64,000 nucleotides of DNA from Veillonella sp. DNF00869 (GTDB lineage Bacteria > Bacillota > Negativicutes > Veillonellales > Veillonellaceae): contig NZ_KQ960749.1 of the NCBI RefSeq assembly GCF_001553345.1, positions 145,397 through 209,396 of the forward strand, written 5' to 3'. This document shows positions 1-64,000 of the stretch, in pieces (the first letter of the stretch is position 1; each line of letters opens with the position of its first letter). A model generated the notes under the pieces. That model did not search any database. It saw only the letters and a list, made by a program, of their open reading frames with translations, and was not told the DNA's origin. Made by a program: the position numbers and the translations under genes.

Positions 1-873
1 ATCTGCTACATCTGGAATTTCTAATTGCGTCACTGCTTTTCCATTGATGAATACCATGCCTTCCATGGTACCCCCATAGAACTTTGGCACAGCTCCCGCC
101 ATAGCCATACAGATGGTAGATTTACCACAGCCTGCTGGTCCTGTAATGACAAGGAAATCTCCTTCATGTACCACTAAGTTAATGTCTTTCACAGCATACT
201 GGCTTTGATTCCCATAGCGATAACTCATATGCTCGATAACAATCGGTGCTTTCACAGACGGTACAATATGTAAATCACTGTGATCACTGCTGTCCGTCAA
301 TTCTTGTCCTTTCACAGTTTGACGAGCCAATAATTTTTGCGCTGGAATGTACAAGAATGGTGCCACTACCGCATTACAAAGGGATACCATCAACACCAAT
401 GGCCACATAGCATTCCAATACACATTGCTAGGCAATCCTAACACGAGATATAAGCAAGTAATAAAAGCTCCACCAGATGCTACAGTACTGATGAAAGCAC
501 TTAAAATCGGCATTACATTTAGCCTACCAATTTTCAGATTAGAAATATAATGCACTAACACGGCACAAGTGAAAGCCCCCAAAGGCTCACTAATCAGGTT
601 ACCATATGGCAATGCCGATTTTGACGTGAATACATTAATCAAGGCCGCTACCAAACCAATACCTAAACTTTGTCTAAGGGTTGGACGCGTTAAGTTGATA
701 GCTACGCAATAAGTAGCTATAGTCCAGTTCGGTGTGACCCCTGCCACACTTGGGGATACAGCATGTAAAATCGTTCCCAAAGCTAGCATGATGGTACTCA
801 CCGTTATCCAACGAAACTGACCACCTTGTACATGCGTGTAAGTCAGTTTCGACACATCTTTGATTTCTTTCAT
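1..873 (-). CDS. ECF-like transporter: membrane S-component domain fused to an ABC ATPase (5' part only)
   Basis: Reading leftward from an ATG at 873 behind a GGAGG-type site, the frame stays open to the window edge (291 codons), so the 3' part is missing. Residues about 20-165 are hydrophobic and resemble a small-molecule (tryptophan/vitamin type) S-component of energy-coupling factor transporters. A linker follows, then from about residue 207 an ABC ATPase domain begins with a Walker A motif GPAGCGKST near residue 244. Normally S-component and ATPase are separate polypeptides; here they are fused. The protein should sit in the cytoplasmic membrane and import a small nutrient; the substrate cannot be told. 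The gene ends its own transcription unit: downstream genes in the window belong to another operon. Family call fairly sure, substrate unknown. Confidence 0.7.
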   Translation of the reverse strand, partial: MKEIKDVSKLTYTHVQGGQFRWITVSTIMLALGTILHAVSPSVAGVTPNWTIATYCVAINLTRPTLRQSLGIGLVAALINVFTSKSALPYGNLISEPLGAFTCAVLVHYISNLKIGRLNVMPILSAFISTVASGGAFITCLYLVLGLPSNVYWNAMWPLVLMVSLCNAVVAPFLYIPAQKLLARQTVKGQELTDSSDHSDLHIVPSVKAPIVIEHMSYRYGNQSQYAVKDINLVVHEGDFLVITGPAGCGKSTICMAMAGAVPKFYGGTMEGMVFINGKAVTQLEIPDVAD

Positions 874-981
874 ACGTTCCTCCCTATCATCTTCTATATC
901 ACTTGTATCGTATATTCTAAAATACAATTATACTATTTTTTTACAATTCATGCTATCACTAGGATAATATTTATATCAAAA

Positions 982-1021
982 AAAGACCACAACACTTTCA
1001 CAAGGAAATGTTGTGGTCTTT
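982..1021 (-). terminator. Intrinsic terminator of the nik-like ABC operon
   Basis: A perfect 13-bp stem (AAAGACCACAACA with its complement, 982-994 and 1009-1021) is followed on the minus strand by a run of Ts. It lies just after the last ATPase gene and before the ECF-like gene, so it should end the ABC operon. Confidence 0.85.
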
Positions 1022-1044
1022 GCTACTGTATAAACGATAGCCAT

Positions 1045-1794
1045 TTACCCACGGCTAGCTGCCAATAATTGTTTTGTATACGGATGCGTTGCCAATCCCA
1101 AATCTTTTGATGCCAAGGTTTCTACAATCGTACCCTCTTTCATCACAATAATACGATCGGTGAGAGTTTGCAAAACGCCTAGGTCATGGCTGACGAACAC
1201 ATAGGTAAACGGTTGCTCTTCGTAAACGTTTTGAATCAGTTCGATAACCCGCGCTTGATTGCACACATCGAGGGCACTCGTCGGCTCATCAAATAAGACA
1301 AGCTCAGCCCCGACTGCCATCATGCGGGCTAAAACCAATCGCTGTAACTGGCCTCCGCTCAATTCATGGCGGTATTTCTTCCACACCGATGTATCCAATC
1401 CCACCTTTGAAAGCCACCATTCACAGCGCTCTTTCGCCTCTTGTTTTGTGCCTATCCCAAAATTCACGCAAGGCTCTAGCATAAATTCACCTACTGCCAT
1501 GCGAGGGCTAATGCTGTGAAAGGAGTTTTGGAACATCACTTGCAAGGAACGATAGAGCTCTCTCTCATTTCCTTTCCATTGGGAAACAGATTTTCCAAAC
1601 AAAGAAAGGTTCCCTGAAGTTGGCTCTTCTTGCAAGGATAGCAATCGCAATAAGGTACTTTTACCAGATCCACTGCCACCTGCAATTCCGATGCGCTCTC
1701 GTTCTTGCACGGACAAACTCACATCTTGCAGTGCTGTCACCGTTTCCCCTTTGCGGGTATATAGTTTGCTGACGCCCTGAACTTCTAGTATCAT
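1045..1794 (-). CDS. Nickel/oligopeptide-type ABC transporter ATPase (NikE/OppF-like)
   Basis: ATP-hydrolysing subunit of a dipeptide/nickel family importer. Walker A GGSGSGKST lies near residue 40, the signature LSGGQLQR near 145 and Walker B LVLFDEPTSALD near 165, followed by the H-loop SHD. The length of 249 residues and lack of the C-terminal oligopeptide extension fit the NikE type rather than full-length OppF. It overlaps the preceding ATPase by 4 bp (ATGA), so the two are translationally coupled and should form a heterodimer under the two permeases. Substrate is inferred only from the NikA-like receptor encoded divergently upstream; a peptide or metal-chelate cannot be excluded. Confidence 0.82.
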   Translation of the reverse strand: MILEVQGVSKLYTRKGETVTALQDVSLSVQERERIGIAGGSGSGKSTLLRLLSLQEEPTSGNLSLFGKSVSQWKGNERELYRSLQVMFQNSFHSISPRMAVGEFMLEPCVNFGIGTKQEAKERCEWWLSKVGLDTSVWKKYRHELSGGQLQRLVLARMMAVGAELVLFDEPTSALDVCNQARVIELIQNVYEEQPFTYVFVSHDLGVLQTLTDRIIVMKEGTIVETLASKDLGLATHPYTKQLLAASRG

Positions 1795-2561
1795 ACTTTC
1801 ACCTCCTGCAAGGACTGTAAAAGTAGTTTCGTATATTCATGTTGCGGATTCGATAAAACCTCTTCGGTCTTACCGATTTCAACTAACACACCTTCATGCA
1901 TAATACCTACGCGATCCGCCAATCTACGGGCGATCTGAATATTGTGTGTGATAAACAGCAACGTATTCTGCAACCGCTGTTGCACCTCTTCTAGGACTTT
2001 CACAATATCCTGTTGCACCAATACATCAAGAGCACTAGTCGGTTCATCTGCAATAAGTAGTTGTGGATGTATGAGTAAACTCATAACGATGGCCACACGC
2101 TGTTGCATGCCCCCACTCAGTTGAAATGGATAGGACTCAAGCAATGCCTTTCCTCGTGGTAAGGAAACAGCCTCTAGCAGGTTCAAAATATCACCTTCAT
2201 CGTAGGCCTTTCCATGGGAGGCTAAGATTACTTTCATCTGCTCCCCAATGCGTTTGAATGGGTTTAAATAATTACCTGGATTTTGGTAAATCATGGCTAT
2301 ATGTACACCACGTACACCTTGCCATTCCTTAGGTCCATAAGTGAGCAAATTATCTCCCCCATAGTGGATGGCTCCCGTTAGGTCTGCCTGTTCTAACAAA
2401 CCTAAGAGAGCTTTCGCTACAGTAGATTTTCCGGACCCACTTTCACCAATGATGGCAAAGGTTTCATTCTGTTTTAACGTGAAAGATACCTCTTTCACGA
2501 CCTTTACTCCATCGTAAGAGACGGATAAATTGTCTACGCTTACTAAATCTGTATTAGTCAA
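1791..2561 (-). CDS. Nickel/oligopeptide-type ABC transporter ATPase (NikD/OppD-like)
   Basis: First of two ATPases in the importer operon. Walker A GESGSGKST is near residue 38, the signature LSGGMQQR near 145 and Walker B LLIADEPTSALD near 165. The chosen start is a TTG at 2561, preceded by AAAGGA at good spacing; an upstream ATG is out of frame, so TTG is the likely true start. At 256 residues it is the short NikD-like form. A gap of 55 bp separates it from the permease gene before it and it overlaps the next ATPase by 4 bp. Cytoplasmic face of the inner membrane. Confidence 0.82.
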   Translation of the reverse strand: MTNTDLVSVDNLSVSYDGVKVVKEVSFTLKQNETFAIIGESGSGKSTVAKALLGLLEQADLTGAIHYGGDNLLTYGPKEWQGVRGVHIAMIYQNPGNYLNPFKRIGEQMKVILASHGKAYDEGDILNLLEAVSLPRGKALLESYPFQLSGGMQQRVAIVMSLLIHPQLLIADEPTSALDVLVQQDIVKVLEEVQQRLQNTLLFITHNIQIARRLADRVGIMHEGVLVEIGKTEEVLSNPQHEYTKLLLQSLQEVKV

Positions 2562-2616
2562 TGGTACTATCCTTTGTCATTACATAAGAATCAAATTGGG
2601 GCTAATATTTCGCCCT

Positions 2617-3426
2617 TTACACATGCCTACCATCTTGTAAGGCATCACTAATGTAATTTAATAACACAACAGTGATAAAAATTGCTAACCCTGGATAGAT
2701 CAACAGCCAAGGCGCTGTTTGCAAGAAATCTCGAGCATTCAGCAAGATAGCACCCCATTCTGGTGTAGGCGGTTGTACACCAATGCCGATCAGGGAAAAG
2801 CTTGCCACCGTAATAATCGTGTCCCCCATATGTTGAATGATGACCAACAATAGAGTCCCTCGAAGATTGGGAATCATGTAGCGACGGATAATGCGCCACA
2901 AGGAAGCTCCAGACATACGTGCTACAACCACATATTGTGCTTGTTTTTCCAAATTCACCAAGTTCCGCGTAATCTTTGCGTATTCTGCCCAACGAGTTAG
3001 GCACAGTGAAATGATAATATTTTCCACAGACGGCCCCAATATACCGATGCAGGCAATGGCCACAATCATGCTGGGGAACCCTAGTATCATATCGATGCAA
3101 CGAGATCCCAATTCATCAATATACCAAGGACTCATACTTAGCAAACCACCGATACAAATGCCAATGATACTGCTAATGGCAATGATGGATATGGCTATGA
3201 ACAACGAATCTTGTCCGCCCCATAATATTCGTGAAAGTACATCACGCCCCAATTGGTCCGTGCCTAATAAATGCATTGCACTTACATCTTGTAATCGAGC
3301 CCCTAAATTTGTTTCATTAGGGTCAAAGGGAGCTAACTGAGAACCAAATAGAAAGAGTCCCATCCAAAGTATAGTCAGTAAAATGGCCCCTAAGAGTAGC
3401 TTATCTTGTTTCCATAAACGAATCAT
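2617..3426 (-). CDS. ABC transporter permease, NikC/DppC-like
   Basis: Second permease of the importer, 269 residues, about six membrane segments, the first at residues 10-30. It has the N-terminal region before the transmembrane core typical of DppC/NikC (LLGTDQLGRDVLSR) and the cytoplasmic coupling-loop region near residues 165-195. Its ATG overlaps the stop of the NikB-like permease by 4 bp, pointing to a 1:1 complex. Family clear; the transported compound is inferred from the operon and not from this protein. Confidence 0.85.
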   Translation of the reverse strand: MIRLWKQDKLLLGAILLTILWMGLFLFGSQLAPFDPNETNLGARLQDVSAMHLLGTDQLGRDVLSRILWGGQDSLFIAISIIAISSIIGICIGGLLSMSPWYIDELGSRCIDMILGFPSMIVAIACIGILGPSVENIIISLCLTRWAEYAKITRNLVNLEKQAQYVVVARMSGASLWRIIRRYMIPNLRGTLLLVIIQHMGDTIITVASFSLIGIGVQPPTPEWGAILLNARDFLQTAPWLLIYPGLAIFITVVLLNYISDALQDGRHV

Positions 3427-4361
3427 GGGCGCCCTCCATATCTTCTTTCAGGATGAAGTAAGTACATCCATATATCCACTGATGTATTGACCACCACATA
3501 GACTAGAGAAATCCATACGATATAACTTTGAATCACAATATAATCACGACTAATAATACCATGCACCATGAGTTGGCCCATCCCTTTGACAGAAAATACC
3601 GTTTCAATCACTGCAGAACCGCCCAACATAGCGCCGGTCGTAATCCCTAACATGGATAACAGCACAAGGCGCACTTGAGGAATGATGTAATCACGATAGA
3701 TATATGCAGTACGTATACCCATCGTTTTTGCTCCTATCACCGGCAACGATGCATACGCTTGCACCACTGCATTGCGAACGCGACGAATGTATAAGCCACA
3801 AAACCAAATCGCCAAGGTAATACTCGGCAACACGTAAGCACTTAACCCCTTCGTATTTGTCACAGAGAAAATAGGAATCTTCACAGCTAGCGCATATAAT
3901 AACAACAATCCTACCCAAAATGCTGGTACTGCCAATGCTAGAAAAGATACTATACGCACCACATAGTCGACCCAAGTATCTTTATAATGCGCTGCCAGTC
4001 CTCCTAACCCTATCGATAGGATACTGCCTAAACCAATGGAAACCGCCACCAAGGATAAGGTCCTTGGCAAAGCACTTTGCAACAAATCTACAACGGGTAC
4101 ATTCAGGAAGATAGACTGCCCAAAATCTCCATGTAACATTTGCCACAACCAACGACCATATTGTATATACCAAGGATCATTAAGGCCTAACTCTTGTCGA
4201 ATTTGTTCCACTATAGTGGGATCTGGTGTCATACCTTGCAGATAAAACCGTGCCGATACGGGATCTACAGAAGACATTTGCATTAAGAGAAACGTTCCCA
4301 ATGTGACTGCCAATAATACACCCACCATAGATGCCAATTTATATAATAATACCCGTACCAT
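3423..4361 (-). CDS. ABC transporter permease, NikB/DppB-like
   Basis: First gene of the leftward importer operon, 312 residues, with an N-terminal membrane segment (residues 8-30), the periplasmic loop with the ELGLNDPWYIQYGRW element common to DppB/NikB proteins, and five further membrane segments. The conserved end region GMGQLMVHGIISRDY matches the family coupling and C-terminal motifs. Transcribed from a promoter at 4397-4426 and divergent from the receptor gene at 4594. It should form the translocation pore with the next gene product. Confidence 0.86.
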   Translation of the reverse strand: MVRVLLYKLASMVGVLLAVTLGTFLLMQMSSVDPVSARFYLQGMTPDPTIVEQIRQELGLNDPWYIQYGRWLWQMLHGDFGQSIFLNVPVVDLLQSALPRTLSLVAVSIGLGSILSIGLGGLAAHYKDTWVDYVVRIVSFLALAVPAFWVGLLLLYALAVKIPIFSVTNTKGLSAYVLPSITLAIWFCGLYIRRVRNAVVQAYASLPVIGAKTMGIRTAYIYRDYIIPQVRLVLLSMLGITTGAMLGGSAVIETVFSVKGMGQLMVHGIISRDYIVIQSYIVWISLVYVVVNTSVDIWMYLLHPERRYGGRP

Positions 4362-4396
4362 ATCAATCCACCTTTCTTATATACATTCTCTATTAA

Positions 4397-4426
4397 AGTA
4401 TATAGGATAGAGCCTCTCTTTGTAAA
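4397..4426 (-). promoter_or_regulatory. Promoter of the nikBCDE-like operon
   Basis: On the minus strand TTTACA (4421-4426) and TATACT (4397-4402) are separated by 18 bp, a good sigma-A-type promoter about 40 bp ahead of the NikB-like ATG. It is back to back with the receptor promoter. Confidence 0.6.
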
Positions 4427-4521
4427 TATAACAATTTAATTTTATGCCCTACATATGATTAAATATAGAATTGCAAAAGCATTTAGTAAATTATATACTC
4501 CCAATATGCATCAATTTTTAT

Positions 4522-4558
4522 GAGAATCATTGTCTTTTATCTAGGAATACAGTATACT
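4522..4558 (+). promoter_or_regulatory. Promoter of the receptor gene with a Fur-like operator over the -35
   Basis: TTGTCT (4530-4535), a 17-bp spacer and TATACT (4553-4558) form a strong promoter. The 13-bp GAGAATCATTGTC at 4522-4534 matches the Fur-box core GATAATCATTATC at 11 of 13 positions and overlaps the -35, which is a position for repression. This suggests control by iron or another metal through a Fur-family protein. Confidence 0.55.
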
Positions 4559-4593
4559 ATAATTATTCTTTAGTTTTTTTATAAGGAGGATAT

Positions 4594-6111
4594 ATGAAAA
4601 AATGGGTTGCACTAGCAATGACGCTGTTTGTTGCTATCGGTTTAATTGCTGGCTGTGGTTCTGATGAATCAAGCAAAAATGGCAAGCATTTAAATCTTGG
4701 TTTATATTGGTTTGGTGAAACATTGAACCCTACACATGAATGGGATGCGTGGACATTAACACGAATCGGTGCGGGTGAAACGTTGGCAACGGTAAGTTCA
4801 GATATGAAATTTGAACCTCAGTTAGCCGATTCCTGGGAAGTGGTAGATCCTTTAACATGGAAATTCCATATTCGCGAAAACGTAAAATTCCATAATGGTT
4901 CTATGATGACACCTACGGCGGTAAAAGCATCTATTGAACGTACAATCGCCGAGAGCAAGCGTTCCAAAGAAGCTATAAAGATAGCCTCTATTACAGTGGA
5001 TGGTCAAAATCTAATTATTAAAACAACAGAACCAAATGTTGATTTACTAGCTAGTTTAACTGAGCCTGCTTTTGTCATCGTAGATGTACAAGGTACAACA
5101 GATATGGATAATACGCCAATTTTGACTGGTCCTTACAAAATTGTAAAACATACAAAAAAAGAAGAAATTCAGTTGGCGCAGTTCAAAGAATACTGGGGTG
5201 GAACACCTGCTTTAGATTCTTTAACAGTTAAAGATCTAGAAGATAATAATAAACGTGCTATGGCTCTACAGTCTAAAGATGTAGATATGATTCAAAAGGT
5301 AGATAGTGCTAATCGAAGTTTATTTGAAAAGGGGGATTATAACATCATTGAGTCCGCAGGGGTTCGCACATATATGCTACAGTTGAATGTCCGAGAAGGC
5401 AATGTATTATCAAATCCAACCGTACGAGCAGCTATCGCAAATATGATCGATTATGATGCATTAGCAAAAGTAATCGGTAATGGTGCCGTTACTGGAGGTG
5501 CCCCATTCCCTCCAACAGCCAACCTAGGCTTTGACGAGCTAAAAAATAAACAACATAAAGATTTAGCTAAAGCAGATGAATTACTAAAACAAGCTGGTTA
5601 CACAAAACAAGGTGATACCTACATGAAAGATGGCAAACCATTACACTTAGTGTTAGCTCTTTTTGGTAAAGATAGTAGCGTTTACGAAAAACTTCAAGAT
5701 GATTTAAAACGAGCTGGTGTTGAAGTCGAATTAAAACGTGTACAAGGTCCTGATGAATTACTAACTTTAGCTCCTAATGGTTTTGATATGGGAGAAACAA
5801 ACTGGGTAACAATGTCCACAAATGATCCATATTGGTTCCTTAGCCTAGCTTTCAAAAGTGGTGCCAAATCCAATCGTGGCGACTATTCGAATCCGAAGGT
5901 TGATGAGTTAATTAATAAAATGACAACCACATTTAACGAAGAAGAACGCACAGCGATTGTCAAGGATATTCAAAATGTGTTGCTTGAAGATAGCGCTGGT
6001 TATTTCTTATACTATCCAAGTGCCAATGTAGTAACAACAAAACGAGTAAAAAATGTGAAAGTATTCCCTATTGACTACTATGTGATTACAAAAGACACCA
6101 CTGTAGAATAA
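4594..6111 (+). CDS. Lipoprotein solute-binding receptor of a Nik/Opp-type importer (SBP family 5)
   Basis: Extracytoplasmic receptor of 505 residues. A signal peptide ends in the lipobox LIAGC with Cys21 as the lipidated residue, so it is membrane-tethered. The mature protein carries family 5 features: LADSWEV, KFHIRENVKFHNG and the AVKASIERT segment near residues 105-115. The opening (GLYWFGETLNP, then WDAWTLTRIGAGETL) is like nickel or metal-chelate receptors such as NikA/CntA more than peptide receptors, an inference. AAGGAGG precedes the ATG. It is divergent from the permease/ATPase operon and shares its intergenic region with a Fur-like site, which supports a metal ligand. A short relic of a paralogue lies downstream on the other strand. 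Confidence 0.75.
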   Translation: MKKWVALAMTLFVAIGLIAGCGSDESSKNGKHLNLGLYWFGETLNPTHEWDAWTLTRIGAGETLATVSSDMKFEPQLADSWEVVDPLTWKFHIRENVKFHNGSMMTPTAVKASIERTIAESKRSKEAIKIASITVDGQNLIIKTTEPNVDLLASLTEPAFVIVDVQGTTDMDNTPILTGPYKIVKHTKKEEIQLAQFKEYWGGTPALDSLTVKDLEDNNKRAMALQSKDVDMIQKVDSANRSLFEKGDYNIIESAGVRTYMLQLNVREGNVLSNPTVRAAIANMIDYDALAKVIGNGAVTGGAPFPPTANLGFDELKNKQHKDLAKADELLKQAGYTKQGDTYMKDGKPLHLVLALFGKDSSVYEKLQDDLKRAGVEVELKRVQGPDELLTLAPNGFDMGETNWVTMSTNDPYWFLSLAFKSGAKSNRGDYSNPKVDELINKMTTTFNEEERTAIVKDIQNVLLEDSAGYFLYYPSANVVTTKRVKNVKVFPIDYYVITKDTTVE

Positions 6112-6158
6112 AGGTATACTATGTTCAGTTTCTTGCATATAAGAGCTGTCTAAAATGT

Positions 6159-6258
6159 AACTATAAAAAATAAAAAGAAACATAAGTGAGATGCATGATA
6201 TATAACTGATTTCAGGTATAACAAAGTAGCCTCACTTATGTTTCTTTTTTTATAGTTT
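6159..6258. terminator. Long inverted repeat after the receptor gene, probable terminator
   Basis: Arms at about 6159-6190 and 6231-6258 pair over roughly 28 positions (core AGAAACATAAGTGAG with its complement) around a 40-nt loop. The right arm is T-rich, so it can end transcription of the receptor gene; the stem is much longer than needed for a terminator. Confidence 0.6.
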
Positions 6259-6305
6259 TACGTTTCTCATCAAAAGGACATCATGAATAAAATTTGCTAA
6301 GATAT

Positions 6306-6419
6306 TTAGTCAACAGTAATATCCTTCGTCATTAAATAGTAATCGATTGGGAATGCTTGTGCATTGTGAACACGTTTGCTTGTTACCACAGAGGATACTG
6401 GGTAGTACAAGAAGTAGAA
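6306..6419 (-). pseudogene. C-terminal relic of a second NikA-like receptor gene
   Basis: Read on the minus strand, 37 codons and a TAA stop give a peptide matching the last 37 residues of the intact receptor at 24 positions, including FPIDYY and the final TKD.TV. No start or upstream coding sequence remains: the similarity stops right at the purB terminator hairpin. The fragment faces the intact gene tail to tail. It looks like the surviving end of a paralogous receptor gene that was lost by deletion. The open frame that overlaps it (6310-6525) is in a different phase and is not the coding frame. Confidence 0.75.
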
Positions 6420-6423
6420 CGTA

Positions 6424-6453
6424 AAAAAAGGACGGCAGCCACCGTCCTTTTTT
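6424..6453. terminator. Bidirectional terminator after purB
   Basis: Perfect 12-bp stem AAAAAAGGACGG with its complement and a 6-nt loop; T-runs on both strands. It lies about 85 bp after the purB stop. Confidence 0.88.
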
Positions 6454-6536
6454 GTTTGACAACATGTTGAAGTCAATGCCTAGTTTTACTATCCTAATTA
6501 TATACCATTCACGTTTAAAATACATGCTATCCCTTA

Positions 6537-7832
6537 TTATAATCCAAAGCGAGCCATAATGGTATCTACATGACGTAACAATGGTGTTGGATCAAAGCAG
6601 GCATCAATTTCTTCTGCACTTAGGTATTTTGCAATCTCTGGATCAGATTTCAATCCTGTAGCGAAATCTTTGCCTTCTAACCAACGAGCCATAGCATGAC
6701 GTTGTACCCAGCGATAGGCTTCATCACGAACAGCACCTTTATCCACCAAATGCGTTAAAATCGTTTGGCTAAATACAAGACCACCTGTTAAGTTCAAGTT
6801 TTTCATCATATTTTCAGGATATACCAATAATTTATCTACCGTACGGGTAGCTAGATGAATCATATAATCTAATGTAATTGTCGCATCTGGTAAAATCACA
6901 CGTTCTACAGAGCTGTGAGAAATATCGCGCTCATGCCATAAAGCTTGGTCTTCAAAGGCTGCTTGTGCATGACCACGCAAGATACGTGCTAGACCACAAA
7001 TTCTTTCACATGTAATTGGGTTTCGTTTATGCGGCATTGCAGAGGACCCTTTTTGTTTTGGGCTAAAATACTCTTCCGCTTCACGGACTTCTGTACGTTG
7101 TAAGTGACGAATTTCCAAAGCGATACGATCTAAAGTACCACCAATAACTGCAATCATAGACAACAATTCTGCATGACGGTCACGAGATACCACCTGTGTA
7201 GCTACTTTCACTGGTTCTAACCCCAATTTTTCACATACATATTGTTCCACAAATGGATCAATATTAGAGTATGTTCCTACAGCACCAGACAATTTACCTA
7301 CCGCTACGGATTGACGAGCCTGTTCTAAACGAGCAATGTCACGATCAATTTCGGACATCCAGTTCACTAGCTTCACGCCAAATGTAATCGGTTCCCCGTG
7401 AATACCATGCGTACGGCCAATCATCGGCGTATATTTGAACTCTACCGCACGGCGAGCTAGGACCTCACGGAAATTACGCAAGCCTTTTAACAACAAGTCG
7501 CAAGCTTGTTTCATCATGTATCCCAAGGCCGTATCTTTTACATCTGTGGACGTTAAACCAAGATGAATGTATTTCGCAAACTCAGGTCCTACGTATTCGC
7601 CTACAGCAGTGACAAAGGAAATAATGTCATGATTCGTTTCTCGTTCAATCTCACGAATCCGTTCTACTTGAAAGTCCCCTTTTTCACGAATCGCTACGGC
7701 CGCTTCTTTTGGGATAATCCCCAATTCTGCCTGCGCTTCCGATGCCAAAATTTCAACTAATAACATCGTATCGAACTCATTGCGTTCGCTCCAAATATGT
7801 CCCATCTCTTCACGAGTGTAGCGATTAATCAT
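6537..7832 (-). CDS. purB: Adenylosuccinate lyase
   Basis: Catalyses two steps of purine synthesis: release of fumarate from SAICAR and from adenylosuccinate. The 431-residue length is normal for the short bacterial form. The family signature SSAMPHKRNP lies at residues 263-272 (flexible catalytic loop), with TSTDVKDT near 94-101 and RTHGIHGEP near 140-148 supplying the catalytic histidine. Monocistronic here, ending in the hairpin at 6424-6453. Homotetrameric cytoplasmic enzyme. In this anaerobe the released fumarate can feed the fumarate reductase encoded at 18.8-22.4 kb, an inference. Confidence 0.97.
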   Translation of the reverse strand: MINRYTREEMGHIWSERNEFDTMLLVEILASEAQAELGIIPKEAAVAIREKGDFQVERIREIERETNHDIISFVTAVGEYVGPEFAKYIHLGLTSTDVKDTALGYMMKQACDLLLKGLRNFREVLARRAVEFKYTPMIGRTHGIHGEPITFGVKLVNWMSEIDRDIARLEQARQSVAVGKLSGAVGTYSNIDPFVEQYVCEKLGLEPVKVATQVVSRDRHAELLSMIAVIGGTLDRIALEIRHLQRTEVREAEEYFSPKQKGSSAMPHKRNPITCERICGLARILRGHAQAAFEDQALWHERDISHSSVERVILPDATITLDYMIHLATRTVDKLLVYPENMMKNLNLTGGLVFSQTILTHLVDKGAVRDEAYRWVQRHAMARWLEGKDFATGLKSDPEIAKYLSAEEIDACFDPTPLLRHVDTIMARFGL

Positions 7833-8195
7833 ACTATAACTCCTTTATCTAATCCGTTTCCTTATAGAAATATTTTATTATCCATTGTACATCCCCTTAG
7901 GGCATTCTATATTACTTTATCATTATACAAAAATCAGGGCCAACTGTCAGCTATTAGTTCGTGATCCCACAAGTATAAAGTGGTTGTCAACTAATAGTTA
8001 ACAACCACTTAGCAGCAGAAACCACTCTATCAACTCTCTTACTATATCAAACTAGCACATGGCAAGAACAGCCACATCACTTCTAAAAACTACCCTACGT
8101 GAAAGTTTTTAGAAACAACATGGCTGTTCTAATCAATCTCTATGCACTACTATTCGTTATCTCATGATGAAAAACCATAATCAAGTACATTTGCA
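7833..8195. other. Intergenic region with two hairpins, no gene
   Basis: Between purB and the MFS gene. A 14-bp stem pairs 7978-7991 (starting AAGTGGTTGT) with 7997-8010; it lacks a clear T-run. A second, larger hairpin at 8065-8130 is listed separately and is the probable end of the MFS transcript. No credible coding frame is present. Confidence 0.6.
8065..8130. repeat. 66-nt two-tier hairpin with the conserved 12-nt loop (copy 1)
   Basis: Outer arms AGAACAGCCA (8065-8074) and TGGCTGTTCT (8121-8130), inner arms TTCTAAAAACT (8081-8091) and AGTTTTTAGAA (8104-8114), terminal loop ACCCTACGTGAA (8092-8103). A hairpin of the same size and design with nearly the same loop but unrelated outer stem lies at 10119-10183 in the opposite orientation. 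It may serve as terminator for the MFS gene or be a small repeated element. Confidence 0.7.
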
Positions 8196-9539
8196 TTATA
8201 TACTCTTTTTATTCCATCCAGCAGGAATCGCCCCAACCAAGCAAATAATACCAAACACAACTAATGCGATAGTACTGTTATACGCCATCATTTGTAGCGC
8301 CGTTCTTCCTTCTATTGTATACGCAAGAATAATCCCTATAAGTGCCATACTCAATGTCTGCCCCAATAGCCGCACTGTGGAAATGGTAGACGATGCAAAA
8401 CCGATGTACTCTTTCGGTACAGAACTCATAATTAGATTATTATTCGGCGGTGCAAAGCAACTAACTCCAATACCAACAACAGCTAAGCTCACCATAATGA
8501 TTGTCATGCTTTCAGTGAAAGTGCCATACGCCATAGCTAGTAAACCTACACCGATGAGTACCATGCCCCAACGAGCAAATACTACGGGATTATATCGATC
8601 AGACAGTGCGCCCATGCGAGGTGCCAAGAACACCATAATTCCGGTTTGTATGCACAAAATCAATCCTGTCATACGAGAATCAAATCCCATAATCATTTGT
8701 AAAAATAAAGATAATACAAAACCTACACCAAAGGTGGCACTAAAGTTCATCATCGCAGCTATACTGGACATCGTAAATACTATATTAGACAAGAACATTC
8801 TAACTGGTATGAGTGGATCTTTACTATTCCACTCTACATAACCTAATAGGCATAATGCTAGTATACCAGCTCCCACAGCATAGGCACTCCACCAAAATCG
8901 AACCCATTCCGTAATACCAATCATCACTGCACTGATACCCAAGGCGTATAAAAGTAAACTTCTCGTAGAAATACTACTATCTGGTGTATGTACCCATTCC
9001 TCATGCAAAGAGCGAAAAGCCATCACATTTGCTACAACACCTAGTAAGGTAGTAAACACAAAAATACTGCGCCAACCATAATAATAATTTAGAAATCCAC
9101 CTACGGCCGGCCCCAAGGATAACCCCAAATAGACCATACCTCCGATCATACCAAATGCGTAACCACGCCGTTCTAATGGTACCGATAAAGTCAAAATAGA
9201 CATAGACGTAGTATACACAACCCCTAAGGCAATCCCTTGCAAGGCTCGATACACCGTCAGCATCTCTACTGAGTCAACAAAGCACATAAACCCAGATATC
9301 ATCGTAAATACAATACTACCTATATAAAATAGCTTGCGCTTTCCATAGATATCCGCTAGTTTACCAGCAGGAATCACCGCCACCGTACAGCACAGTAAAA
9401 AAGATTCCACCACCCATGCCATATCATTCGTAGTAGCCCCAAACTCTTGCATCATATCTGGAAAAGACATGGTGAGAGAACTCGATACAAAGGGATTTAA
9501 AAACGCCGCTATCATCATCGTATATAAAACAGATTTCAT
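8196..9539 (-). CDS. Major facilitator superfamily transporter, DHA2-like drug exporter
   Basis: Integral membrane protein of 447 residues with 12-14 predicted helices. The loop between helices 2 and 3 has the MFS motif A variant GKLADIYGKRKLFYIG near residues 60-75, and helix 5 has the antiporter motif GPAVGGF near 145, which marks proton-driven exporters. The N-terminus lacks a cleavable signal. Overall it resembles the QacA/EmrB (DHA2) group that expels drugs or metabolites; the actual substrate is unknown. Its promoter lies at 9572-9600 and the transcript probably ends at the hairpin at 8065-8130. Confidence 0.8.
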   Translation of the reverse strand: MKSVLYTMMIAAFLNPFVSSSLTMSFPDMMQEFGATTNDMAWVVESFLLCCTVAVIPAGKLADIYGKRKLFYIGSIVFTMISGFMCFVDSVEMLTVYRALQGIALGVVYTTSMSILTLSVPLERRGYAFGMIGGMVYLGLSLGPAVGGFLNYYYGWRSIFVFTTLLGVVANVMAFRSLHEEWVHTPDSSISTRSLLLYALGISAVMIGITEWVRFWWSAYAVGAGILALCLLGYVEWNSKDPLIPVRMFLSNIVFTMSSIAAMMNFSATFGVGFVLSLFLQMIMGFDSRMTGLILCIQTGIMVFLAPRMGALSDRYNPVVFARWGMVLIGVGLLAMAYGTFTESMTIIMVSLAVVGIGVSCFAPPNNNLIMSSVPKEYIGFASSTISTVRLLGQTLSMALIGIILAYTIEGRTALQMMAYNSTIALVVFGIICLVGAIPAGWNKKSI

Positions 9540-9571
9540 CTAATTATCACTCCTCATTTCAATATACTCTC

Positions 9572-9600
9572 ATTATAACAATACAATTGAGGTTTTGAAA
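9572..9600 (-). promoter_or_regulatory. Promoter of the MFS gene
   Basis: Minus strand TTTCAA (9595-9600), 17 bp, extended -10 TGTTATAAT (TATAAT at 9572-9577), about 33 bp before the ATG at 9539. Confidence 0.6.
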
Positions 9601-9681
9601 GCAACTAACCTTATAGACTATACTAATCTAAACCTTCGGCATATATTGTACATATACCTCAAAAAGAAGTTTAACATTTAT

Positions 9682-9784
9682 ATGACAGCCTTCTTGACTT
9701 GTGCTATACTACAGACATATAGGTTGAGTGTTTCCATCGAAATAAAGAACCCCACAGCGGCTACTGTGGAGGTTCTACTTTTTT
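9682..9784 (+). ncRNA. Candidate antisense RNA 1 (about 69 nt) with its promoter
   Basis: ATGACA (9682-9687), 17 bp, TATACT (9705-9710), predicted start near 9717, then an intrinsic terminator (stem 9746-9776, with one bulged A, followed by a T-run to 9784). No coding frame fits. The same promoter-terminator design is repeated exactly 105 bp downstream, showing a tandem duplication. Its variable part (around TTTCCAT, 9731-9737) could cover the start codon of an mRNA beginning ATGGAAA; no such toxin is visible in the window. Confidence 0.6.
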
Positions 9785-9786
9785 AG

Positions 9787-9891
9787 ATGACAATTCTCTT
9801 TATTTATGATATACTATAACCAACAAGTTGATTAAGTTCCATTGGGACAACGAAACCCCACAGTTGCAGCTGTGGGGTTTCTGCTTTTTTT
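9787..9891 (+). ncRNA. Candidate antisense RNA 2 (about 70 nt), predicted antitoxin of the adjacent small toxin
   Basis: ATGACA (9787-9792), 17 bp, TATACT (9810-9815), start near 9822. A perfect 12-bp terminator stem GAAACCCCACAG (9852-9863) with its complement (9870-9881) is followed by seven Ts or more. The segments TGATTAAG (9829-9836) and TCCATTGG (9838-9845) also occur on the plus strand inside the toxin gene (9994-10001 and 10005-10012), so this RNA can pair with the toxin mRNA across its start codon, leaving only a 2-nt length difference in between. The two transcripts converge. Confidence 0.68.
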
Positions 9892-9913
9892 AGAGAGCTA
9901 CCTCCATATTAGG

Positions 9914-10009
9914 CTAGTTACCCTTAAATCTCCTGTCTAGCCATTTGCAAAAATAATAACTAACTATTCCTGCCATAACAGAGATTGTAAAGCTGATTAA
10001 GAAGTCCAT
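9914..10009 (-). CDS. Small membrane toxin-like peptide (31 aa), type I toxin candidate
   Basis: ATG at 10009 behind AGGAAGGGGG. The peptide starts MDFLISFTISVMAGIV, forms one membrane helix with a small-residue stretch, and ends in a basic tail with the CKWLD motif followed by RRFKGN. This shape, with a very short length and a C-terminal CKWLD-type tail, matches unnamed small peptides that I recall from many Firmicutes; formal family assignment was not possible. An upstream TATACT on the minus strand (near 10056) gives a leader of about 40 nt. Together with the convergent complementary RNA next door it fits a type I toxin-antitoxin pair acting on the inner membrane. Function is inferred from arrangement. 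Confidence 0.62.
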   Translation of the reverse strand: MDFLISFTISVMAGIVSYYFCKWLDRRFKGN

Positions 10010-10081
10010 TGGTTCACCCCCTTCCTGTCACCAGTATTGGGGAGGTAACATCTACAGTATAGCAAAAATTCACAAACTATA

Positions 10082-10219
10082 AAACAACATATCTCCTCCC
10101 GGAGTATTATATGCAAAAGAAAAGCCGTATAACTTCAAGAAAACTTTCGCGTAGGGCAGTTTTCTGAAGTTGTACGGCTTTTCGCCACATTTCATATCCT
10201 CAAACGAGATATGTTGTTT
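10082..10219. repeat. Nested inverted repeats after korB, including conserved-loop hairpin (copy 2)
   Basis: Inner hairpin 10119-10183: outer arms GAAAAGCCGTA and TACGGCTTTTC, inner arms 10131-10145 and 10058-type complement at 10158-10171, and loop TTCGCGTAGGGC (10146-10157), whose complement GCCCTACGCGAA matches the loop at 8092-8103 in 10 of 12 bases. A further perfect 14-bp repeat AAACAACATATCTC (10082-10095) and its complement (10206-10219) encloses it and ends right at the korB stop. The inner stem probably terminates korAB transcription. Confidence 0.7.
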
Positions 10220-11092
10220 CTATTTAAACTCGTTGCAAAGAGATGCAAACATCTCTGCATCTGGTTTCACCACATCATGTACTAATGCACGCGCATGTGG
10301 ACCACCGTTGGCAGCATATAATGCTTGTTCAAAGGATGGTTTTGTTGTATCTTGATAAATCAAACCTGTTACAAGACCATTGGTTTCACCTAACATAGCA
10401 AATGCTTCTGCACGGTTTGTTGGATCGTAACCTTCTGGCAAGTTTACTAGATTATCTTTGAAGTAATCATAGCCATTTTGTTTATTGTACGTTACGCAAG
10501 GGCTGAACACGTTAATGAAAGAGAATCCTTCGTGTTGCATACCTTGTTTAATTAAATCCACCAATTGTGCACGGTTTACCATGTAACTTTGTGCTACGAA
10601 AGTAGCACCAGAAGCAATGGCTGTTTCACAGATTGGCAATGGACTTTCAAAAGAACCATGTGGAGACGTTTTTGTCACAAAACCCACGTCAGAACGAGGA
10701 GATGTTTGACCTTTGGTTAAACCATATACATGGTTATCCATAACCACATACGTAATATTTACATTACGTTTGAACGCATGGATCGTATGACCCATACCGA
10801 TAGCAAATGCATCACCGTCACCACCGCAAACCACAACGTTCATATCTTCATTTGCTAATTTCACACCTTGTGCATAAGGAAGTGCACGACCATGTGTTGT
10901 ATGCGCACCATAGGCATAGAAGTAACCACCGATACGGCTAGAACAACCGATACCAGAGATAACAGCCAATTTTTCAGGCGCAATATCAAGAGCAGCTACT
11001 GCATCAGCGATGGCTGCTTGTACCCCATAATGACCACAACCTGGACACCAGTTAGGGCGGATATCATTTCTATATTCATTTGCTGTAGCCAT
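10220..11092 (-). CDS. korB: 2-oxoacid:ferredoxin oxidoreductase, beta subunit
   Basis: TPP-binding half of an enzyme that interconverts a 2-oxoacid and acyl-CoA while reducing ferredoxin. The N-terminal NWCPGCGHYG (residues 14-23) carries cysteines of the family Fe-S site, CSSR near 50 is the third ligand region, and GGDGDAFAIGMGH near residues 90-102 is the TPP-Mg motif. 290 residues is normal for the KorB/OorB type. It starts one base inside the stop of korA (TAATG), so the two are coupled. 2-oxoglutarate is the likeliest substrate by family resemblance, but pyruvate or branched-chain 2-oxoacids are possible. Cytoplasmic, oxygen sensitive. Confidence 0.88.
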   Translation of the reverse strand: MATANEYRNDIRPNWCPGCGHYGVQAAIADAVAALDIAPEKLAVISGIGCSSRIGGYFYAYGAHTTHGRALPYAQGVKLANEDMNVVVCGGDGDAFAIGMGHTIHAFKRNVNITYVVMDNHVYGLTKGQTSPRSDVGFVTKTSPHGSFESPLPICETAIASGATFVAQSYMVNRAQLVDLIKQGMQHEGFSFINVFSPCVTYNKQNGYDYFKDNLVNLPEGYDPTNRAEAFAMLGETNGLVTGLIYQDTTKPSFEQALYAANGGPHARALVHDVVKPDAEMFASLCNEFK

Positions 11093-12843
11093 TATAAAAC
11101 CTCCTTAATTGCCGCTTTTACATAAGATGTTGTAAATGGATTACCATCATATTTTAAGCAACTAGAAAGTTTTTCTTTATTCGGCATGTTGATGCGGAAT
11201 AAGTTAGTCAATTGACCTGTAGCATTTTGTTCGCAGATCACAACTTTTTTAGCACTGTTATAGAATGGTAGCAATTGTTCTTTCGGGAATGGTTTAATCA
11301 AGCGAAGTTGTAAATGGTTCACTTTATGGCCTTCTGCCTCTAATTCCACCACAGCTTCTTCAATAGCACCACGGCTAGAGTTGATACCGATAACAAGAAC
11401 ATCTGCTTCCTCATGTTTTGCATTGTTTAAGAATGGTTCATATACATCTGCTACTGTAGATAATTTACGGAAACGTTTATCTGTTTGTGCCACGTGCATA
11501 GAAGGGGCTTCTGCTGGTTTACCTTCTTCGTTATGCTCTAGACCAGTAGACAAGAATAGCCCATTTTTCATACCTGGGATAGTACGAGGGGAAATACCAC
11601 TTTCAGTAATTTCAAAACGTTTGAAATACTTAGGATTTTCCAATGCTGGCAATTCTTCTTCTTTCATTAAATTACCACGTTCAATACCAACACGGTTCAA
11701 ATCAAATGTTGGTACAGATTGTTTATTCAAGCCTTGTTGTAAATCAGGCATGAAAATAACTGGACATTGGTATTGTTCTGCCAAGTTGAAGGCATGTTGA
11801 ATTTCGTAGAAACATTCTTCAATGCTTGTAGGTGCGATAACGATATTGGAATAATCGCCATGCGCATTGTAGCAAGCTGCATCGATATCAGATGTTTCTA
11901 CCTTTGTAGCCATGCCTGTAGATGGGCCAGAACGTTGCACATCGATGATAAGCATTGGCAATTCAGCCATAGATGCCATGGATAAAGACTCCGCCATCAA
12001 GCTCAAGCCAGGGCCAGATGTACATGTAAAGCCACGAACACCAGCGTATACACCACCCATAGCCATCATACATGCAGCAATCTCATCTTCTGTTTGTACC
12101 ACAGTAGAACCAACTTTATCCATTTTCTTAATCATGTATTCCATTACTTCAGAAGCCGGTGTAATTGGGTAGGACGCCATAAAACGGGATCCCGCTGCAA
12201 TCGCACCTAATGCTAAGGCTTCATTACCAAGTAAGAACATTTGATCTTTTGGTGTTGGTTTGTCCAATGTATCTACTTCTACATCACCCAATTGTTCTTT
12301 TACAAGATCATAACCCAATTGGAATGCTTGTAAGTTTTTGTTAATAATATCTTCGGATTTTTTCGCAAAGCGAGCTTTAATAGCTGTTAAGAATAATTCT
12401 GTTTCAAAGCCTAATAAGGCAACAGACATCCCCAATGCCACGATGTTACGCATCAACAAGGAACCTTGTTGTAATGCCGTTTCAGAAATCGGCAAGGCCA
12501 AACAAGTCACACCTGTGCCTGTGAAAGCTTCAAAATTAGGATTTACTTTGCTATCGCAAATGATAAAGCCACCTTCACGTACTTCTTTACCGTGCATATC
12601 TACAGTTTCTTGGTCAAGCGCTACCAAGAAATCGATATGCTCGCCTACTGTCATAATTTGTTCTAATGCGATACGTAATGCAAATGTTGTATGACCACCT
12701 TTGATACGAGATGCAAACAAACGTTGGCTGTACAAGGAATAGCCTTCTTTGGCAAGAATCGTAGCTAAAATTTCGCCACAGCTTTCAATACCTTCACCTT
12801 GCTGACCGCCCATTTTCCAGATAAAATCTTTACGTTTTTGCAA
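11092..12843 (-). CDS. korA: 2-oxoacid:ferredoxin oxidoreductase, fused gamma-alpha subunit
   Basis: Partner of KorB. Residues about 10-190 form the gamma domain (GGQQGEGI opening, SRIKGGHTTF near 45), residues about 215-590 the alpha domain with the pyrimidine-binding part (ASYPITPASEVMEYM, QTEDEIAACMMAMG, TSGPGLSLMAESLS). The longest frame starts with a GTG at 12852 that overlaps the Shine-Dalgarno AAGGAGG; the TTG at 12843, nine bases further on, has correct spacing and is chosen (583 residues). No separate ferredoxin-like delta subunit is encoded, consistent with two-subunit enzymes. Its own promoter lies at 12942-12970. Confidence 0.86.
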   Translation of the reverse strand: MQKRKDFIWKMGGQQGEGIESCGEILATILAKEGYSLYSQRLFASRIKGGHTTFALRIALEQIMTVGEHIDFLVALDQETVDMHGKEVREGGFIICDSKVNPNFEAFTGTGVTCLALPISETALQQGSLLMRNIVALGMSVALLGFETELFLTAIKARFAKKSEDIINKNLQAFQLGYDLVKEQLGDVEVDTLDKPTPKDQMFLLGNEALALGAIAAGSRFMASYPITPASEVMEYMIKKMDKVGSTVVQTEDEIAACMMAMGGVYAGVRGFTCTSGPGLSLMAESLSMASMAELPMLIIDVQRSGPSTGMATKVETSDIDAACYNAHGDYSNIVIAPTSIEECFYEIQHAFNLAEQYQCPVIFMPDLQQGLNKQSVPTFDLNRVGIERGNLMKEEELPALENPKYFKRFEITESGISPRTIPGMKNGLFLSTGLEHNEEGKPAEAPSMHVAQTDKRFRKLSTVADVYEPFLNNAKHEEADVLVIGINSSRGAIEEAVVELEAEGHKVNHLQLRLIKPFPKEQLLPFYNSAKKVVICEQNATGQLTNLFRINMPNKEKLSSCLKYDGNPFTTSYVKAAIKEVL

Positions 12844-12941
12844 GAGATTCACCCTCCTTAGGATTGTAATATAGGACCACAGAAAGACTGTTATTTATTA
12901 AGTGTTTTCGATACACATCAATCTCTCAAAGTTCATCTTTA

Positions 12942-12970
12942 ATAATAGCATTTTTACCGTTTTTCATCAA
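12942..12970 (-). promoter_or_regulatory. Promoter of korAB
   Basis: Minus strand TTGATG (12965-12970), 17 bp, TATTAT (12942-12947), leaving a leader of about 95 nt before korA. Because it lies after the terminator at 13082-13129, korAB need not depend on the upstream RNA gene. Confidence 0.6.
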
Positions 12971-13077
12971 TCATATTCCCTATATTTATAAACTATTTTT
13001 GCGCCACTTAAAGACTATTTATACATCTATTTTCTAAACATATATAATAATCTCTATATATAGACATTCCTTATAAG

Positions 13078-13314
13078 CAAAAAATACAAAAACCTCGGCC
13101 AAGAGAATACAGCCGAGGTCTTTGTATTTGAGAAAAAAGAGAGAGAACATTTGAAATAGCTTCAAATGTTTTGTTGGGGCAATGGGGGGGGCGCCCCTTC
13201 GGTAAAAGTAGGGTCTTTTACCTGGGAAGGTATAAGATCAACCCTTCCCTATTGTAAGTTAGGTAGATAAAGAGAGAGATCTTTATCTAGCAAAGGTAGT
13301 GTGAACCCTTTGCC
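13078..13314 (-). ncRNA. Novel multi-hairpin non-coding RNA (about 237 nt)
   Basis: A strong promoter at 13321-13349 predicts a start near 13314. In order of transcription there are six hairpins: 13290-13313 (7-bp stem), 13264-13289 (9 bp), 13224-13249 (7 bp), 13201-13222 (8 bp), 13176-13197 (GC stem with a C8 run), 13146-13170 (10 bp), then a terminator stem of 18 bp (13082-13099 with 13112-13129, one mismatch) and Ts. Several exposed parts are CU- or C-rich (ATCTCTCT, ACCCTA, the C8 run, TTCTCTCTCT), able to pair with Shine-Dalgarno sites. No ORF with a start site was seen. It could also be a korAB leader, but korA has its own promoter. Confidence 0.7.
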
Positions 13315-13320
13315 TGAGTT

Positions 13321-13349
13321 ATTATAGCAAATGATACTTTAAAAGTAAA
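13321..13349 (-). promoter_or_regulatory. Promoter of the multi-hairpin RNA
   Basis: Minus strand TTTACT (13344-13349), exactly 17 bp, perfect TATAAT (13321-13326). Confidence 0.75.
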
Positions 13350-13448
13350 CACATGAACCATAAATTTAAAGCTTTTTTATATATTTTTTACATATAACAT
13401 TATAAAATATTTATATTATAGCCTATTAATATTCTTTCAATAGGATAT

Positions 13449-14144
13449 TTACTTCTCTTTCTGTTTTGCTAATAACTCTGCATGAGCCTTTTTAAATACA
13501 AACGCATTCCGTACATGAGCTCGCATTCGTTCTTCTGCCAGCTGTCCATTGCGATCATGGATAGCTTCCATAATTTGTTGATGTTCTAGGTCACAAGAGA
13601 TTGTTCGAGTTTTATCTGATGTACTGATGTACATATCGCGATTGACCATTTCCCGAAAATCTGCTAGATAATCTGCTACACGATCATTTCCAGAAAATTC
13701 TGCAATTAACGTATGAAAGCGACTATTAATAGCTACCCGTTCTTCTGGATCTTCCGTGTGAATCCCTGCATCGCACACTTCTTGTAACTCTACTAGTTGC
13801 TCCTCTGTGCATCGTTCTGCACAAAGTCTAGCACCCAAGCCTTCCATTACTTCACGACATTGATACATGGCTACAATCTCTTCTGGAGAATAACCTTTTA
13901 CCGTCACACCTTTCCATGGCTTGATAACTACCAAATTATCTTTCGCTAACTTACGAAATGCTTCACGTACCGGTGTGGCACTCACATTTAATTGCTCTGC
14001 AATACGCACTTCACTTAATTTCATTTTTGGCTTTAAAGAACCCGTTAAAATAGCTTGCTTTAGCGACATATATACTTGCTCACTCAACGGCAGTCGCCCA
14101 ATTGAGTCAATACTATGCAAACGATACTCTTCCGTCTTATCCAT
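13449..14144 (-). CDS. GntR-family transcription regulator, FCD type
   Basis: 231 residues. An N-terminal winged helix-turn-helix (about residues 18-85; YMSLKQAILTGSLKPKMKLSE then AEQLNVSATPVREAFRKL) is the GntR DNA-binding domain. The C-terminal part (90-220) is a helical FCD ligand domain with the usual acidic/histidine metal ligands (INSRFHTLIAEFSGN and AVHDRNGQLAEERMRAH-like region). Such regulators sense small carboxylates, sugars or amino acids. A GGAGGGG site precedes the ATG. It is monocistronic between the RNA gene and a divergent lipid kinase gene, so the target is not evident from position. Confidence 0.85.
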   Translation of the reverse strand: MDKTEEYRLHSIDSIGRLPLSEQVYMSLKQAILTGSLKPKMKLSEVRIAEQLNVSATPVREAFRKLAKDNLVVIKPWKGVTVKGYSPEEIVAMYQCREVMEGLGARLCAERCTEEQLVELQEVCDAGIHTEDPEERVAINSRFHTLIAEFSGNDRVADYLADFREMVNRDMYISTSDKTRTISCDLEHQQIMEAIHDRNGQLAEERMRAHVRNAFVFKKAHAELLAKQKEK

Positions 14145-14336
14145 CGAATCCCCCTCCAGGATGTTACTTTTCTATATTTTCACCTAGTCTGGCATACGTA
14201 ACACATTTCTTTCATTATACGTGAAGTAGGTCCTAAAAATCAATGAAATCTACAGAAACAACCCTTTCCCACAATTAAATTTCCTATGCTATAATAGTAA
14301 TAACTACTATATTTATGTTTAACATAGGAATCAACC

Positions 14337-15281
14337 ATGAGTCGTTGTCTAATTATTATAAACCCTGTATCAGGCGGCGGTCGGGCTCGCCGATACGTAA
14401 TGGAACTACAATGGCAACTAAGCGCGCTCTTTGATCGCTTAGAAGTAAAATTTACCCGACAATCCGGCGACGCCACCCGCTTCGCCATCGAAGCCTCCAA
14501 CGAAGGGTTCGATGCTATCTTTTGTATGGGCGGTGATGGCACCATCAATGAAACTGTCAATGGTATTGTGAAAGCTGGCTGTCGCTCTAAATTCGGTTTC
14601 ATTCCCCTTGGCACTGTCAATGATATGAGCCGTGCTTTGGGCATCCCCTTACAACCATTAGAAGCTATTCACGGCTTAAAAAATAGTACCATTCGCCATG
14701 TCGATGTAGGTCGTTGTAACGATTCGTTTTTTTGCAACAATATCGCCATTGGGGTCATCCCTGAGGTTGTGGCCTCCGTCACTCCAAAAGAAAAACAATT
14801 ACTGGGCCCCTTAGCCTACTTTGCCAAAGGTGGACAAGCTTTATTTACAACCAAGGATTATAAATTCCGCATCACTACCGAAGAAGGGACCCAAGAATTT
14901 ATGTCCCCATTGGTCATCGCCTTACTGACTAATGTGGTATCTAGCTTTGAACATTTTATGCCTACTGCTTCCGTAGATGATGGGTATATGCGTATTATTA
15001 TTTTCAAAGAATACTTCATCATGAACCTATTCTTCATCTTGCCACTCATTCTAAGTGGTTCTATTTATAATTCAAAATATGTAACCATATTAAAAGTCAA
15101 ACAAGCTCGCATCGAAGTGTGTGACACCATGGATGCGTCCACCAACATGGATGGCGATATCGGACCTGATGCACCAGTAGACTTAGAAGTATTGCCTAAG
15201 TTTTTACAGGTCTACGTACCTAATAAGCGTCGCAAAAAACAACAAGGATTATTCTACAATCCATTACAAAAACAAATCTAA
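14337..15281 (+). CDS. Diacylglycerol/lipid kinase family protein (YegS/BmrU type)
   Basis: Soluble or peripheral enzyme of 314 residues that should phosphorylate a lipid diacylglycerol or related substrate with ATP. The N-terminal NPVSGGGRARR (residues 9-19), the nucleotide-binding GGDGTINETVNGI near 63-75 and PLGTVNDMSRALGIP near 90-104 are the kinase motifs. A C-terminal beta-rich domain follows, with the NMDGD element near 270 typical of the family. A TATAAT at 14290-14295 provides the promoter and AGGAA the ribosome site. It ends at the shared terminator 15307-15336. Confidence 0.88.
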   Translation: MSRCLIIINPVSGGGRARRYVMELQWQLSALFDRLEVKFTRQSGDATRFAIEASNEGFDAIFCMGGDGTINETVNGIVKAGCRSKFGFIPLGTVNDMSRALGIPLQPLEAIHGLKNSTIRHVDVGRCNDSFFCNNIAIGVIPEVVASVTPKEKQLLGPLAYFAKGGQALFTTKDYKFRITTEEGTQEFMSPLVIALLTNVVSSFEHFMPTASVDDGYMRIIIFKEYFIMNLFFILPLILSGSIYNSKYVTILKVKQARIEVCDTMDASTNMDGDIGPDAPVDLEVLPKFLQVYVPNKRRKKQQGLFYNPLQKQI

Positions 15282-15306
15282 TCTCAAGAAATAAAACACT
15301 TACAAT

Positions 15307-15336
15307 AAAGGAGAGTTGAAATATCAACTCTCCTTT
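15307..15336. terminator. Bidirectional terminator between lipid kinase and GH28-like gene
   Basis: Perfect 13-bp stem AAAGGAGAGTTGA / complement with a 4-nt loop AATA; the two genes converge on it. Confidence 0.85.
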
Positions 15337-15344
15337 ATTATTTG

Positions 15345-16793
15345 TTAATTTAGGGGCTCTACAGTAGTATGAATCCATTCTGTAGGACTATTTCGTTTGT
15401 TTCCTATATCTATTTGTTGTGCAATCCCTCGCAGTTGAGTATCTCGTACCACAATATCACGAATGCCGCCTCCTATGGTTGTAGTCTCACGAACACGCAT
15501 AGCGAGTAGTACATCTTCCATAGTCAATCCTTGTAAATACATATGTTGAATCCAAGTATTTCCTGTATTAGCAAAGGCAATGCCTACGCGACTATGACGA
15601 ATCTGTAAATTGTACGCATTCCACAGCTCCGTTACACTGGATCCTACAGGGTGTCCTGCTAATACCACAATCCCTTGTTGCATACGTTCCATCACAAGAT
15701 TCTGTGTCAGTAACCCTACACCATCCCAATGTAAGCCATCACCACTGTGCCTACCTTCCATACGCACCTCTTGGATGCTTAGTTGATCCACTTGTGTAGC
15801 CTCCACCATATGAGCTGATGCATTTTTTAACACCGTATTTTTCAGAAAAATATCCTTACCATGATGGATAACCACTAAAGAAGACCGTGTAGAATTACCT
15901 TTTTCATAACTAGCCCCTCTACGCATAGCAGCTTGTACTTCCGACTTACTTAACAAACCAGTATGATCAAGCACATCTTGCGTCACTGCATCCGCTTCGA
16001 GTGTATTCTCCTCTTGTAAAAGGTCTTCTTTCCATCCATATCCATCAATAGTACCACCACGAATGACAACGTTTTCGATAGGTCCTTGCTCATCGCCTTC
16101 TAACTGTAAAAGTCCTAAATATGGCGTACCTCCTGTCACCACATAATTAGGTTTCACAAAGGCAGCGCTATCATTAACCGCCATCAGCACAGCATCCTCA
16201 TCTAATTCTAAGGTCATATAACTGTGCAAGAATAGCGTTCCTGTACGATATACCCCTTTACTAAGATGTAAGATACCTCCCGCTGGGGTATCACGTATCG
16301 CTTTTTGTAACGCTAACGTATTATCCGTGATTCCATCTCCTACAGCGCCATAGGCGGTAGCCTCTAAACGCGGTTCTTTCGGCAATGTTTTAACTGGCAC
16401 CTTAGAAGAGTCCGACAAAGTAGCGCCCCTATCATCCACAGCTTTTACTTGCACTAAGTATACTGTATCAGATTCTAATCCCTTCAACTCTATTCTAGGA
16501 ATGATAGATACGCCCTTTGCACTAGGACGAATTTCTTTCACTTTTTCTTGATTAACGTAAATATCATATCCCGCCAATCTGTCATCATTCACTGGGTTCC
16601 AAGCTAAAGAGATAGTTGTACTAGTTATGCCTAACTTAGGGATTTGCAATTCAAAATCGCCTGCTTCTACCACATATTTCGTCACCGGCGTTGTATATTT
16701 CACATACATATTCCAGCCTAACCCTAGCAAAGCCAAGATTAGACTCAATCCTATAGCCCACCACCCATAGGTTCTATATCGCTTTTGTTTCAT
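15345..16793 (-). CDS. Membrane-anchored beta-helix protein, fibronectin III plus GH28-like (polygalacturonase family) domain
   Basis: About 482 residues. One N-terminal hydrophobic segment (about residues 10-30) acts as signal anchor. Residues about 50-135 look like a fibronectin type III domain (TISLAWNP, YDIYVNQEKV). From about 145 on, ATAYGAVGDGITDNTLALQKA opens a right-handed parallel beta-helix of the pectin-lyase/GH28 fold. Canonical GH28 catalytic strings are only partly kept: SGDGLHWDG and VVLAGHPVG appear where NTDGID and GHG are expected, so activity on pectin-like sugars is uncertain. The start at 16793 is preferred to 16802, where AGG abuts the ATG. Unexpected in a bacterium that probably does not use sugars. 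Confidence 0.7.
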   Translation of the reverse strand: MKQKRYRTYGWWAIGLSLILALLGLGWNMYVKYTTPVTKYVVEAGDFELQIPKLGITSTTISLAWNPVNDDRLAGYDIYVNQEKVKEIRPSAKGVSIIPRIELKGLESDTVYLVQVKAVDDRGATLSDSSKVPVKTLPKEPRLEATAYGAVGDGITDNTLALQKAIRDTPAGGILHLSKGVYRTGTLFLHSYMTLELDEDAVLMAVNDSAAFVKPNYVVTGGTPYLGLLQLEGDEQGPIENVVIRGGTIDGYGWKEDLLQEENTLEADAVTQDVLDHTGLLSKSEVQAAMRRGASYEKGNSTRSSLVVIHHGKDIFLKNTVLKNASAHMVEATQVDQLSIQEVRMEGRHSGDGLHWDGVGLLTQNLVMERMQQGIVVLAGHPVGSSVTELWNAYNLQIRHSRVGIAFANTGNTWIQHMYLQGLTMEDVLLAMRVRETTTIGGGIRDIVVRDTQLRGIAQQIDIGNKRNSPTEWIHTTVEPLN

Positions 16794-16889
16794 TATGTCC
16801 ATCCTGTTCTCATGTGTTCGCTATGGCTCGCATATCTAGCACATAGCTTATATGTACCATTCTACATGATTTACAAAAATGGTCAATAC

Positions 16890-17222
16890 TCAACCGATGA
16901 TGGTGACTCGCATAATATGAGACATAGGTACAAGCACATCTCCTACAGTCATCGTTCGATACACTGTATCAATCTGTTGTAATCGCCCTTGCACCGTATC
17001 ATAAACTCGTCCATTGTGATAGACTACACTGACTACATTTCCTATCACTAGCCCCTTACACTGTGCATCCAATACTTCCAATTGCTCCTCTGAAAGTTCT
17101 TTACGTTTCTCTTTGTATCGCGCTGTTTCCTCCAATAACTCTTGAAATCCTTTCAATGCAGCAAAGGGCATAAATTGTTTAGCCCTCTGTAACAATGTCA
17201 TCTTTGGTCGTTTATGTTGCAT
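16890..17222 (-). CDS. YolD-like protein
   Basis: 110 residues from an ATG at 17222 with GGGAGG seven bases upstream; the longer frame that begins at 17426 lies inside the polymerase gene and is rejected. The N-terminus RAKQFMPFAALKGFQELLEE is the YolD-like signature; the C-terminal half (VVSVVYHNGRVYDTVQGRL) is a small beta domain. The gene overlaps the Y-family polymerase by 11 bp. YolD-like genes often follow UvrX/YqjW-type polymerases in Firmicutes; a helper role in translesion synthesis is supposed, not shown. Confidence 0.82.
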   Translation of the reverse strand: MQHKRPKMTLLQRAKQFMPFAALKGFQELLEETARYKEKRKELSEEQLEVLDAQCKGLVIGNVVSVVYHNGRVYDTVQGRLQQIDTVYRTMTVGDVLVPMSHIMRVTIIG

Positions 17223-18474
17223 TATGTCCTCCCACCAAGGTATTACGAAACTGCATGGTCCCCTCTTCTTGCAAACTGCTAGCACGAAGTATGGAATTAC
17301 CGCCAAATTTTTCCTTAATCGACAATACGGTCCGTTCCACTTGGTATGCTTTTTCTTCCCTATCCTGAGACGTAGAAAACAAATCTTCTTCCCAAGGTAC
17401 GGCTTCACGACTGACCAAATCATCAAATCCCACCGATAACTGCCGAATCTCTTGATGAGGGTGAGTAGTTTTTTTATACAACTCCAACACTGCCTGTGAA
17501 AGTCCCTCTAAGGAGCACGTATACTTCGATAACCGTCTCGATCCACCGGTACCTTTCACCATTCTATCTGCATACCGCACCCCTAAGGAAATATATTTTG
17601 TCAGCGCTTTCTCTGCAATCAGTTCCAATAATAAAGATTCCACCATCTCCTGAAGAGGCACAAAACACTCCTCGTAGGAATAATTCCTCAGCAAAATTTG
17701 CCCTCTCGACAAAGAGTGTTTCGCTGGTCGATACATATGAATCTCTTTCATAGTGCACGTCTCACACCCCCAAGCATGGTCAATGAGTAGCTCCGCATTA
17801 ATCCCAAATTCCTTATACCAGCGTTCGTCAGGCACAGTCGTAATACCATGTAAATCCACTACGCCATACTTATGTAACCGGCTTGCGATTCCCCTTCCGA
17901 TTTGCCAAATATCTGTAATCGGTTGATGATGCCATATTTTTTCTTTAAATAGCTTCTCATTAAGAATACCAATTCCCTGTGGTGCATGCTTGGCCAACAC
18001 ATCGAGAGCTACCTTAGCTAAAAACAAATTAGTTCCTAATCCAACTGTAGCATGAATATGAGTCTGTTCTAATACCTTATATTTAAAGAGCAATGCTAGT
18101 TCTCGCCATGTTTTCTTATACAATCGGCTATAAGGAGTCACATCAATAAAATACTCATCAATAGAGTACACATGGATATCTTCTGGTGCCACATAGTCCA
18201 ATAAGACGCCATAAATAGAGGCAGATACTTCCATATATCGTCGCATCCTAGGCTTTACTGCCATATACTCAATAGTAGATGGAATCTCAAACAACCGACA
18301 TCGATTCTTGACGCCTAATTGCTTTAATGCCGGAGAAATAGCTAGTGTAATCGCCCCTAGCCCACGTGATGCATCGGCTACAACTAATGGGGTCGTAAAG
18401 GGATCTACCCCCAAATCTGCACACTCCACAGAAGCATAAAAACTCTTCAAATCTAAACACATATACACTGCCAT
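17212..18474 (-). CDS. Y-family DNA polymerase (UvrX/YqjW, ImpB/MucB/SamB type)
   Basis: 420 residues. The palm-domain motifs are clear: CLDLKSFYASVE with Asp8, and VYSIDEYFIDVTPY with the catalytic Asp106-Glu107. A helix-hairpin-helix region (IWQIGRGIASRLHKYGV) follows near residue 190 and a little-finger domain at the C-terminus. It differs from DinB by the CLDLKSFYAS opening and belongs to the UmuC-like/YqjW group that copies past damaged bases. Co-transcribed with the YolD-like gene. Upstream are three GAAC half-sites around the promoter, suggesting damage-dependent control. A separate true DinB is encoded at 38-39.2 kb. Confidence 0.88.
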   Translation of the reverse strand: MAVYMCLDLKSFYASVECADLGVDPFTTPLVVADASRGLGAITLAISPALKQLGVKNRCRLFEIPSTIEYMAVKPRMRRYMEVSASIYGVLLDYVAPEDIHVYSIDEYFIDVTPYSRLYKKTWRELALLFKYKVLEQTHIHATVGLGTNLFLAKVALDVLAKHAPQGIGILNEKLFKEKIWHHQPITDIWQIGRGIASRLHKYGVVDLHGITTVPDERWYKEFGINAELLIDHAWGCETCTMKEIHMYRPAKHSLSRGQILLRNYSYEECFVPLQEMVESLLLELIAEKALTKYISLGVRYADRMVKGTGGSRRLSKYTCSLEGLSQAVLELYKKTTHPHQEIRQLSVGFDDLVSREAVPWEEDLFSTSQDREEKAYQVERTVLSIKEKFGGNSILRASSLQEEGTMQFRNTLVGGHNAT

Positions 18475-18499
18475 ACTATCCCTCCTCCATACTAGTATA

Positions 18500-18548
18500 G
18501 TAGCATATTTGTTCTATATTTTCAATATATATGTTCGGTATATTGTTC
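18500..18548 (-). promoter_or_regulatory. Promoter of the Y-polymerase operon with three GAAC half-sites
   Basis: Minus strand TTGAAA (about 18520-18525), 17 bp, TACTAT; GTTC on the plus strand at 18511-18514, 18533-18536 and 18545-18548, all in the same direction. The Gram-positive LexA box is inverted (GAAC N4 GTTC), which is not present, so this is at most a variant site. Confidence 0.35.
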
Positions 18549-18793
18549 TTACAATAGTATAGTAATTTACTATATTTTAAAAAGATAACTACACAATACA
18601 CCCTGTATTTGACTTGGTTTATCACTAGAAAATTCATCTCATTATATCCGACCTCAACGTTTTTAAAACAACTTTAACATACAACGAAGCTAGTATTTAA
18701 CTAGGATTACCTCTATTAAAACAAACTCATTTTGTCCTATAAGCCACAGTTAGACATGTACAATTACAATATAAGGCTTCCATGAGCACGCAA
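18549..18793. other. AT-rich intergenic stretch, nothing recognised
   Basis: Between the Y-polymerase promoter and the fumarate reductase terminator. No ribosome site with a convincing frame, no strong hairpin. Confidence 0.5.
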
Positions 18794-18821
18794 AAAACAG
18801 GTTGCCCCGAGGGACAACCTG
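18794..18821 (-). terminator. Terminator of the fumarate reductase operon
   Basis: Stem AACAGGTTG-CCC with its complement; on the minus strand it is followed by six Ts. It lies 34 bp after the sdhE stop. Confidence 0.85.
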
Positions 18822-18854
18822 TTGTAAGTTTGTGTAATACGATTGTATTTCTGA

Positions 18855-19727
18855 TTATAAGAAACGGTTCAAGGAAGCAGTGCTTGCCAAGTGACGATCT
18901 GTCATACCCATTTCTGCTGGAGTGCAACCCAATGCAAGGCCAATTAATTGGCTCATGTGGATGATAGGCATATCACCATTCATTGGAACAGTTGCTTTTG
19001 CTTCTTTTTGGAACATATCCAATTGCATTTGGCAAAGTGGGCATGGTGTTACGACACAATCAGCACCTTCTTTTTGCGCATCAGCATTGATAGAACCAGT
19101 CATTTGCATTACAGAATCATGTGCAGGATATACTGCATGGAAACCACAGCAATCTAATTTACGGGAGAAATCGATTGGAGTAGCACCTAATGCTGTAATC
19201 AAATCTGCCAAGCTTGTTGGGATTTGCATATCTTCGAAGCCCATTTCTTCTTCTGGACGAAGGATATGGCAACCATAATATTCAGCAACACGAAGACCAG
19301 TCAATGGACGAACCACTTTTGCTTTCAAATTATCTAAACCATATTCGCGGATAAGTACCCACAAGAAATGTGTTACTTCGCTAGTACCTTTGTAGCTCAT
19401 ACCAGCTTCGCCAAGAATGTTGTTGACTTTTTGGCGAGTTACTTCATGGTCATCAAGCTCTTTTTTAGCTTCACGAAGCATTAACGTACAAGTGTTACAA
19501 ACTGTAAGAATATCTAAGCCTTCTTTTTCAGCTAACGCAATGTTACGAGCATTAGTGGAAAGAGTCAATAATGGATCGATATCTTGAACATGAGATGCGC
19601 CGCAACAAGTCCATCCATCTAATTCTTGGATTTCGATACCTAATTTTTTCGCTACTGCAACGGTTGCTAAGTAGTCTTCTTTAGATGCGCCTTCTAATAC
19701 GCAACCTGGGAAAAATCCGTATTTCAT
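18855..19727 (-). CDS. sdhE: SdhE-type subunit of fumarate reductase/succinate dehydrogenase (HdrB-like, CCG domains)
   Basis: 290 residues with two cysteine-rich CCG domains: Cys9, CCG at 41-43 and CNTC near 77-80 in the first; YYGCH, DCCGF and CPLC in the second. These bind an unusual Fe-S cofactor as in heterodisulfide reductase subunit B. In class E succinate dehydrogenases and methylmenaquinol:fumarate reductases this subunit replaces the haem-bearing membrane anchors and joins the complex to the quinone pool. No signal peptide or membrane span is seen, so it should be peripheral on the cytoplasmic side. It begins at the last base of the sdhB stop. Confidence 0.88.
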   Translation of the reverse strand: MKYGFFPGCVLEGASKEDYLATVAVAKKLGIEIQELDGWTCCGASHVQDIDPLLTLSTNARNIALAEKEGLDILTVCNTCTLMLREAKKELDDHEVTRQKVNNILGEAGMSYKGTSEVTHFLWVLIREYGLDNLKAKVVRPLTGLRVAEYYGCHILRPEEEMGFEDMQIPTSLADLITALGATPIDFSRKLDCCGFHAVYPAHDSVMQMTGSINADAQKEGADCVVTPCPLCQMQLDMFQKEAKATVPMNGDMPIIHMSQLIGLALGCTPAEMGMTDRHLASTASLNRFL

Positions 19728-20683
19728 TATTTTCCAGCCTCCTCTACTGCACGACCGATTGTACGAACACCTTCAATACCATTCACTGGTTTATGAGGAA
19801 CTACCAATTCGAATGGATTGATTTTGCCATGTTTCCATAAACGAAGAGCGTATAGACCTTGTTTTGCGGAATCCAATAATCCGTCTGTTTTCAAGCTCAT
19901 TGTTACTTCGTTTAGGCGACCAGTTTTTAACAAGTCTTGTTTGAACGCGATAGCATGACGAGTACCTTTATTGGACAAGCCTGCTTGTGTCGCTACACGG
20001 CGAAGGTTGGAAATATCTTTTTCTGGTTTCAAATGTTTTGGACAACGAGTGATACAGTTCATACAATGCACACATTTCCACAAGCCATGATTGAAAGCTG
20101 GTGTAGTATGCGCCATTGGAGACACATCACGGGAATCCATTACAAAACGATTAGCTTTTGTATATACATATGGATCCAAGAAGTCTTCACGGTTAGCAGA
20201 CAATTTATTACATTCGGAAGCACAGCATCCGCAAAGGATACATTCTGTGTTCATAACGAATTTTTTGAAGTCTGCAGCAGATTGACGTGTACCAGTTTTA
20301 GTAGTGAACTCTGGTTTTACGAAAATCCAAGGAGCTACTTCTTTCAAGCGGCTAACTTTTGCTTCCCAGTCAACTACTAAGTCACGGATTACATCAAAGT
20401 TACCGATTGGAGCTACTGTGATTTCATCAGAACCGAAACGTTCTGTAATTTCATCAATTTTAGCTTCACAACCAAGCATTGCTTGACCGTTAACTTTCAC
20501 GGAGCAAGCGCCACATACTGCAGAACGGCAAGCTGCTACGAAAGTTAATGTTGGATCTAATGTATCTTTAATTTTTTGTAAGCCCCAAAGGATAGTACGG
20601 TCTGCTTCATAATCGAAAGTATAAGACTGTACATACGCGCGGCCTTCGTTAAAGCGGTGGATATGATAAGTAATTTGTCTCAT
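19727..20683 (-). CDS. sdhB: Fumarate reductase/succinate dehydrogenase iron-sulfur subunit
   Basis: 318 residues from the ATG at 20683, one base after the sdhA stop and behind GAAAGGAAG; the longer frame starting at 20710 overlaps sdhA and is not used. The N-terminal ferredoxin fold binds the [2Fe-2S] cluster (CRSAVCGACS, then GC near 70). The C-terminal half has CILCGCCASEC and CVHCMNCITRCPKHLKP for the [4Fe-4S] and [3Fe-4S]-type clusters. It carries electrons between the flavin in SdhA and SdhE. Numbering of clusters is by family knowledge. Confidence 0.93.
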   Translation of the reverse strand: MRQITYHIHRFNEGRAYVQSYTFDYEADRTILWGLQKIKDTLDPTLTFVAACRSAVCGACSVKVNGQAMLGCEAKIDEITERFGSDEITVAPIGNFDVIRDLVVDWEAKVSRLKEVAPWIFVKPEFTTKTGTRQSAADFKKFVMNTECILCGCCASECNKLSANREDFLDPYVYTKANRFVMDSRDVSPMAHTTPAFNHGLWKCVHCMNCITRCPKHLKPEKDISNLRRVATQAGLSNKGTRHAIAFKQDLLKTGRLNEVTMSLKTDGLLDSAKQGLYALRLWKHGKINPFELVVPHKPVNGIEGVRTIGRAVEEAGK

Positions 20684-20684
20684 C

Positions 20685-22403
20685 TTAGTACTTCCTTTCT
20701 TGTGGTTCATATTTAGTGAACACTACATCGCGTTCGGACATTACGTATTCGCCATTTTCGCCAAGTTTCCAAATAGCGTGTTTTAAGTATTGGGAATCAT
20801 CACGTTTAGGGAATTCTTCACGAACGTGAGCACCACGAGATTCTTTACGATGTAAAGCGCCCAAAGCGATAGCTTTCGCAACTGTCAACATAGATTTGAT
20901 TTCTACGTAGTTTACGAATGCCATATTGTAAGTACGGTTAGAGTCACCTACATAGCAAGTTTCATATTCTTCTGTCAAACGATCGATCACTTCAAGAGCT
21001 TCTGTGATACCTGCTTCGTTACGGAAGATACCTACTTTATTCCACATAGCCACAGCTAATTCATCACGAATTTCAGCTACTGGACGACCAGATGTACGGG
21101 ATGTAACTTCAACGAATTTAGCTTCCCACTCATCAGCTTTTGCTTTCAATTCAGCATCGCAATCTGCGAATGCGCTAGCTTGTGCATAATCAGCAGCACC
21201 CGCACCGGATACTTTACCGAATACAACGCCGTCTGCCAAAGAGTTACCACCTAAGCGGTTAGCACCATGGATAGAGATACAAGATGCTTCACCAGATGCG
21301 AAGATACCAGGAACTTCTGTGGCACAAGTTTTGTAGTCTACTACGTCGATACCGCCCATGATGTAATGGCAAGTAGGACGAATTGGCACTGGATCAGTTA
21401 AAGGATCGCAATGTTCAAAGCAAAGAGCCAAGTCACGGATACCATGAAGTTTTTCGATGATAACTTCAGGTCCTAAGTGACGAAGGTCAGCTACTACGTA
21501 TGCATCAAGGCCAGAACCATTGAAACCACGACCAGCTGCAATTTCATCTTCGATTGCTTTTGCTACAACGTCACGAGACGCTAATTCCATTTTGTTAGGA
21601 GCGTATTTTTTCATGAAACGTTCGCCCTCAACATTTAACAAGTATCCGCCTTCACCACGAACAGCTTCGGACATCAAGATACCAGTTTTACCAAGACCAG
21701 TTGGATGGAATTGGATCATTTCCATATCTTTTAAGCCTACACCAGCGCGGAAAGCTACTGCCATGCCGTCACCAGTAGAAAGGAATGGGTTAGTTGTACG
21801 AGTCCAGAATACACGGCCAGCACCACCAGTGGATAATACGATGGATTTAGCTTTGATAATTTCTACTTTACCTTTTTTCATATTCCAGATAATAGCACCA
21901 CCAGCTTTACCGTCTTTTACAACGATATCTAATAGGTACCATTCTTGTAAGAAATGTACGCCTTCTTTAAGACATTGTTCATATGTTGTATGAAGAATTA
22001 CGTGACCAGTTTTATCCGCACTGTAGCATGTACGTGGATAGGATTGTCCACCAAAGTTACGTTGTGCGATTTTACCTTCGTCTGTACGAGAGAAAGGAGT
22101 TCCCATGAAATCCATTTCTAATACGCCTTCTGGGCAACGTTGACAGAAGAATTCGATAGCATCTTGGTCGCCAAGATAGTCAGAACCTTTTACAGTATCG
22201 AATGTGTGAACTTCTGTGGAGTCTTCTTTTGCTACGTTATTTAACGCCGCATTAACACCACCTTGTGCCATTGCTGTGGCAGAACGTGTTGGGAAAATTT
22301 TTGTGATTAATGCTACACGCAAACCATCACGTCGTGCAGCTTCTAAAGCAGCTCGTTGGCCTGCTCCACCACTACCTACTACGAGAACATCATATTGTTC
22401 CAT
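20685..22403 (-). CDS. sdhA: Fumarate reductase/succinate dehydrogenase flavoprotein subunit
   Basis: 572 residues. The FAD-binding GSGGAGQRAALEAAR is at residues 10-24, the histidine for covalent FAD attachment lies in the SATAMAQGGVNAALN region near 42-55, substrate-binding HPTGL is near 234, and GANRLGGNSLADGVVFG near 385-400 closes the FAD site. The C-terminus carries the usual helical domain (ESRGAHVREEFPKRDD). It reduces fumarate to succinate, or runs in reverse, which in Veillonella-like cells links lactate breakdown to succinate and propionate. First gene of the operon; GAGGAGG precedes the ATG. Confidence 0.95.
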   Translation of the reverse strand: MEQYDVLVVGSGGAGQRAALEAARRDGLRVALITKIFPTRSATAMAQGGVNAALNNVAKEDSTEVHTFDTVKGSDYLGDQDAIEFFCQRCPEGVLEMDFMGTPFSRTDEGKIAQRNFGGQSYPRTCYSADKTGHVILHTTYEQCLKEGVHFLQEWYLLDIVVKDGKAGGAIIWNMKKGKVEIIKAKSIVLSTGGAGRVFWTRTTNPFLSTGDGMAVAFRAGVGLKDMEMIQFHPTGLGKTGILMSEAVRGEGGYLLNVEGERFMKKYAPNKMELASRDVVAKAIEDEIAAGRGFNGSGLDAYVVADLRHLGPEVIIEKLHGIRDLALCFEHCDPLTDPVPIRPTCHYIMGGIDVVDYKTCATEVPGIFASGEASCISIHGANRLGGNSLADGVVFGKVSGAGAADYAQASAFADCDAELKAKADEWEAKFVEVTSRTSGRPVAEIRDELAVAMWNKVGIFRNEAGITEALEVIDRLTEEYETCYVGDSNRTYNMAFVNYVEIKSMLTVAKAIALGALHRKESRGAHVREEFPKRDDSQYLKHAIWKLGENGEYVMSERDVVFTKYEPQERKY

Positions 22404-22522
22404 ACGTACCTCCTCAAAAACACTTGTCTTATTTTGAACTATACCTCTTACATACTGTTCTTAAAATAAGGAACTATGTTTAACTGCATATATGACTGAT
22501 ATATGCATCAATCTATAGCCTT

Positions 22523-22559
22523 ATTATATACGGTATTCCAAAGTGTTACAATTGTCACA
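22523..22559 (-). promoter_or_regulatory. Promoter of sdhABE with a CRP/FNR-type palindrome over the -35
   Basis: Minus strand TTGTAA (22546-22551), 17 bp, TATAAT (22523-22528). The palindrome TGTGACAATTGTAACA (minus strand, 22544-22559) matches TGTGA-N6-TCACA in 9 of 10 half-site bases and covers the -35. A Crp/Fnr-family regulator is the likely ligand. Confidence 0.6.
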
Positions 22560-23077
22560 GCAGCCCTTAAAAACCCTCTTTTTACAAGGGATTAAGCGGT
22601 TTTGATAACGTTTTTCATAGGTTTTAAGTAAGTATATAACAATATATTATTTTCAAGGTAATTCTCATTCAATTTATACTTATACAGTGTACTTTTATCT
22701 TTTCCCCCAACTATCTTGTTATTACACAATTTTTTAGGTTATATAATTTTTTGTCATTATTAAAAGTTTCTTTAGAAATAATTTCCTCTTACTATTTCTA
22801 AAATTACTCATTTTTATTATGTGATAGTTTTTCTCATAATTTATTTTCCTTATTTTATATATTTATTTTGCATTATTAAGATTACTAAAACTCATATTAC
22901 AATATATTGATTTTTATCACACCTCGACTACAAGTCATATCTATTTTTTTCCATTTTCTTTTTCTAAAAGTACCCATTAAAACTATCTTATACAAAAACG
23001 ACGAAATTTTTCATTCTCTTTATTTTGTAAAGTATCTTTTCCTCATTATGGTATGCATTTTTGACATGCTGAGGGCG
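22560..23077. other. Very AT-rich intergenic region, no gene
   Basis: About 520 bp, rich in T-runs, between the divergent sdhA and nrdA promoters. Only a small hairpin (AACCCT / AGGGATT around 22570-22592) is seen. No coding frame with a ribosome site was found. Confidence 0.5.
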
Positions 23078-23106
23078 TTGTGAAAAAATGACTGATATAG
23101 TATAAT
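23078..23106 (+). promoter_or_regulatory. Promoter of nrdA
   Basis: TTGTGA (23078-23083), 17 bp, perfect TATAAT (23101-23106). It sets a leader of about 222 nt before the nrdA ATG. Confidence 0.75.
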
Positions 23107-23112
23107 TTTAGA

Positions 23113-23334
23113 AGATGTTGTGCCAAAGCACTTTATCTCTATACAACATATTGATATTGAGTCCATGTGAAAACATATCTATGCACTCTCATTTGCGATT
23201 CGTAAATGGGAGTCCTTTTATGGTCAAGGCCTAATACATTATGTTAACCGGATATGCTTTCACATATATTCAATATATGTGGATAATCTTTACAACAGGT
23301 ACAAAAACTACATCGTCAGAAAAAGGAGACTCTC
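23113..23334 (+). promoter_or_regulatory. Structured 5' leader of nrdA, candidate riboswitch-like element
   Basis: First hairpin: ATGTTGT (about 23115-23121) with ACAACAT (23143-23149). Then a long helix CATGTGAAAACATATC (23164-23179) with GATATGCTTTCACAT (23251-23265), one mismatch, enclosing the hairpin ACTCTCATTT/AAATGGGAGT (23185-23213) and about 35 unpaired or weakly paired bases, a junction-like fold. A perfect 10-1-10 palindrome CACATATATT-C-AATATATGTG follows (23261-23281), sharing bases with the long helix, so the two could be alternative. No B12 box or known riboswitch core was recognised. Confidence 0.5.
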
Positions 23335-25617
23335 ATGAGCATTATGATCAAGAAACGGGATGGCCATTATGAGCCATTGTCGGTAGAAAAAACGAAGAAA
23401 ATGGTTGCCTTTGCTTGTTTAGGCTTAGACTCTTGTGACCCTATCGAGCTTGAAATGGACTGTAAATTGCAGTTCGTGGACGGCATGACTACGAAACAAA
23501 TTCAACAAACTCTTGTTCAAACTGCCATCGAGAAAGTCATCCAAAAAGTAGACGATGGTTTTGGCAACATGGTAAACCGCATGAACCAAGATTGGCAATT
23601 CGTGGCTGCTCGTCTATACTTATTCGATTTATACAAAGAAGCTGCTATTAACCGCAAGTACAAAGCTTTTGGGTATGGCAACTTCACTGATTTAGTAAAA
23701 ACCTTAGTTACTGCTGGTCGCTATGCAGATTTTTTCTTAACACAATATACAGAATCTGAATTAGAAGAACTTGGCGACTATATCAAGCCAAAACGTGACT
23801 ATTTATTTAACTATGAAGGTATTAAATTATTGGCAGACCGCTATCTAGTGAAAGGTTTCAACAAAGAAATTTACGAACTTCCACAAGAGCGTTTCATGGC
23901 TATCGCTATGCATTTAGCTGTCATCGAAGGGGACAAAAAAGTCTACTACGCTAAAAAGTTCTATGATTTGATGAGCGAATTAAAAATGACTACAGCTACA
24001 CCAACATTGGCGAATGCTGGTACACCATTTCATCAACTAAGCTCTTGCTTTATTTCTGGTGTAGAAGATAATCTATGGTCCATTTACGATGTGAATGCAA
24101 AATTCTCCCGTGTGTCTAAGCATGGTGGCGCTCTTGGTATTTATCTTGGTAAAGTACGTGCCTTGAACTCTGACATTCGTGGCTATAAAAATTCTTCTGG
24201 CGGTGTCATCCCTTGGATTCGTTTATACAATGATACTGCCGTTGCGGTAGACCAGTTAGGAAAACGCAAAGGCGGTGCTACAGTAACACTTGACGTGTGG
24301 CACAAAGATTTCTACGAATTTGTTGAACTTCGTACGAACAATGGTGACGATCGCCGTAAGGCACACGACATTTTCCCTGCTCTATCTGTACCAGATATTT
24401 TCATGGAACGTGTTATCAATCGTAAGCACTTCACTTTATTCGATCCACATGAAGTATCTCGTGTGATGGGCTTCCAATTAGAAGACTATTACGATGACGA
24501 TACGAATAAAGCATTCACAGAAAAATATTTAGCTTGTGAAGCTAGCCCAGATTTACACGGCATCGAAGTCAGTGCTTTGGATATGATGAAAAAAATTATG
24601 CGTTCTGCTGTAGAAACTGGTACACCTTTCATCTTCTTCCGAGATACGACGAACCGTGCGAACCCTAATAAGCATGCAGGTATGATTTATGCGTCCAACT
24701 TGTGTCATGAAATCGCACAAAACGTTGGTTTCACCGATTTAGATGAAGAAATTATCCAAGACGATGGATCCATCGTGACTCGCACAAAAGCAGGTGACAT
24801 GGTAACGTGTAACTTGAACTCTATCAACCTAGGTCAAACCTCTGATGAAGAATTGGAAGAAAATATCGCCTTACAAGTCCGTATGTTAGACAACGTTATT
24901 ACTATCAACCAATTCCCTGTGCCTGAAACACGCGTAACTAGTGAAAAATATCGCGCTATCGGCTTAGGCACTAGCGGTTACCACCACTACTTGGTGAAAC
25001 ATAAAGTACAATGGGAAAGCGATGAGCATTTGGCTGTGGCTGATACATTGTTTGAAAATATTGCCTACGCTGCCATCAAGGCATCCATGGAATTGGCGAA
25101 AGAAAAAGGTGCTTACCCTGCTTTCAAAGGTTCTCAATGGGAAACGGGAGAATATTTTGAACGCCGTGGTTACACCTCTGAAAGATGGCAACAACTGCGA
25201 GCAGATGTGGCAAAATACGGTATCCGTAACGGTTACTTAATGGCTATCGCTCCAACAGGTAGTACATCCAACATTGCTAACACCACAGCTGGTATCGATC
25301 CTATCTTCAAAAAATTCTTCATTGAAGAGAAAAAAGGTAGCTTTACACCAAAAACAGCACCTGATTTGAGCAGCGAAACCATGTGGTTCTACAAAGAAGC
25401 CCACACGATTGATCAACAATGGTCCATCAAGGCTTGCGGTATCCGTCAACGCCACATCGACCAAGCACAGTCTTTCAACTTGTACATTACGCCACAAATG
25501 AAAGCAAAAGAAATTCTAGATTTATATGTGGAAGCGTATAAACAAGGCATTAAGACAATTTACTATATCCGTAACCAATCCTTAGAAATGGATGAATGCA
25601 CTAGCTGTTCCTCCTAA
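23335..25617 (+). CDS. nrdA: Ribonucleoside-diphosphate reductase, alpha subunit (class I)
   Basis: Makes deoxyribonucleotides from ribonucleoside diphosphates with a radical supplied by NrdB. 760 residues. An N-terminal ATP-cone (about residues 3-90; KKRDGHYEPLSVEKTKKMV) implies allosteric control. The barrel holds the substrate cysteine in QLSSCFISGVEDN near 235, the NLCHEI and NLNSINLG segments with the radical-site residues (about 460-500), and IAPTGSTSNIANTTAGIDPIF near 635. The C-terminal CTSCSS provides the shuttle cysteines. No nrdI or nrdH is nearby, which favours class Ia over Ib. GGAG precedes the ATG. nrdB lies 1.1 kb downstream as a separate unit. Confidence 0.93.
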   Translation: MSIMIKKRDGHYEPLSVEKTKKMVAFACLGLDSCDPIELEMDCKLQFVDGMTTKQIQQTLVQTAIEKVIQKVDDGFGNMVNRMNQDWQFVAARLYLFDLYKEAAINRKYKAFGYGNFTDLVKTLVTAGRYADFFLTQYTESELEELGDYIKPKRDYLFNYEGIKLLADRYLVKGFNKEIYELPQERFMAIAMHLAVIEGDKKVYYAKKFYDLMSELKMTTATPTLANAGTPFHQLSSCFISGVEDNLWSIYDVNAKFSRVSKHGGALGIYLGKVRALNSDIRGYKNSSGGVIPWIRLYNDTAVAVDQLGKRKGGATVTLDVWHKDFYEFVELRTNNGDDRRKAHDIFPALSVPDIFMERVINRKHFTLFDPHEVSRVMGFQLEDYYDDDTNKAFTEKYLACEASPDLHGIEVSALDMMKKIMRSAVETGTPFIFFRDTTNRANPNKHAGMIYASNLCHEIAQNVGFTDLDEEIIQDDGSIVTRTKAGDMVTCNLNSINLGQTSDEELEENIALQVRMLDNVITINQFPVPETRVTSEKYRAIGLGTSGYHHYLVKHKVQWESDEHLAVADTLFENIAYAAIKASMELAKEKGAYPAFKGSQWETGEYFERRGYTSERWQQLRADVAKYGIRNGYLMAIAPTGSTSNIANTTAGIDPIFKKFFIEEKKGSFTPKTAPDLSSETMWFYKEAHTIDQQWSIKACGIRQRHIDQAQSFNLYITPQMKAKEILDLYVEAYKQGIKTIYYIRNQSLEMDECTSCSS

Positions 25618-25646
25618 TCTTTGGTGGGGTTAAACCTGATACATAT

Positions 25647-25714
25647 AAGAGCACGGCATGCTCCTCACAAACGGCATTTCATGATGTTTGTTCGGGGCAC
25701 ACTGTGCTCTTTTG
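25647..25714 (+). terminator. Terminator of nrdA
   Basis: AAGAGCAC (25647-25654) pairs with GTGCTCTT (25704-25711), with further pairing inside (ACAAAC/GTTTGT), then Ts. Confidence 0.75.
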
Positions 25715-26026
25715 GTATGTCTATAGTATTGTCCTAGTGACCAACTTAATTTGCTAGACACTATCTGGCAAATTGGATATAACAAATAAAAGTTCCTTAT
25801 ATTTTGCAAATTCTATCTTGAAAATCCCTTACCATATTCTCTTGTTAGTTTCTTTGATAATTCTATTATTAACTGTTTTCTAAACGTGTCGAATTGCACA
25901 CGGTTAAAGTTTCTATCATTAAACTATTCTCAGTAAGTTTTCAGCCTCAAGAACATACCTAGATTTGATACAGTGGGTAAATAAACTTAAAATCGATGAA
26001 AAATTGGTCATCATTTATAGATATGT
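25715..26026. other. Intergenic stretch with one hairpin, no gene
   Basis: AATTTGCTAGA (25748-25758) can pair with TCTGGCAAATT (25764-25774), one G-U pair, without a T-run. Otherwise AT-rich DNA with no coding frame seen. Confidence 0.45.
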
Positions 26027-26180
26027 TTGTATTCTGTAAGTAACTATGGTATACTTGACTTAGAAACAAGAAGAGTCTTCAACGTGTGGTGGCGTTAGGC
26101 TCATCTCAAAAAAATGATGAAATGAAATGGCCTAACGTGTTGAGGTGGTGAGATACCTCTTTACGTTAGGCGTTTTCATT
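26027..26180 (+). ncRNA. Candidate antitoxin RNA of the holin-like toxin locus, with promoter
   Basis: TTGTAT (26027-26032), 17 bp, extended -10 TGGTATACT (TATACT 26050-26055), start near 26062. The RNA has CGTTAGGC (26093-26100), GCCTAACG (26130-26137) and CGTTAGGC again (26164-26171), so the middle segment can pair either backward or forward; the forward pairing, with GAGGT/ACCTC inside, followed by GTTTTC, looks like the terminator. It converges on the toxin gene and overlaps its 3' end. Its leader (26069-26086 and 26098-26107) is nearly the same as that of the toxin mRNA. Confidence 0.62.
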
Positions 26181-26256
26181 ATTTATATAAAGCAATAATG
26201 TTAACTACTAAAGATAAAATAGAAATGATCAAGCTGATTGTTTCATATTTCGTCAT
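26179..26256 (-). CDS. Holin-like type I toxin peptide (25 aa)
   Basis: ATG at 26256 behind an exceptionally strong site, GGAGGAGGTGAT, three bases away. The peptide begins MTKYETISLIISILSL and is one membrane helix ending in LYK. The YETISL(M/I)IS pattern is that of the putative holin-like toxin family (Hol_Tox; related in design to TxpA of Bacillus). 25 residues is at the short end. With the convergent RNA on the other strand it forms a type I toxin-antitoxin locus that acts on the inner membrane. It sits between nrdA and nrdB. Confidence 0.75.
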   Translation of the reverse strand: MTKYETISLIISILSLVVNIIALYK

Positions 26257-26282
26257 AGTATCACCTCCTCCCATAGTAGGAA

Positions 26283-26329
26283 GAGATGAGCCCAACTCAC
26301 GTTGATGACTCTTCTATGGTTTTATTATA
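26283..26329 (-). promoter_or_regulatory. Promoter and leader of the holin-like toxin mRNA
   Basis: Extended -10 TGTTATAAT (TATAAT complement at 26324-26329). The leader contains AGAAGAGTCATCAACGTG (26298-26315, minus strand) and GGCTCATCTC (26283-26292), matching 17/18 and 10/10 bases of the antitoxin RNA leader; in DNA these are inverted repeats bounding the locus. Confidence 0.6.
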
Positions 26330-26358
26330 ACACAAATATTTGCGATATGTTGATATTT

Positions 26359-26426
26359 AAAAGGTATTATATATAGTACGATTGATATGTATTTTGTTTA
26401 TGATCGAGACTATACTAATACCTTTT
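26359..26426. repeat. 11-bp inverted repeat ahead of the nrdB promoter
   Basis: AAAAGGTATTA (26359-26369) and TAATACCTTTT (26416-26426) pair around a 46-nt loop. The right arm ends in Ts, so it could be a terminator reading rightward. Confidence 0.4.
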
Positions 26427-26432
26427 TACACT

Positions 26433-26488
26433 TTCGAGTATAGTCGAAATCACCATTGGAATATACATATATTTCGAGTATAATCGAA
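26433..26488 (+). promoter_or_regulatory. nrdB promoter with two identical operator-like dyads
   Basis: TTGGAA (26456-26461), 17 bp, TATAAT (26479-26484) is a good promoter. The dyad TTCGAGTATAGTCGAA (26433-26448) and TTCGAGTATAATCGAA (26473-26488) differ by one base; the second covers the -10. Their centres are 40 bp apart, on one face of the helix. This is an operator pair for an unknown repressor; NrdR boxes are also paired but have a different consensus. Confidence 0.55.
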
Positions 26489-26490
26489 TC

Positions 26491-26761
26491 CTATCATTTA
26501 CGATACAAAATATAGGGTCCCCATTTCAGCAACTAGTATTAAAAAGTATTTAAAAAATAAACATCGGGATGTCTCCATTAATACATCAAAGCTCACAACA
26601 CTCTATCTATTAATCGTCTCTCCCCCTATCTTTTTAGTATGCATTTTTAGTATAATAGAAGATAGTTTAAGAACTGCAAATCTATGAAAGCATATCATGT
26701 CTAGGCTTTCATAATAATTTATAAATATATTGTTATTATAGATAAGGTAGGAGTTACTTTC
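26491..26761 (+). promoter_or_regulatory. Long leader of nrdB
   Basis: About 270 nt. It contains TATGAAAGC / GCTTTCATA (about 26692-26722) as a hairpin and the string GAAAGCATATC, also present as GAAAACATATC in the nrdA leader. A second possible -10 (TATAAT near 26652) lies inside. No coding frame is evident. Confidence 0.4.
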
Positions 26762-27790
26762 ATGGAAAAGAAACTGATTTTTAATGAACATGGCGACCGT
26801 GGCACGCAAAGTATGGTGGGCGGTAATACGACGAATTTACGGGAATGGAATCGTATTAAGTACGATTGGGCGAATACATTGTATCGCACGATGCTGAACA
26901 ATTTCTGGATTCCTGAAGAAATTTCTTTGAACGAAGATATTAAGCAATTCCCTTATTTAACGGACAGCGAACGCCGTGCCTTCGACAAAATTATTTCTTT
27001 CTTGAACTTCTTGGACTCCATTCAAAGCGAGAACTTACCAAATTTGAGCCGTTATATTACGGCATCTGAGGTGGCTTCTTTATTGAACATCCAAGCCTTC
27101 CAAGAAGAAATTCACGCCCAATCCTATTCTTACATTTTAGATACCGTAACGAATCCAATTACTCGTGACCGCATTTATGATGAGTGGCGTACAGATGAAC
27201 ATTTACTAGCTCGTAACCGCTTCATCGCTGACATTTACCAACGTTTTAGCGATGAACCATCAGAGCACAATTTGATTCGCACTATCATGGCAAACTACAT
27301 TTTAGAAGGCATCTATTTCTACTCCGGATTTAGCTTCTTCTACACATTGGCTCGCCAAGGTAAAATGACCGCAACTTCCACGATCTTTAAATACATCAAT
27401 CGCGATGAAGTGACTCACTTAGTATTGTTCCAAAACATTATCCGTGAGCTTCGCATCGAACGCCCTGAACTATTCACTCCTGAACTAGAGGCTGAATTGA
27501 CACAAATGCTTCACGAAGGTACAGAAAATGAAATCGCTTGGGGTCAATACATTACAGATGACAAAATCCTTGGCATCAACAACACATTGATCGAGCGCTA
27601 TATCAAATACTTAGCAAACCAACGTGCTGATTCCATCGGCTTGCAACCGTTATATCCAGAAATCAAAGAAAATCCTATGGCTTGGATTGAAAGTTTCTCC
27701 AACTTGAATAGCACGAAAACTGACTTCTTTGAAGCAAAAGTTACAAACTATACAAAAGCAGCAGCATTTGATTTCGATGATTTGGAATAA
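26762..27790 (+). CDS. nrdB: Ribonucleoside-diphosphate reductase, beta subunit (class I)
   Basis: Radical-generating partner of NrdA, 342 residues. Metal ligands are in the family helices: ISLNEDIKQF near 58-67, FQEEIHAQSYSYIL near 118-131 (Glu/His ligands and the tyrosine a few residues on), ILEGIYFYSGF near 181 and INRDEVTHLVLF near 214-225. The C-terminal tail AFDFDDLE has the acidic-aromatic character that binds the alpha subunit. TAGGAG precedes the ATG. A terminator stands 25 bp after the stop. Separate promoter and operators from nrdA, so the two may be regulated in parallel. Whether iron or manganese is used cannot be told. Confidence 0.92.
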   Translation: MEKKLIFNEHGDRGTQSMVGGNTTNLREWNRIKYDWANTLYRTMLNNFWIPEEISLNEDIKQFPYLTDSERRAFDKIISFLNFLDSIQSENLPNLSRYITASEVASLLNIQAFQEEIHAQSYSYILDTVTNPITRDRIYDEWRTDEHLLARNRFIADIYQRFSDEPSEHNLIRTIMANYILEGIYFYSGFSFFYTLARQGKMTATSTIFKYINRDEVTHLVLFQNIIRELRIERPELFTPELEAELTQMLHEGTENEIAWGQYITDDKILGINNTLIERYIKYLANQRADSIGLQPLYPEIKENPMAWIESFSNLNSTKTDFFEAKVTNYTKAAAFDFDDLE

Positions 27791-27814
27791 GAATGCCTGT
27801 AAGGTTATATACAT

Positions 27815-27853
27815 AAAAGCTACACGTAGATACATTCTACTGTGTAGCTTTTT
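27815..27853 (+). terminator. Terminator of nrdB
   Basis: AAAAGCTACAC pairs with TGTGTAGCTTTT around a short loop, followed by T5. Confidence 0.85.
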
Positions 27854-27950
27854 GTTTTCTCGATTGGTATGTAATTTAAAGAGCTTTATGATTTAACTAT
27901 CCTAGATTGTAACTAATGATAGATATATCATATTAATTTAAAATAGGAAT

Positions 27951-27990
27951 GAAAGTTAGCACTAGCTATACATAACTAGTGCTAATTTTC
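27951..27990. terminator. Terminator of the autotransporter gene
   Basis: GAAAGTTAGCACTAG (27951-27965) pairs with CTAGTGCTAATTTTC (27976-27990); 28 bp after the stop codon of the leftward gene. Confidence 0.75.
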
Positions 27991-28017
27991 TTATATCAGG
28001 CTACCAGGGTAACATGA

Positions 28018-30702
28018 TTAGTATTTCCAATTAATGCTTCCTCCGAGAGTTGCCCCACGTTTTTGACCGAACCAGCCTTCAACATTAAGCGTAGCACTGA
28101 AAGCATCTTTATTGCTGCCATATGTATAGCCCGCTTCTACAAGACCGCTGGAACCTCCTAAAGAAGGAGCCAATGTACTTAAACCTTTAACAGTTGCATG
28201 CGCCTCGCCAGAGAATTCACGTTCATAAGCAACACCTAAATACCATGTATTATGATTACTCATGTGTTTAGAAACTTTGTATCCTAAGCGTGTACGAACA
28301 CTATTCACACTGTCAAATGCATATGTTTCACCTAGCCCTTTACCTGTAAGAGTGGCATTTGCTTCTCCTTGATGGCTATAGAATACATTAGCATATACAT
28401 TACCTTCTAAATGATTACCATAAGACACTACTTTTCCAAGTCCTAAATGTGCACCATAGTAGCTGTTATGCGCATCATAAGAAGCATGAACATTGCTAGA
28501 AGCTGTTACTAACTCATTACTTTCATAGGTATAATTCGTACGTCCACCACGTACACTAGATTCTACATATACTCCATTATCAAGGGTTGTTTTTGCATAC
28601 ATACCAACACCGTAGTATTTCGCATTTCCTTCTGCACGAAGACCAGAATCCAAATGGCTATCATAACGAGCCCACCCCATTTCTAAGAATGGTCCCCAGT
28701 ACGTTCTTCCTGACTGTTTAGATAAACCTAAAACAGCATGAGATCCTTTAATATTTGCATAAGATCCTGTTTCCATTTTCATGCGGTCATGGTTAATCCC
28801 TGCAATGATTGGTGAAGTTTCACCAGTATGATTTGCAAATGCTTTAGTAATGCTATCTTGTCCATTGTTAATAAAGCCAGAAACAGCTGTTCTAGTTTCC
28901 ACTAAAGATTTAGTTTGTGGCAATACTTTTACAGGAACATTACCTGTACTTGGTGTTACTGGTTTTGTTGCATCACCTGTACTTGGTGTTACTGGTGGTA
29001 CTGGTTTTGTTGTATCACCTGTAGATGGTTTTTCTGGAGTCGGAGTTTCCTCAGAAGCAGCTTTCACTACTGCAACAACAGATTTCTTATCATCTCCTGC
29101 TTTAGCAGTGATATCATAGCTTAAGGATACACCTTGTTGCAACTTGCCATATTGAACACCTGTTGTGTTCATGCCATTGCTATTGTAAATAAGGTTAATG
29201 CTATCTCCATTATGTAATACTGGAGCTGCACCAGATACACCTACATTAATTTTGGTGTTAGATACATCTGTACCATGTGGATCAGTTACTGTAAGGATAC
29301 TATCTCCATTCACAGCATTTTCAGGTAAATCAAAGTTATAGTTTTCAAAGTTTGCTAAATGCGATAAAGTAATTCCTTTTACTTTATTTACATTCAAGGT
29401 ATTACCAGATTTAATATCACCAGTAGAACCATCTAGGATATAATGACCACCCCAAATACCAACTTGTTTGTTAGCAAATGGTTCTGCTTTATTAATATCC
29501 ACCGTATTACCTGTGGCTTCTACGTCACTCATACCACCGATGATATAGTAGTTACCTGGTTGACGGAAATATTTATAGACTGTGTTATCATCACCATAAG
29601 GATTTTCATCCGTATAAATACCGTTTGTATCTACACCATTAACATTATGTTTAGATTGTTCATTTTTTACTTTGAACATACCTAGACCACCGATGGATCC
29701 TTCACCAATTATGACAGTATTTTTATTAGCTTTATTTGTCGCAGAGAAACCACCTACAAGTTGACCTACTGTAGCTGGGGCTCTTCCTTCAGCTTGTACT
29801 TTATCATCTGGATTAAACCCTAATTGAACTCGGTTTCCAATAACTTCCTTAGATTTCTCTGTTGCTGGTTTTCCTTGGAAAAATGATTCTTCTTCGTCTC
29901 GAGTAGTAGCATAGGCACCAAAGGCTGTGACTACTTTACCTGCGCCTAAGGTAACTAAATTATTTTTTAAAGAACCTGTTGCAGGAAAAGTATTATAAGC
30001 TTTAGCTCCATAAATAATATCAATATCTTTACCACCAGCTACGAATACATCATTATCAATGGCGCTGCCATCTCCATTATTTATTTCAGCACCTATGACA
30101 TCTCGTAATCGTCCTACATTTCGTAAAATCACACGGTTTTGCATTGCATTCACGGCACTATTTACCGCTGCAATTTCATGCAAATTATCACCGCTGAACA
30201 TTTCTAGTACATTTAGCCTAGCATTGCCATATCCACCCATAGGATAATTAACTGTATATACAGTTTCTGTCGTTCCATTTTGTAGCGCTACATAATTAAA
30301 CTCAGTATCTTTACCACGCTCCTCAACATTTGCTAGTTTCGGCCCCCAGGTTAATTCATCATTAGGAGCATCTTTAGCTTGGCGAGGTATAGCATTAACA
30401 CTCATCGCATTATCAGCGCCTTCAAAATTTGGTCGTGTATATCTTGTCACCTCTCCTCGAGACTCGAAACGATTTTCAATGCTAGGAGAATGAAATAGAT
30501 GTTTCCCATCTGGACCTTCTTCAGGGTCATTTTCACTTAATTCAGCAAGCTGTATGGTATTCGCTTTACCATCTACAATGTACGTAACTGGTTCTCTCTT
30601 ATTCGTAAAGTAAGAGTCATAATTATTTGCCATGGCAGGTGTTAACAATACGCCTCCAGCTATGACAGATAAAATGATATAACGAAGTCGTTTTTTTCTC
30701 AT
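28018..30702 (-). CDS. Autotransporter (type Va) adhesin-like surface protein
   Basis: 894 residues from the ATG at 30702, which has AAAGGGAG upstream; the longer frame from 30729 lacks one. A signal peptide (basic MRKKRLRY, hydrophobic core, likely cut after AMA at residue 25) leads to a passenger of about 520 residues rich in Asn, Gly, Val and Thr, as in beta-helix or adhesin passengers. A Pro/Thr-rich linker (about 545-600, repeats of TPSTGDATKP) precedes the autotransporter beta-domain (about 638-894), which ends in an aromatic residue (NWKY). It should be exported by Sec and inserted in the outer membrane. Monocistronic; its promoter spacer has a G8 tract (see 30763-30789). Confidence 0.85.
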   Translation of the reverse strand: MRKKRLRYIILSVIAGGVLLTPAMANNYDSYFTNKREPVTYIVDGKANTIQLAELSENDPEEGPDGKHLFHSPSIENRFESRGEVTRYTRPNFEGADNAMSVNAIPRQAKDAPNDELTWGPKLANVEERGKDTEFNYVALQNGTTETVYTVNYPMGGYGNARLNVLEMFSGDNLHEIAAVNSAVNAMQNRVILRNVGRLRDVIGAEINNGDGSAIDNDVFVAGGKDIDIIYGAKAYNTFPATGSLKNNLVTLGAGKVVTAFGAYATTRDEEESFFQGKPATEKSKEVIGNRVQLGFNPDDKVQAEGRAPATVGQLVGGFSATNKANKNTVIIGEGSIGGLGMFKVKNEQSKHNVNGVDTNGIYTDENPYGDDNTVYKYFRQPGNYYIIGGMSDVEATGNTVDINKAEPFANKQVGIWGGHYILDGSTGDIKSGNTLNVNKVKGITLSHLANFENYNFDLPENAVNGDSILTVTDPHGTDVSNTKINVGVSGAAPVLHNGDSINLIYNSNGMNTTGVQYGKLQQGVSLSYDITAKAGDDKKSVVAVVKAASEETPTPEKPSTGDTTKPVPPVTPSTGDATKPVTPSTGNVPVKVLPQTKSLVETRTAVSGFINNGQDSITKAFANHTGETSPIIAGINHDRMKMETGSYANIKGSHAVLGLSKQSGRTYWGPFLEMGWARYDSHLDSGLRAEGNAKYYGVGMYAKTTLDNGVYVESSVRGGRTNYTYESNELVTASSNVHASYDAHNSYYGAHLGLGKVVSYGNHLEGNVYANVFYSHQGEANATLTGKGLGETYAFDSVNSVRTRLGYKVSKHMSNHNTWYLGVAYEREFSGEAHATVKGLSTLAPSLGGSSGLVEAGYTYGSNKDAFSATLNVEGWFGQKRGATLGGSINWKY
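28942..29028 (-). repeat. Tandem repeats coding the Pro/Thr linker of the autotransporter
   Basis: Units of 33 bp (28942-28974) and 42 bp (28975-29016) share ACCTGTACTTGGTGTTACTG and a third starts at 29017. All unit lengths are multiples of three, so gain or loss keeps the frame and would change the linker length. Confidence 0.7.
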
Positions 30703-30738
30703 TATAAAATCTCCCTTTCTGACATTCATTATAAAAAT

Positions 30739-30758
30739 ATATCATGTCTTCATGATAT
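30739..30758. repeat. 20-bp dyad at the start of the autotransporter mRNA
   Basis: ATATCATG-TCTT-CATGATAT, perfect 8-4-8 symmetry, at the predicted transcription start. It may be an operator or an mRNA 5' hairpin. Confidence 0.5.
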
Positions 30759-30762
30759 CTTC

Positions 30763-30789
30763 ATAATAGCAAATGTCCCCCCCCGTCAA
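30763..30789 (-). promoter_or_regulatory. Autotransporter promoter with a G8 tract in its spacer (phase-variation type)
   Basis: Minus strand TTGACG (30789-30784) and TATTAT (30768-30763) are separated by 15 bp in this copy, and seven of these bases belong to a run of eight Gs (plus-strand C8 at 30777-30784). Adding two Gs gives the optimal 17 bp. Slippage in such spacers is the known switch of Neisseria porA and opc. Confidence 0.65.
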
Positions 30790-30828
30790 CATTTTTAATG
30801 TTTTGTATTCATTAAAAGTACATACAAA

Positions 30829-30880
30829 AAGGTCTTCTCTATGACAATAGATTCTACGAACCTAATCAAAAGAAGACCTT
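30829..30880 (-). terminator. Terminator of brnQ
   Basis: AAGGTCTTCT (30829-30838) pairs with AGAAGACCTT (30871-30880) and Ts follow on the minus strand. Confidence 0.75.
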
Positions 30881-30949
30881 ATAAAAATGCTAAATACTAT
30901 TTAACTATAAATGTGCAGACCATATTTAGTTATTAATACTATATCTACC

Positions 30950-32278
30950 TTACGCTTTCACCAACGCCCGATGGATCAATCCAATCACAAATCCTACGCC
31001 GCCGAATACAAGCCAGTCCATACCGATGCCATGCATCGGTACTTGTGTAGCAAAGAATTGTCCTAAGCTACCTAAGTCTACGCTCGCTGTTTCTAAGCCA
31101 GATACAAGGGCTGTGATGAAGGTTGCTCCTACTGTCCAAGCATATACGCATTGGCGACCGTTGAAAAACGGATGTAAGAAAGCCAACACAATCAATGCGA
31201 TGGATAATGGATAGAGGAACATCAACACAGGAATGGCTGCAGTAATGATGGTTTTCAATCCAAACATGCCTACACCGAAAGAAATCAATATGAATAGCAC
31301 TGCATAAGCTTTATAGGATAAGCCACCAAATTGTGTGCTAAAATACTGTGCACAAGAAGTAACAAGTCCGATACTTGTCGTCAAACACGCCAACAATACG
31401 ATGACTGCCAAGATCATGGCCCCTAAATCGCCAAACAATAAACGAGCAGATTCTGCCAATACAGGCGCCCCTGTATCTAAGATACCTAACTGCTCTACGC
31501 TGGTAGCGCCTAAGCTAGCAATAAAGATGTACACTACGCCTAAGCAACCTACGGCGATTAACCCAGCTTTCATAGTAGCGCGTGTAATCTCATCACGTGT
31601 TTGTGCCCCTGAAAGTGTCACGAATTCGATAACCAAAATACCAAATACGAAAGATGCTAAGGCATCTAATGTGTTATATCCATCTAAGAATCCTTGTAGG
31701 AATGCTGTACCGCTAGTAGCGTAGGACTCTGTCGGTGTACCATAGCTGCCTAATGGAGTAATCAAAGATTTAACAATCAATACCACGATGGTCAGTAGCA
31801 AGGCTGGTGTTAAGATTTTACCAATGCGATTCACCAATTTTTGCGGATTAATAGAGAGCCACAATGTGACTACAAAGAACCCCACAAGGAACAAGGATAG
31901 TGCTGTATCTGAGGCAGCTCCACCTAAGAATGGTTTCACTGCAATTTCATAGGATACAGTCCCCGTACGAGGGATGGCAAAAGCAGGGCCAATGGATAAG
32001 TATAATGCCAATGTAAATAGGACCCCAAACACTGGATGCACACGGCTTGCCAAACTTTGTACGTTACGGCTACCAGAGTATCCCATGGCCATAACCCCTA
32101 ACAATGGTAAACCTACACCAGTTACGATAAACCCTAAGATGGCCCACCACACATTGGTACCTGCATGTTGACCTAAGGTAGCAGGGAAGATTAAGTTACC
32201 TGCCCCAAAGAATAAAGCGAACAGCATCAGGCCGATAGCAATATAGGCTCGCCCCGATAGTTGAGTATGATCTGACAT
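30950..32278 (-). CDS. brnQ: Branched-chain amino acid transporter, LIVCS family
   Basis: 442 residues from the ATG at 32278, which has AAAGGAG at good spacing; the upstream in-frame starts to 32320 lack one. Twelve predicted membrane helices. The opening AYIAIGLMLFALFFGAGNLIFPA is the LIVCS family signature, and the loop PVFGVLFTLALYLSIGPAFAIPRT is also family-typical. It imports leucine, isoleucine and valine with a cation (Na+ in the family). Monocistronic, with a terminator at 30829-30880. Confidence 0.92.
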   Translation of the reverse strand: MSDHTQLSGRAYIAIGLMLFALFFGAGNLIFPATLGQHAGTNVWWAILGFIVTGVGLPLLGVMAMGYSGSRNVQSLASRVHPVFGVLFTLALYLSIGPAFAIPRTGTVSYEIAVKPFLGGAASDTALSLFLVGFFVVTLWLSINPQKLVNRIGKILTPALLLTIVVLIVKSLITPLGSYGTPTESYATSGTAFLQGFLDGYNTLDALASFVFGILVIEFVTLSGAQTRDEITRATMKAGLIAVGCLGVVYIFIASLGATSVEQLGILDTGAPVLAESARLLFGDLGAMILAVIVLLACLTTSIGLVTSCAQYFSTQFGGLSYKAYAVLFILISFGVGMFGLKTIITAAIPVLMFLYPLSIALIVLAFLHPFFNGRQCVYAWTVGATFITALVSGLETASVDLGSLGQFFATQVPMHGIGMDWLVFGGVGFVIGLIHRALVKA

Positions 32279-32378
32279 AATATCTCCTTTCAAATACATC
32301 CCATAATAACAAATATACACTGTATAAAAACACTTCTTATGCTTATTTTTTTATTATATCTAATTATAAGTAAAATAA

Positions 32379-32408
32379 AAAGCCATTTTCTTTGTAGAAA
32401 ATGGCTTT
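32379..32408. terminator. Terminator after the molybdopterin oxidoreductase gene
   Basis: Perfect 12-bp stem AAAGCCATTTTC / complement, loop TTTGTA; about 85 bp past the stop. Confidence 0.75.
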
Positions 32409-32492
32409 GTCTATACCAATTATGCATATATATCCGAACTATAATTGATAGGCAAACTACATCTATTAACTATAACCAAGCATTACTCATTT

Positions 32493-34499
32493 TTAGTCGC
32501 AAGACTCTACATGTACTTTCACATCATAAAAGGTACTACCCCAACCATAATCGGTAGATCGTGAGGCAGTTAATACATTCATTGTATATTCTGAATCATG
32601 GGACTGCGATTGCCACCAGACGCCACTACTCACAATAGTCCCCTTTGGCACCGCATCATCAATGACTAAGGCAATCCGCAAGGAACCTCGCTCATTATAC
32701 ATACGCACAAATTCACTGTGCCATACGCCCTTGCGCTGGGCATCATCAGGATGCATACGAGCAACCATCTTTGGTGTATCTTCTTGTATCTCACAAAAGG
32801 ACGAATCTAGTATACGAGGATCAGCACCATTGATGAGGAAGAACTCCGCTGTATCTCCATGAGCCTCACGATACACAGGATAGGGCTCACGCTCTAAGGG
32901 GTTATATAATTCAATCTTGCCTGACGGTGTACCGAACTCTAACTTATACGTACTGGATAGATCCATCTCCACTAGCTCCCCTGCCAAGATTCTATCTTGC
33001 ACTTCTCTTGAAATCGGAGCATGTCGCACAATATCTTCAATCATCTCCAACTCTGACATAGCAAACACAGGGTCATCGATGCCCATAGTTCTGGCAATAC
33101 TACAAATGGTATCCCAATTAGAGCGGCTTTCACCTACAGGAGGTATGGCTTGATAACCACAACCAATGGTGTAATGTCCATAGGAATTATAGATATCATT
33201 ATGCTCTACGGACGTCGTTGCAGGCAGTACAATATCCGCATACTTTGCCGTATCCGTCATAAACCGTTCGTGTACCACCGTGAACAGATCCTCTCGTGCC
33301 AATCCTTTGCGCACCACGGTTTGGTCCGGTGAGGTCACCGCAGGATTGCTGGAATATACATAGAGTGCCTTAATCGGTGGCTTGTCCGCCTCTGTTAGCA
33401 TCGGTCCTAAATGAATCATCGGGTTCAACCGTGTTTCTTTTACCTGAAAGCGCTCCCAGCTAACACGCTTGCCCCCAACAAATTGACTACCCGAGGCACT
33501 CGACAAGAGTCCACCTCCTGTATGTAGGTATGCCCCCACCAAGGCAGGCAGTGCCACTACACATCGCACCGTATTCGCTCCATTTCCATAGCGAGATAGT
33601 CCACTGCCTAAGCGAATAAATGGCGCCATTGCCTGTCCATAAGCACGAGCAAACTGGATAATCCGTTCCTCTGGTACGCCTGTGATTTGAGCCACTTTCC
33701 ATGGTGGATATTGAGAAATAACAGTATCGCGGAATCCTTCATAGCCTTGTACATACTGATGAATAAATTCCTCATGTACTAATCCTTCTTCCACAAGCAC
33801 ATAGGCCACACCCAACGCAAAGGCTCCATCTGTACCTGGTCGTATGATAATAACTTCATCTGCTAATTTCGTTGTCTCCGTATAGTACGTATCAATCACC
33901 CAAAGCTTGGCACCTCGCTGGCGAGCTATGGTCACATCATGTAGGACATGTACATCCGTAGCCACTGCATTGAGGCTCCACAACACCACACAATCACTGT
34001 ATTGTATATCTTGTGGACGACTCCCTAGGGTATTCCCCATAAGACTAGCCCAACCATAGCGTTTAGCAGGGGAACAAATCCCCTTATCTTGACGGGTCGC
34101 ACCAAGTATGGCAAAGAGTGGATCCCCTGCACTCTTTTGTAAGATTCCCATGGTCCCTGCATAGGAATAGGGCATAATACTTTCAGAACCGTATGTATGG
34201 ATACAGTGCTGAAACTGCTGAGCAATTTCCTTTAGTGCTTCGTCCCAAGTAATCGGTTTAAATTGACCGCTTCCCTTAGGACCTATGCGTCGCAAAGGCG
34301 TTGTTAGACGTTCCCTATGGTGGACTGTTCGTTCGTAATGTTGCATTTTCTGGCACAGCGTTCCTCTCGTAAAGCTGTGATCTTTCATACCTTCTACCCG
34401 TTGTAACTGGTCTCCCTCAATGGTCAAGATCAATCCACAGGCATCTGGGCAATCATAAGGACATACTGATGTCCTTGTATGTATGGGCTTCGTCATCAT
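32493..34499 (-). CDS. Molybdopterin-dependent oxidoreductase (DMSO reductase family)
   Basis: 668 residues. An N-terminal [4Fe-4S] site uses Cys13, Cys17, Cys21 and Cys49 (CPYDCPDAC, then GTLCQ). Domains for the bis-MGD cofactor follow (GTMGILQKSAGDPLF, LWSLNAVATDVHV, RPGTDGAFALGVAYV) and the C-terminal cap domain (about 550-668). There is no twin-arginine signal, so the enzyme is cytoplasmic. No electron-transfer or membrane subunit is encoded next to it; the only partner is a small acidic protein gene 10 bp upstream. The substrate is not predictable; related enzymes reduce sulfoxides, N-oxides or polysulfide, or oxidise formate. Confidence 0.85.
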   Translation of the reverse strand: MMTKPIHTRTSVCPYDCPDACGLILTIEGDQLQRVEGMKDHSFTRGTLCQKMQHYERTVHHRERLTTPLRRIGPKGSGQFKPITWDEALKEIAQQFQHCIHTYGSESIMPYSYAGTMGILQKSAGDPLFAILGATRQDKGICSPAKRYGWASLMGNTLGSRPQDIQYSDCVVLWSLNAVATDVHVLHDVTIARQRGAKLWVIDTYYTETTKLADEVIIIRPGTDGAFALGVAYVLVEEGLVHEEFIHQYVQGYEGFRDTVISQYPPWKVAQITGVPEERIIQFARAYGQAMAPFIRLGSGLSRYGNGANTVRCVVALPALVGAYLHTGGGLLSSASGSQFVGGKRVSWERFQVKETRLNPMIHLGPMLTEADKPPIKALYVYSSNPAVTSPDQTVVRKGLAREDLFTVVHERFMTDTAKYADIVLPATTSVEHNDIYNSYGHYTIGCGYQAIPPVGESRSNWDTICSIARTMGIDDPVFAMSELEMIEDIVRHAPISREVQDRILAGELVEMDLSSTYKLEFGTPSGKIELYNPLEREPYPVYREAHGDTAEFFLINGADPRILDSSFCEIQEDTPKMVARMHPDDAQRKGVWHSEFVRMYNERGSLRIALVIDDAVPKGTIVSSGVWWQSQSHDSEYTMNVLTASRSTDYGWGSTFYDVKVHVESCD

Positions 34500-34509
34500 T
34501 CATTCCTTA

Positions 34510-34980
34510 CTAGTCATTATCAAAGTCATCAAACAAGTCAAAATCAACGTCAAAGTCGAAGTCAAAACTATCTCCAGAATTGTAATCATAAGAACTATCA
34601 GCCTCTTGTTGATCATACTCTAACTCATCTTCCATAATATCATTGTAGTTGTTATGGAAAAATTGATCCTGTTCTGTTTCGTTTGCACTAGAAAAACCAT
34701 AATCTTCATCAGCATGCTCTGGCAATACATCCAATTGACTATAATCACGAATCGTCATTGCTTCATAAGGGTCCAAAGGTGCACGGTTTTCTTCTGACTC
34801 TTCAATCTCCACCATATCCATAGCTCGGTTCAAATCCTTTGACGTCCCCTCTTGTTGCACCATGTCCAAGAACTCATCCGAACTCACTTCACTCACCAGC
34901 GTATCCATGTCTTCTACCACAGATATATCCTTCTGTGGTTCTATAGTTTGTAATTGTCCTCGTCGTAAAAATCGATTCAT
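34510..34980 (-). CDS. Small acidic protein of unknown function
   Basis: 156 residues; I do not recognise a family. It is extremely acidic with no membrane segment. The C-terminal 40 residues alternate Asp and Phe/Tyr (DSFDFDFDVDF and on), preceded by Glu/Asp-rich stretches; the first 25 residues are basic to neutral (MNRFLRRGQLQ). It starts behind AAAGGGGC and ends 10 bp before the molybdopterin oxidoreductase gene, so the two should be co-translated from one mRNA. It might be a chaperone-like or interaction tail protein for the enzyme, which is a guess from position. Likely disordered in large part. Confidence 0.6.
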   Translation of the reverse strand: MNRFLRRGQLQTIEPQKDISVVEDMDTLVSEVSSDEFLDMVQQEGTSKDLNRAMDMVEIEESEENRAPLDPYEAMTIRDYSQLDVLPEHADEDYGFSSANETEQDQFFHNNYNDIMEDELEYDQQEADSSYDYNSGDSFDFDFDVDFDLFDDFDND

Positions 34981-35091
34981 CCTCTATGCCCCTTTCTCAA
35001 CCTCTCTTACATTACTTGTATTGTATCACCTGGCAATGAAATTTTACAAAACATCGTTTTATCACCTTTCAAAGGTATGCCTTATATACTA

Positions 35092-35117
35092 AAAGGACCC
35101 CTGAGCAGGGGTCCTTT
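35092..35117. terminator. Terminator after dps
   Basis: Perfect 11-bp stem AAAGGACCCCT / complement with loop GAGC, Ts on both sides; about 100 bp past the dps stop. Confidence 0.8.
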
Positions 35118-35217
35118 GGTATAGTTTATAGTATAGTTGTAAGTGTTGTCATATTCAGGATGTTATCACATATAAGGGAGTGTTATGTGATTGGTTCGAT
35201 GTTACTGTCAGGAGGAA

Positions 35218-35652
35218 TTAGCCTAAAGTAGCACGTAAGAACCACAATTGTTTTTCATAGTAAGCAATGTGGTCTTCCATGATAGCCACTAATCCGAAGT
35301 TACCTTCTTCATCAGCTGCTTCGCGGATAGCACGAGCTTCTTTGTTCAACAATTCGAAATCTCCTACTAAGAAGTTGTACACTTGTTCTACGGAGAATTT
35401 GTTGCCTGGTTCTTCTTTCAAAGAAGCAATTTCTAAATATTTTGCCACATGCACTACAGGTTCTTCACCTTGCATTTTTACATGCTCAGCTACTGCATCA
35501 TAATAATCAAATGCTACATCGTAGACTTCTTCTAAATATTTGTGAGCTGGCACAAATTGAGATCCTACTACATTAAAATGGAAATTGTGAAGTTTAATGT
35601 TCCAAATTGCTAAGTTTGCAATATATTGATTGACTGCTTGTAAGTTTTTCAT
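35218..35652 (-). CDS. dps: Dps-family ferritin-like iron storage and DNA protection protein
   Basis: 144 residues forming a four-helix bundle that assembles into 12-mer cages. Ferroxidase-site residues lie at the subunit interface: NIKLHNFHFNVVGSQF (residues 19-34) and HKYLEEVYDVAFDYYDAVAEH (about 37-58). It oxidises ferrous iron with hydrogen peroxide and stores it, limiting Fenton damage. There is no extended basic tail for DNA binding. AAAGGAG precedes the ATG. Upstream are two palindromes, one like a PerR/Fur box, which fits stress or iron control. Confidence 0.9.
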   Translation of the reverse strand: MKNLQAVNQYIANLAIWNIKLHNFHFNVVGSQFVPAHKYLEEVYDVAFDYYDAVAEHVKMQGEEPVVHVAKYLEIASLKEEPGNKFSVEQVYNFLVGDFELLNKEARAIREAADEEGNFGLVAIMEDHIAYYEKQLWFLRATLG

Positions 35653-35682
35653 ACCTATTTCTCCTTTTCTTTAGTGTATTTT

Positions 35683-35719
35683 GCTAATTATTCTAATTAG
35701 CAATTAATAATTATTATTT
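35683..35719 (-). promoter_or_regulatory. dps control region: 8-3-8 dyad and PerR/Fur-like box
   Basis: GCTAATTA-TTC-TAATTAGC (35683-35701) is a perfect dyad, and TAATAATTATTATTT (35705-35719) matches TTATAAT-N-ATTATAA at 11 of 14 fixed positions. Confidence 0.5.
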
Positions 35720-35798
35720 ATTATGTGTATATCTTAGCATAGTAAATCATAAAATGCAATAGTTTTTCATATAGTTTATCGAAATATTTAAATGTAAA

Positions 35799-35831
35799 AA
35801 GTTCCCATTACCTATAACGTAATGAGAACTT
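35799..35831 (-). terminator. Terminator of the arsR-dinB operon
   Basis: AAGTTC-C-CATTAC pairs with GTAATG-A-GAACTT, one mismatch; T-run on the minus strand. About 11 bp past the last gene. Confidence 0.8.
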
Positions 35832-35841
35832 ATAGTATATA

Positions 35842-36264
35842 TTATTCACTTTTTTTGATAAACCCTTGTGTAGCGCTATACAAACAGAACCACACAAAGA
35901 AACTAGCTCCTGTAATAATCAGATACATAGTATCCGTTAACTCCCCCGAACGATACATCGCCAGGGTATAAAAGAAAGCTGTCATCGTCATCAGAATATA
36001 GGACAATACATAGCGCATACCACGCTCTACATCTTCATCGGTAAACATTTCCTTCTTAAAGCGCATCCAGTAAATCCCGCAAAGGGCTAAGCCACCTAGC
36101 ATATTAGCAGCTAGTAAACTCATATCAGCCCGACCATTAAAGAACCAGCACAAGGCTAAATGATTAATAAACAACATCCATTTAATCATCGTGGTCAAAC
36201 GGGCTGTCGTAATCGTCTGTTGTGGCTGTGGTTGGTGTTGTTTCCGTTTCTTTCCCTTTCCCAT
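35842..36264 (-). CDS. Four-helix membrane protein of unknown function
   Basis: 140 residues. A basic, Gln/Pro-rich start (MGKGKKRKQHQPQPQQ) precedes about four hydrophobic helices at roughly 28-45, 48-66, 85-105 and 113-132. No recognised domain. It is the last gene of a five-gene leftward operon, 32 bp after the TSUP transporter gene, and may assist that transporter, an inference. The basic start should face the cytoplasm. Confidence 0.6.
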   Translation of the reverse strand: MGKGKKRKQHQPQPQQTITTARLTTMIKWMLFINHLALCWFFNGRADMSLLAANMLGGLALCGIYWMRFKKEMFTDEDVERGMRYVLSYILMTMTAFFYTLAMYRSGELTDTMYLIITGASFFVWFCLYSATQGFIKKSE

Positions 36265-36296
36265 AAAGTCCTCTCTATTTAATCTATACTATGACA

Positions 36297-37082
36297 CTAG
36301 AACAATACGTGAGATGTGTAAATTAAGCGTAATGCCAGTAATCCAATCCCAATGGATAACCCAATTAAAATCGTTTTTGCTCGCAATCGTTTCGCAATGA
36401 ACGCCCCTAATTGACCACCCGCTAAGGCACCAATACCACAAGGAATGGCAATTTCAAAATGAATATGACCACTCAAAAAATGTGTTAAAGTCCCTACTGA
36501 GGTAGACATAGCCAAGATAAAATGACTAGTGGCGGTGGCCATATGCGTAGGAAATCCCATGATATAAATGAAAGCCGGCACATGGATCAAGCCACCGCCG
36601 ATACCAAATAAGCTAGAAATAAAGCCTACTCCCATGCTAATTAAGATACCTACCACTTTATTATAGGTCAACTCTTCTAATTGCAAGGACTCTTCTTTGC
36701 GTTCCCCTTTATTCATATTTTTATAACCAATGAACAAAGACATGATTAGCAAGAAAGAACCAAACCAGAATCGGAACCCACTAGGATCAAAATATTCCGC
36801 TACATGAGCACCGATAATCGACCCTGGGAAGGTGGCAATCCCGAATAGAATTGCTGCGCTATATAATATTTTCTTCTGCCGCACATAGGCAATAGTACCC
36901 GAAATGGCATTACAGGTTACCGTAAACAAGGATGTACCTACTACCATAGCTGGCGTCCATTCTGGAAAGAAGTAAAGAAATACTGGCACAAAAATCAATC
37001 CGCCACCTGCACCAATGATGGTTCCCAATGCGGCTACAACTACGCCTAGCAATACAAAGCCTAATACACTTACCACATCCAT
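36297..37082 (-). CDS. TSUP-family (TauE/SafE) transporter
   Basis: 261 residues with eight membrane helices in two similar halves: LGTIIGAGGGLIFVPVFLYFFP near 20-40 and GFISSLFGIGGGLIHVPAFIYIMG near 155-178 are the paired GxGGG repeats that define the family. Members export or import sulfite, sulfonates, sulfoacetate or thiosulfate; the substrate here is unknown. It starts 4 bp after the charged protein gene and belongs to the arsR-dinB operon. AGGATTAAG is the ribosome site. Confidence 0.85.
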   Translation of the reverse strand: MDVVSVLGFVLLGVVVAALGTIIGAGGGLIFVPVFLYFFPEWTPAMVVGTSLFTVTCNAISGTIAYVRQKKILYSAAILFGIATFPGSIIGAHVAEYFDPSGFRFWFGSFLLIMSLFIGYKNMNKGERKEESLQLEELTYNKVVGILISMGVGFISSLFGIGGGLIHVPAFIYIMGFPTHMATATSHFILAMSTSVGTLTHFLSGHIHFEIAIPCGIGALAGGQLGAFIAKRLRAKTILIGLSIGIGLLALRLIYTSHVLF

Positions 37083-37085
37083 ACC

Positions 37086-38027
37086 TTAATCCTCCTTAGA
37101 CAGCTTCGCAAATCGGTCTAACTTATGCTTTTTGAAGACCGCTTTCATGCCTCGCTTTTCCGCTTTTTTCTCTGCCTTTTTTGCTACTTTTTGCAAGACT
37201 TTTTCTGTCCATGCATCGCCATGCTCTTCTGCATAGCGTTCCCATTTAGACAATTTTTTTGCCCACTTGTCTACAGAGGGAGCTTCTTTTTTATGTTTCG
37301 ACTTATCTTTGCTTTTTTCCTTCTTTTTCTTTTTTTCTTGTTTAACAATGCAGCATTTGTCTCGCTCTTCTGGTATGGGAGAATCTTCTGTGCAATGTTT
37401 GCAACGCTTTTTATGCTGTTTTTTTGTCTCTGTTGACGACTCCATCTCAAACATATCATACAAGTTAGATTTTTTGTTAGTATATTTCGTTAACTCAATG
37501 ACCGCATCCTCTTCATCGTCTTTAGGGTCGTCATCCTCCCCATCGTCATCATAGTCATACTCATTAATACGCTTCGTTTCGCTGGTATTACTGAACAAAT
37601 TCATAAAAGAACTCGATGTTGCTTTCGGTTCAACCCTCTCTGCAGACATTTCCCCTTGCCAACGCTCAGCCATCACAAAATCTACGCCTAATGCCACACC
37701 TACATCATAGCCTTCCACACCTTCATCTGCCACAGCTTCTTCTGTTGGTGTCTCTTCTAAGGAAGATATCATATCATACAGATAGTGCTCTGTTACCATA
37801 CTTTGGAGTCCACGTAATTCTTCCCATTGTTTTCCCAATAGGGCCAAGATATGAGCAAAGTTTTCTAAGTCTTCTACCACTTCCATAGCCATTTCAGGGG
37901 ACTCCATATGGTGCGCCTCTAAATTCGCCACATATTGCTGTTGCACTTCTTTGCAATGACCATATGCTGTCTGCAAGCCTTGTAACAACTTTTCAATCTG
38001 TTCCTGGTCCAATATATATTGTTGCAT
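37086..38027 (-). CDS. Charged three-part protein of unknown function
   Basis: 313 residues, no family recognised. Residues 1-140 are helical and moderately acidic (MQQYILDQEQIEKLLQGL; coiled-coil tendency). Residues about 155-180 form an acidic block (YDYDDDGEDDDPKDDEEDA). From about 205 on the chain is strongly basic, with a cysteine cluster CKHC...DKCC near 210-228, KKKKKEKSKDKSKHKK, and a Lys-rich helical end to residue 313. The opposite charges suggest intramolecular or nucleic-acid contacts; the cysteines could hold a metal. It lies 10 bp after dinB and 4 bp before the TSUP gene, firmly inside the operon. AGGAGG precedes the ATG. Confidence 0.6.
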   Translation of the reverse strand: MQQYILDQEQIEKLLQGLQTAYGHCKEVQQQYVANLEAHHMESPEMAMEVVEDLENFAHILALLGKQWEELRGLQSMVTEHYLYDMISSLEETPTEEAVADEGVEGYDVGVALGVDFVMAERWQGEMSAERVEPKATSSSFMNLFSNTSETKRINEYDYDDDGEDDDPKDDEEDAVIELTKYTNKKSNLYDMFEMESSTETKKQHKKRCKHCTEDSPIPEERDKCCIVKQEKKKKKEKSKDKSKHKKEAPSVDKWAKKLSKWERYAEEHGDAWTEKVLQKVAKKAEKKAEKRGMKAVFKKHKLDRFAKLSKED

Positions 38028-38036
38028 ACTATCCTC

Positions 38037-39218
38037 CTAGGACGATGTCGTGTCATCCTTCAATTTTCGTTTCCACATAGCTCCTGTGGTAACAATATCT
38101 TCTCCAAATCGTTCTTCCAAAGTATCTAGTACTTGTGCTAACCGATCTGGCTCTGTTTCTTCACTCTGAAAGAGCGACTCTTGCTCCACCTCTTGGTGAA
38201 AGCCACTGACCGTAATTCCCAATAACCGGAACGGCCCCTGTACATTAAGTTTATTATATAATACACAGGCCGTCTCATACAATACATCTTCTCTATCCGT
38301 CTGATAGGATAATCGTTTTTGCCTTGTTTTGGTGGTAAAGTCTGGCAATCGTACTTTGATGGCTATCGTATGTCCTTTAAGTCCTTTCTGGCGCAAACGC
38401 TTAGCTACATGATGCGCAAAATATCGCCATTCATTGTCGATTTCCTCTGGGTCCATTAAGTCCCTTTCATAGGTCAGTTCATTACCTACGGATTGCAACT
38501 CACGATTCCACTCAATAGGCCGATCATCAATGCCTTTAGACAACAAATACACACGTTCACTTTGATGACCGCAATAGGGTTCTAACTCATGATACGAATC
38601 TAACTGTTCAATATCTTGAATCCGATGAAAGCCGCCTCGCTGTAATGCTTGTTCCATATGAGCCCCTACGCCCCACAACCTGCGTACCGGTAAATGTTTA
38701 ATATGAGCGCTTTCTTGCCCATGAGGAATAATATATAAACCATCTGGCTTTCGTAAATCCGACGCTAGTTTTGCTAAAAACTTATTCGGTCCAATTCCAA
38801 CAGATGCGACCAAACCCGTTAAGTCCTTAATTTGTTCTTTCACAGCACGGCCCACCGCCATAGGAGACTCATAGAGTTTTCCTAATCCTGAAATATCTAA
38901 AAAAGCCTCATCCAAAGAAATGGGCTCTAAATAGGGACTAAACCGATGCAACACATCATGAATTTGATCAGAAATTTCGTGATATCGTTCCATTCGTGGC
39001 AATAGATAGATACCATCTGGACATAATTTTCTAGCCTTCCCAATAGGCATAGCAGAACGTACCCCAAATTTCCGTGCTTCATAACTACACGTAGCCACCA
39101 CACCACGTGAAGAAAGGCCACCCACGATAACTGGGTGACCTTGTAGTTCTGGACGATCATGTTGTTCTACAGATGCAAAGAAAGCATCCATATCTACATG
39201 CATAATCCAACGTTTCAT
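38037..39218 (-). CDS. dinB: DNA polymerase IV
   Basis: Error-prone Y-family polymerase of 393 residues. The ATG at 39218 (MKRWIMHVDMDAFFASVEQ) follows the arsR stop by one base; the longer frame from 39344 lies inside arsR and is rejected. Catalytic acids are in HVDMDAFFASVE (Asp8 region) and ISLDEAFLDIS near 100-110; a helix-hairpin-helix stretch LPVRRLWGVG lies near 175 and the little finger at 240-350. It copies past lesions with low fidelity. There is no strong ribosome site, so translation may depend on reinitiation after arsR. The C-terminus lacks an obvious clamp-binding QLxLF. Confidence 0.92.
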   Translation of the reverse strand: MKRWIMHVDMDAFFASVEQHDRPELQGHPVIVGGLSSRGVVATCSYEARKFGVRSAMPIGKARKLCPDGIYLLPRMERYHEISDQIHDVLHRFSPYLEPISLDEAFLDISGLGKLYESPMAVGRAVKEQIKDLTGLVASVGIGPNKFLAKLASDLRKPDGLYIIPHGQESAHIKHLPVRRLWGVGAHMEQALQRGGFHRIQDIEQLDSYHELEPYCGHQSERVYLLSKGIDDRPIEWNRELQSVGNELTYERDLMDPEEIDNEWRYFAHHVAKRLRQKGLKGHTIAIKVRLPDFTTKTRQKRLSYQTDREDVLYETACVLYNKLNVQGPFRLLGITVSGFHQEVEQESLFQSEETEPDRLAQVLDTLEERFGEDIVTTGAMWKRKLKDDTTSS

Positions 39219-39219
39219 A

Positions 39220-39576
39220 TTATTCTGCCACCGCTTGTGGAGCATCCTCAATACGGCAGTATTTGATTTGTGCACAAATGCACTCATCTTTTGTTTTATA
39301 TAATTCAGGCAAGAATTTAACAAATTCATCAAAAGCTTCTTCATTAATGGAATAGCGTGTCCACAAACCGCTACGCACAGAATTCACAATACCTGCATCA
39401 ATTAAAATTTTCATGTGATAACTAAGAGTAGATTGAGATAACTCAAAACTAGCCAAAATATCACACGCACATAATTCATTACAAGACAACATGTCTACAA
39501 TGTGCAATCTTGTTTCATCGCTAAGGGCTTTAAAAATCCCTGCCAATCGTTCGTATGTAACTTCTAACATTCTCAT
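39220..39576 (-). CDS. ArsR/SmtB-family metal-sensing repressor
   Basis: 118 residues. A winged helix domain with the metal motif ELCACDI (Cys36, Cys38, plus Cys32) in the recognition helix region, as in ArsR, CadC and similar sensors (ELCVCDL). HTH: FELSQSTLSYHMKILIDAGIV near 43-64. Additional cysteines lie near the C-terminus (CICAQIKYC). It probably dissociates from DNA when bound to a thiophilic ion such as arsenite, antimonite or cadmium. First gene of the operon with dinB, where no arsenic efflux gene is present; it may act on its own promoter and on distant targets. Confidence 0.85.
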   Translation of the reverse strand: MRMLEVTYERLAGIFKALSDETRLHIVDMLSCNELCACDILASFELSQSTLSYHMKILIDAGIVNSVRSGLWTRYSINEEAFDEFVKFLPELYKTKDECICAQIKYCRIEDAPQAVAE

Positions 39577-39880
39577 TCTCCTATATGCATTCTATTTGTA
39601 ACCTTACCTCCTTATTATATACAAATTTCTAAACTAAATCTAATAATTTAAATGAATAAAGGATACTTTTTAGTAATACAACTATATAATTTGGGAAAGA
39701 TAAAAACGACAAAGCATTGCTTTGTCGTTTTTATGGGAAGTAAAGGATCTAAGATGTGTTCTTAGGAAAGTTTACAAATATAGTCAACACACTCAATTAG
39801 TACATCATGTGTTGTTGAAGATTCGAGAGAGGGAGAGGAGCCTTTAACCACAAAACTACTAAAGGAGCTGTTTATTTACT
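39577..39880. other. Intergenic region with ahpC terminator, no gene
   Basis: AT-rich arsR promoter zone (39577-39660), then the terminator at 39702-39732 and a 150-bp 3' untranslated part of ahpC with a weak pairing of CCTTTA with TAAAGG near 39842-39864. Confidence 0.5.
39702..39732. terminator. Terminator after ahpC
   Basis: Perfect 14-bp stem AAAAACGACAAAGC / complement with a 3-nt loop; works on both strands. Confidence 0.85.
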
Positions 39881-40444
39881 TTAGATTTTGCCAACTAAGC
39901 CAAGATCTGCTGGGTTCAACGTTTTTTCACCAGGAGTCCATTTTGCTGGACACACTTCACCATGTTTTGCAACAAATTGGCAAGCTTGTACTTTACGCAC
40001 TAACTCAGCAGCGGAACGACCTACACCCATGTCACAGATTTCTGCGGCACGAACGATACCTTCTGGGTCTACCACGAAAGAACCGCGATACGCTTGGCCA
40101 GACTCTTCAGAGAATGTCTCGAAGAAGTCAGCTAATTCATGTTTAATATCGGATACCATAGTGTATTCGATTTTATTGATTGTAGGAGATGCATCGGACC
40201 ATGCTTTGTGAACGAACGCAGAGTCAACAGATACGGAGAATACTTCTACGCCCAAATTTTTCAATTCTGCGTATTGATCTTGTAAGTCTGCCAATTCTGT
40301 TGGGCATACAAATGTGAAGTCTGCTGGATAGAATACAAACACGCTCCATTTACCTTCGATAGTTTTATTGCTTACTTTAATAATTTCTGGTTTACGGAAT
40401 GCATCTAATTCAAAAGCTGGTAGTTGTTTACCGATGATTGCCAT
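39881..40444 (-). CDS. ahpC: Peroxiredoxin, AhpC/typical 2-Cys type
   Basis: 187 residues. Peroxidatic cysteine in DFTFVCPTELADLQ (near residue 47) and resolving cysteine in HGEVCPAKW near 167 mark a typical 2-Cys peroxiredoxin. GQAYRGSFVVDPEGIVRA near 115-132 carries the conserved Arg. It reduces hydrogen peroxide and alkyl hydroperoxides. No ahpF reductase gene follows, so another thiol or NADH system must regenerate it. A promoter at 40521-40549 sits next to a weak dyad of the PerR/Fur kind. Confidence 0.93.
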   Translation of the reverse strand: MAIIGKQLPAFELDAFRKPEIIKVSNKTIEGKWSVFVFYPADFTFVCPTELADLQDQYAELKNLGVEVFSVSVDSAFVHKAWSDASPTINKIEYTMVSDIKHELADFFETFSEESGQAYRGSFVVDPEGIVRAAEICDMGVGRSAAELVRKVQACQFVAKHGEVCPAKWTPGEKTLNPADLGLVGKI

Positions 40445-40520
40445 GCTAAATCTCCTTTATTGTTACAACCTATATATAGCACATACTGAGTATGTAACTA
40501 TGAAATCAATCTATGTATCT

Positions 40521-40569
40521 ATCATACACTATACTTTTAGAAAAATCAATATAGAATTGTTCTCATTCT
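40521..40569 (-). promoter_or_regulatory. ahpC promoter and nearby dyad
   Basis: Minus strand TTGATT (40544-40549), 17 bp, TATGAT (40521-40526). Directly upstream AGAAT-N7-ATTCT (40553-40569) is a short dyad that could bind a Fur-family protein. Confidence 0.45.
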
Positions 40570-40589
40570 CTATACCAATAATGCATAGA

Positions 40590-41831
40590 TTACTTTTCTA
40601 ACATGGTTTCTAGGATGACAACATCGGTTTGCTTCATCCCTTCACGGGCAATGGTTGCTACCGTTTGCACTGTATGGTCAATGTCTTCTTTTACAATACC
40701 TTGGCCTGCTTTAAAGCTATTATCTGTCTTTGCTTGTGTATAGGCTAATAAGGAATTACCAAGGGACATACCAATTTTCATAGCACAAGATGCTTTTGCT
40801 CCATCGCAAACCACACCGGATGTGCCTGCTAATGCATTTGATAATGTTTCCCAAACTACTTCCTTGGATTCATTAAGCAAGAATGCTACACCAGCGGCTG
40901 TAGCAGAAGCAGCGCTCACTACACCACAGTAAGCACTCAAACGACCAATATATTGTTTAATGTATAGGGCTAACACATTGGCTAAAGCTAAAGAGCGCAA
41001 CGTATGGTCACGATCGATACCGTATTCTTTAGCATACATCATAATAGGCACAGATAATGTAATCCCTTGGTTACCACTACCGCAGTTAATCATTACAGGC
41101 ATAGAACAACCGTCCATGCGTGCATCAGATCCAGCCGCTGCATAGGCACGAGCTTTATCCGCAATGGAAGAAGAATTGGAAATAATCAATTTACCAATAT
41201 TGGAACCATAATTGTTTTTCATACCTTCTTCGGCAATAGCCATATTCAAATCTAGTTGTGGTCCTAAAATATCTTCCAACTCTTTTGCATCTACAGTACT
41301 AGCAAATTCATAGCAAGAGTCAAAGCACAATTCCATGGAGTGTTTAGCCACTTCTTCTGCAGATAAGGCAATCAACACTTCTCCGTCTTTTTCTGCGTAA
41401 GAAATAGTGGTATGTGTATTTTGAACAATGACATTAGACGTATGCTCACCAGCCACAGCAGTGACTTCGATGAATAAGTTTTCTACCCCTTCTGCTAGCT
41501 CAATATCACAGTAATCCGCTTCAAATAAACGGTCTGCTTCTACCACTTGTTCATGAGTAAGGTCTTCTAGCACTTCTAGTTCTTTCGCCGCTGTCCCTAC
41601 TAAGGTGCCTAAAATAAGACTATAATAAATGCCCGTACGACCTTCTGAATTAGGAATGGTCACACTTTTTGCATTCTTAATAATATTGCCGCTTAACCGA
41701 CCATGAATGTGATCTGGTCGAACTCCTAATAGTTCTGCCGCTTTCGCCGCTGCAAATGCCAAGGCGATTGGCTCCGTACAACCAAAGGCCGGTTTTACCT
41801 CACGTTTTAATAATTCTATGTACTCTGTCAT
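40590..41831 (-). CDS. L-cysteine desulfidase-like protein (CyuA/YhaM, UPF0597; serine dehydratase-alpha fold)
   Basis: 413 residues. The [4Fe-4S] ligands are expected in AFGCTEPIALAFAAAKAAE (Cys18), GCSMPVMINCGSGNQG near 237-252 and VVCDGAKASCAMKIG near 345-360. Proteins of this family degrade L-cysteine to pyruvate, sulfide and ammonia in anaerobes; some members may act on serine or other substrates. No neighbouring cysteine permease is present. GGAGG precedes the ATG. Cytoplasmic and oxygen-labile. Hydrogen sulfide formation is a known trait of Veillonella, which fits. Confidence 0.85.
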   Translation of the reverse strand: MTEYIELLKREVKPAFGCTEPIALAFAAAKAAELLGVRPDHIHGRLSGNIIKNAKSVTIPNSEGRTGIYYSLILGTLVGTAAKELEVLEDLTHEQVVEADRLFEADYCDIELAEGVENLFIEVTAVAGEHTSNVIVQNTHTTISYAEKDGEVLIALSAEEVAKHSMELCFDSCYEFASTVDAKELEDILGPQLDLNMAIAEEGMKNNYGSNIGKLIISNSSSIADKARAYAAAGSDARMDGCSMPVMINCGSGNQGITLSVPIMMYAKEYGIDRDHTLRSLALANVLALYIKQYIGRLSAYCGVVSAASATAAGVAFLLNESKEVVWETLSNALAGTSGVVCDGAKASCAMKIGMSLGNSLLAYTQAKTDNSFKAGQGIVKEDIDHTVQTVATIAREGMKQTDVVILETMLEK

Positions 41832-41977
41832 ACAAACCTCCTACGTATCTATGTAAAACAACGATACATTCCACCTCTACTTGAAATGCATCATATCTGT
41901 ATATGTCATATAGTTTCATACACTACTTGTATATTGTATCATACCACATCCACAAGCTATACAAGTATATAAATCAG

Positions 41978-43117
41978 TTATAGGTGCCATAATTTCTTAT
42001 GTATGCAATACGCCTCTAACGCCTCTATATCAACCTCTACACCCAATCCAGCACCATTAGGCACCTCCACAAACTGTGAAAGTCTCTCTATACTGCAATT
42101 TTTTATTGTACTAATAATAGGCGGTCGAGTCAAATCTCGCTCAAAATAGCGCAACGAATCTGACAAATCTCCCGGCATATAGGTATCTCCTAGAGCCGCT
42201 AATTGTACATGCATCCATTTGGAAATACTCGATTCCACCATGGATCCAATCCAGTACTGGATGCCATGGTCACGACAACACTGAATGACCTTAGCCGTTT
42301 CTCGAAGACCACCTAAACGACCCACTTTTACATTGAGTACATCCAACAAGCCATGTGTATGGGCATAGACCAAATCATCATATCCCAAAATCGATTCATC
42401 TAAACATATAGGAGTCGTAATCCCCCATTCATGAGTTGACTTATATTGATGGTACATTTTTAAACTCTGTATCTGAAAGGGCTCTTCTATACAGGCCAAA
42501 TGAAACCCCTGTAAGGCCCGCACCTTATCCACATCTTCATAGGTGTAACTTTGATTCGCATCCACCGCTAACATAAGGTCTGGATAGGCTGAACGCACTC
42601 GCTGTACTCGTTCATACCCATCCTTGGGGGATACTTTCAATTTAATGCGCTGACATCCTTGTGATACATAAGCAGACACCGCATCCACCAAGGTATCCAA
42701 AGGAACCTCGCCAATGACAATGCCCGTAAATACGGTCGGCAGTAAGGATTGCTGTAGCACATATTCCACTGTATTGACCCTTAAGCGATGGCATTGTATA
42801 TGGAGCAAGGCGTTTTCCACAGATGCCACAGTCATAGGCATTCCCTCCATCAGCCATTGTTGTGGCAATGTGGTTGTTGTTTCTTGCCCCAACAGGTTTG
42901 GTAAATACCTAGTACATAAGGTATCCCAACAAGATGCCACCGTTTCTTTTGTATAAAAAGGGTCTACGAAGGCCACGCATTCGCCGTAGCCTACATAGCC
43001 CGCTTCATCTTCCAAACGAACAATGAGAGTATCCCTGACACCGACTTCACCCTTTGCCGTTTTGAAAGTAAACTTCATCGGTAGTTGCACATGGTATAGG
43101 GTGATATTTGTAATCAT
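41978..43117 (-). CDS. menC: o-Succinylbenzoate synthase
   Basis: 379 residues, enolase superfamily. Dehydrates SHCHC to o-succinylbenzoate in menaquinone synthesis. Catalytic KLKVSPKDG near 160, metal ligands VDANQSYTYEDV near 187, CIEEPF near 213 and LDESILG near 240, and the second lysine NVKVGRLGG near 262. It is the 379-residue Firmicutes-style form (also capable of N-acylamino acid racemisation in relatives). Last gene of menD-menH-menC, with a 117-bp gap after menH that has no clear terminator. Confidence 0.92.
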   Translation of the reverse strand: MITNITLYHVQLPMKFTFKTAKGEVGVRDTLIVRLEDEAGYVGYGECVAFVDPFYTKETVASCWDTLCTRYLPNLLGQETTTTLPQQWLMEGMPMTVASVENALLHIQCHRLRVNTVEYVLQQSLLPTVFTGIVIGEVPLDTLVDAVSAYVSQGCQRIKLKVSPKDGYERVQRVRSAYPDLMLAVDANQSYTYEDVDKVRALQGFHLACIEEPFQIQSLKMYHQYKSTHEWGITTPICLDESILGYDDLVYAHTHGLLDVLNVKVGRLGGLRETAKVIQCCRDHGIQYWIGSMVESSISKWMHVQLAALGDTYMPGDLSDSLRYFERDLTRPPIISTIKNCSIERLSQFVEVPNGAGLGVEVDIEALEAYCIHKKLWHL

Positions 43118-43234
43118 AGGACACCTCTCATTTCTATCATATCACTAGAACTGTATATACCTAGTTAGCTTCATAACATGGACTATCTATGACTGCATGA
43201 CATAGTAGACTCCATTGTATGACTAACACATCCC

Positions 43235-44071
43235 CTAATACCTACTATAGAAAAATCGTTCCAGTATCTGCCGATACGCCTCTGGTGCTTCCACATGCAC
43301 ATTATGACCCACCTGCGGTACAATGCGATGTACATCACCAAAATATTTAGCCCCAATGGCTGTATATTTTGCATCTAGCTCACCGCTAATATAACAAATG
43401 GGCATGGTTAGCTCCGATAATCGATGTCCTACGTAAGGCATCGTCCCCTGTCCACTTCCTTCCAAGGTGAAAGCCAATGCATGGGGGCTATTGAGCAAGC
43501 GCCGTCCTCTAATCTGCTGTTGCACCTTTGTAGGTAAACCTTGTTGTGTCTTGAAAATTTCTAGTTTAGCCCAAGTCTCGCTAAACCAAGTGATATCATG
43601 TGCCCGAATCCGTTCAGCCAGCCCTTGATCGGCTACATAGCGGTCTTGTCGTGCTACGCTATCTTCTATCCCTACAGAGCCACTTTCCAAGACTAGATGC
43701 GTCACTTCCTGAGGATACTCTAGCGCATATACTAAGGCTAGCCTAGCCCCCATGGAATACCCCATGAGAGCATATCTTTCACCGGCTACGGCATAGATAA
43801 CTCTATGCAAATCACTGAGCATCTGAGGCAGTTCATAAGGTTTTAATTCCATAGGTCGAGCCGACCTACCATGACCCATACTATCGATACGTATCAGTCG
43901 ATACCCGCTGACCTCAATTCCATCCCAGGTAGACCCGGATTCGGAAAATCCATGAAAACAAACTAAAGGTTTCCCCGTACCCGTTACAGTCACCCCATAG
44001 TAGTATTCTCCTATGTGGATCTGCATACGTTGCATATCTAAGGTTCGTATATCTTGAATCATTGGCCTCAT
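43235..44071 (-). CDS. menH: SHCHC synthase, alpha/beta hydrolase
   Basis: 278 residues from the ATG at 44071, directly after the menD stop; the longer frame to 44134 overlaps menD. Eliminates pyruvate from SEPHCHC. HGFSESGSTWDG holds the oxyanion region, GYSMGARLAL near 108-117 the nucleophilic serine, SGELDAKYT near 225 the Asp and VGHNVHVEAPE near 253 the His. Annotation as MenH rests on the family and the position between menD and menC. Confidence 0.88.
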   Translation of the reverse strand: MRPMIQDIRTLDMQRMQIHIGEYYYGVTVTGTGKPLVCFHGFSESGSTWDGIEVSGYRLIRIDSMGHGRSARPMELKPYELPQMLSDLHRVIYAVAGERYALMGYSMGARLALVYALEYPQEVTHLVLESGSVGIEDSVARQDRYVADQGLAERIRAHDITWFSETWAKLEIFKTQQGLPTKVQQQIRGRRLLNSPHALAFTLEGSGQGTMPYVGHRLSELTMPICYISGELDAKYTAIGAKYFGDVHRIVPQVGHNVHVEAPEAYRQILERFFYSRY

Positions 44072-44072
44072 A

Positions 44073-45881
44073 TTATTGTACCCGATAGACCTTGTGCAAT
44101 TCACGACTGATTTCTTTAGAGGTAGGCACTTCAATGAGGTGAATCCCCTCTGTACCGATATAGTGTTGCATCGCCTGTTCTAACTCTGCATTCGTAGTGA
44201 CTTTTACATAGTCTAAGCCATACATGGTGGCTAAGCTACTGTAATCGATGCCTTGCGGTGTGTTGAATAGGTAATCGAAATCGTCCGTCCCTTTTTGTGG
44301 CAAATATTGGAAAATACCGCCTCCATCATTGTTATGCAAAACGATGGTCAAATTCATCCCATGGGTCTTGCCGATGGCTAAACCGTTCATATCGTGAAAG
44401 AAACTTAAATCTCCCGTCAGCATCACCGTAGGTTTCCCATTCGTACTTAGCCCTAACGCCGTAGACACAGTCCCATCGATACCATTGGTGCCACGATTTC
44501 CATACACCATGGCTTGCGATCGTCCAGTGGCCCAGAAATAGTCCATATCACGAATAGACATGCTGTTCGCCACCAGAAGTTGGCCTTCATCAGACATCAT
44601 TTGTTGTAACATGTGAATGGTACGGCCTTCAAATAGATTCGGTTCCTCTTGGACTTTGTCTAATTGTTCACGGCTGTTGGATTCGATACCTTGCCATACT
44701 CTGACATACTCTATATCCGATACGGTATAGCAACTACATGTTGTGTTAGATTCCTCTAATCTATGTCGATGATTGATATCTGTGATGTCCTGTTCCAGTC
44801 CAAATTTATAAGAGCTAGCGCCTTCCGCGTCACTTTTATCTAATAATCCCTGCACTGTATCTCCTATTCTACTACCTAGACCCAATACAGCAAATAAGCC
44901 ACGATATACTTCTGTTACAAATACCTCTACACTCGCCATGACATGTATGGTAGTTGTCAAGCTAGGGTTCACCACATCTGCATTAGGGCTGACGGTAATA
45001 TAATCGATGTCCGTCAAGGTCCCCATCCATTGTTGAATCCGTTTTGATACAGGGATTTGTCCCAATTGGATGACCACATCAGGTCTCAATTCCTCCCATC
45101 GTTCATGATGAGCCAAGAAAGCATCGTAGGTGCTAATCACGCCCTCATATTGGCGCAAATTAGATAAGGGATCACCGATGACAACAGCGCCAATCCGATT
45201 GGCGAAGTCCACCACCACTTTGGGGTTCGTAACCGACGGACCGCCCAAAATGAGCACTCGTTTTCCGTCCAGCAACGATGCCAATGATGCTATCTCCTGA
45301 TATTTCACAAGTCGGAATGGTTTCGCACTGCGCCCCTGTTTAAAATACTCTTCCTCACGATTGGGCACCAAAGGCTCAAACAAAGGCACATTGATGTGTA
45401 CAGGACCAAGTTTATGGTCATTCGCTTTCAAATAGGCACGACGCGCCACTTGACGAGGATAGGTGTAATAGTGACTTTCACTAGGCACAGACAATTCCTC
45501 ATAATAGTTCACAGCGGTGCCAAAATATTTCTGTTGATCAATCGTCTGTGGTGCCCCCACCTGTTGCAAGGTGTACGGACGGTCGGCGGACAAAATGATC
45601 ATAGGCACACCGCTGTGCTTGGCTTCCACCACAGCTGGACCATAATGGGTCAACGCAGACCCCGATGTACACACTAATACGGCTGGTTCGCCTTGCGCTT
45701 TAGTAATGCCCAATGCCATAAACCCAGCAGACCGCTCATCAATATTCATATACGTGTGAAAGCCTCCATGGCTTTGAAAAAGCATGGCTAATGTAGTGGA
45801 CCGTGAACCAGGACTGAACACCGCATGGCGCACCCCTAATTGGTATAACTCATCCACCAAACTTGCTATATATTCATTCAT
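44073..45881 (-). CDS. menD: SEPHCHC synthase (menaquinone synthesis)
   Basis: 602 residues, TPP-dependent. Joins isochorismate and a succinyl semialdehyde unit from 2-oxoglutarate. The N-terminal FSPGSRSTTLAMLFQ near 24-38 and ERSAGFMALGITKAQ near 50-66 belong to the pyrimidine domain, and GDLSFFHDMNGLAIGK near 472 with the NNDGGGIFQYLPQ loop near 503 is the TPP-Mg site. A GGGAG site precedes the ATG. The stop is one base from the menH start. Separated from menF by 310 bp with a terminator. Confidence 0.95.
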   Translation of the reverse strand: MNEYIASLVDELYQLGVRHAVFSPGSRSTTLAMLFQSHGGFHTYMNIDERSAGFMALGITKAQGEPAVLVCTSGSALTHYGPAVVEAKHSGVPMIILSADRPYTLQQVGAPQTIDQQKYFGTAVNYYEELSVPSESHYYTYPRQVARRAYLKANDHKLGPVHINVPLFEPLVPNREEEYFKQGRSAKPFRLVKYQEIASLASLLDGKRVLILGGPSVTNPKVVVDFANRIGAVVIGDPLSNLRQYEGVISTYDAFLAHHERWEELRPDVVIQLGQIPVSKRIQQWMGTLTDIDYITVSPNADVVNPSLTTTIHVMASVEVFVTEVYRGLFAVLGLGSRIGDTVQGLLDKSDAEGASSYKFGLEQDITDINHRHRLEESNTTCSCYTVSDIEYVRVWQGIESNSREQLDKVQEEPNLFEGRTIHMLQQMMSDEGQLLVANSMSIRDMDYFWATGRSQAMVYGNRGTNGIDGTVSTALGLSTNGKPTVMLTGDLSFFHDMNGLAIGKTHGMNLTIVLHNNDGGGIFQYLPQKGTDDFDYLFNTPQGIDYSSLATMYGLDYVKVTTNAELEQAMQHYIGTEGIHLIEVPTSKEISRELHKVYRVQ

Positions 45882-46190
45882 ATCGTATCTCCCATACCAA
45901 TATGTGGTATTGTACTATATCTAATAGTGACTATCTACTATGTATTATACCATTGTTTTTAGATTCTGTACGTATCCATATGAGTTGCACGGGGTATCTA
46001 TCTAACACCTAGACGCCCCTATCTCGTTCATAATTAACTGACATACATAGACATGGGTTCATAACCAAAAAAGGAATGCTGATTGCTCAACATTCCTGTT
46101 TAATTTCCTGTATCTGTTCAATACATCAGTACGGATTCATAATCCTACCCTATGGCATGCCTAATTGGATCTATACGTGGATGTATCATC
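45882..46190. other. Intergenic region between menF and menD
   Basis: Contains the menF terminator at 46067-46097 and presumably the menD promoter; no gene seen. Confidence 0.5.
46067..46097 (-). terminator. Terminator of menF
   Basis: AGGAATG-CTGA pairs with TCAA-CATTCCT (46072-46097); six Ts follow on the minus strand. Confidence 0.75.
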
Positions 46191-47333
46191 CTACAAGGCA
46201 TCCAATATGGTGCCCATTTTATTGATAGTTTCTTCGTACTCTTCATCGCTATTGGATTCGCTCACAATACCACATCCTGCATAGGCATAGAGTCGGTTAT
46301 CCATGATAAGGGCCGACCGAATGGCAACCACCAGAATGCCATCCCCCATGTCTTTCATAAATCCAAAGGGCGCCGCATACATGCCACGCTCATGGGCTTC
46401 ATACTTTGCCAGTAAATCCATCGCCAGTTCTCGTGGCTCGCCCCCTAGGGCTGGTGTAGGATGTAATAATCGTCCCCATTCGATAAGGGATTTCGTGCTA
46501 TCCTTAGCGGTGATAATGGTCCGCAAATGGTATAACCGTGAAAGCTCCATAATCCCCGTCTCTCCTACGGTCACATCATTCGTCACTTGTCGCATCGTAT
46601 GAACAATGCGATCTCGCACGATATTGTGCTCCACCCGATTCTTATGGTCATTTAGGAATCGCTCTTTCGTCCACGCCTTAGGACCAAACTTCGGTGCCGT
46701 TCCTGCCAAAGCATAGCTTAGAATTTCATCGCCTCGATGGCGCACGAGAATTTCAGGGGATGCCCCCACAAAGGTGCGTCCCTCTTTCTCATAGCCAAAA
46801 ATAAAGCAATTCGGGTTGTTCTCCACCAAGCGGTCCAATATACTGACCACATCAAACGTTGTAAGACTGGTAAATTCTACCTCACGAGAAGAAACTACCT
46901 TCGTCATGCGCCCTTCGTGAATATTCGTCAAAATGGCATCCATCAAGGTATCCCACTCTTGTTTATCATCACTGGTTTCTGTGAACGTATGGTCTACGCG
47001 CTCAATCTTATGGCGCTGTATATCTACGCCCTCCCCTGCATGCAGATAAAAGGACTCCCCATTTTCTACAATATAGTAATGGGTGAAAGCCACCATTTCA
47101 TGGCCCATGTTACGCCATTTTTTATCTTTTACAGTAGGGAAGAAGGTGCCCCCATAAAATACGTACGCATATTGTTCTCGGTCGATATCATCTTGTACCA
47201 CCGCCAATCGTTTGGCACCTACCACCACACGATCACTTTGACGGTCCACCCAAAAGACCCGTTCTTCCCCCTCGAAGTTTAGCCAAAACTCCAAAGGATT
47301 GTCTAATTGTAAAGGCTCCTTAATATATTTCAT
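46191..47333 (-). CDS. menF: Isochorismate synthase
   Basis: 380 residues from the ATG at 47333 (GAGGAG upstream; 47345 is a less likely start). Converts chorismate to isochorismate. Chorismate-binding fold: YALAGTAPKFGP near 230, HNIVRDRIVHTMRQV near 255, HPTPALGGEPRELA near 290 and ERGMYAAPFGFM near 318 with the Mg-binding acidic residues. Compared with pathway-dedicated salicylate synthases it lacks a lyase signature, so MenF is preferred. It has its own terminator and stands apart from menDHC, although transcribed in the same direction. Confidence 0.9.
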   Translation of the reverse strand: MKYIKEPLQLDNPLEFWLNFEGEERVFWVDRQSDRVVVGAKRLAVVQDDIDREQYAYVFYGGTFFPTVKDKKWRNMGHEMVAFTHYYIVENGESFYLHAGEGVDIQRHKIERVDHTFTETSDDKQEWDTLMDAILTNIHEGRMTKVVSSREVEFTSLTTFDVVSILDRLVENNPNCFIFGYEKEGRTFVGASPEILVRHRGDEILSYALAGTAPKFGPKAWTKERFLNDHKNRVEHNIVRDRIVHTMRQVTNDVTVGETGIMELSRLYHLRTIITAKDSTKSLIEWGRLLHPTPALGGEPRELAMDLLAKYEAHERGMYAAPFGFMKDMGDGILVVAIRSALIMDNRLYAYAGCGIVSESNSDEEYEETINKMGTILDAL

Positions 47334-47595
47334 ATGACTCCTCATCGTCCCTAATCCCTAAGTAGGGACACGTTATATAGATTCTATTACAATTATATCA
47401 CATGCGTCACATTGTATAGGGTATTAAAATTAGTACATTCCATTACACCCTTTTTAATACTACCTGATCATCAGTATACAGTATATAAATCATCCTATTT
47501 CTGATATACTTATAGCTATATAACTATATGAAATAAACCACTCACTATAACCCGTGAGTAACTATGATGACATCTCAGAGAATAAAGGAGTTTTT

Positions 47596-49221
47596 ATGCG
47601 ATACAACACACGAATGACTAAAGAGCAGGCCAAAGAAATCTACGCTGACTTAGGGTATTTATCTCAGCCCTTTCCGTATGCGTCTGCTCCCTTCCTTGAA
47701 AGTTACGCTCGTCTATTAGGACTTTCACCGGCCTCTGCTAGCACAGCTCGCATTTTGGAAGTCGGATCTTCCTACGGCGGCAATTTAATTTCCCAAGCCC
47801 TGTTCTATCCGCAGGCGACTTTCACAGGTATCGAAATTGCCCCCACCCAAGTGAGTGTAGGCAAGACCTATATTGACCAATTGGGCATCACAAACCTTGA
47901 CTTATTAGAAGGTGATGTGAATGAAAGTCACCACCACCTCGGCACCTACGATTACATCATCGCTCATGGCTTTTATTCTTGGGTGGACGAGGAAACGAAA
48001 AACAATTTCCTTCGCCTCTGTAAAAAACACCTCGCGGAAAATGGTATTTTGTACATGTCCTATAATACCTACCCAGGTTGGCATAAGATGGACAGTGTGC
48101 GTGCCCTTTTAGAGTTTGCCAACAAAGATATCAACACCTTGAACCATCGCGAAAAAGTGCGGCACGGTAAAACGGTGGCGAGTAAGCTAGGCGCTCTCAT
48201 GCTTGAATACGATACGGTAAAAAACCAACAGACATCATTTTTGCAGTCCTTACGTCAAATATTGCAAAAGCAAGATTGCTATGTAGGCCATGACCATTTA
48301 GAGCCAGTGAACACACCAGTGTACTTTCACCAATGCATGGACCATATGGCAGAGCATGGATTTACCTACCTCTGCGACTGCGATTTGAATTTATCATTCC
48401 CTACTGTGTATGACGAAATATTGCGCACGCAATTACAGGAGCTAGCTCCACATGATCCATTGGCACGAGAACAGTACATCGATTTTATGCTGAACACAGC
48501 ATTCCGCAAATCCTTATTCACCCACAAAGGGGCTACACCAAAACGCATCACCGAAACATCTGTCACAGATGCAGACTTCCAACACAGCTTGGAGCAATTC
48601 CTATTCACTCTTCGCATTCCATCGGAACATTTAGAGCCAATCTTTGAAAACTTAGCAAAACGGATGGATAGCTCTGCAACAAAAGCATTAGTAGATTTAT
48701 TCCAACAAGAGGGTCCTCATTTCTATCTGAAACACAACACATTAGTAACCTATACAGGAGAGCATACCATCCCTGATATGTGCTTGCCATTGTTATATCA
48801 GTTCTTAGTAGAACACATCATTCAAGGCGGTATCAGCCTGTCTGTATTGGAAACAGAGCATCCTTTCAAACATCATATTTTTGAAGAGAAGAAAAGCTAC
48901 ATCCCTGAGCGCTATATTCCATTTGTAGAGATTATGCCACAAGAAGGGGTGAATGCCTACATCTACCCTGGCAATCGCTACAATGACCCTATCTCCGATT
49001 TCAACGAAGAAGATTTAGAGTTCATGAAACTCCTCAGCAAGCCAACCACAAAACATGATGTGATGTGCAAAATCTACGAGGCTATGACAGAAGAAAGCAT
49101 TAGCCCTCTAGCCTTACAACAATCCAACAAATACACCATGATCCTTGCTTTCTACGAAGAAATGATTCGACGTATGGAATACTTTGGTTTCTTTGAAGTG
49201 GACGAAACACAATTTAATTAA
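47596..49221 (+). CDS. SAM-dependent methyltransferase with methyltransferase-regulatory domain
   Basis: 541 residues from the ATG at 47596, which has AAAGGAG; the frame extends upstream to 47554 without a site. Residues about 45-190 are a class I methyltransferase fold: RILEVGSSYGGNLISQA near 52-68 binds SAM, GIEIAPTQVSVG gives the acidic residue, and YDYIIAHGFYSWV near 130 is the post-IV motif. Residues about 210-300 look like the regulatory domain found in such proteins, followed by a C-terminal helical domain. Substrate unknown; relatives act on peptides or small molecules. An extended -10 (TGATATACT, TATACT at 47505-47510) lies upstream. Monocistronic. Confidence 0.8.
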   Translation: MRYNTRMTKEQAKEIYADLGYLSQPFPYASAPFLESYARLLGLSPASASTARILEVGSSYGGNLISQALFYPQATFTGIEIAPTQVSVGKTYIDQLGITNLDLLEGDVNESHHHLGTYDYIIAHGFYSWVDEETKNNFLRLCKKHLAENGILYMSYNTYPGWHKMDSVRALLEFANKDINTLNHREKVRHGKTVASKLGALMLEYDTVKNQQTSFLQSLRQILQKQDCYVGHDHLEPVNTPVYFHQCMDHMAEHGFTYLCDCDLNLSFPTVYDEILRTQLQELAPHDPLAREQYIDFMLNTAFRKSLFTHKGATPKRITETSVTDADFQHSLEQFLFTLRIPSEHLEPIFENLAKRMDSSATKALVDLFQQEGPHFYLKHNTLVTYTGEHTIPDMCLPLLYQFLVEHIIQGGISLSVLETEHPFKHHIFEEKKSYIPERYIPFVEIMPQEGVNAYIYPGNRYNDPISDFNEEDLEFMKLLSKPTTKHDVMCKIYEAMTEESISPLALQQSNKYTMILAFYEEMIRRMEYFGFFEVDETQFN

Positions 49222-49230
49222 TACTAAAAC

Positions 49231-49265
49231 AGCGACTCCATCCCACCGGACAGAGTCGCTATTTT
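49231..49265 (+). terminator. Terminator of the methyltransferase gene
   Basis: AGCGACTC pairs with GAGTCGCT (49253-49260), followed by ATTTT. Confidence 0.7.
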
Positions 49266-49383
49266 CATGTATTCAATTCATTTTATTTCGCCTCTATACT
49301 ATATGTTACAAAACCCAAAAATCCCGCTATCTGACTATAAACGGTTCTCTATTAGATAGAGCCTCTATATGCCATAGAAAAGC

Positions 49384-49428
49384 AAAAAAGGCTGCAACAG
49401 AATGAGTAAAACTCATCCTATCACAACC
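49384..49428 (-). terminator. Terminator of the ribosomal operon
   Basis: On the minus strand 18 bases pair with the next 18 (including several G-U pairs) across a 3-nt loop, then TTTTTT (49384-49389). It is 14 bp after rplQ. Confidence 0.88.
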
Positions 49429-49441
49429 AGATTGCTGTTGA

Positions 49442-49780
49442 TTATACAAGCTCAAGAATAGCTAATGGAGCTGCATCGCCTTTACGAAGGCCAAGTTTGA
49501 TTACACGAGTGTAACCACCGTTGCGCTCAGCATATTTTGGAGCAATTTCATCAAATAATTTTTTTACTGCATCTTCGTTCATAAGAAAAGCAAGAACTTG
49601 ACGACGAGCATGTAAGTCGCCACGTTTGCCTAATGTAATCATTTCATCAACATATTTGCGAAGCTCTTTTGCTTTTGCTTCTGTTGTTTCAATGCGTTCA
49701 TGTACGAAGAGAGATGTTACCATACCGCGGAACAACGCTTTACGAGCGGAACTGTTGCGGCCTAATTTTCTGTATGCCAT
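49442..49780 (-). CDS. rplQ: 50S ribosomal protein L17
   Basis: 112 residues, usual length. [20 protein letters not shown] at the start is the L17 signature; it lines the exit-tunnel side of the large subunit. Last gene of the long S10-spc-alpha operon, 14 bp after rpoA, immediately ahead of the strong terminator. Confidence 0.98.
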
Positions 49781-49794
49781 TAGTCTTTCTCCTC

Positions 49795-50802
49795 TTATTC
49801 GCTTTGAGATGTTAAGGAATCATTACTCTCATTGTAAGATTGTAATTTCTCTAGAATTTCTTCTACAGATTTTTTCCCTAAATTGCGGATTTTTCCTAAT
49901 TCGTTTTCTGATTTACCAGTTAAGTCACCGATAGTATGAATGTTAGCGCGTTTCAAACAATTGAAAGCACGAACAGACAACTCAAGATCTTCAATAGGAA
50001 TTGTCGTTGGTCCTTTAGGTTCAGCATCAATATCGCCACCTTCTTGACCATTTTCACCTGTTAATTCTGCTTCACTTTCCCCTACATTAATCATATCATG
50101 AGAATGAGCTAGTCGAGTAAAGTTTCCTAGATAGGAAATCATGATTGCTGCAGATTTAGCAATTGCATCAGATGCTGTAATAGAACCATTTGTCCAAACT
50201 TCTAAAGTAAGCTTATCAAAGTCCATTTCGTTGCCTACGCGGACATCGCTGACTTCATATTTTGCTCTTAGAATTGGCGAGAAGATAGAATCAATTGGAA
50301 TTTGACCAATCATATCATCTTCACGTTTATTCTTAGTAGATGGTACATATCCTTTACCGCGTTCGATACGCACATCCATTACAAGATGAGCTGCTTCATC
50401 CATTGTAGCAATTACCAATTCTGGATTTAAGACTTCGACTTCAGGAGGCATGAATTGAATCAAGTCACCTGCTGTTAATACTCCATCTTTACGAACATCG
50501 ATATGTACATCCATCGGTACAGGTGCTTCATCTTCAAGACGAATGCACAACTGTTTAAGGTTCAGAATAATATCGGATACATCCTCACGAACACCTTCAA
50601 TCGTAGAGAACTCATGAAGTACTCCGTCAATCTTGATGGAAGTAATTGCTGCTCCATCTAAGGATGAAAGCAAAATGCGACGCAAGCTATTACCGAGAGT
50701 AATACCATAACCACGATCCAATGGCTCGCATACGAATTTACCGTAGCGGCCATCTTCTGTCATTACTACTTTCTCGATTCTAAGTTTTTTTTCTTCGCTC
50801 AT
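49795..50802 (-). CDS. rpoA: RNA polymerase alpha subunit
   Basis: 335 residues. N-terminal dimerisation domain (1-230, with [22 protein letters not shown]), flexible linker, and C-terminal domain (about 255-320; [25 protein letters not shown]) that contacts UP elements and activators. Normally rpsD stands before it; here rpsK precedes it directly. Confidence 0.98.
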
Positions 50803-50853
50803 CAGGTATACCCTCCTCTAAAACTTGTCACTTTTCTAAGTATATAGCTCAGA

Positions 50854-51243
50854 TTATACGCGACGACGTTTTGGAGGACGACAGCCGTTATGAGGAATTG
50901 GAGTCACATCTTTAATGCTTGTTACTTCAAGACCAGCTGCTTGCAACGCACGAATCGCTGCTTCACGACCAGATCCTGGACCTTTAACAAATACTTCTAC
51001 AGTGCGAAGACCGTGTTCCATAGCTGCTTTTGCCGCTTGTTCAGCTGCCATTTGTGCTGCAAATGGAGTGGATTTACGGGAACCACGGAAACCTAGACCA
51101 CCAGCAGATGCCCAAGAAAGAGCATTACCGTTTACGTCTGTTACTGTAACGATAGTGTTGTTAAAAGTGGAGCGAATATGCGCTGCACCAGATTCGATAT
51201 GTTTCTTTTCTTTTCTTTTGGATCTAACTGTTTTCTTAGCCAC
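50854..51243 (-). CDS. rpsK: 30S ribosomal protein S11
   Basis: 129 residues from a GTG behind AAAGGAGGG. The central [12 protein letters not shown] and C-terminal [18 protein letters not shown] are family signatures. It sits on the platform of the small subunit and contacts S7. The following gene is rpoA, not rpsD. Confidence 0.98.
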
Positions 51244-51258
51244 AATATCCCTCCTTTA

Positions 51259-51627
51259 TTATTTCTTCTTACCTGCGATTGCTTTACGAGGACCCTTACG
51301 AGTACGAGCATTTGTCTTCGTACGTTGACCACGACATGGAAGTCCCATACGATGACGTTTACCGCGATAGGAGTTGATTTCAATTAAGCGTTTAATGTTA
51401 AGTGCTTCTTCACGACGAAGATCACCTTCTACTTTATACTCTGCATCAAGAAGTTCACGGATTTTAGCTACTTCATCTTCACTTAAATCACGAACGCGAG
51501 TATCTGGGTTGATACCAGTTTTTGCTAATACTTCTTTAGAAAGAGTAAGACCGATACCGTAAATATAAGTTAAACCAATTTCCACACGTTTGTCACGTGG
51601 TAAATCTACACCGGCTATACGTGCCAT
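51259..51627 (-). CDS. rpsM: 30S ribosomal protein S13
   Basis: 122 residues. [21 protein letters not shown] start, a helix-two-turn-helix near 15-45, and a basic C-terminal tail ([17 protein letters not shown]) that reaches the tRNAs. Head of the small subunit. Confidence 0.98.
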
Positions 51628-51649
51628 CTATTCATCCACCTCCTATCAA

Positions 51650-51763
51650 TTATCCTTGTTTTTGTTTATGTTTTGGGTTTTCGCAAATAACCATTACACG
51701 GCCTTTACGTTTAATAATTTTACATTTTTCGCATATCTTTTTAACTGATGGTTTAACCTTCAT
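51650..51763 (-). CDS. rpmJ: 50S ribosomal protein L36
   Basis: 37 residues, too short to appear in most ORF lists: [15 protein letters not shown] at the start, [11 protein letters not shown] at the end. Cys11, Cys14, Cys27 and His32 form the zinc site (C+ form). An AGGAGG site lies 8 bases ahead of the ATG. Position between infA and rpsM is the canonical one. Confidence 0.97.
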
Positions 51764-51789
51764 AAGTACCTCCTTTGTGGATCCTATGC

Positions 51790-52008
51790 TTACTTAAAGC
51801 GATAGGTGATGCGACCACGGCTTAAGTCATATGGTGTCAGTTCCATAGTAACTTTATCACCAGGAAGGATACGGATAAAATTCATACGCATTTTACCTGA
51901 CACATGAGCCAAAACCACATGCCCATTTTCCAATTCAACTTGGAACATAGCATTTGGTAGTGCCTCAACGACCGTACCTTCCACTTCAATAACGTCTTCT
52001 TTTGACAT
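51790..52008 (-). CDS. infA: Translation initiation factor IF-1
   Basis: 72 residues, an S1-like OB fold ([39 protein letters not shown] middle). It blocks the ribosomal A site during initiation. No KOW-domain L14e-like gene lies between map and infA, as it does in some Firmicutes. Confidence 0.98.
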
Positions 52009-52031
52009 ATCTTTTATCCTCCGGTTACTGG

Positions 52032-52802
52032 TTATTGTATTAACCTCGGTGTATCACGCATAGTAAGTATTTCAGCACCATTTTCAGTAATGGCAATGGT
52101 ATGTTCAAAGTGAGCAGCTGGCTTACGGTCCATTGTGACCGCAGTCCAGTTGTCTTCAAGAACTCTTACTTTGTGCGTGCCCATAGTAATCATTGGCTCA
52201 ATACAGATGACCATTCCTGGTCTAAGTTCTGGACCTTTGCCCTTAGTACCATAATTTGGAACTTGTGGATCTTCATGCATGCTTTTTCCTAAACCATGTC
52301 CTACAAAATCTCGCACAACACCATATCTATGACGTTCTGCATGAGATTGTACGGCATGGGAAATATCTCCTACATGATTACCCGCTACAGCTTGTTCAAT
52401 CCCTTTGAAAAGACATTCCTCTGTAACTTTTAGTAATGCATAGACTTTAGGACTTACTTCTCCTACTGGAACAGTAATAGCAGAATCCCCATGATATCCA
52501 TTAATAGATGATACTAAATCAATGCTGATGACATCGCCATCTTTTAGTATACGAGATGCACTTGGAATCCCATGTACCACTTCATGATTTATGGAAGCAC
52601 AGATAGTTGCTGGATACCCATAGTAACCAATGCAGCTTGGAACTCCTCCATGACTGCGAATATATTCTTCGGCAAATTGGTCTAACTCAAGCGTTGAAAC
52701 ACCCGGCTTAACTAGTTTAGCAAGCTCGGTTAACGTTGCTGCTGTCAGTTGAGATGCCTTTCGGATATGCTCAATTTCTTCGGGCGATTTAAAAATAATC
52801 AT
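52032..52802 (-). CDS. map: Methionine aminopeptidase, type I
   Basis: 256 residues, pita-bread fold. Removes initiator Met from new proteins. Metal ligands: Asp in [19 protein letters not shown] (two Asp), His in [12 protein letters not shown] near 170, Glu in ICIEPMI near 204 and in the last strand. It starts 3 bp after the adk stop, so the two are translationally close. Confidence 0.97.
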
Positions 52803-52805
52803 TGA

Positions 52806-53369
52806 TTATTTCTCCAAAGCCGTAACGATATTTGCAAATACTGTGTCCACATCCTGTAAGCCGTTGATTTCTACATATTGACCACTATTACGATAGTAAT
52901 CGATCAATGGTTTAGTAGACTCTTCGTATACAGCAAGACGTTTCTGTACTGTTTCCGGTTTGTCATCATCACGATTTTCAAGACGTGCTCTTTCACTGAT
53001 GCGTCGAACCAACTCTTCAGAGGGCACACTTAAATTAAGTACAGCATCAAGAACGATGTTCATTTCTTTTAAAATCGCATCCAAAGAAACAGCTTGTGCT
53101 GTTGTTCGAGGGAAGCCATCTAAAATGAAACCTTGTTTACAGTCATCCTTGGACAAGCGTTCACGAACGATGCCAATGGTAACGCTATCTGGAACTAATT
53201 GTCCAGCATCCATATATTTCTTAGCTTCTAATCCTAATGGAGTAGATTCTTTTACAGCGGCACGGAACATGTCACCTGTAGAAATTTGAGGGATACCATA
53301 TTTTTCAATCAGACGAGCTGCCTGCGTGCCTTTACCAGCACCTGGAGGTCCCATTAATAAAATATACAT
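52806..53369 (-). CDS. adk: Adenylate kinase, short-lid form
   Basis: 187 residues. P-loop [11 protein letters not shown] (7-17), AMP site RDMF-like [10 protein letters not shown], and FPRTTAQA near 87. It is about 27 residues shorter than the usual 214 because the LID domain is cut down to a loop near 125 ([20 protein letters not shown]) with no zinc cysteines. This short form is known but less usual in the Firmicutes. Confidence 0.97.
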
Positions 53370-53380
53370 ATCATAATCTC

Positions 53381-54643
53381 CTATTTCACAAAGCCCTTAT
53401 ATTGGCGTGTTAATACTAAAGATTCTACTTGTTGCATTGTATCTAATGCTACGCCCACCACGATAAGTAGTGCTGTACCACCAAAGTACACACCTTGAAT
53501 ACCTGTCAATCCACCAATCATATTTGGTAAGATTGCAACGAAAGCTAAGAAAAATGCACCTACTAATGTAATCCGAGTCATTACTCGGTCTACATAGTCA
53601 GCAGTCGGTTTTCCTGGGCGAATACCTGGGATAAAACCACCGTGTTTTTTCATATTATCTGCCATATCCGTAATATTGATTGAGATAGCTGTATAGAAGT
53701 ATGTAAAAAATAAAATCAACACAGCATACAAAATAGTTTGTATCGGCGTTCCCCATTGGAAATAACTTGCAACTGTTTGTACCCAAGGTACTTGTACAAA
53801 TTGTGCCAATGTAGCTGGGAACATCAATATGGATGACGCAAAGATAATTGGGATAACCCCTGCTTGATTGACTTTCAACGGCAGGAATGTTGAGTGACCA
53901 CCATACATTTTTCGTCCTACTACGCGTTTAGCATATTGAATAGGAATTCGACGTTGGCCTTGTGTCACAGCAATTACAAGAACGATCATAGCTACCGCAA
54001 TGATAGCAAATAGAATCGCTTGAAATACATTAATTGTACCTACTTGTAGGTACTGGTAAATGGTTTGAACCCCATCAGGGAATCGCGCCACGATACCAGC
54101 AAAGATAATGAGAGAAATACCATTACCTATGCCATGAGCTGTAATTTGTTCTCCTACCCACATCAAGAAACATGTTCCTGCTGTCAAAATAATAGAGATT
54201 AGAATTACAGACATGAAGCTATTATCAATAAGTGCGTTGCTAGCACGTAATGCATAAGTCATACCAAAGGCTTGAATAAAGCCAAGAATTACTGTACCAT
54301 AACGTGTTACTTTAGCAATTTTTTTACGCCCTTCTTCTCCATCTTTACTCCATGCTTCAAATGTTGGTACTACCGCTCCTAACAATTGCATAATGATTGA
54401 TGCATTGATATAAGGAGTAATACTCATTGCAAAGATAGAGAACTTACTTAACGCACCACCGGCGAACAAATCTAGTAAACCAAATAAGTTACCACTGGTG
54501 AATAAGCTTTCAATAACAGATGCCTCTACGCCAGGTACCGGAATATGGATACCTAAGCGAAAGACAATGAACATAAGTAATGTATAAACTACTTTGTTGC
54601 GTAATTCCGTTACTTTTGTGATATTCAAGAGGCTATCTAGCAC
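53381..54643 (-). CDS. secY: Preprotein translocase subunit SecY
   Basis: 420 residues with ten membrane helices, the protein-conducting channel. Plug and pore-ring regions follow IHIPVPGV near 50 and the cytoplasmic loop 240-260 ([13 protein letters not shown]) is the ribosome/SecA contact. The start is GTG at 54643, one base after the rplO stop, preceded by AGAGGTGAT. Confidence 0.97.
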
Positions 54644-54644
54644 C

Positions 54645-55085
54645 CTAGATCACCTCTACTTTTCCACCTGCTGCTTCGATTTTTTCTACTGCAGATTTTG
54701 TAAATCCGTTAGCGATAACAGTTAATTTACGTTCTAAAGTTCCGTTACCAAGGATACGGATACCATCACGTACGTTTTTCAAAATACCAGCTTCAATAAG
54801 AGCTACTGGATCTACAGTTGCACCGTCTTCAAAACGATTCAATTGAGATACATTAACTTCTGCATATTGAAGTGCAAAGATATTTTTGAAACCACGTTTT
54901 GGTAAACGACGATAAAGAGGCATTTGGCCACCTTCGAAGCCAGTGCGCACACCGCCACCACTACGAGAATTTTGACCTTTTTGACCACGACCGGAAGTTT
55001 TACCTAAACCGGATCCAAGACCACGACCTACACGAGTACGAGTTTTTTTGGAACCTGCAGCCGGAGCTAATTCATGAAGTTTCAT
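54645..55085 (-). CDS. rplO: 50S ribosomal protein L15
   Basis: 146 residues. The Gly/Arg/Lys-rich N-terminal half ([21 protein letters not shown]) threads into 23S rRNA, followed by a globular C-terminal domain. Standard spc-operon place between rpmD and secY. Confidence 0.98.
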
Positions 55086-55104
55086 TCGTGCACCTCCTTA
55101 TCTA

Positions 55105-55284
55105 TTATACTTCTTCTACTTTTACTAAATGTCTAACTTTATGAAGCATACCTTCGATTTGAGGTGTCACTTCTTTAACTACTTGGGAGTTAGTTTTTTT
55201 CAATCCAAGAGCTTTAACAGTCGCACGTTGATCTGCAGGACGACCGATTAAGCTTTTTGTTAATGTTACTTTAACTTGTGCCAT
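55105..55284 (-). CDS. rpmD: 50S ribosomal protein L30
   Basis: 59 residues, starting [20 protein letters not shown] and ending KVEEV. Too short for many ORF callers. A ribosome site AAGGAGA-like is present and the gene lies between rpsE and rplO, its usual position. Confidence 0.97.
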
Positions 55285-55298
55285 TATTGGTCTCCTTA

Positions 55299-55799
55299 TT
55301 AACCGTAAATTTCTTCAAGAGTTTTGCCACGAAGTGCAGCCACGTCTTGAGCTCGTTTTAATTGAGCTAAACCTTCTAGTGTTGCGCGAACCATGTTGTT
55401 AGGATTAGAAGATCCTAAGGATTTAGTCAAGATATTACGAACACCAACTAATTCCAATACGGCACGAACTGGGCCACCAGCGATAACTCCAGTACCTTCT
55501 GCAGCTGGTTTCAAGAATACGCGACCTGCGCCGAATGTTCCTGTAACTGTGTGAGGGATTGTACCATTTTTAATAACAACATGAATAAGGTTTTTCTTAG
55601 CATCATCAATGCCTTTACGGATTGCATCAGGTACTTCCGCAGCTTTACCTAAGCCAACACCTACATGACCGTTGCCGTCACCAACAACTACAAGGGCGCT
55701 GAAGGAAAAACGACGACCACCTTTAACAACTTTGGCTACGCGGTTGATGAATACTACTCTTTCTTTAAGATCAAGAGTTGTGTAATCAATTCTTGCCAT
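55299..55799 (-). CDS. rpsE: 30S ribosomal protein S5
   Basis: 166 residues. An N-terminal double-stranded RNA-binding fold ([27 protein letters not shown]) and a C-terminal domain; contributes to decoding accuracy and mRNA unwinding. Confidence 0.98.
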
Positions 55800-55817
55800 G
55801 TCTATAGTTCCTCCTTC

Positions 55818-56180
55818 TTAGAATTTTAAGCCTGCTTCACGAGCACCTTCTGCAAGGGCTGCTACACGACCATGATAAATGTAACCACCGCGGTCAAATA
55901 CTACTGTATCGATACCTGCAGCAATTGCTTTTTTCGCAACAGCTTCACCAACTGCTTTAGCAGCAGCTACGTTACCGCCGTAGGAAAGATTTAATTCTTT
56001 ATCTTGAGAGCTAGCAGATACTAATGTTTTGCCAGCTACGTCATCAATGACTTGAGCATAAATATTGCTTAAAGAACGATATACGTTCAAGCGAGGACGT
56101 GCAGCCGTACCGGAAATGTGACGACGTAAACGTAAATGACGTTTTGCACGAGCAATTTTGCGTTTGGATGTTCCTGCCAA
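55818..56180 (-). CDS. rplR: 50S ribosomal protein L18
   Basis: About 120 residues, start set at the TTG at 56180: AGGAG (56189-56193 on the other strand) is eight bases ahead of it. The longer frame opens with a GTG at 56189 that overlaps the Shine-Dalgarno itself and so cannot be used. The protein begins [19 protein letters not shown] after Met and binds 5S rRNA. Confidence 0.9.
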
Positions 56181-56211
56181 GATGTCCACTCCTTTCTAAT
56201 GTAAACTGTTA

Positions 56212-56757
56212 TTACTTACCTTTAGCGCCAGCTTTACCTGCTTTACGACGAACAACTTCGCCTTCGTAACGGATACCTTTACCTTTGTAAGGTTCTGGTT
56301 TTCTCCATTTACGAATATCAGCTGCTACTGCACCAACAACTTCTTTGTCAGCACCAGAAACAACGATTTTATTAGGAGCTGGGACATCGATTGTAATACC
56401 AGCAGGAGCTTCCATCTCTACTGGATGGGAGAAGCCCAATGTTAAAGCAAGTTTGTTACCTTGCTTAGCCGCTCTGTAACCAACGCCATTGATTTCTAAA
56501 GTTTTAGTAAAGCCTTCATGTACGCCTGTTACCATATTTGCAACAAGAGCACGAGTTAAACCGTGTAAAGAACGGTGTTCTTTTCCATCGCTAGGACGAG
56601 TTACTGTGATTACATTTTCTTCAACAGCAATGTTAATATCCGGATGGAAAGTACGAGTTAATTCACCTTTTGCACCCTTAACTGTTAACGTATTCTCGTT
56701 TTGAGATACTGTTACGCCAGCTGGGATCTCGATAGGCATTCTACCGACACGTGACAT
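56212..56757 (-). CDS. rplF: 50S ribosomal protein L6
   Basis: 181 residues with two similar RNA-binding domains; the end [22 protein letters not shown] is the family signature. Located at the base of the stalk. Confidence 0.98.
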
Positions 56758-56781
56758 TCTTTCTACCTCCTATTGCTATGA

Positions 56782-57180
56782 TTACCAAACGTAAGCGATT
56801 ACTTCGCCACCTAAGCCTTCTTTACGAGCTTGTTTGTCGCTCATAATGCCTTTAGATGTAGAAATAACTGCAATACCTAAACCACCAAGTACGCGAGGAA
56901 GTTCTTCCTTTTTCGCGTATACACGTAGGCCTGGTTTAGAGATACGTTTAATACCGGTAATTACTTTTTCATTATTAGAACCATATTTCAATGTTACTTT
57001 TAAAGTAGCATGTTTTTCATTTTCAATTGTTTCAACTTCCTTAACGAAACCTTCGTCTTTAAGGATAGCTAAAACAGCAGCCTTCATTTTAGAAGCAGGG
57101 ATTTCAACTGTTTCATGAAGTGCAGAGTTTGCATTACGGATGCGAGTCAGCATATCCGCAATCGGATCTGTCATTACCAT
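56782..57180 (-). CDS. rpsH: 30S ribosomal protein S8
   Basis: 132 residues beginning [18 protein letters not shown], as in Bacillus S8. Start at 57180 fits the AGGAGG ten bases upstream better than the second ATG. Binds helix 21 of 16S rRNA; often the repressor of the spc operon in other bacteria. Confidence 0.98.
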
Positions 57181-57208
57181 CTTCTAAAAACCTCCTCTCG
57201 TTATCCTA

Positions 57209-57478
57209 TTACCAACTAGCTTTTTTCACGCCAGGGATTTGTCCTTTGTACGCCAATTCACGGAACGCAATACGGCTAATACCGAATTTGCGTATATAAC
57301 CATGAGGACGACCTGTTAAGTTGCAACGGTTGTGCAAGCGTGTTGGGGATGCGTTGGCAGGTAATTTGGATAAACCTTCATAATCGCCTGCTGCTTTTAA
57401 CGCTTCGCGTTTTGCTGCATATTTTGCAACGATACGTGCACGTTTTTTCTCACGTTCGATCATAGATTTTTTAGCCAT
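57209..57478 (-). CDS. rpsN: 30S ribosomal protein S14 (zinc-free long form)
   Basis: 89 residues without the paired CxxC zinc motif of the 61-residue form; one Cys only ([16 protein letters not shown]). The zinc-free paralogue is usually an accessory, zinc-starvation copy in Bacillus, but here it occupies the main operon place. Confidence 0.97.
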
Positions 57479-57495
57479 CTATCGTTTCCTCCTAA

Positions 57496-58035
57496 TTATT
57501 TTTCAAAAGGCATGCCGAATTGTGCCAATAATTCACGAGCTTCTTCGTCAGTGTTAGCTGTTGTTACGAAGATAATATCCATACCTGTTACTCGTTCTAC
57601 TTGATCGTATTCGATTTCAGGGAAGATTAATTGCTCTTTAAGGCCCAATGCATAGTTACCACGACCATCAAACGCTTTAGCGCTGATACCACGGAAGTCA
57701 CGCACGCGAGGCAATGCCGCATTAATCAATTTATCGAGGAATTCATACATGCGTTCGCCACGAAGAGTTACTTTTGTGCCAAGAGGCATACCTTCACGAA
57801 CTTTGAAGTTCGCAATGGATTTTTTCGCGCGAGTTACGACTGGTTTTTGACCAGCGATAATTTCTAAATCTTTAACAGCTGCGTCCAATGCTTTGGAATT
57901 ACCAACAGCATCGCCTACGCCGATATTGATTACGATTTTTTCTAATTTAGGAATTTCCATTACGTTGCCATATTGGAATTTCTCTTGTAAAGCCTTCTTA
58001 ATTTCAGAAGTATATTTTTCTTGTAAACGAGACAT
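57496..58035 (-). CDS. rplE: 50S ribosomal protein L5
   Basis: 179 residues. [14 protein letters not shown] near 32 and [20 protein letters not shown] near 90 are family motifs. Binds 5S rRNA and contacts the P-site tRNA. Confidence 0.98.
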
Positions 58036-58063
58036 TTTGTAAAAGACCTCCTTTCCTTATCAA

Positions 58064-58381
58064 TTAAAGTTTAGCGCCACTTTTAACAGCTACACGAACT
58101 AAAGAACCATTTTCCTCAACTTTTTTAGTACGAGTTGGAACTTTTTGTTCAGGATCTAACACCATTACATTGGATACATGGATTGTACCTTCTTTTTCAA
58201 TGATGCCACCTTGAGGGTTCGCTTGGCTAGGTTTTGTATGACGTTTAACTAGGTTAAGACCTTTTACAGTTACTCGTTCTTTTTTGATATCAACAGCGAT
58301 GATTTCGCCTTGTTTACCTTTTTCCTTGCCGGAGATAACAACAACTGTATCACCTTTTTTAACATGTAGTTTTTGGGACAT
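58064..58381 (-). CDS. rplX: 50S ribosomal protein L24
   Basis: 105 residues from the ATG at 58381 (AAGGAGGAG upstream). The longer frame to 58417 overlaps rplN and is rejected. KOW motif: [19 protein letters not shown] near 8-26. Assembly initiator of the large subunit. Confidence 0.97.
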
Positions 58382-58397
58382 GTTGAGCTCCTCCTTC

Positions 58398-58766
58398 TTA
58401 TAACACTTCTGGAGCAAGGGAGATAATTTTCATGAAATCCTTTTCACGAAGTTCTCTTGCTACAGGTCCGAAAATACGAGTTCCGCGAGGGCTTTTGTCG
58501 TCTTTAATAACTACAGCAGCGTTCTCATCGAAACGGATATAGGAACCATCTTGACGACGGATGCCTTTTTTAGAACGAACAATAACGGCTTTTACAACGT
58601 CGCCTTTCTTGACAACGCCACCGGGTGATGCATCTTTTACAGAAGCAACGATTACGTCACCAATATTGCCAAATTTACGGTAAGAACCGCCCATCACTTG
58701 GATGCACATAATGCGTTTCGCACCAGTGTTATCGGCAACATTCAAAATTGTTTGTTGCTGGATCAT
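58398..58766 (-). CDS. rplN: 50S ribosomal protein L14
   Basis: 122 residues, [21 protein letters not shown] start. Subunit-interface protein near the GTPase centre. Confidence 0.98.
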
Positions 58767-58790
58767 GACTTTTCCTCCTTACATCACTGA

Positions 58791-59051
58791 TTATTTTTGT
58801 CTTTCAATAATTTCTACAACTCTCCAACGTTTATCTTTAGATAATGGACGAGTTTCTACGATTTTTACGATATCGCCAATTAAGCATTCGTTATTTTCAT
58901 CATGAGCTTTAAAACGTTTGCTTGTTACCATTGGCTTGCTATATAATTCGTGAGGTACTTTACGATCGATTTGTACAACAACTGTTTTATCCATTTTGTT
59001 GCTTACAACTTTACCTACACGTGCTTTTCGTACATTTCTTACTTCTGCCAC
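58791..59051 (-). CDS. rpsQ: 30S ribosomal protein S17
   Basis: 86 residues from the GTG at 59051, which has AGGAGG nine bases ahead; the ATG-started longer frame (59081) would place the Shine-Dalgarno inside the gene and gives ten extra residues not known in S17. The OB fold begins [21 protein letters not shown]. Confidence 0.94.
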
Positions 59052-59090
59052 GACTTTAAGCCTCCTATTCAATCCAAACAAAATTTGTTA

Positions 59091-59291
59091 TTATGCGTTA
59101 CCTTTAATTTCTTCTTCTCGTTGTACAGTTTTGATACGAGCGATAGTTTTTTTAACTTCACGGATACGCATTGGATTTTCTAATTGACCAGTAGCGAGTT
59201 GAAAACGTAGGTTAAACAACTCTTCTTTCAATTCGGAAACTTTAGTGTTCAACTCGGCAGCGCTCAAATTGCGAATGTCATTAACCTTCAT
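59091..59291 (-). CDS. rpmC: 50S ribosomal protein L29
   Basis: 66 residues, two long helices ([20 protein letters not shown]). Overlaps the rplP end by 11 bp. Lies at the tunnel exit near L23, where signal recognition particle and trigger factor dock. Confidence 0.98.
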
Positions 59292-59718
59292 TTACGTCAC
59301 CACCCAATTCTTTACCCTTAACAACGAACTTCGTTTTGATTGGAAGTTTATGGCTTGCAAGACGCATAGCTTCGCGAGCCACTACTTCTGGAACGCCGTT
59401 CATTTCAAACATTACACGTCCTGGGCGAACTACTGCTACCCATTTTTCTGGAGAACCTTTACCGGAACCCATACGAACGCCTGCTGGTTTTGCAGTGATT
59501 GGTTTATCAGGGAAAATTTTAATCCAAACTTTACCACCACGTTTAATGTAACGTGTCATAGCAATACGGGCTGCTTCGATTTGACGGTTTGTGATCCAAG
59601 ATGGCTCTAATGCTACTAAACCGAAATCACCATGAGCAACTTTGTTACCACGCATTGCACGGCCTTTCATACGACCGCGGAATTGTTTACGATGTTTTAC
59701 GCGCTTTGGAATTAGCAT
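59281..59718 (-). CDS. rplP: 50S ribosomal protein L16
   Basis: 145 residues: [19 protein letters not shown] start, [20 protein letters not shown] near 75-95. Binds near the A-site tRNA; overlaps rpsC by one base. Confidence 0.98.
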
Positions 59719-60383
59719 TAGTTGTCACCTTCTTCCTTTTTAGATGTTTGTTTAGCTTCCGGCAAAACTTCACCTTTGTAGATCCATACTTTAATACCGA
59801 TGCAACCATATGTTGTATGTGCTTCTGCTGTTGCATAGTCGATATTTGCACGAAGTGTATGAAGTGGAATGGAACCTTCACGGTAAGATTCGCTACGAGC
59901 GATCTCTGCACCACCAAGACGACCGGATACCATTACTTTGATACCGTTAGCGCCTAAACGCATAGTGCGACCTACTGCTTGTTTCATTGCACGACGGAAG
60001 CTTACACGGCGTTCCAATTGACTAGCAATGCTTTCAGCAACAAGTTGAGCTTCCATGTCTACTTGTTTAATTTCAGCAATGTTTACATCGATTTGTTTAT
60101 CTGTAAAACGTTTTAACTCTTTACGGATATCTTCGATACCTTGTCCACCTTTACCGATAACCATACCTGGTTTAGCTGTGTGGATAGTTACTTTAATACG
60201 TTTATTTGTACGCTCAATTTCAATGCGGGAAATACCAGCAATGAAAAGTGTTTTCTTCAAGAAAGTACGAATTTTTACGTCTTCATGAAGGTTAGATGCG
60301 AAATCTTTATCAGCATACCATTTTGCGTCCCAATCTTTTACGATACCAACACGCAAGCCATGTGGATTTACTTTTTGACCCAC
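59718..60383 (-). CDS. rpsC: 30S ribosomal protein S3
   Basis: 221 residues from a GTG behind AGGAGG. KH domain with [19 protein letters not shown] near 55-73; part of the mRNA entry helicase. Confidence 0.98.
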
Positions 60384-60401
60384 TCTGTTTCCCTCCTTCG
60401 A

Positions 60402-60737
60402 TTAAGCTCTTTCTTTAACAACTACTGTTACGTGGCTAGAACGTTTCAAAATTTTGAAAGCCTGTCCACGGGAACGAGGATGAATGCGTTTCATTGTTGG
60501 GCCTTGATCAACAAAGATCTCGGACACATAAAGATTATCTACATTCATATCAAAATTGTGTTCTGCATTTGCAATAGCAGATGTCAAAACTTTAGTTACT
60601 ACATCGGCGCCAACTTTCGGAGTAAACTTCAAGATGGCAAATGCTTCGCCGATGTTTTTACCGCGCACTAAATCTGCAACGATGCGGATTTTACGAGGCG
60701 CAATACGAATATGTCTAGCGATTGCTTTTGCTTCCAT
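60402..60737 (-). CDS. rplV: 50S ribosomal protein L22
   Basis: 111 residues. [26 protein letters not shown] start; the hairpin (about 80-100) lines the exit tunnel, a macrolide-resistance site in other bacteria. Confidence 0.98.
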
Positions 60738-60748
60738 GTTAAATCCTC

Positions 60749-61030
60749 CTATTTTCTGCCTGTAGATTTTTCGTCCTTACCATGACCTTTATAAGTACGT
60801 GTAGGAGCGAACTCACCTAATTTATGACCTACCATATCTTCTGTAATGAATACAGGTACATGTTTGCGACCATCATGCACAGCAATCGTATGGCCTACAA
60901 ATTGTGGGAAAATAGTAGATGCACGGGACCAGGTTTTTACTACTTTTTTATCATTAGTTTCATTTAAGGCATCAATTTTTTTCAGAAGAGATTCTGCAAC
61001 AAAAGGGCCTTTTTTAATTGATCTGGACAC
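60749..61030 (-). CDS. rpsS: 30S ribosomal protein S19
   Basis: 93 residues from a GTG behind [27 protein letters not shown] start and [17 protein letters not shown] end are diagnostic. Head of the 30S subunit, contacts S13. Confidence 0.98.
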
Positions 61031-61052
61031 TGTTATATCTCCTTCCTATATC

Positions 61053-61883
61053 CTATTTTGTACGACGTTTAACGATTAACTTGCTAGAAGCTTTTTTCTT
61101 GTCGCGAGTTTTAACGCCATGAGCTGGTTTACCCCAAGGTGTAACAGGATGTTTACGACCAACTGGAGATTTACCTTCACCACCACCATGAGGATGGTCA
61201 CAAGGGTTCATTGTAACCCCACGGTTGCCAGGACGAATGCCTAACCAACGTTGACGGCCAGCTTTACCAATAGTGATATTTTCATGGTCAATGTTAGATA
61301 CAACACCTACTGTAGCACGGCATTCTACGCGTACACGACGAAGTTCACCAGATGGTAAACGAAGTAATGCATAGTTGCCTTCTTTCGCCATTAATTGAGC
61401 GGAAGTACCAGCAGAACGAACGATTTGTCCGCCTTTACCAATTTTCATTTCGATGTTGTGTACTTGAGTACCCAATGGGATATTAGCCAATGGTAATGCA
61501 TTACCTGGTTTAATATCGGATTCAGGACCGGAGTAAACTACATCACCCACTTTAAGACCATGTGGAGCAATGATATAACGTTTTTCACCATCTGCATAGT
61601 TTAACAATGCAATACGAGCACTACGGTTAGGATCGTATTCGATTGTAGCTACGCGAGCTGGGATATTATCTTTAGTACGTTTGAAGTCAATAATACGGTA
61701 TTGACGTTTATGACCGCCACCTTGATGACGTACTGTCATTTTACCAGTGTTATTACGACCACCTTTAGAAGTTACTTTTGCGAGCAAGGATTTTTCAGGT
61801 TTGCTTGCTGTAATTTCAGTAAAGGCAGACACTGTCATAAACCGACGACCAGCGGAGTACGGTTTAAATGATTTAATTGCCAT
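61053..61883 (-). CDS. rplB: 50S ribosomal protein L2
   Basis: 276 residues, OB and SH3-like domains. [21 protein letters not shown] near 220-240 contains the conserved His close to the peptidyl transferase centre. Confidence 0.98.
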
Positions 61884-61906
61884 TATTGGGCCTCCTTACT
61901 AGACTC

Positions 61907-62191
61907 TTATACACCTTCAAATAATTCAATAGTTTCGCCAGCTTTTAGAGTTACGATAGCTTTTTTATAATCGCTACGTTTACCCATTGTGCGACCCATG
62001 CGTTTAGTTTTTCCTAATACACGGATAGTGGCTACTTTTTCTACTTTTACGTTGAAGATAGATTCAACAGCTTTACGGATTTCTACTTTGTTCGCATTCA
62101 AAGGAACTTGGAAAGTGTATTTGTTTTCTTGCATTAACAAAGTTGTTTTTTCTGTAATGATTGGACGAATTAATACATCAAATTTGTTCAT
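61907..62191 (-). CDS. rplW: 50S ribosomal protein L23
   Basis: 94 residues, [21 protein letters not shown] start. Docking site for trigger factor at the tunnel exit. Its ATG overlaps the rplD stop by one base. Confidence 0.98.
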
Positions 62192-62814
62192 TATCCAAGC
62201 ACCTCCTCAATTTTTGCAATAGCACCTTCAGCGATGAAGAGTTTGTCGTGATGCAATAAATCGAAGATATTAATGTTCGTGTATGGAAGAGCTTTCACAC
62301 CTTGAATGTTACGAGCAGATAATTCCACATTTACATCACCATCAGTGATGAAAAGAACTTTTGCGTCACCTACTTGGAAGTTATTAAGAATATTTAATAC
62401 TTCTTTAGTTTTTGGTGCAGCTAATTTCAATTCGTCGATTACGAACAATTCGCTGTTATTTACTTTATCAGATAATGCAGATTTAACTGCTAAGCGTCTA
62501 GCTTTACGAGGCATAGCTTTATAGTAGCTACGTGGTTGTGGACCAAAAGTGATACCACCACCTACCCAAATTGGGGAACGGCTAGAACCAGCACGAGCAC
62601 GGCCTGTACCTTTTTGTCTCCAAGGTTTTTTACCGCCACCGCGTACTTCTCCTCGAGTTTTAGTTGCATGTGTACCAAGTCGTTCGTTAGATAATTGACG
62701 AACTACGGCTTGATGCATAACAGCAGCGTTTACTTCAACACCGAATACTGCATCATTCAACTGGATTTCGCCGACTTTAGCGCCGGACATGTTGTATTTA
62801 GTTACTGTTGGCAT
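62191..62814 (-). CDS. rplD: 50S ribosomal protein L4
   Basis: 207 residues from the ATG at 62814 behind AAAGGAGG; the longer frame to 62835 is rejected. [21 protein letters not shown] near 45-65 is the tunnel loop. In E. coli L4 also represses its own operon; whether it does so here is unknown. Confidence 0.97.
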
Positions 62815-62839
62815 TATGTATCCTCCTTTCGACAATTAG

Positions 62840-63481
62840 TTATTTAACAGGTTTTACTGTGTTGCGAACCATCACTAGGCTACCTTTAGCACCAGGGATG
62901 CCACCTTTGATTAATAAAAGGTTACGTTCAGTATCAACTTTTACAACAGATAGACGTTGTACAGTAACTCTGCCACCACCCATTTGTCCAGGAAGTTTTT
63001 TACCTTTAAATACTTTACCGCCGCCACCGGAGATCATTGGACCGATGGAACCTGGTTCACGATGAGATTTGGAACCATGAGTTTCAGGACCACGGCTAAA
63101 GTTATGACGCTTAATTGTACCAGCGAAACCTTTACCTTTACCTGTACCCACAACATCTACTAGCTCACCTTCTGCGAAGATATCAGCTGCCAGAGTTTGG
63201 CCCACTGTGTAATCAGTTGCTTCAGCAAGGCGAAGTTCACGAAGATATTTAACTGGCGCAACGCCGGCTTTATCGAACTGGCCTTTTACAGGTTTAGTTA
63301 AATGTTTTTCTTTAATGGAACCGTATCCAAGCTGTACTGCATTGTAACCGTCGGATTCAACAGTTTTTACTTGCACTACTACGCTAGGTGTAGTTTCCAC
63401 TACAGTGACAGGAACTAGTTTGCCTTCAGTAGTGAAGACTTGAGTCATTCCTAACTTTTTACCCAAAATAGCTTTAGACAT
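62840..63481 (-). CDS. rplC: 50S ribosomal protein L3
   Basis: 213 residues, SKAILGKKLGMTQVFTTEGKL start and the RGPETHGSKSHREPGSIG loop near 125-143 that approaches the peptidyl transferase centre. Confidence 0.98.
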   Translation of the reverse strand: MSKAILGKKLGMTQVFTTEGKLVPVTVVETTPSVVVQVKTVESDGYNAVQLGYGSIKEKHLTKPVKGQFDKAGVAPVKYLRELRLAEATDYTVGQTLAADIFAEGELVDVVGTGKGKGFAGTIKRHNFSRGPETHGSKSHREPGSIGPMISGGGGKVFKGKKLPGQMGGGRVTVQRLSVVKVDTERNLLLIKGGIPGAKGSLVMVRNTVKPVK

Positions 63482-63500
63482 AATCGCACCTCCTTATTTC

Positions 63501-63812
63501 TTATAATTTTATTTCAATAGATACACCAGCTGGCAAATCAAGGCGAGTGATTGCATCTACTGTTTTCGAATTTGGTTCAATAATTTCTACTAAGCGTTTA
63601 TGTGTACGCATTTCGAATTGTTCACGAGAATCTTTGTTAACATGTGGAGAACGAAGAATCGTGAAAATGTTTTTTTCTGTAGGCAATGGAATTGGTCCAG
63701 AAACCAATGCGCCATTGCGTTTTGCAACGTCTACAATACGTTGAGCACTTTGATCCAATGCTTTGTGATCATATGCTTTCAAGCGAATACGGATTTTTTG
63801 TTGTTTTGCCAT
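63501..63812 (-). CDS. rpsJ: 30S ribosomal protein S10 (NusE)
   Basis: 103 residues from the ATG at 63812 (GAAGGGAG upstream); in-frame extension to 63881 adds residues foreign to the family. [20 protein letters not shown] start, [19 protein letters not shown] near 60. Besides its ribosome role it joins NusB in antitermination. First gene of the S10 operon. Confidence 0.97.
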
Positions 63813-63912
63813 TGTTATATATCTCCCTTCGTCCATTTCCAGAATGAACTGCTCCATAGAAATTCTCCCTCGCGAGGGCAACCTTCTATATCATAGTTTA
63901 TACACAACCTAA
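63813..63912 (-). promoter_or_regulatory. rpsJ leader with a 12-bp palindrome
   Basis: About 100 bp between the tuf terminator and rpsJ. It holds the perfect palindrome CCCTCGCGAGGG (63867-63878) and a TATGATAT-like -10 candidate near 63890. No known S10 leader structure was recognised. Confidence 0.4.
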
Positions 63913-63932
63913 GAGCGGCAAGTTTGCCGCTC
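63913..63932 (-). terminator. Hairpin after tuf
   Basis: Perfect 9-bp stem GAGCGGCAA / TTGCCGCTC with a 2-nt loop, 40 bp after the tuf stop; the following T-run is poor, so termination may be partial and rpsJ read-through possible. Confidence 0.6.
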
Positions 63933-63971
63933 CTTGATTGCACGGTTTATATAGATAATCTTTCAGTCAGA

Positions 63972-64000
63972 TTATGCTTCGATAGCTGTAACAACACCAG
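63972..64000 (-). CDS. tuf: Elongation factor Tu, last codons only
   Basis: The minus strand ends the window with codons for GVVTAIEA and a TAA stop. GVVT close to the end is typical of EF-Tu, and tuf is the usual neighbour of rpsJ. The rest of the gene is beyond the window. Confidence 0.75.

Follow-up and report, generated by a model that had tools for sequence, protein, structure and literature searches.

The closest described relatives of the locus reported here are the par modules, represented by Fst/RNAII of pAD1 and by chromosomal Fst. According to the accessible portions of PMC7472228 and PMC3543317, these modules consist of a toxin mRNA and a short antitoxin RNA that are transcribed convergently and pair through direct repeats over the toxin start (DRa and DRb), with a ribosome site masked in the toxin leader and a hydrophobic peptide of about 30 aa in which a tryptophan precedes a charged tail and which also has a P/D/S/TxxxG motif. 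One enterococcal par antitoxin is described, in the text available, as giving no cross-protection against another par toxin, and the Weaver review (PMC7472228), in its available part, describes the role of chromosomal type I modules as largely obscure.

Antitoxin RNAs that are close relatives but differ in their targets are known from zorO-orzO and zorP-orzP of E. coli, where orz-only strains keep and express an antitoxin without a toxin and six genomes carry one zor-orz pair plus an extra orz, as far as the available sections of PMC3919570 and PMC11264685 go. This system is unrelated, however, its antitoxin genes are divergent from the toxin, and the same sections describe no array matched to same-site toxin alleles of other species. 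Small membrane toxins and RNA antitoxins also make up the type I modules of C. difficile, where RCd12 counteracts a noncognate toxin and the more divergent RCd10 does not; unlike at our locus, cross-protection there involves a duplicated, homologous module (accessible portion of PMC7699646). For type II systems, the available parts of PMC12548467 and PMC10305079 propose that a chromosomal antitoxin can neutralize a toxin from other DNA (anti-addiction), but those antitoxins are proteins, whereas at our locus they would be RNA, and the corresponding toxins that we observed are chromosomal alleles. In the open literature, a scope outside which most subscription papers fall, we found no report of type I antitoxins arrayed in tandem against allelic toxins; Veillonella and type I toxin-antitoxin systems are named together in two papers, each term a single time.

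Here, we analyze a locus from Veillonella sp. DNF00869 within a 64-kb window, by which we mean the whole stretch of DNA that was analyzed (64,000 nucleotides). The design of the locus is the known Fst/par type I design; its new feature appears to be an array of antitoxins of differing specificity, to which we assign a putative function by sequence comparison. Our main reading, to which we give a probability of roughly 75%, is that this is an Fst/par-like type I module in which a second antisense RNA, RNA1, would target an allelic toxin, A2, and would be kept as an anti-addiction element. The preliminary description had presented the locus as a candidate new type I system, which holds for the antitoxin array and not for the toxin, a member of a partly known Fst-like family.

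Layout of the locus

The following features were identified, in window coordinates.

9682..9710, + strand: RNA1 promoter, from sequence reading and a promoter scan; -35 and -10 kept in Veillonella sp. VA139 (G003)
9717..9785, + strand: RNA1, candidate antitoxin against an allelic toxin (predicted ends); core 9718-9738, terminator stem 9746-9776
9787..9815, + strand: RNA2 promoter, from sequence reading and a promoter scan
9822..9891, + strand: RNA2, putative cognate antitoxin (predicted ends); anti-start region 9825-9848, terminator stem 9852-9881
9841..10049, - strand: match to Rfam RF02442 (SpF66), taken as the toxin mRNA; 45.5 bits against a gathering score of 42, covering all 239 model positions
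9914..10009, - strand: putative toxin A1, a 31-aa membrane peptide (MDFLISFTISVMAGIVSYYFCKWLDRRFKGN); open reading frame with homologs in relatives, SxxxG motif, conserved CKWL
10017..10025, - strand: toxin A1 ribosome site GGAAGGGGG, read from the sequence; perhaps masked by pairing with an upstream CUCCCC
10056..10083, - strand: candidate toxin A1 promoter, TTTATA, 16 nt, and TATACT with TG; 9 of 12 consensus matches

The two promoter-terminator units on the + strand have the same promoter elements, namely, a -35 of ATGACA (9682 and 9787), a -10 of TATACT (9705 and 9810) preceded by TG, and a 17-nt spacer. Their period had been given as exactly 105 bp, which is right for the promoters only, since the stems at 9746 and 9852 are 106 bp apart. 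Promoter matches in the region (9 against a shuffle mean of 6.2, sd 2.7) are not significant alone. Compared to shuffled sequences, the RNA2 unit folds well (z -4.80, 0/200 as good) and the RNA1 unit moderately so (z -2.49, 7/200 as good). Both units are conserved in G003, where the RNA2 -10 reads TAAACT, and 2 differences are found between the window and G003 in the 37 nt up to and including the RNA1 -10.

Facing these units, as originally described, is a 31-codon peptide gene with a strong ribosome site, an open reading frame running from 10009 to 9914 on the - strand and preceded by GGAAGGGGG. The -10 of its candidate promoter is identical in four other loci (L031, L034, L035, and L036). 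The two blocks said to be shared by RNA2 and the toxin start, TGATTAAG and TCCATTGG, are indeed present in RNA2 (9829-9845) and over the start (9994-10012). The convergent toxin mRNA and antitoxin RNA would have a common terminator region, as the stem at 9852-9881 lies downstream of both, with a clear T run on the + strand only. Just upstream of toxin A1 lies a large palindromic repeat (window 10119-10183 and 10082-10219), and palindromes resembling it are seen by eye at the equivalent place in L031, L250, L251, and L255.

This layout resembles par in its convergent RNAs and in the repeats over the toxin start that are copied in the 5' part of the antitoxin, where the two blocks would correspond to DRa and DRb. 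The comparison made earlier to par (Fst/RNAII) is strengthened by the antitoxin core changing together with the toxin start in homologous loci and by the SpF66 match. The locus differs from par in that its peptide falls below the NCBIfam Fst cut-off and in that one or two additional antitoxin genes, of other specificities, are arranged in tandem here. As for SpF66 (F66/srn502 of S. pneumoniae), the window toxin mRNA matches its full-length covariance model with a score just above gathering (45.5 versus 42). F66 and F67 share one intergenic region (available text of PMC3395615), the annotation of F67 (M18) places it in an Fst-family module (available text of PMC12323649), and three pneumococcal type I modules have been reported (accessible part of PMC6212727). 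SpF66, listed as a streptococcal sRNA, is probably a type I toxin mRNA.

Predicted pairing of RNA2 and RNA1 with toxin starts

We compared the window with 60 fetched stretches, which together gave 62 places with matches of at least 25 bits (one stretch, L056, yielded none). Nine of the 62 were dropped because a start codon near the ribosome site was absent, leaving 53 loci that include near-identical ones (such as L061/L062 and L065/L066) as well as three that belong to a different family of the order (L069 and two in L070). For 40 of the 53 toxin starts, the locus's own downstream region was the best or tied best match, and for 50, it was among the top three, the exceptions being L034, which has no antitoxin, L048, and L191. 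Duplex energies gave a similar ranking for first units, with the toxin of the same locus at rank 1 in 34/44 and at rank 2 or better in 42/44 (all except L048 and L057); this ranking covers units with a detected hairpin and -10 and leaves out L037.u1 (wrong hairpin). The two L031 units were delimited by hand. In a broad set of 80 toxin starts, five of them Veillonella loci already among the 53, 58 ranked first or tied with their own downstream region. At L057 (G001:C5), the toxin start looks, by eye, as if it had been replaced by repeat-like sequence, with an antitoxin unit downstream.

RNA2 itself pairs with its own toxin start at -28.0 kcal/mol, and 0/1000 shuffles are as good. Gapped alignment is weaker (score 26.5, reached by 2/60 shuffles), and the related toxin L032 is a marginally better RNA2 partner than the window toxin (-28.5). 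In the toxin-antitoxin pairs that we inspected, the match takes the form of two blocks around the start codon separated by a gap of a few nucleotides. Together with the ranking across loci, these findings support the earlier proposal that RNA2 is the antitoxin that pairs with the start of the resident toxin A1, in the sense that RNA2 has the predicted properties of a cognate antitoxin.

RNA1 had been proposed to guard against another toxin, and a search for a start complementary to its core had been suggested. Among the 53 toxin starts, RNA1 pairs best with that of L034, toxin A2 (-32.3 kcal/mol; next, -22.2), compared to -12.0 kcal/mol and rank 16 of 53 for its own toxin A1. L034 is also the best partner among 142 toxin starts that include other bacteria and viral contigs (-32.8; next, -22.2). 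None of 1000 shuffles pairs as well with A2, and the RNA1 copy in G003 reaches -34.5 kcal/mol with L034. The gapped pattern GATGGAN{0,8}CTCAACCT occurs twice in six genomes, in the RNA1 copy of G003 and at the A2 start in Veillonella sp. 3891 (G002), with 0 occurrences in the control. By alignment score, the window RNA1 is not significant (24, reached by 6/60 shuffles), and the G003 copy scores 32 (0/60). When 28 genomes were searched for RNA1 targets without gaps, allowing 3 mismatches at most, the reversed control gave similar counts, and this search was uninformative. The complementary start was located by the gapped pattern, which was specific, and by duplex energy, and its presence at the same site in Veillonella sp. 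3891 argues for RNA1 being directed against another toxin. The candidate explanation that RNA1 is a duplicate of RNA2 was rejected, as their targets differ.

L034 has the same flanking genes as the window locus, an oxidoreductase gene and an MFS gene. At this position, site A, four states can therefore be distinguished among seven genomes. The window and G003 (where the MFS gene is on a different contig) have toxin A1 and antitoxins A1 and A2; G002 has toxin A2 and lacks an antitoxin; G004 and Veillonella sp. 3310 (G005) have toxin A3, its own antitoxin, and what appear to be remnants of a further unit; and in G001 and G006, the site is empty. Toxin A2 (L075:2501-2593) has a promoter and a ribosome site. 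No A2 antitoxin was found in G002, either in cis or elsewhere by exact pattern, which is unexpected if A2 is active. The A2 toxin may also be resident elsewhere in the source genome.

RNA1 might instead act in cis. It could serve as a second copy of the antitoxin to the resident toxin, or it could pair with a toxin mRNA whose 3' end is extended by read-through. Since few T follow the RNA2 stem on the - strand and a terminator-like site lies on that strand at 9771-9750, the toxin mRNA may extend through both units, in which case it would contain the full complement of RNA1. We consider action in cis improbable, given the low rank of the resident toxin start among RNA1 partners and the preference of most extra units elsewhere for foreign alleles over their own toxin. 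A regulatory role on a host gene, such as the neighboring MFS transporter, would suit the position of RNA1 between the toxin locus and the MFS gene. Such a role seems very unlikely to us, because the predicted RNA1 span stops short of the MFS leader (start at 9539, candidate promoter at 9599-9572) and because, within the window (64 kb of genome), none of the 273 starts that have a ribosome site pairs with RNA1 better than -21.9. RNA1 as a regulator of the MFS gene was rejected, with no overlap and no partner in the window.

The mechanism that we favor, with RNA1 directed against an allelic toxin, would run as follows. The toxin mRNA on the - strand would encode a 31-aa single-helix membrane peptide, and the convergent RNA2 on the + strand, which is complementary by computation to two short blocks at the start codon, would bind there and block translation. 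RNA1, also on the + strand, would be a further antitoxin gene built in the same way, directed not against the resident toxin but against toxin allele A2, which lies at the same site in a sister species. Most likely, the array arose when one toxin-antitoxin pair displaced another here and the older antitoxin was retained. We propose that it has been retained by selection because RNA1 protects against the other allele, through either its re-entry or its left-over message.

Extra and orphan antitoxin units at other sites

Extra antisense units are present in 9/53 loci, eleven in all, which represent about eight independent kinds. At site B, which occurs in six species, toxin a is accompanied by antitoxins a, b, and c in G001 and by antitoxins a, x, and a' in G005; toxin b is accompanied by antitoxins b and a in G004; and toxin c is accompanied by antitoxins c and x in G002 and G006 and by antitoxin c only in G003. 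The cognate unit comes first, followed by b and c in L041 (own a), by a in L040 (own b), and by x in L043 and L045 (own c).

In the other loci, most extra units match a foreign allele better than the toxin of their own locus. When the own locus was left out, the best partner of 10 of the 11 extra units was a same-site toxin from another species (0/20,000 permutations), and the eleventh, L053.u2, matches toxins of another site. Since alleles at one site share ancestry, this test shows where the partners are located and not binding. L038.u3 fits the class of its own toxin. By alignment score, 5/11 extra units are not above all 60 shuffles (the window RNA1, L038.u2, L043.u2, L045.u2, and L198.u2), and L198.u2 prefers other toxins to the same-site toxin. 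The three x units have partial partners only (-25 to -26), and a search of 60 genomes for a toxin matching the x pattern returned only these units themselves. Among the homologs listed, there was no matching toxin for L040.u2 in G004 or for L041.u2 and L041.u3 in G001, and the pattern search gave none for RNA1 in G003. Outside Veillonellaceae, 5/75 starts of the broad set have two candidate units, with no convincing second partner.

Antitoxin units also occur without a toxin. At site C, G002 and G003 have both toxin and antitoxin (L073/L074), and the toxin gene is missing in G005 (L229) and G001 (L214), where an antitoxin unit with its promoter stays, with a core equal to that of G002 in the former and a different core in the latter; G004 and G006 are empty. 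A further orphan unit is found at G004:C7:70037. Among 142 toxin starts, there is no strong partner for either the G001 or the G004 orphan unit (-23.5 and -18.3, respectively). Together, these observations fit a course in which toxins are lost first.

An alternative explanation is that RNA1 is a passive relic, the not yet decayed antitoxin of a displaced or deleted toxin, and has no present use. The series of full pair, antitoxin only, and empty site at site C is in line with this reading, as are L035 and L036, in which we see, by eye, apparent decayed remains of a further unit. Loss of the toxin first would be safe and loss of the antitoxin first would not, as has been argued for E. coli (accessible part of PMC11264685). 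Speaking against a passive relic, the x units and RNA1 keep their cores and -10 boxes, whereas their spacers and neighboring genes differ. The x core is identical (31/31 nt) in three species, with the -10 kept and the spacers differing, and four-fold-site differences among these species are 10-15% for the oxidoreductase and 21-33% for the MFS gene. Similarly, the 21-nt RNA1 core is identical between the window and G003 at a four-fold-site difference of 21% or 45%. This identity, seen across two to three genomes, suggests selection, and we regard the relic as a serious rival that is nonetheless clearly the less likely explanation.

More broadly, we put forward, at about even odds, that type I toxins replace one another at fixed sites in Veillonellaceae and that the antitoxins of former or rival toxins are kept under selection as a heritable RNA immunity array. 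Such an array can be likened to the orphan immunity genes of polymorphic toxin systems. Antitoxin arrays are also a possible explanation for antitoxin-only loci. Because cognate and noncognate sets occur naturally at shared sites in several genomes that are closely related, addiction, replacement, and anti-addiction become testable with defined RNAs of about 70 nt.

The toxin leader and the toxin family

In 46/53 loci, the toxin leader contains a stem, and the loop that it encloses could base-pair with the ribosome site. The loop and the site covary across these 46 loci (0/2000 permutations, also with 39 distinct pairs, in permutations that ignore relatedness). The window leader, the only one folded, is no better than shuffles (z -0.39), which speaks against masking. 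With covariation for it and the window fold against it, masking of the ribosome site as in par is only suggested for the window locus.

Conservation of the peptide frame in related strains had been named as a check on the locus, and homologs of peptide A1 were found in 31 of 60 relatives at E<=1. By profile search at E<=0.01, the toxin family is present in 21 of 28 genomes from the bacterial family, and the profile matches 456 confirmed stretches among genome contigs, the best 80 of which were kept and are mostly from Clostridia, as well as 17 viral contigs. At a lenient E<=10, peptide A1 matches 248 plasmid records, one of them annotated as an Fst-family toxin, and 13 phage records. A search of PDB sequences with the toxin profile gave zero matches.

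The Fst/Ldr signature is a tryptophan between helix and charged tail with P/D/S/TxxxG in the helix (available text of PMC7472228), and by eye, peptide A1 has SVMAG at 10-14, W23, and the tail DRRFKGN. The window peptide has no match to the NCBIfam Fst profile NF033608 at E<=1. Of 25 alignment members, 11 match this profile at E<=1 (best, 8e-5), and in a rescan of 8 relatives, two match with 16.9 and 9.9 bits, below the cut-off of 26. Pfam gave only matches below cut-off or with weak E-values for peptide A1 and its relatives. Toxin A1 thus belongs to a large, partly known Fst-like family and is itself no new kind of toxin.

Two arrangements of related toxins were seen in passing. A 5,885-bp contig (G018:C2) has two toxin-antitoxin loci with the same peptide 4.5 kb apart (L061 and L062), and this tiny contig is perhaps a plasmid with an assembly overlap. 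In Hungatella effluvii (L076:1690-2600), three related toxin starts lie within about 900 bases.
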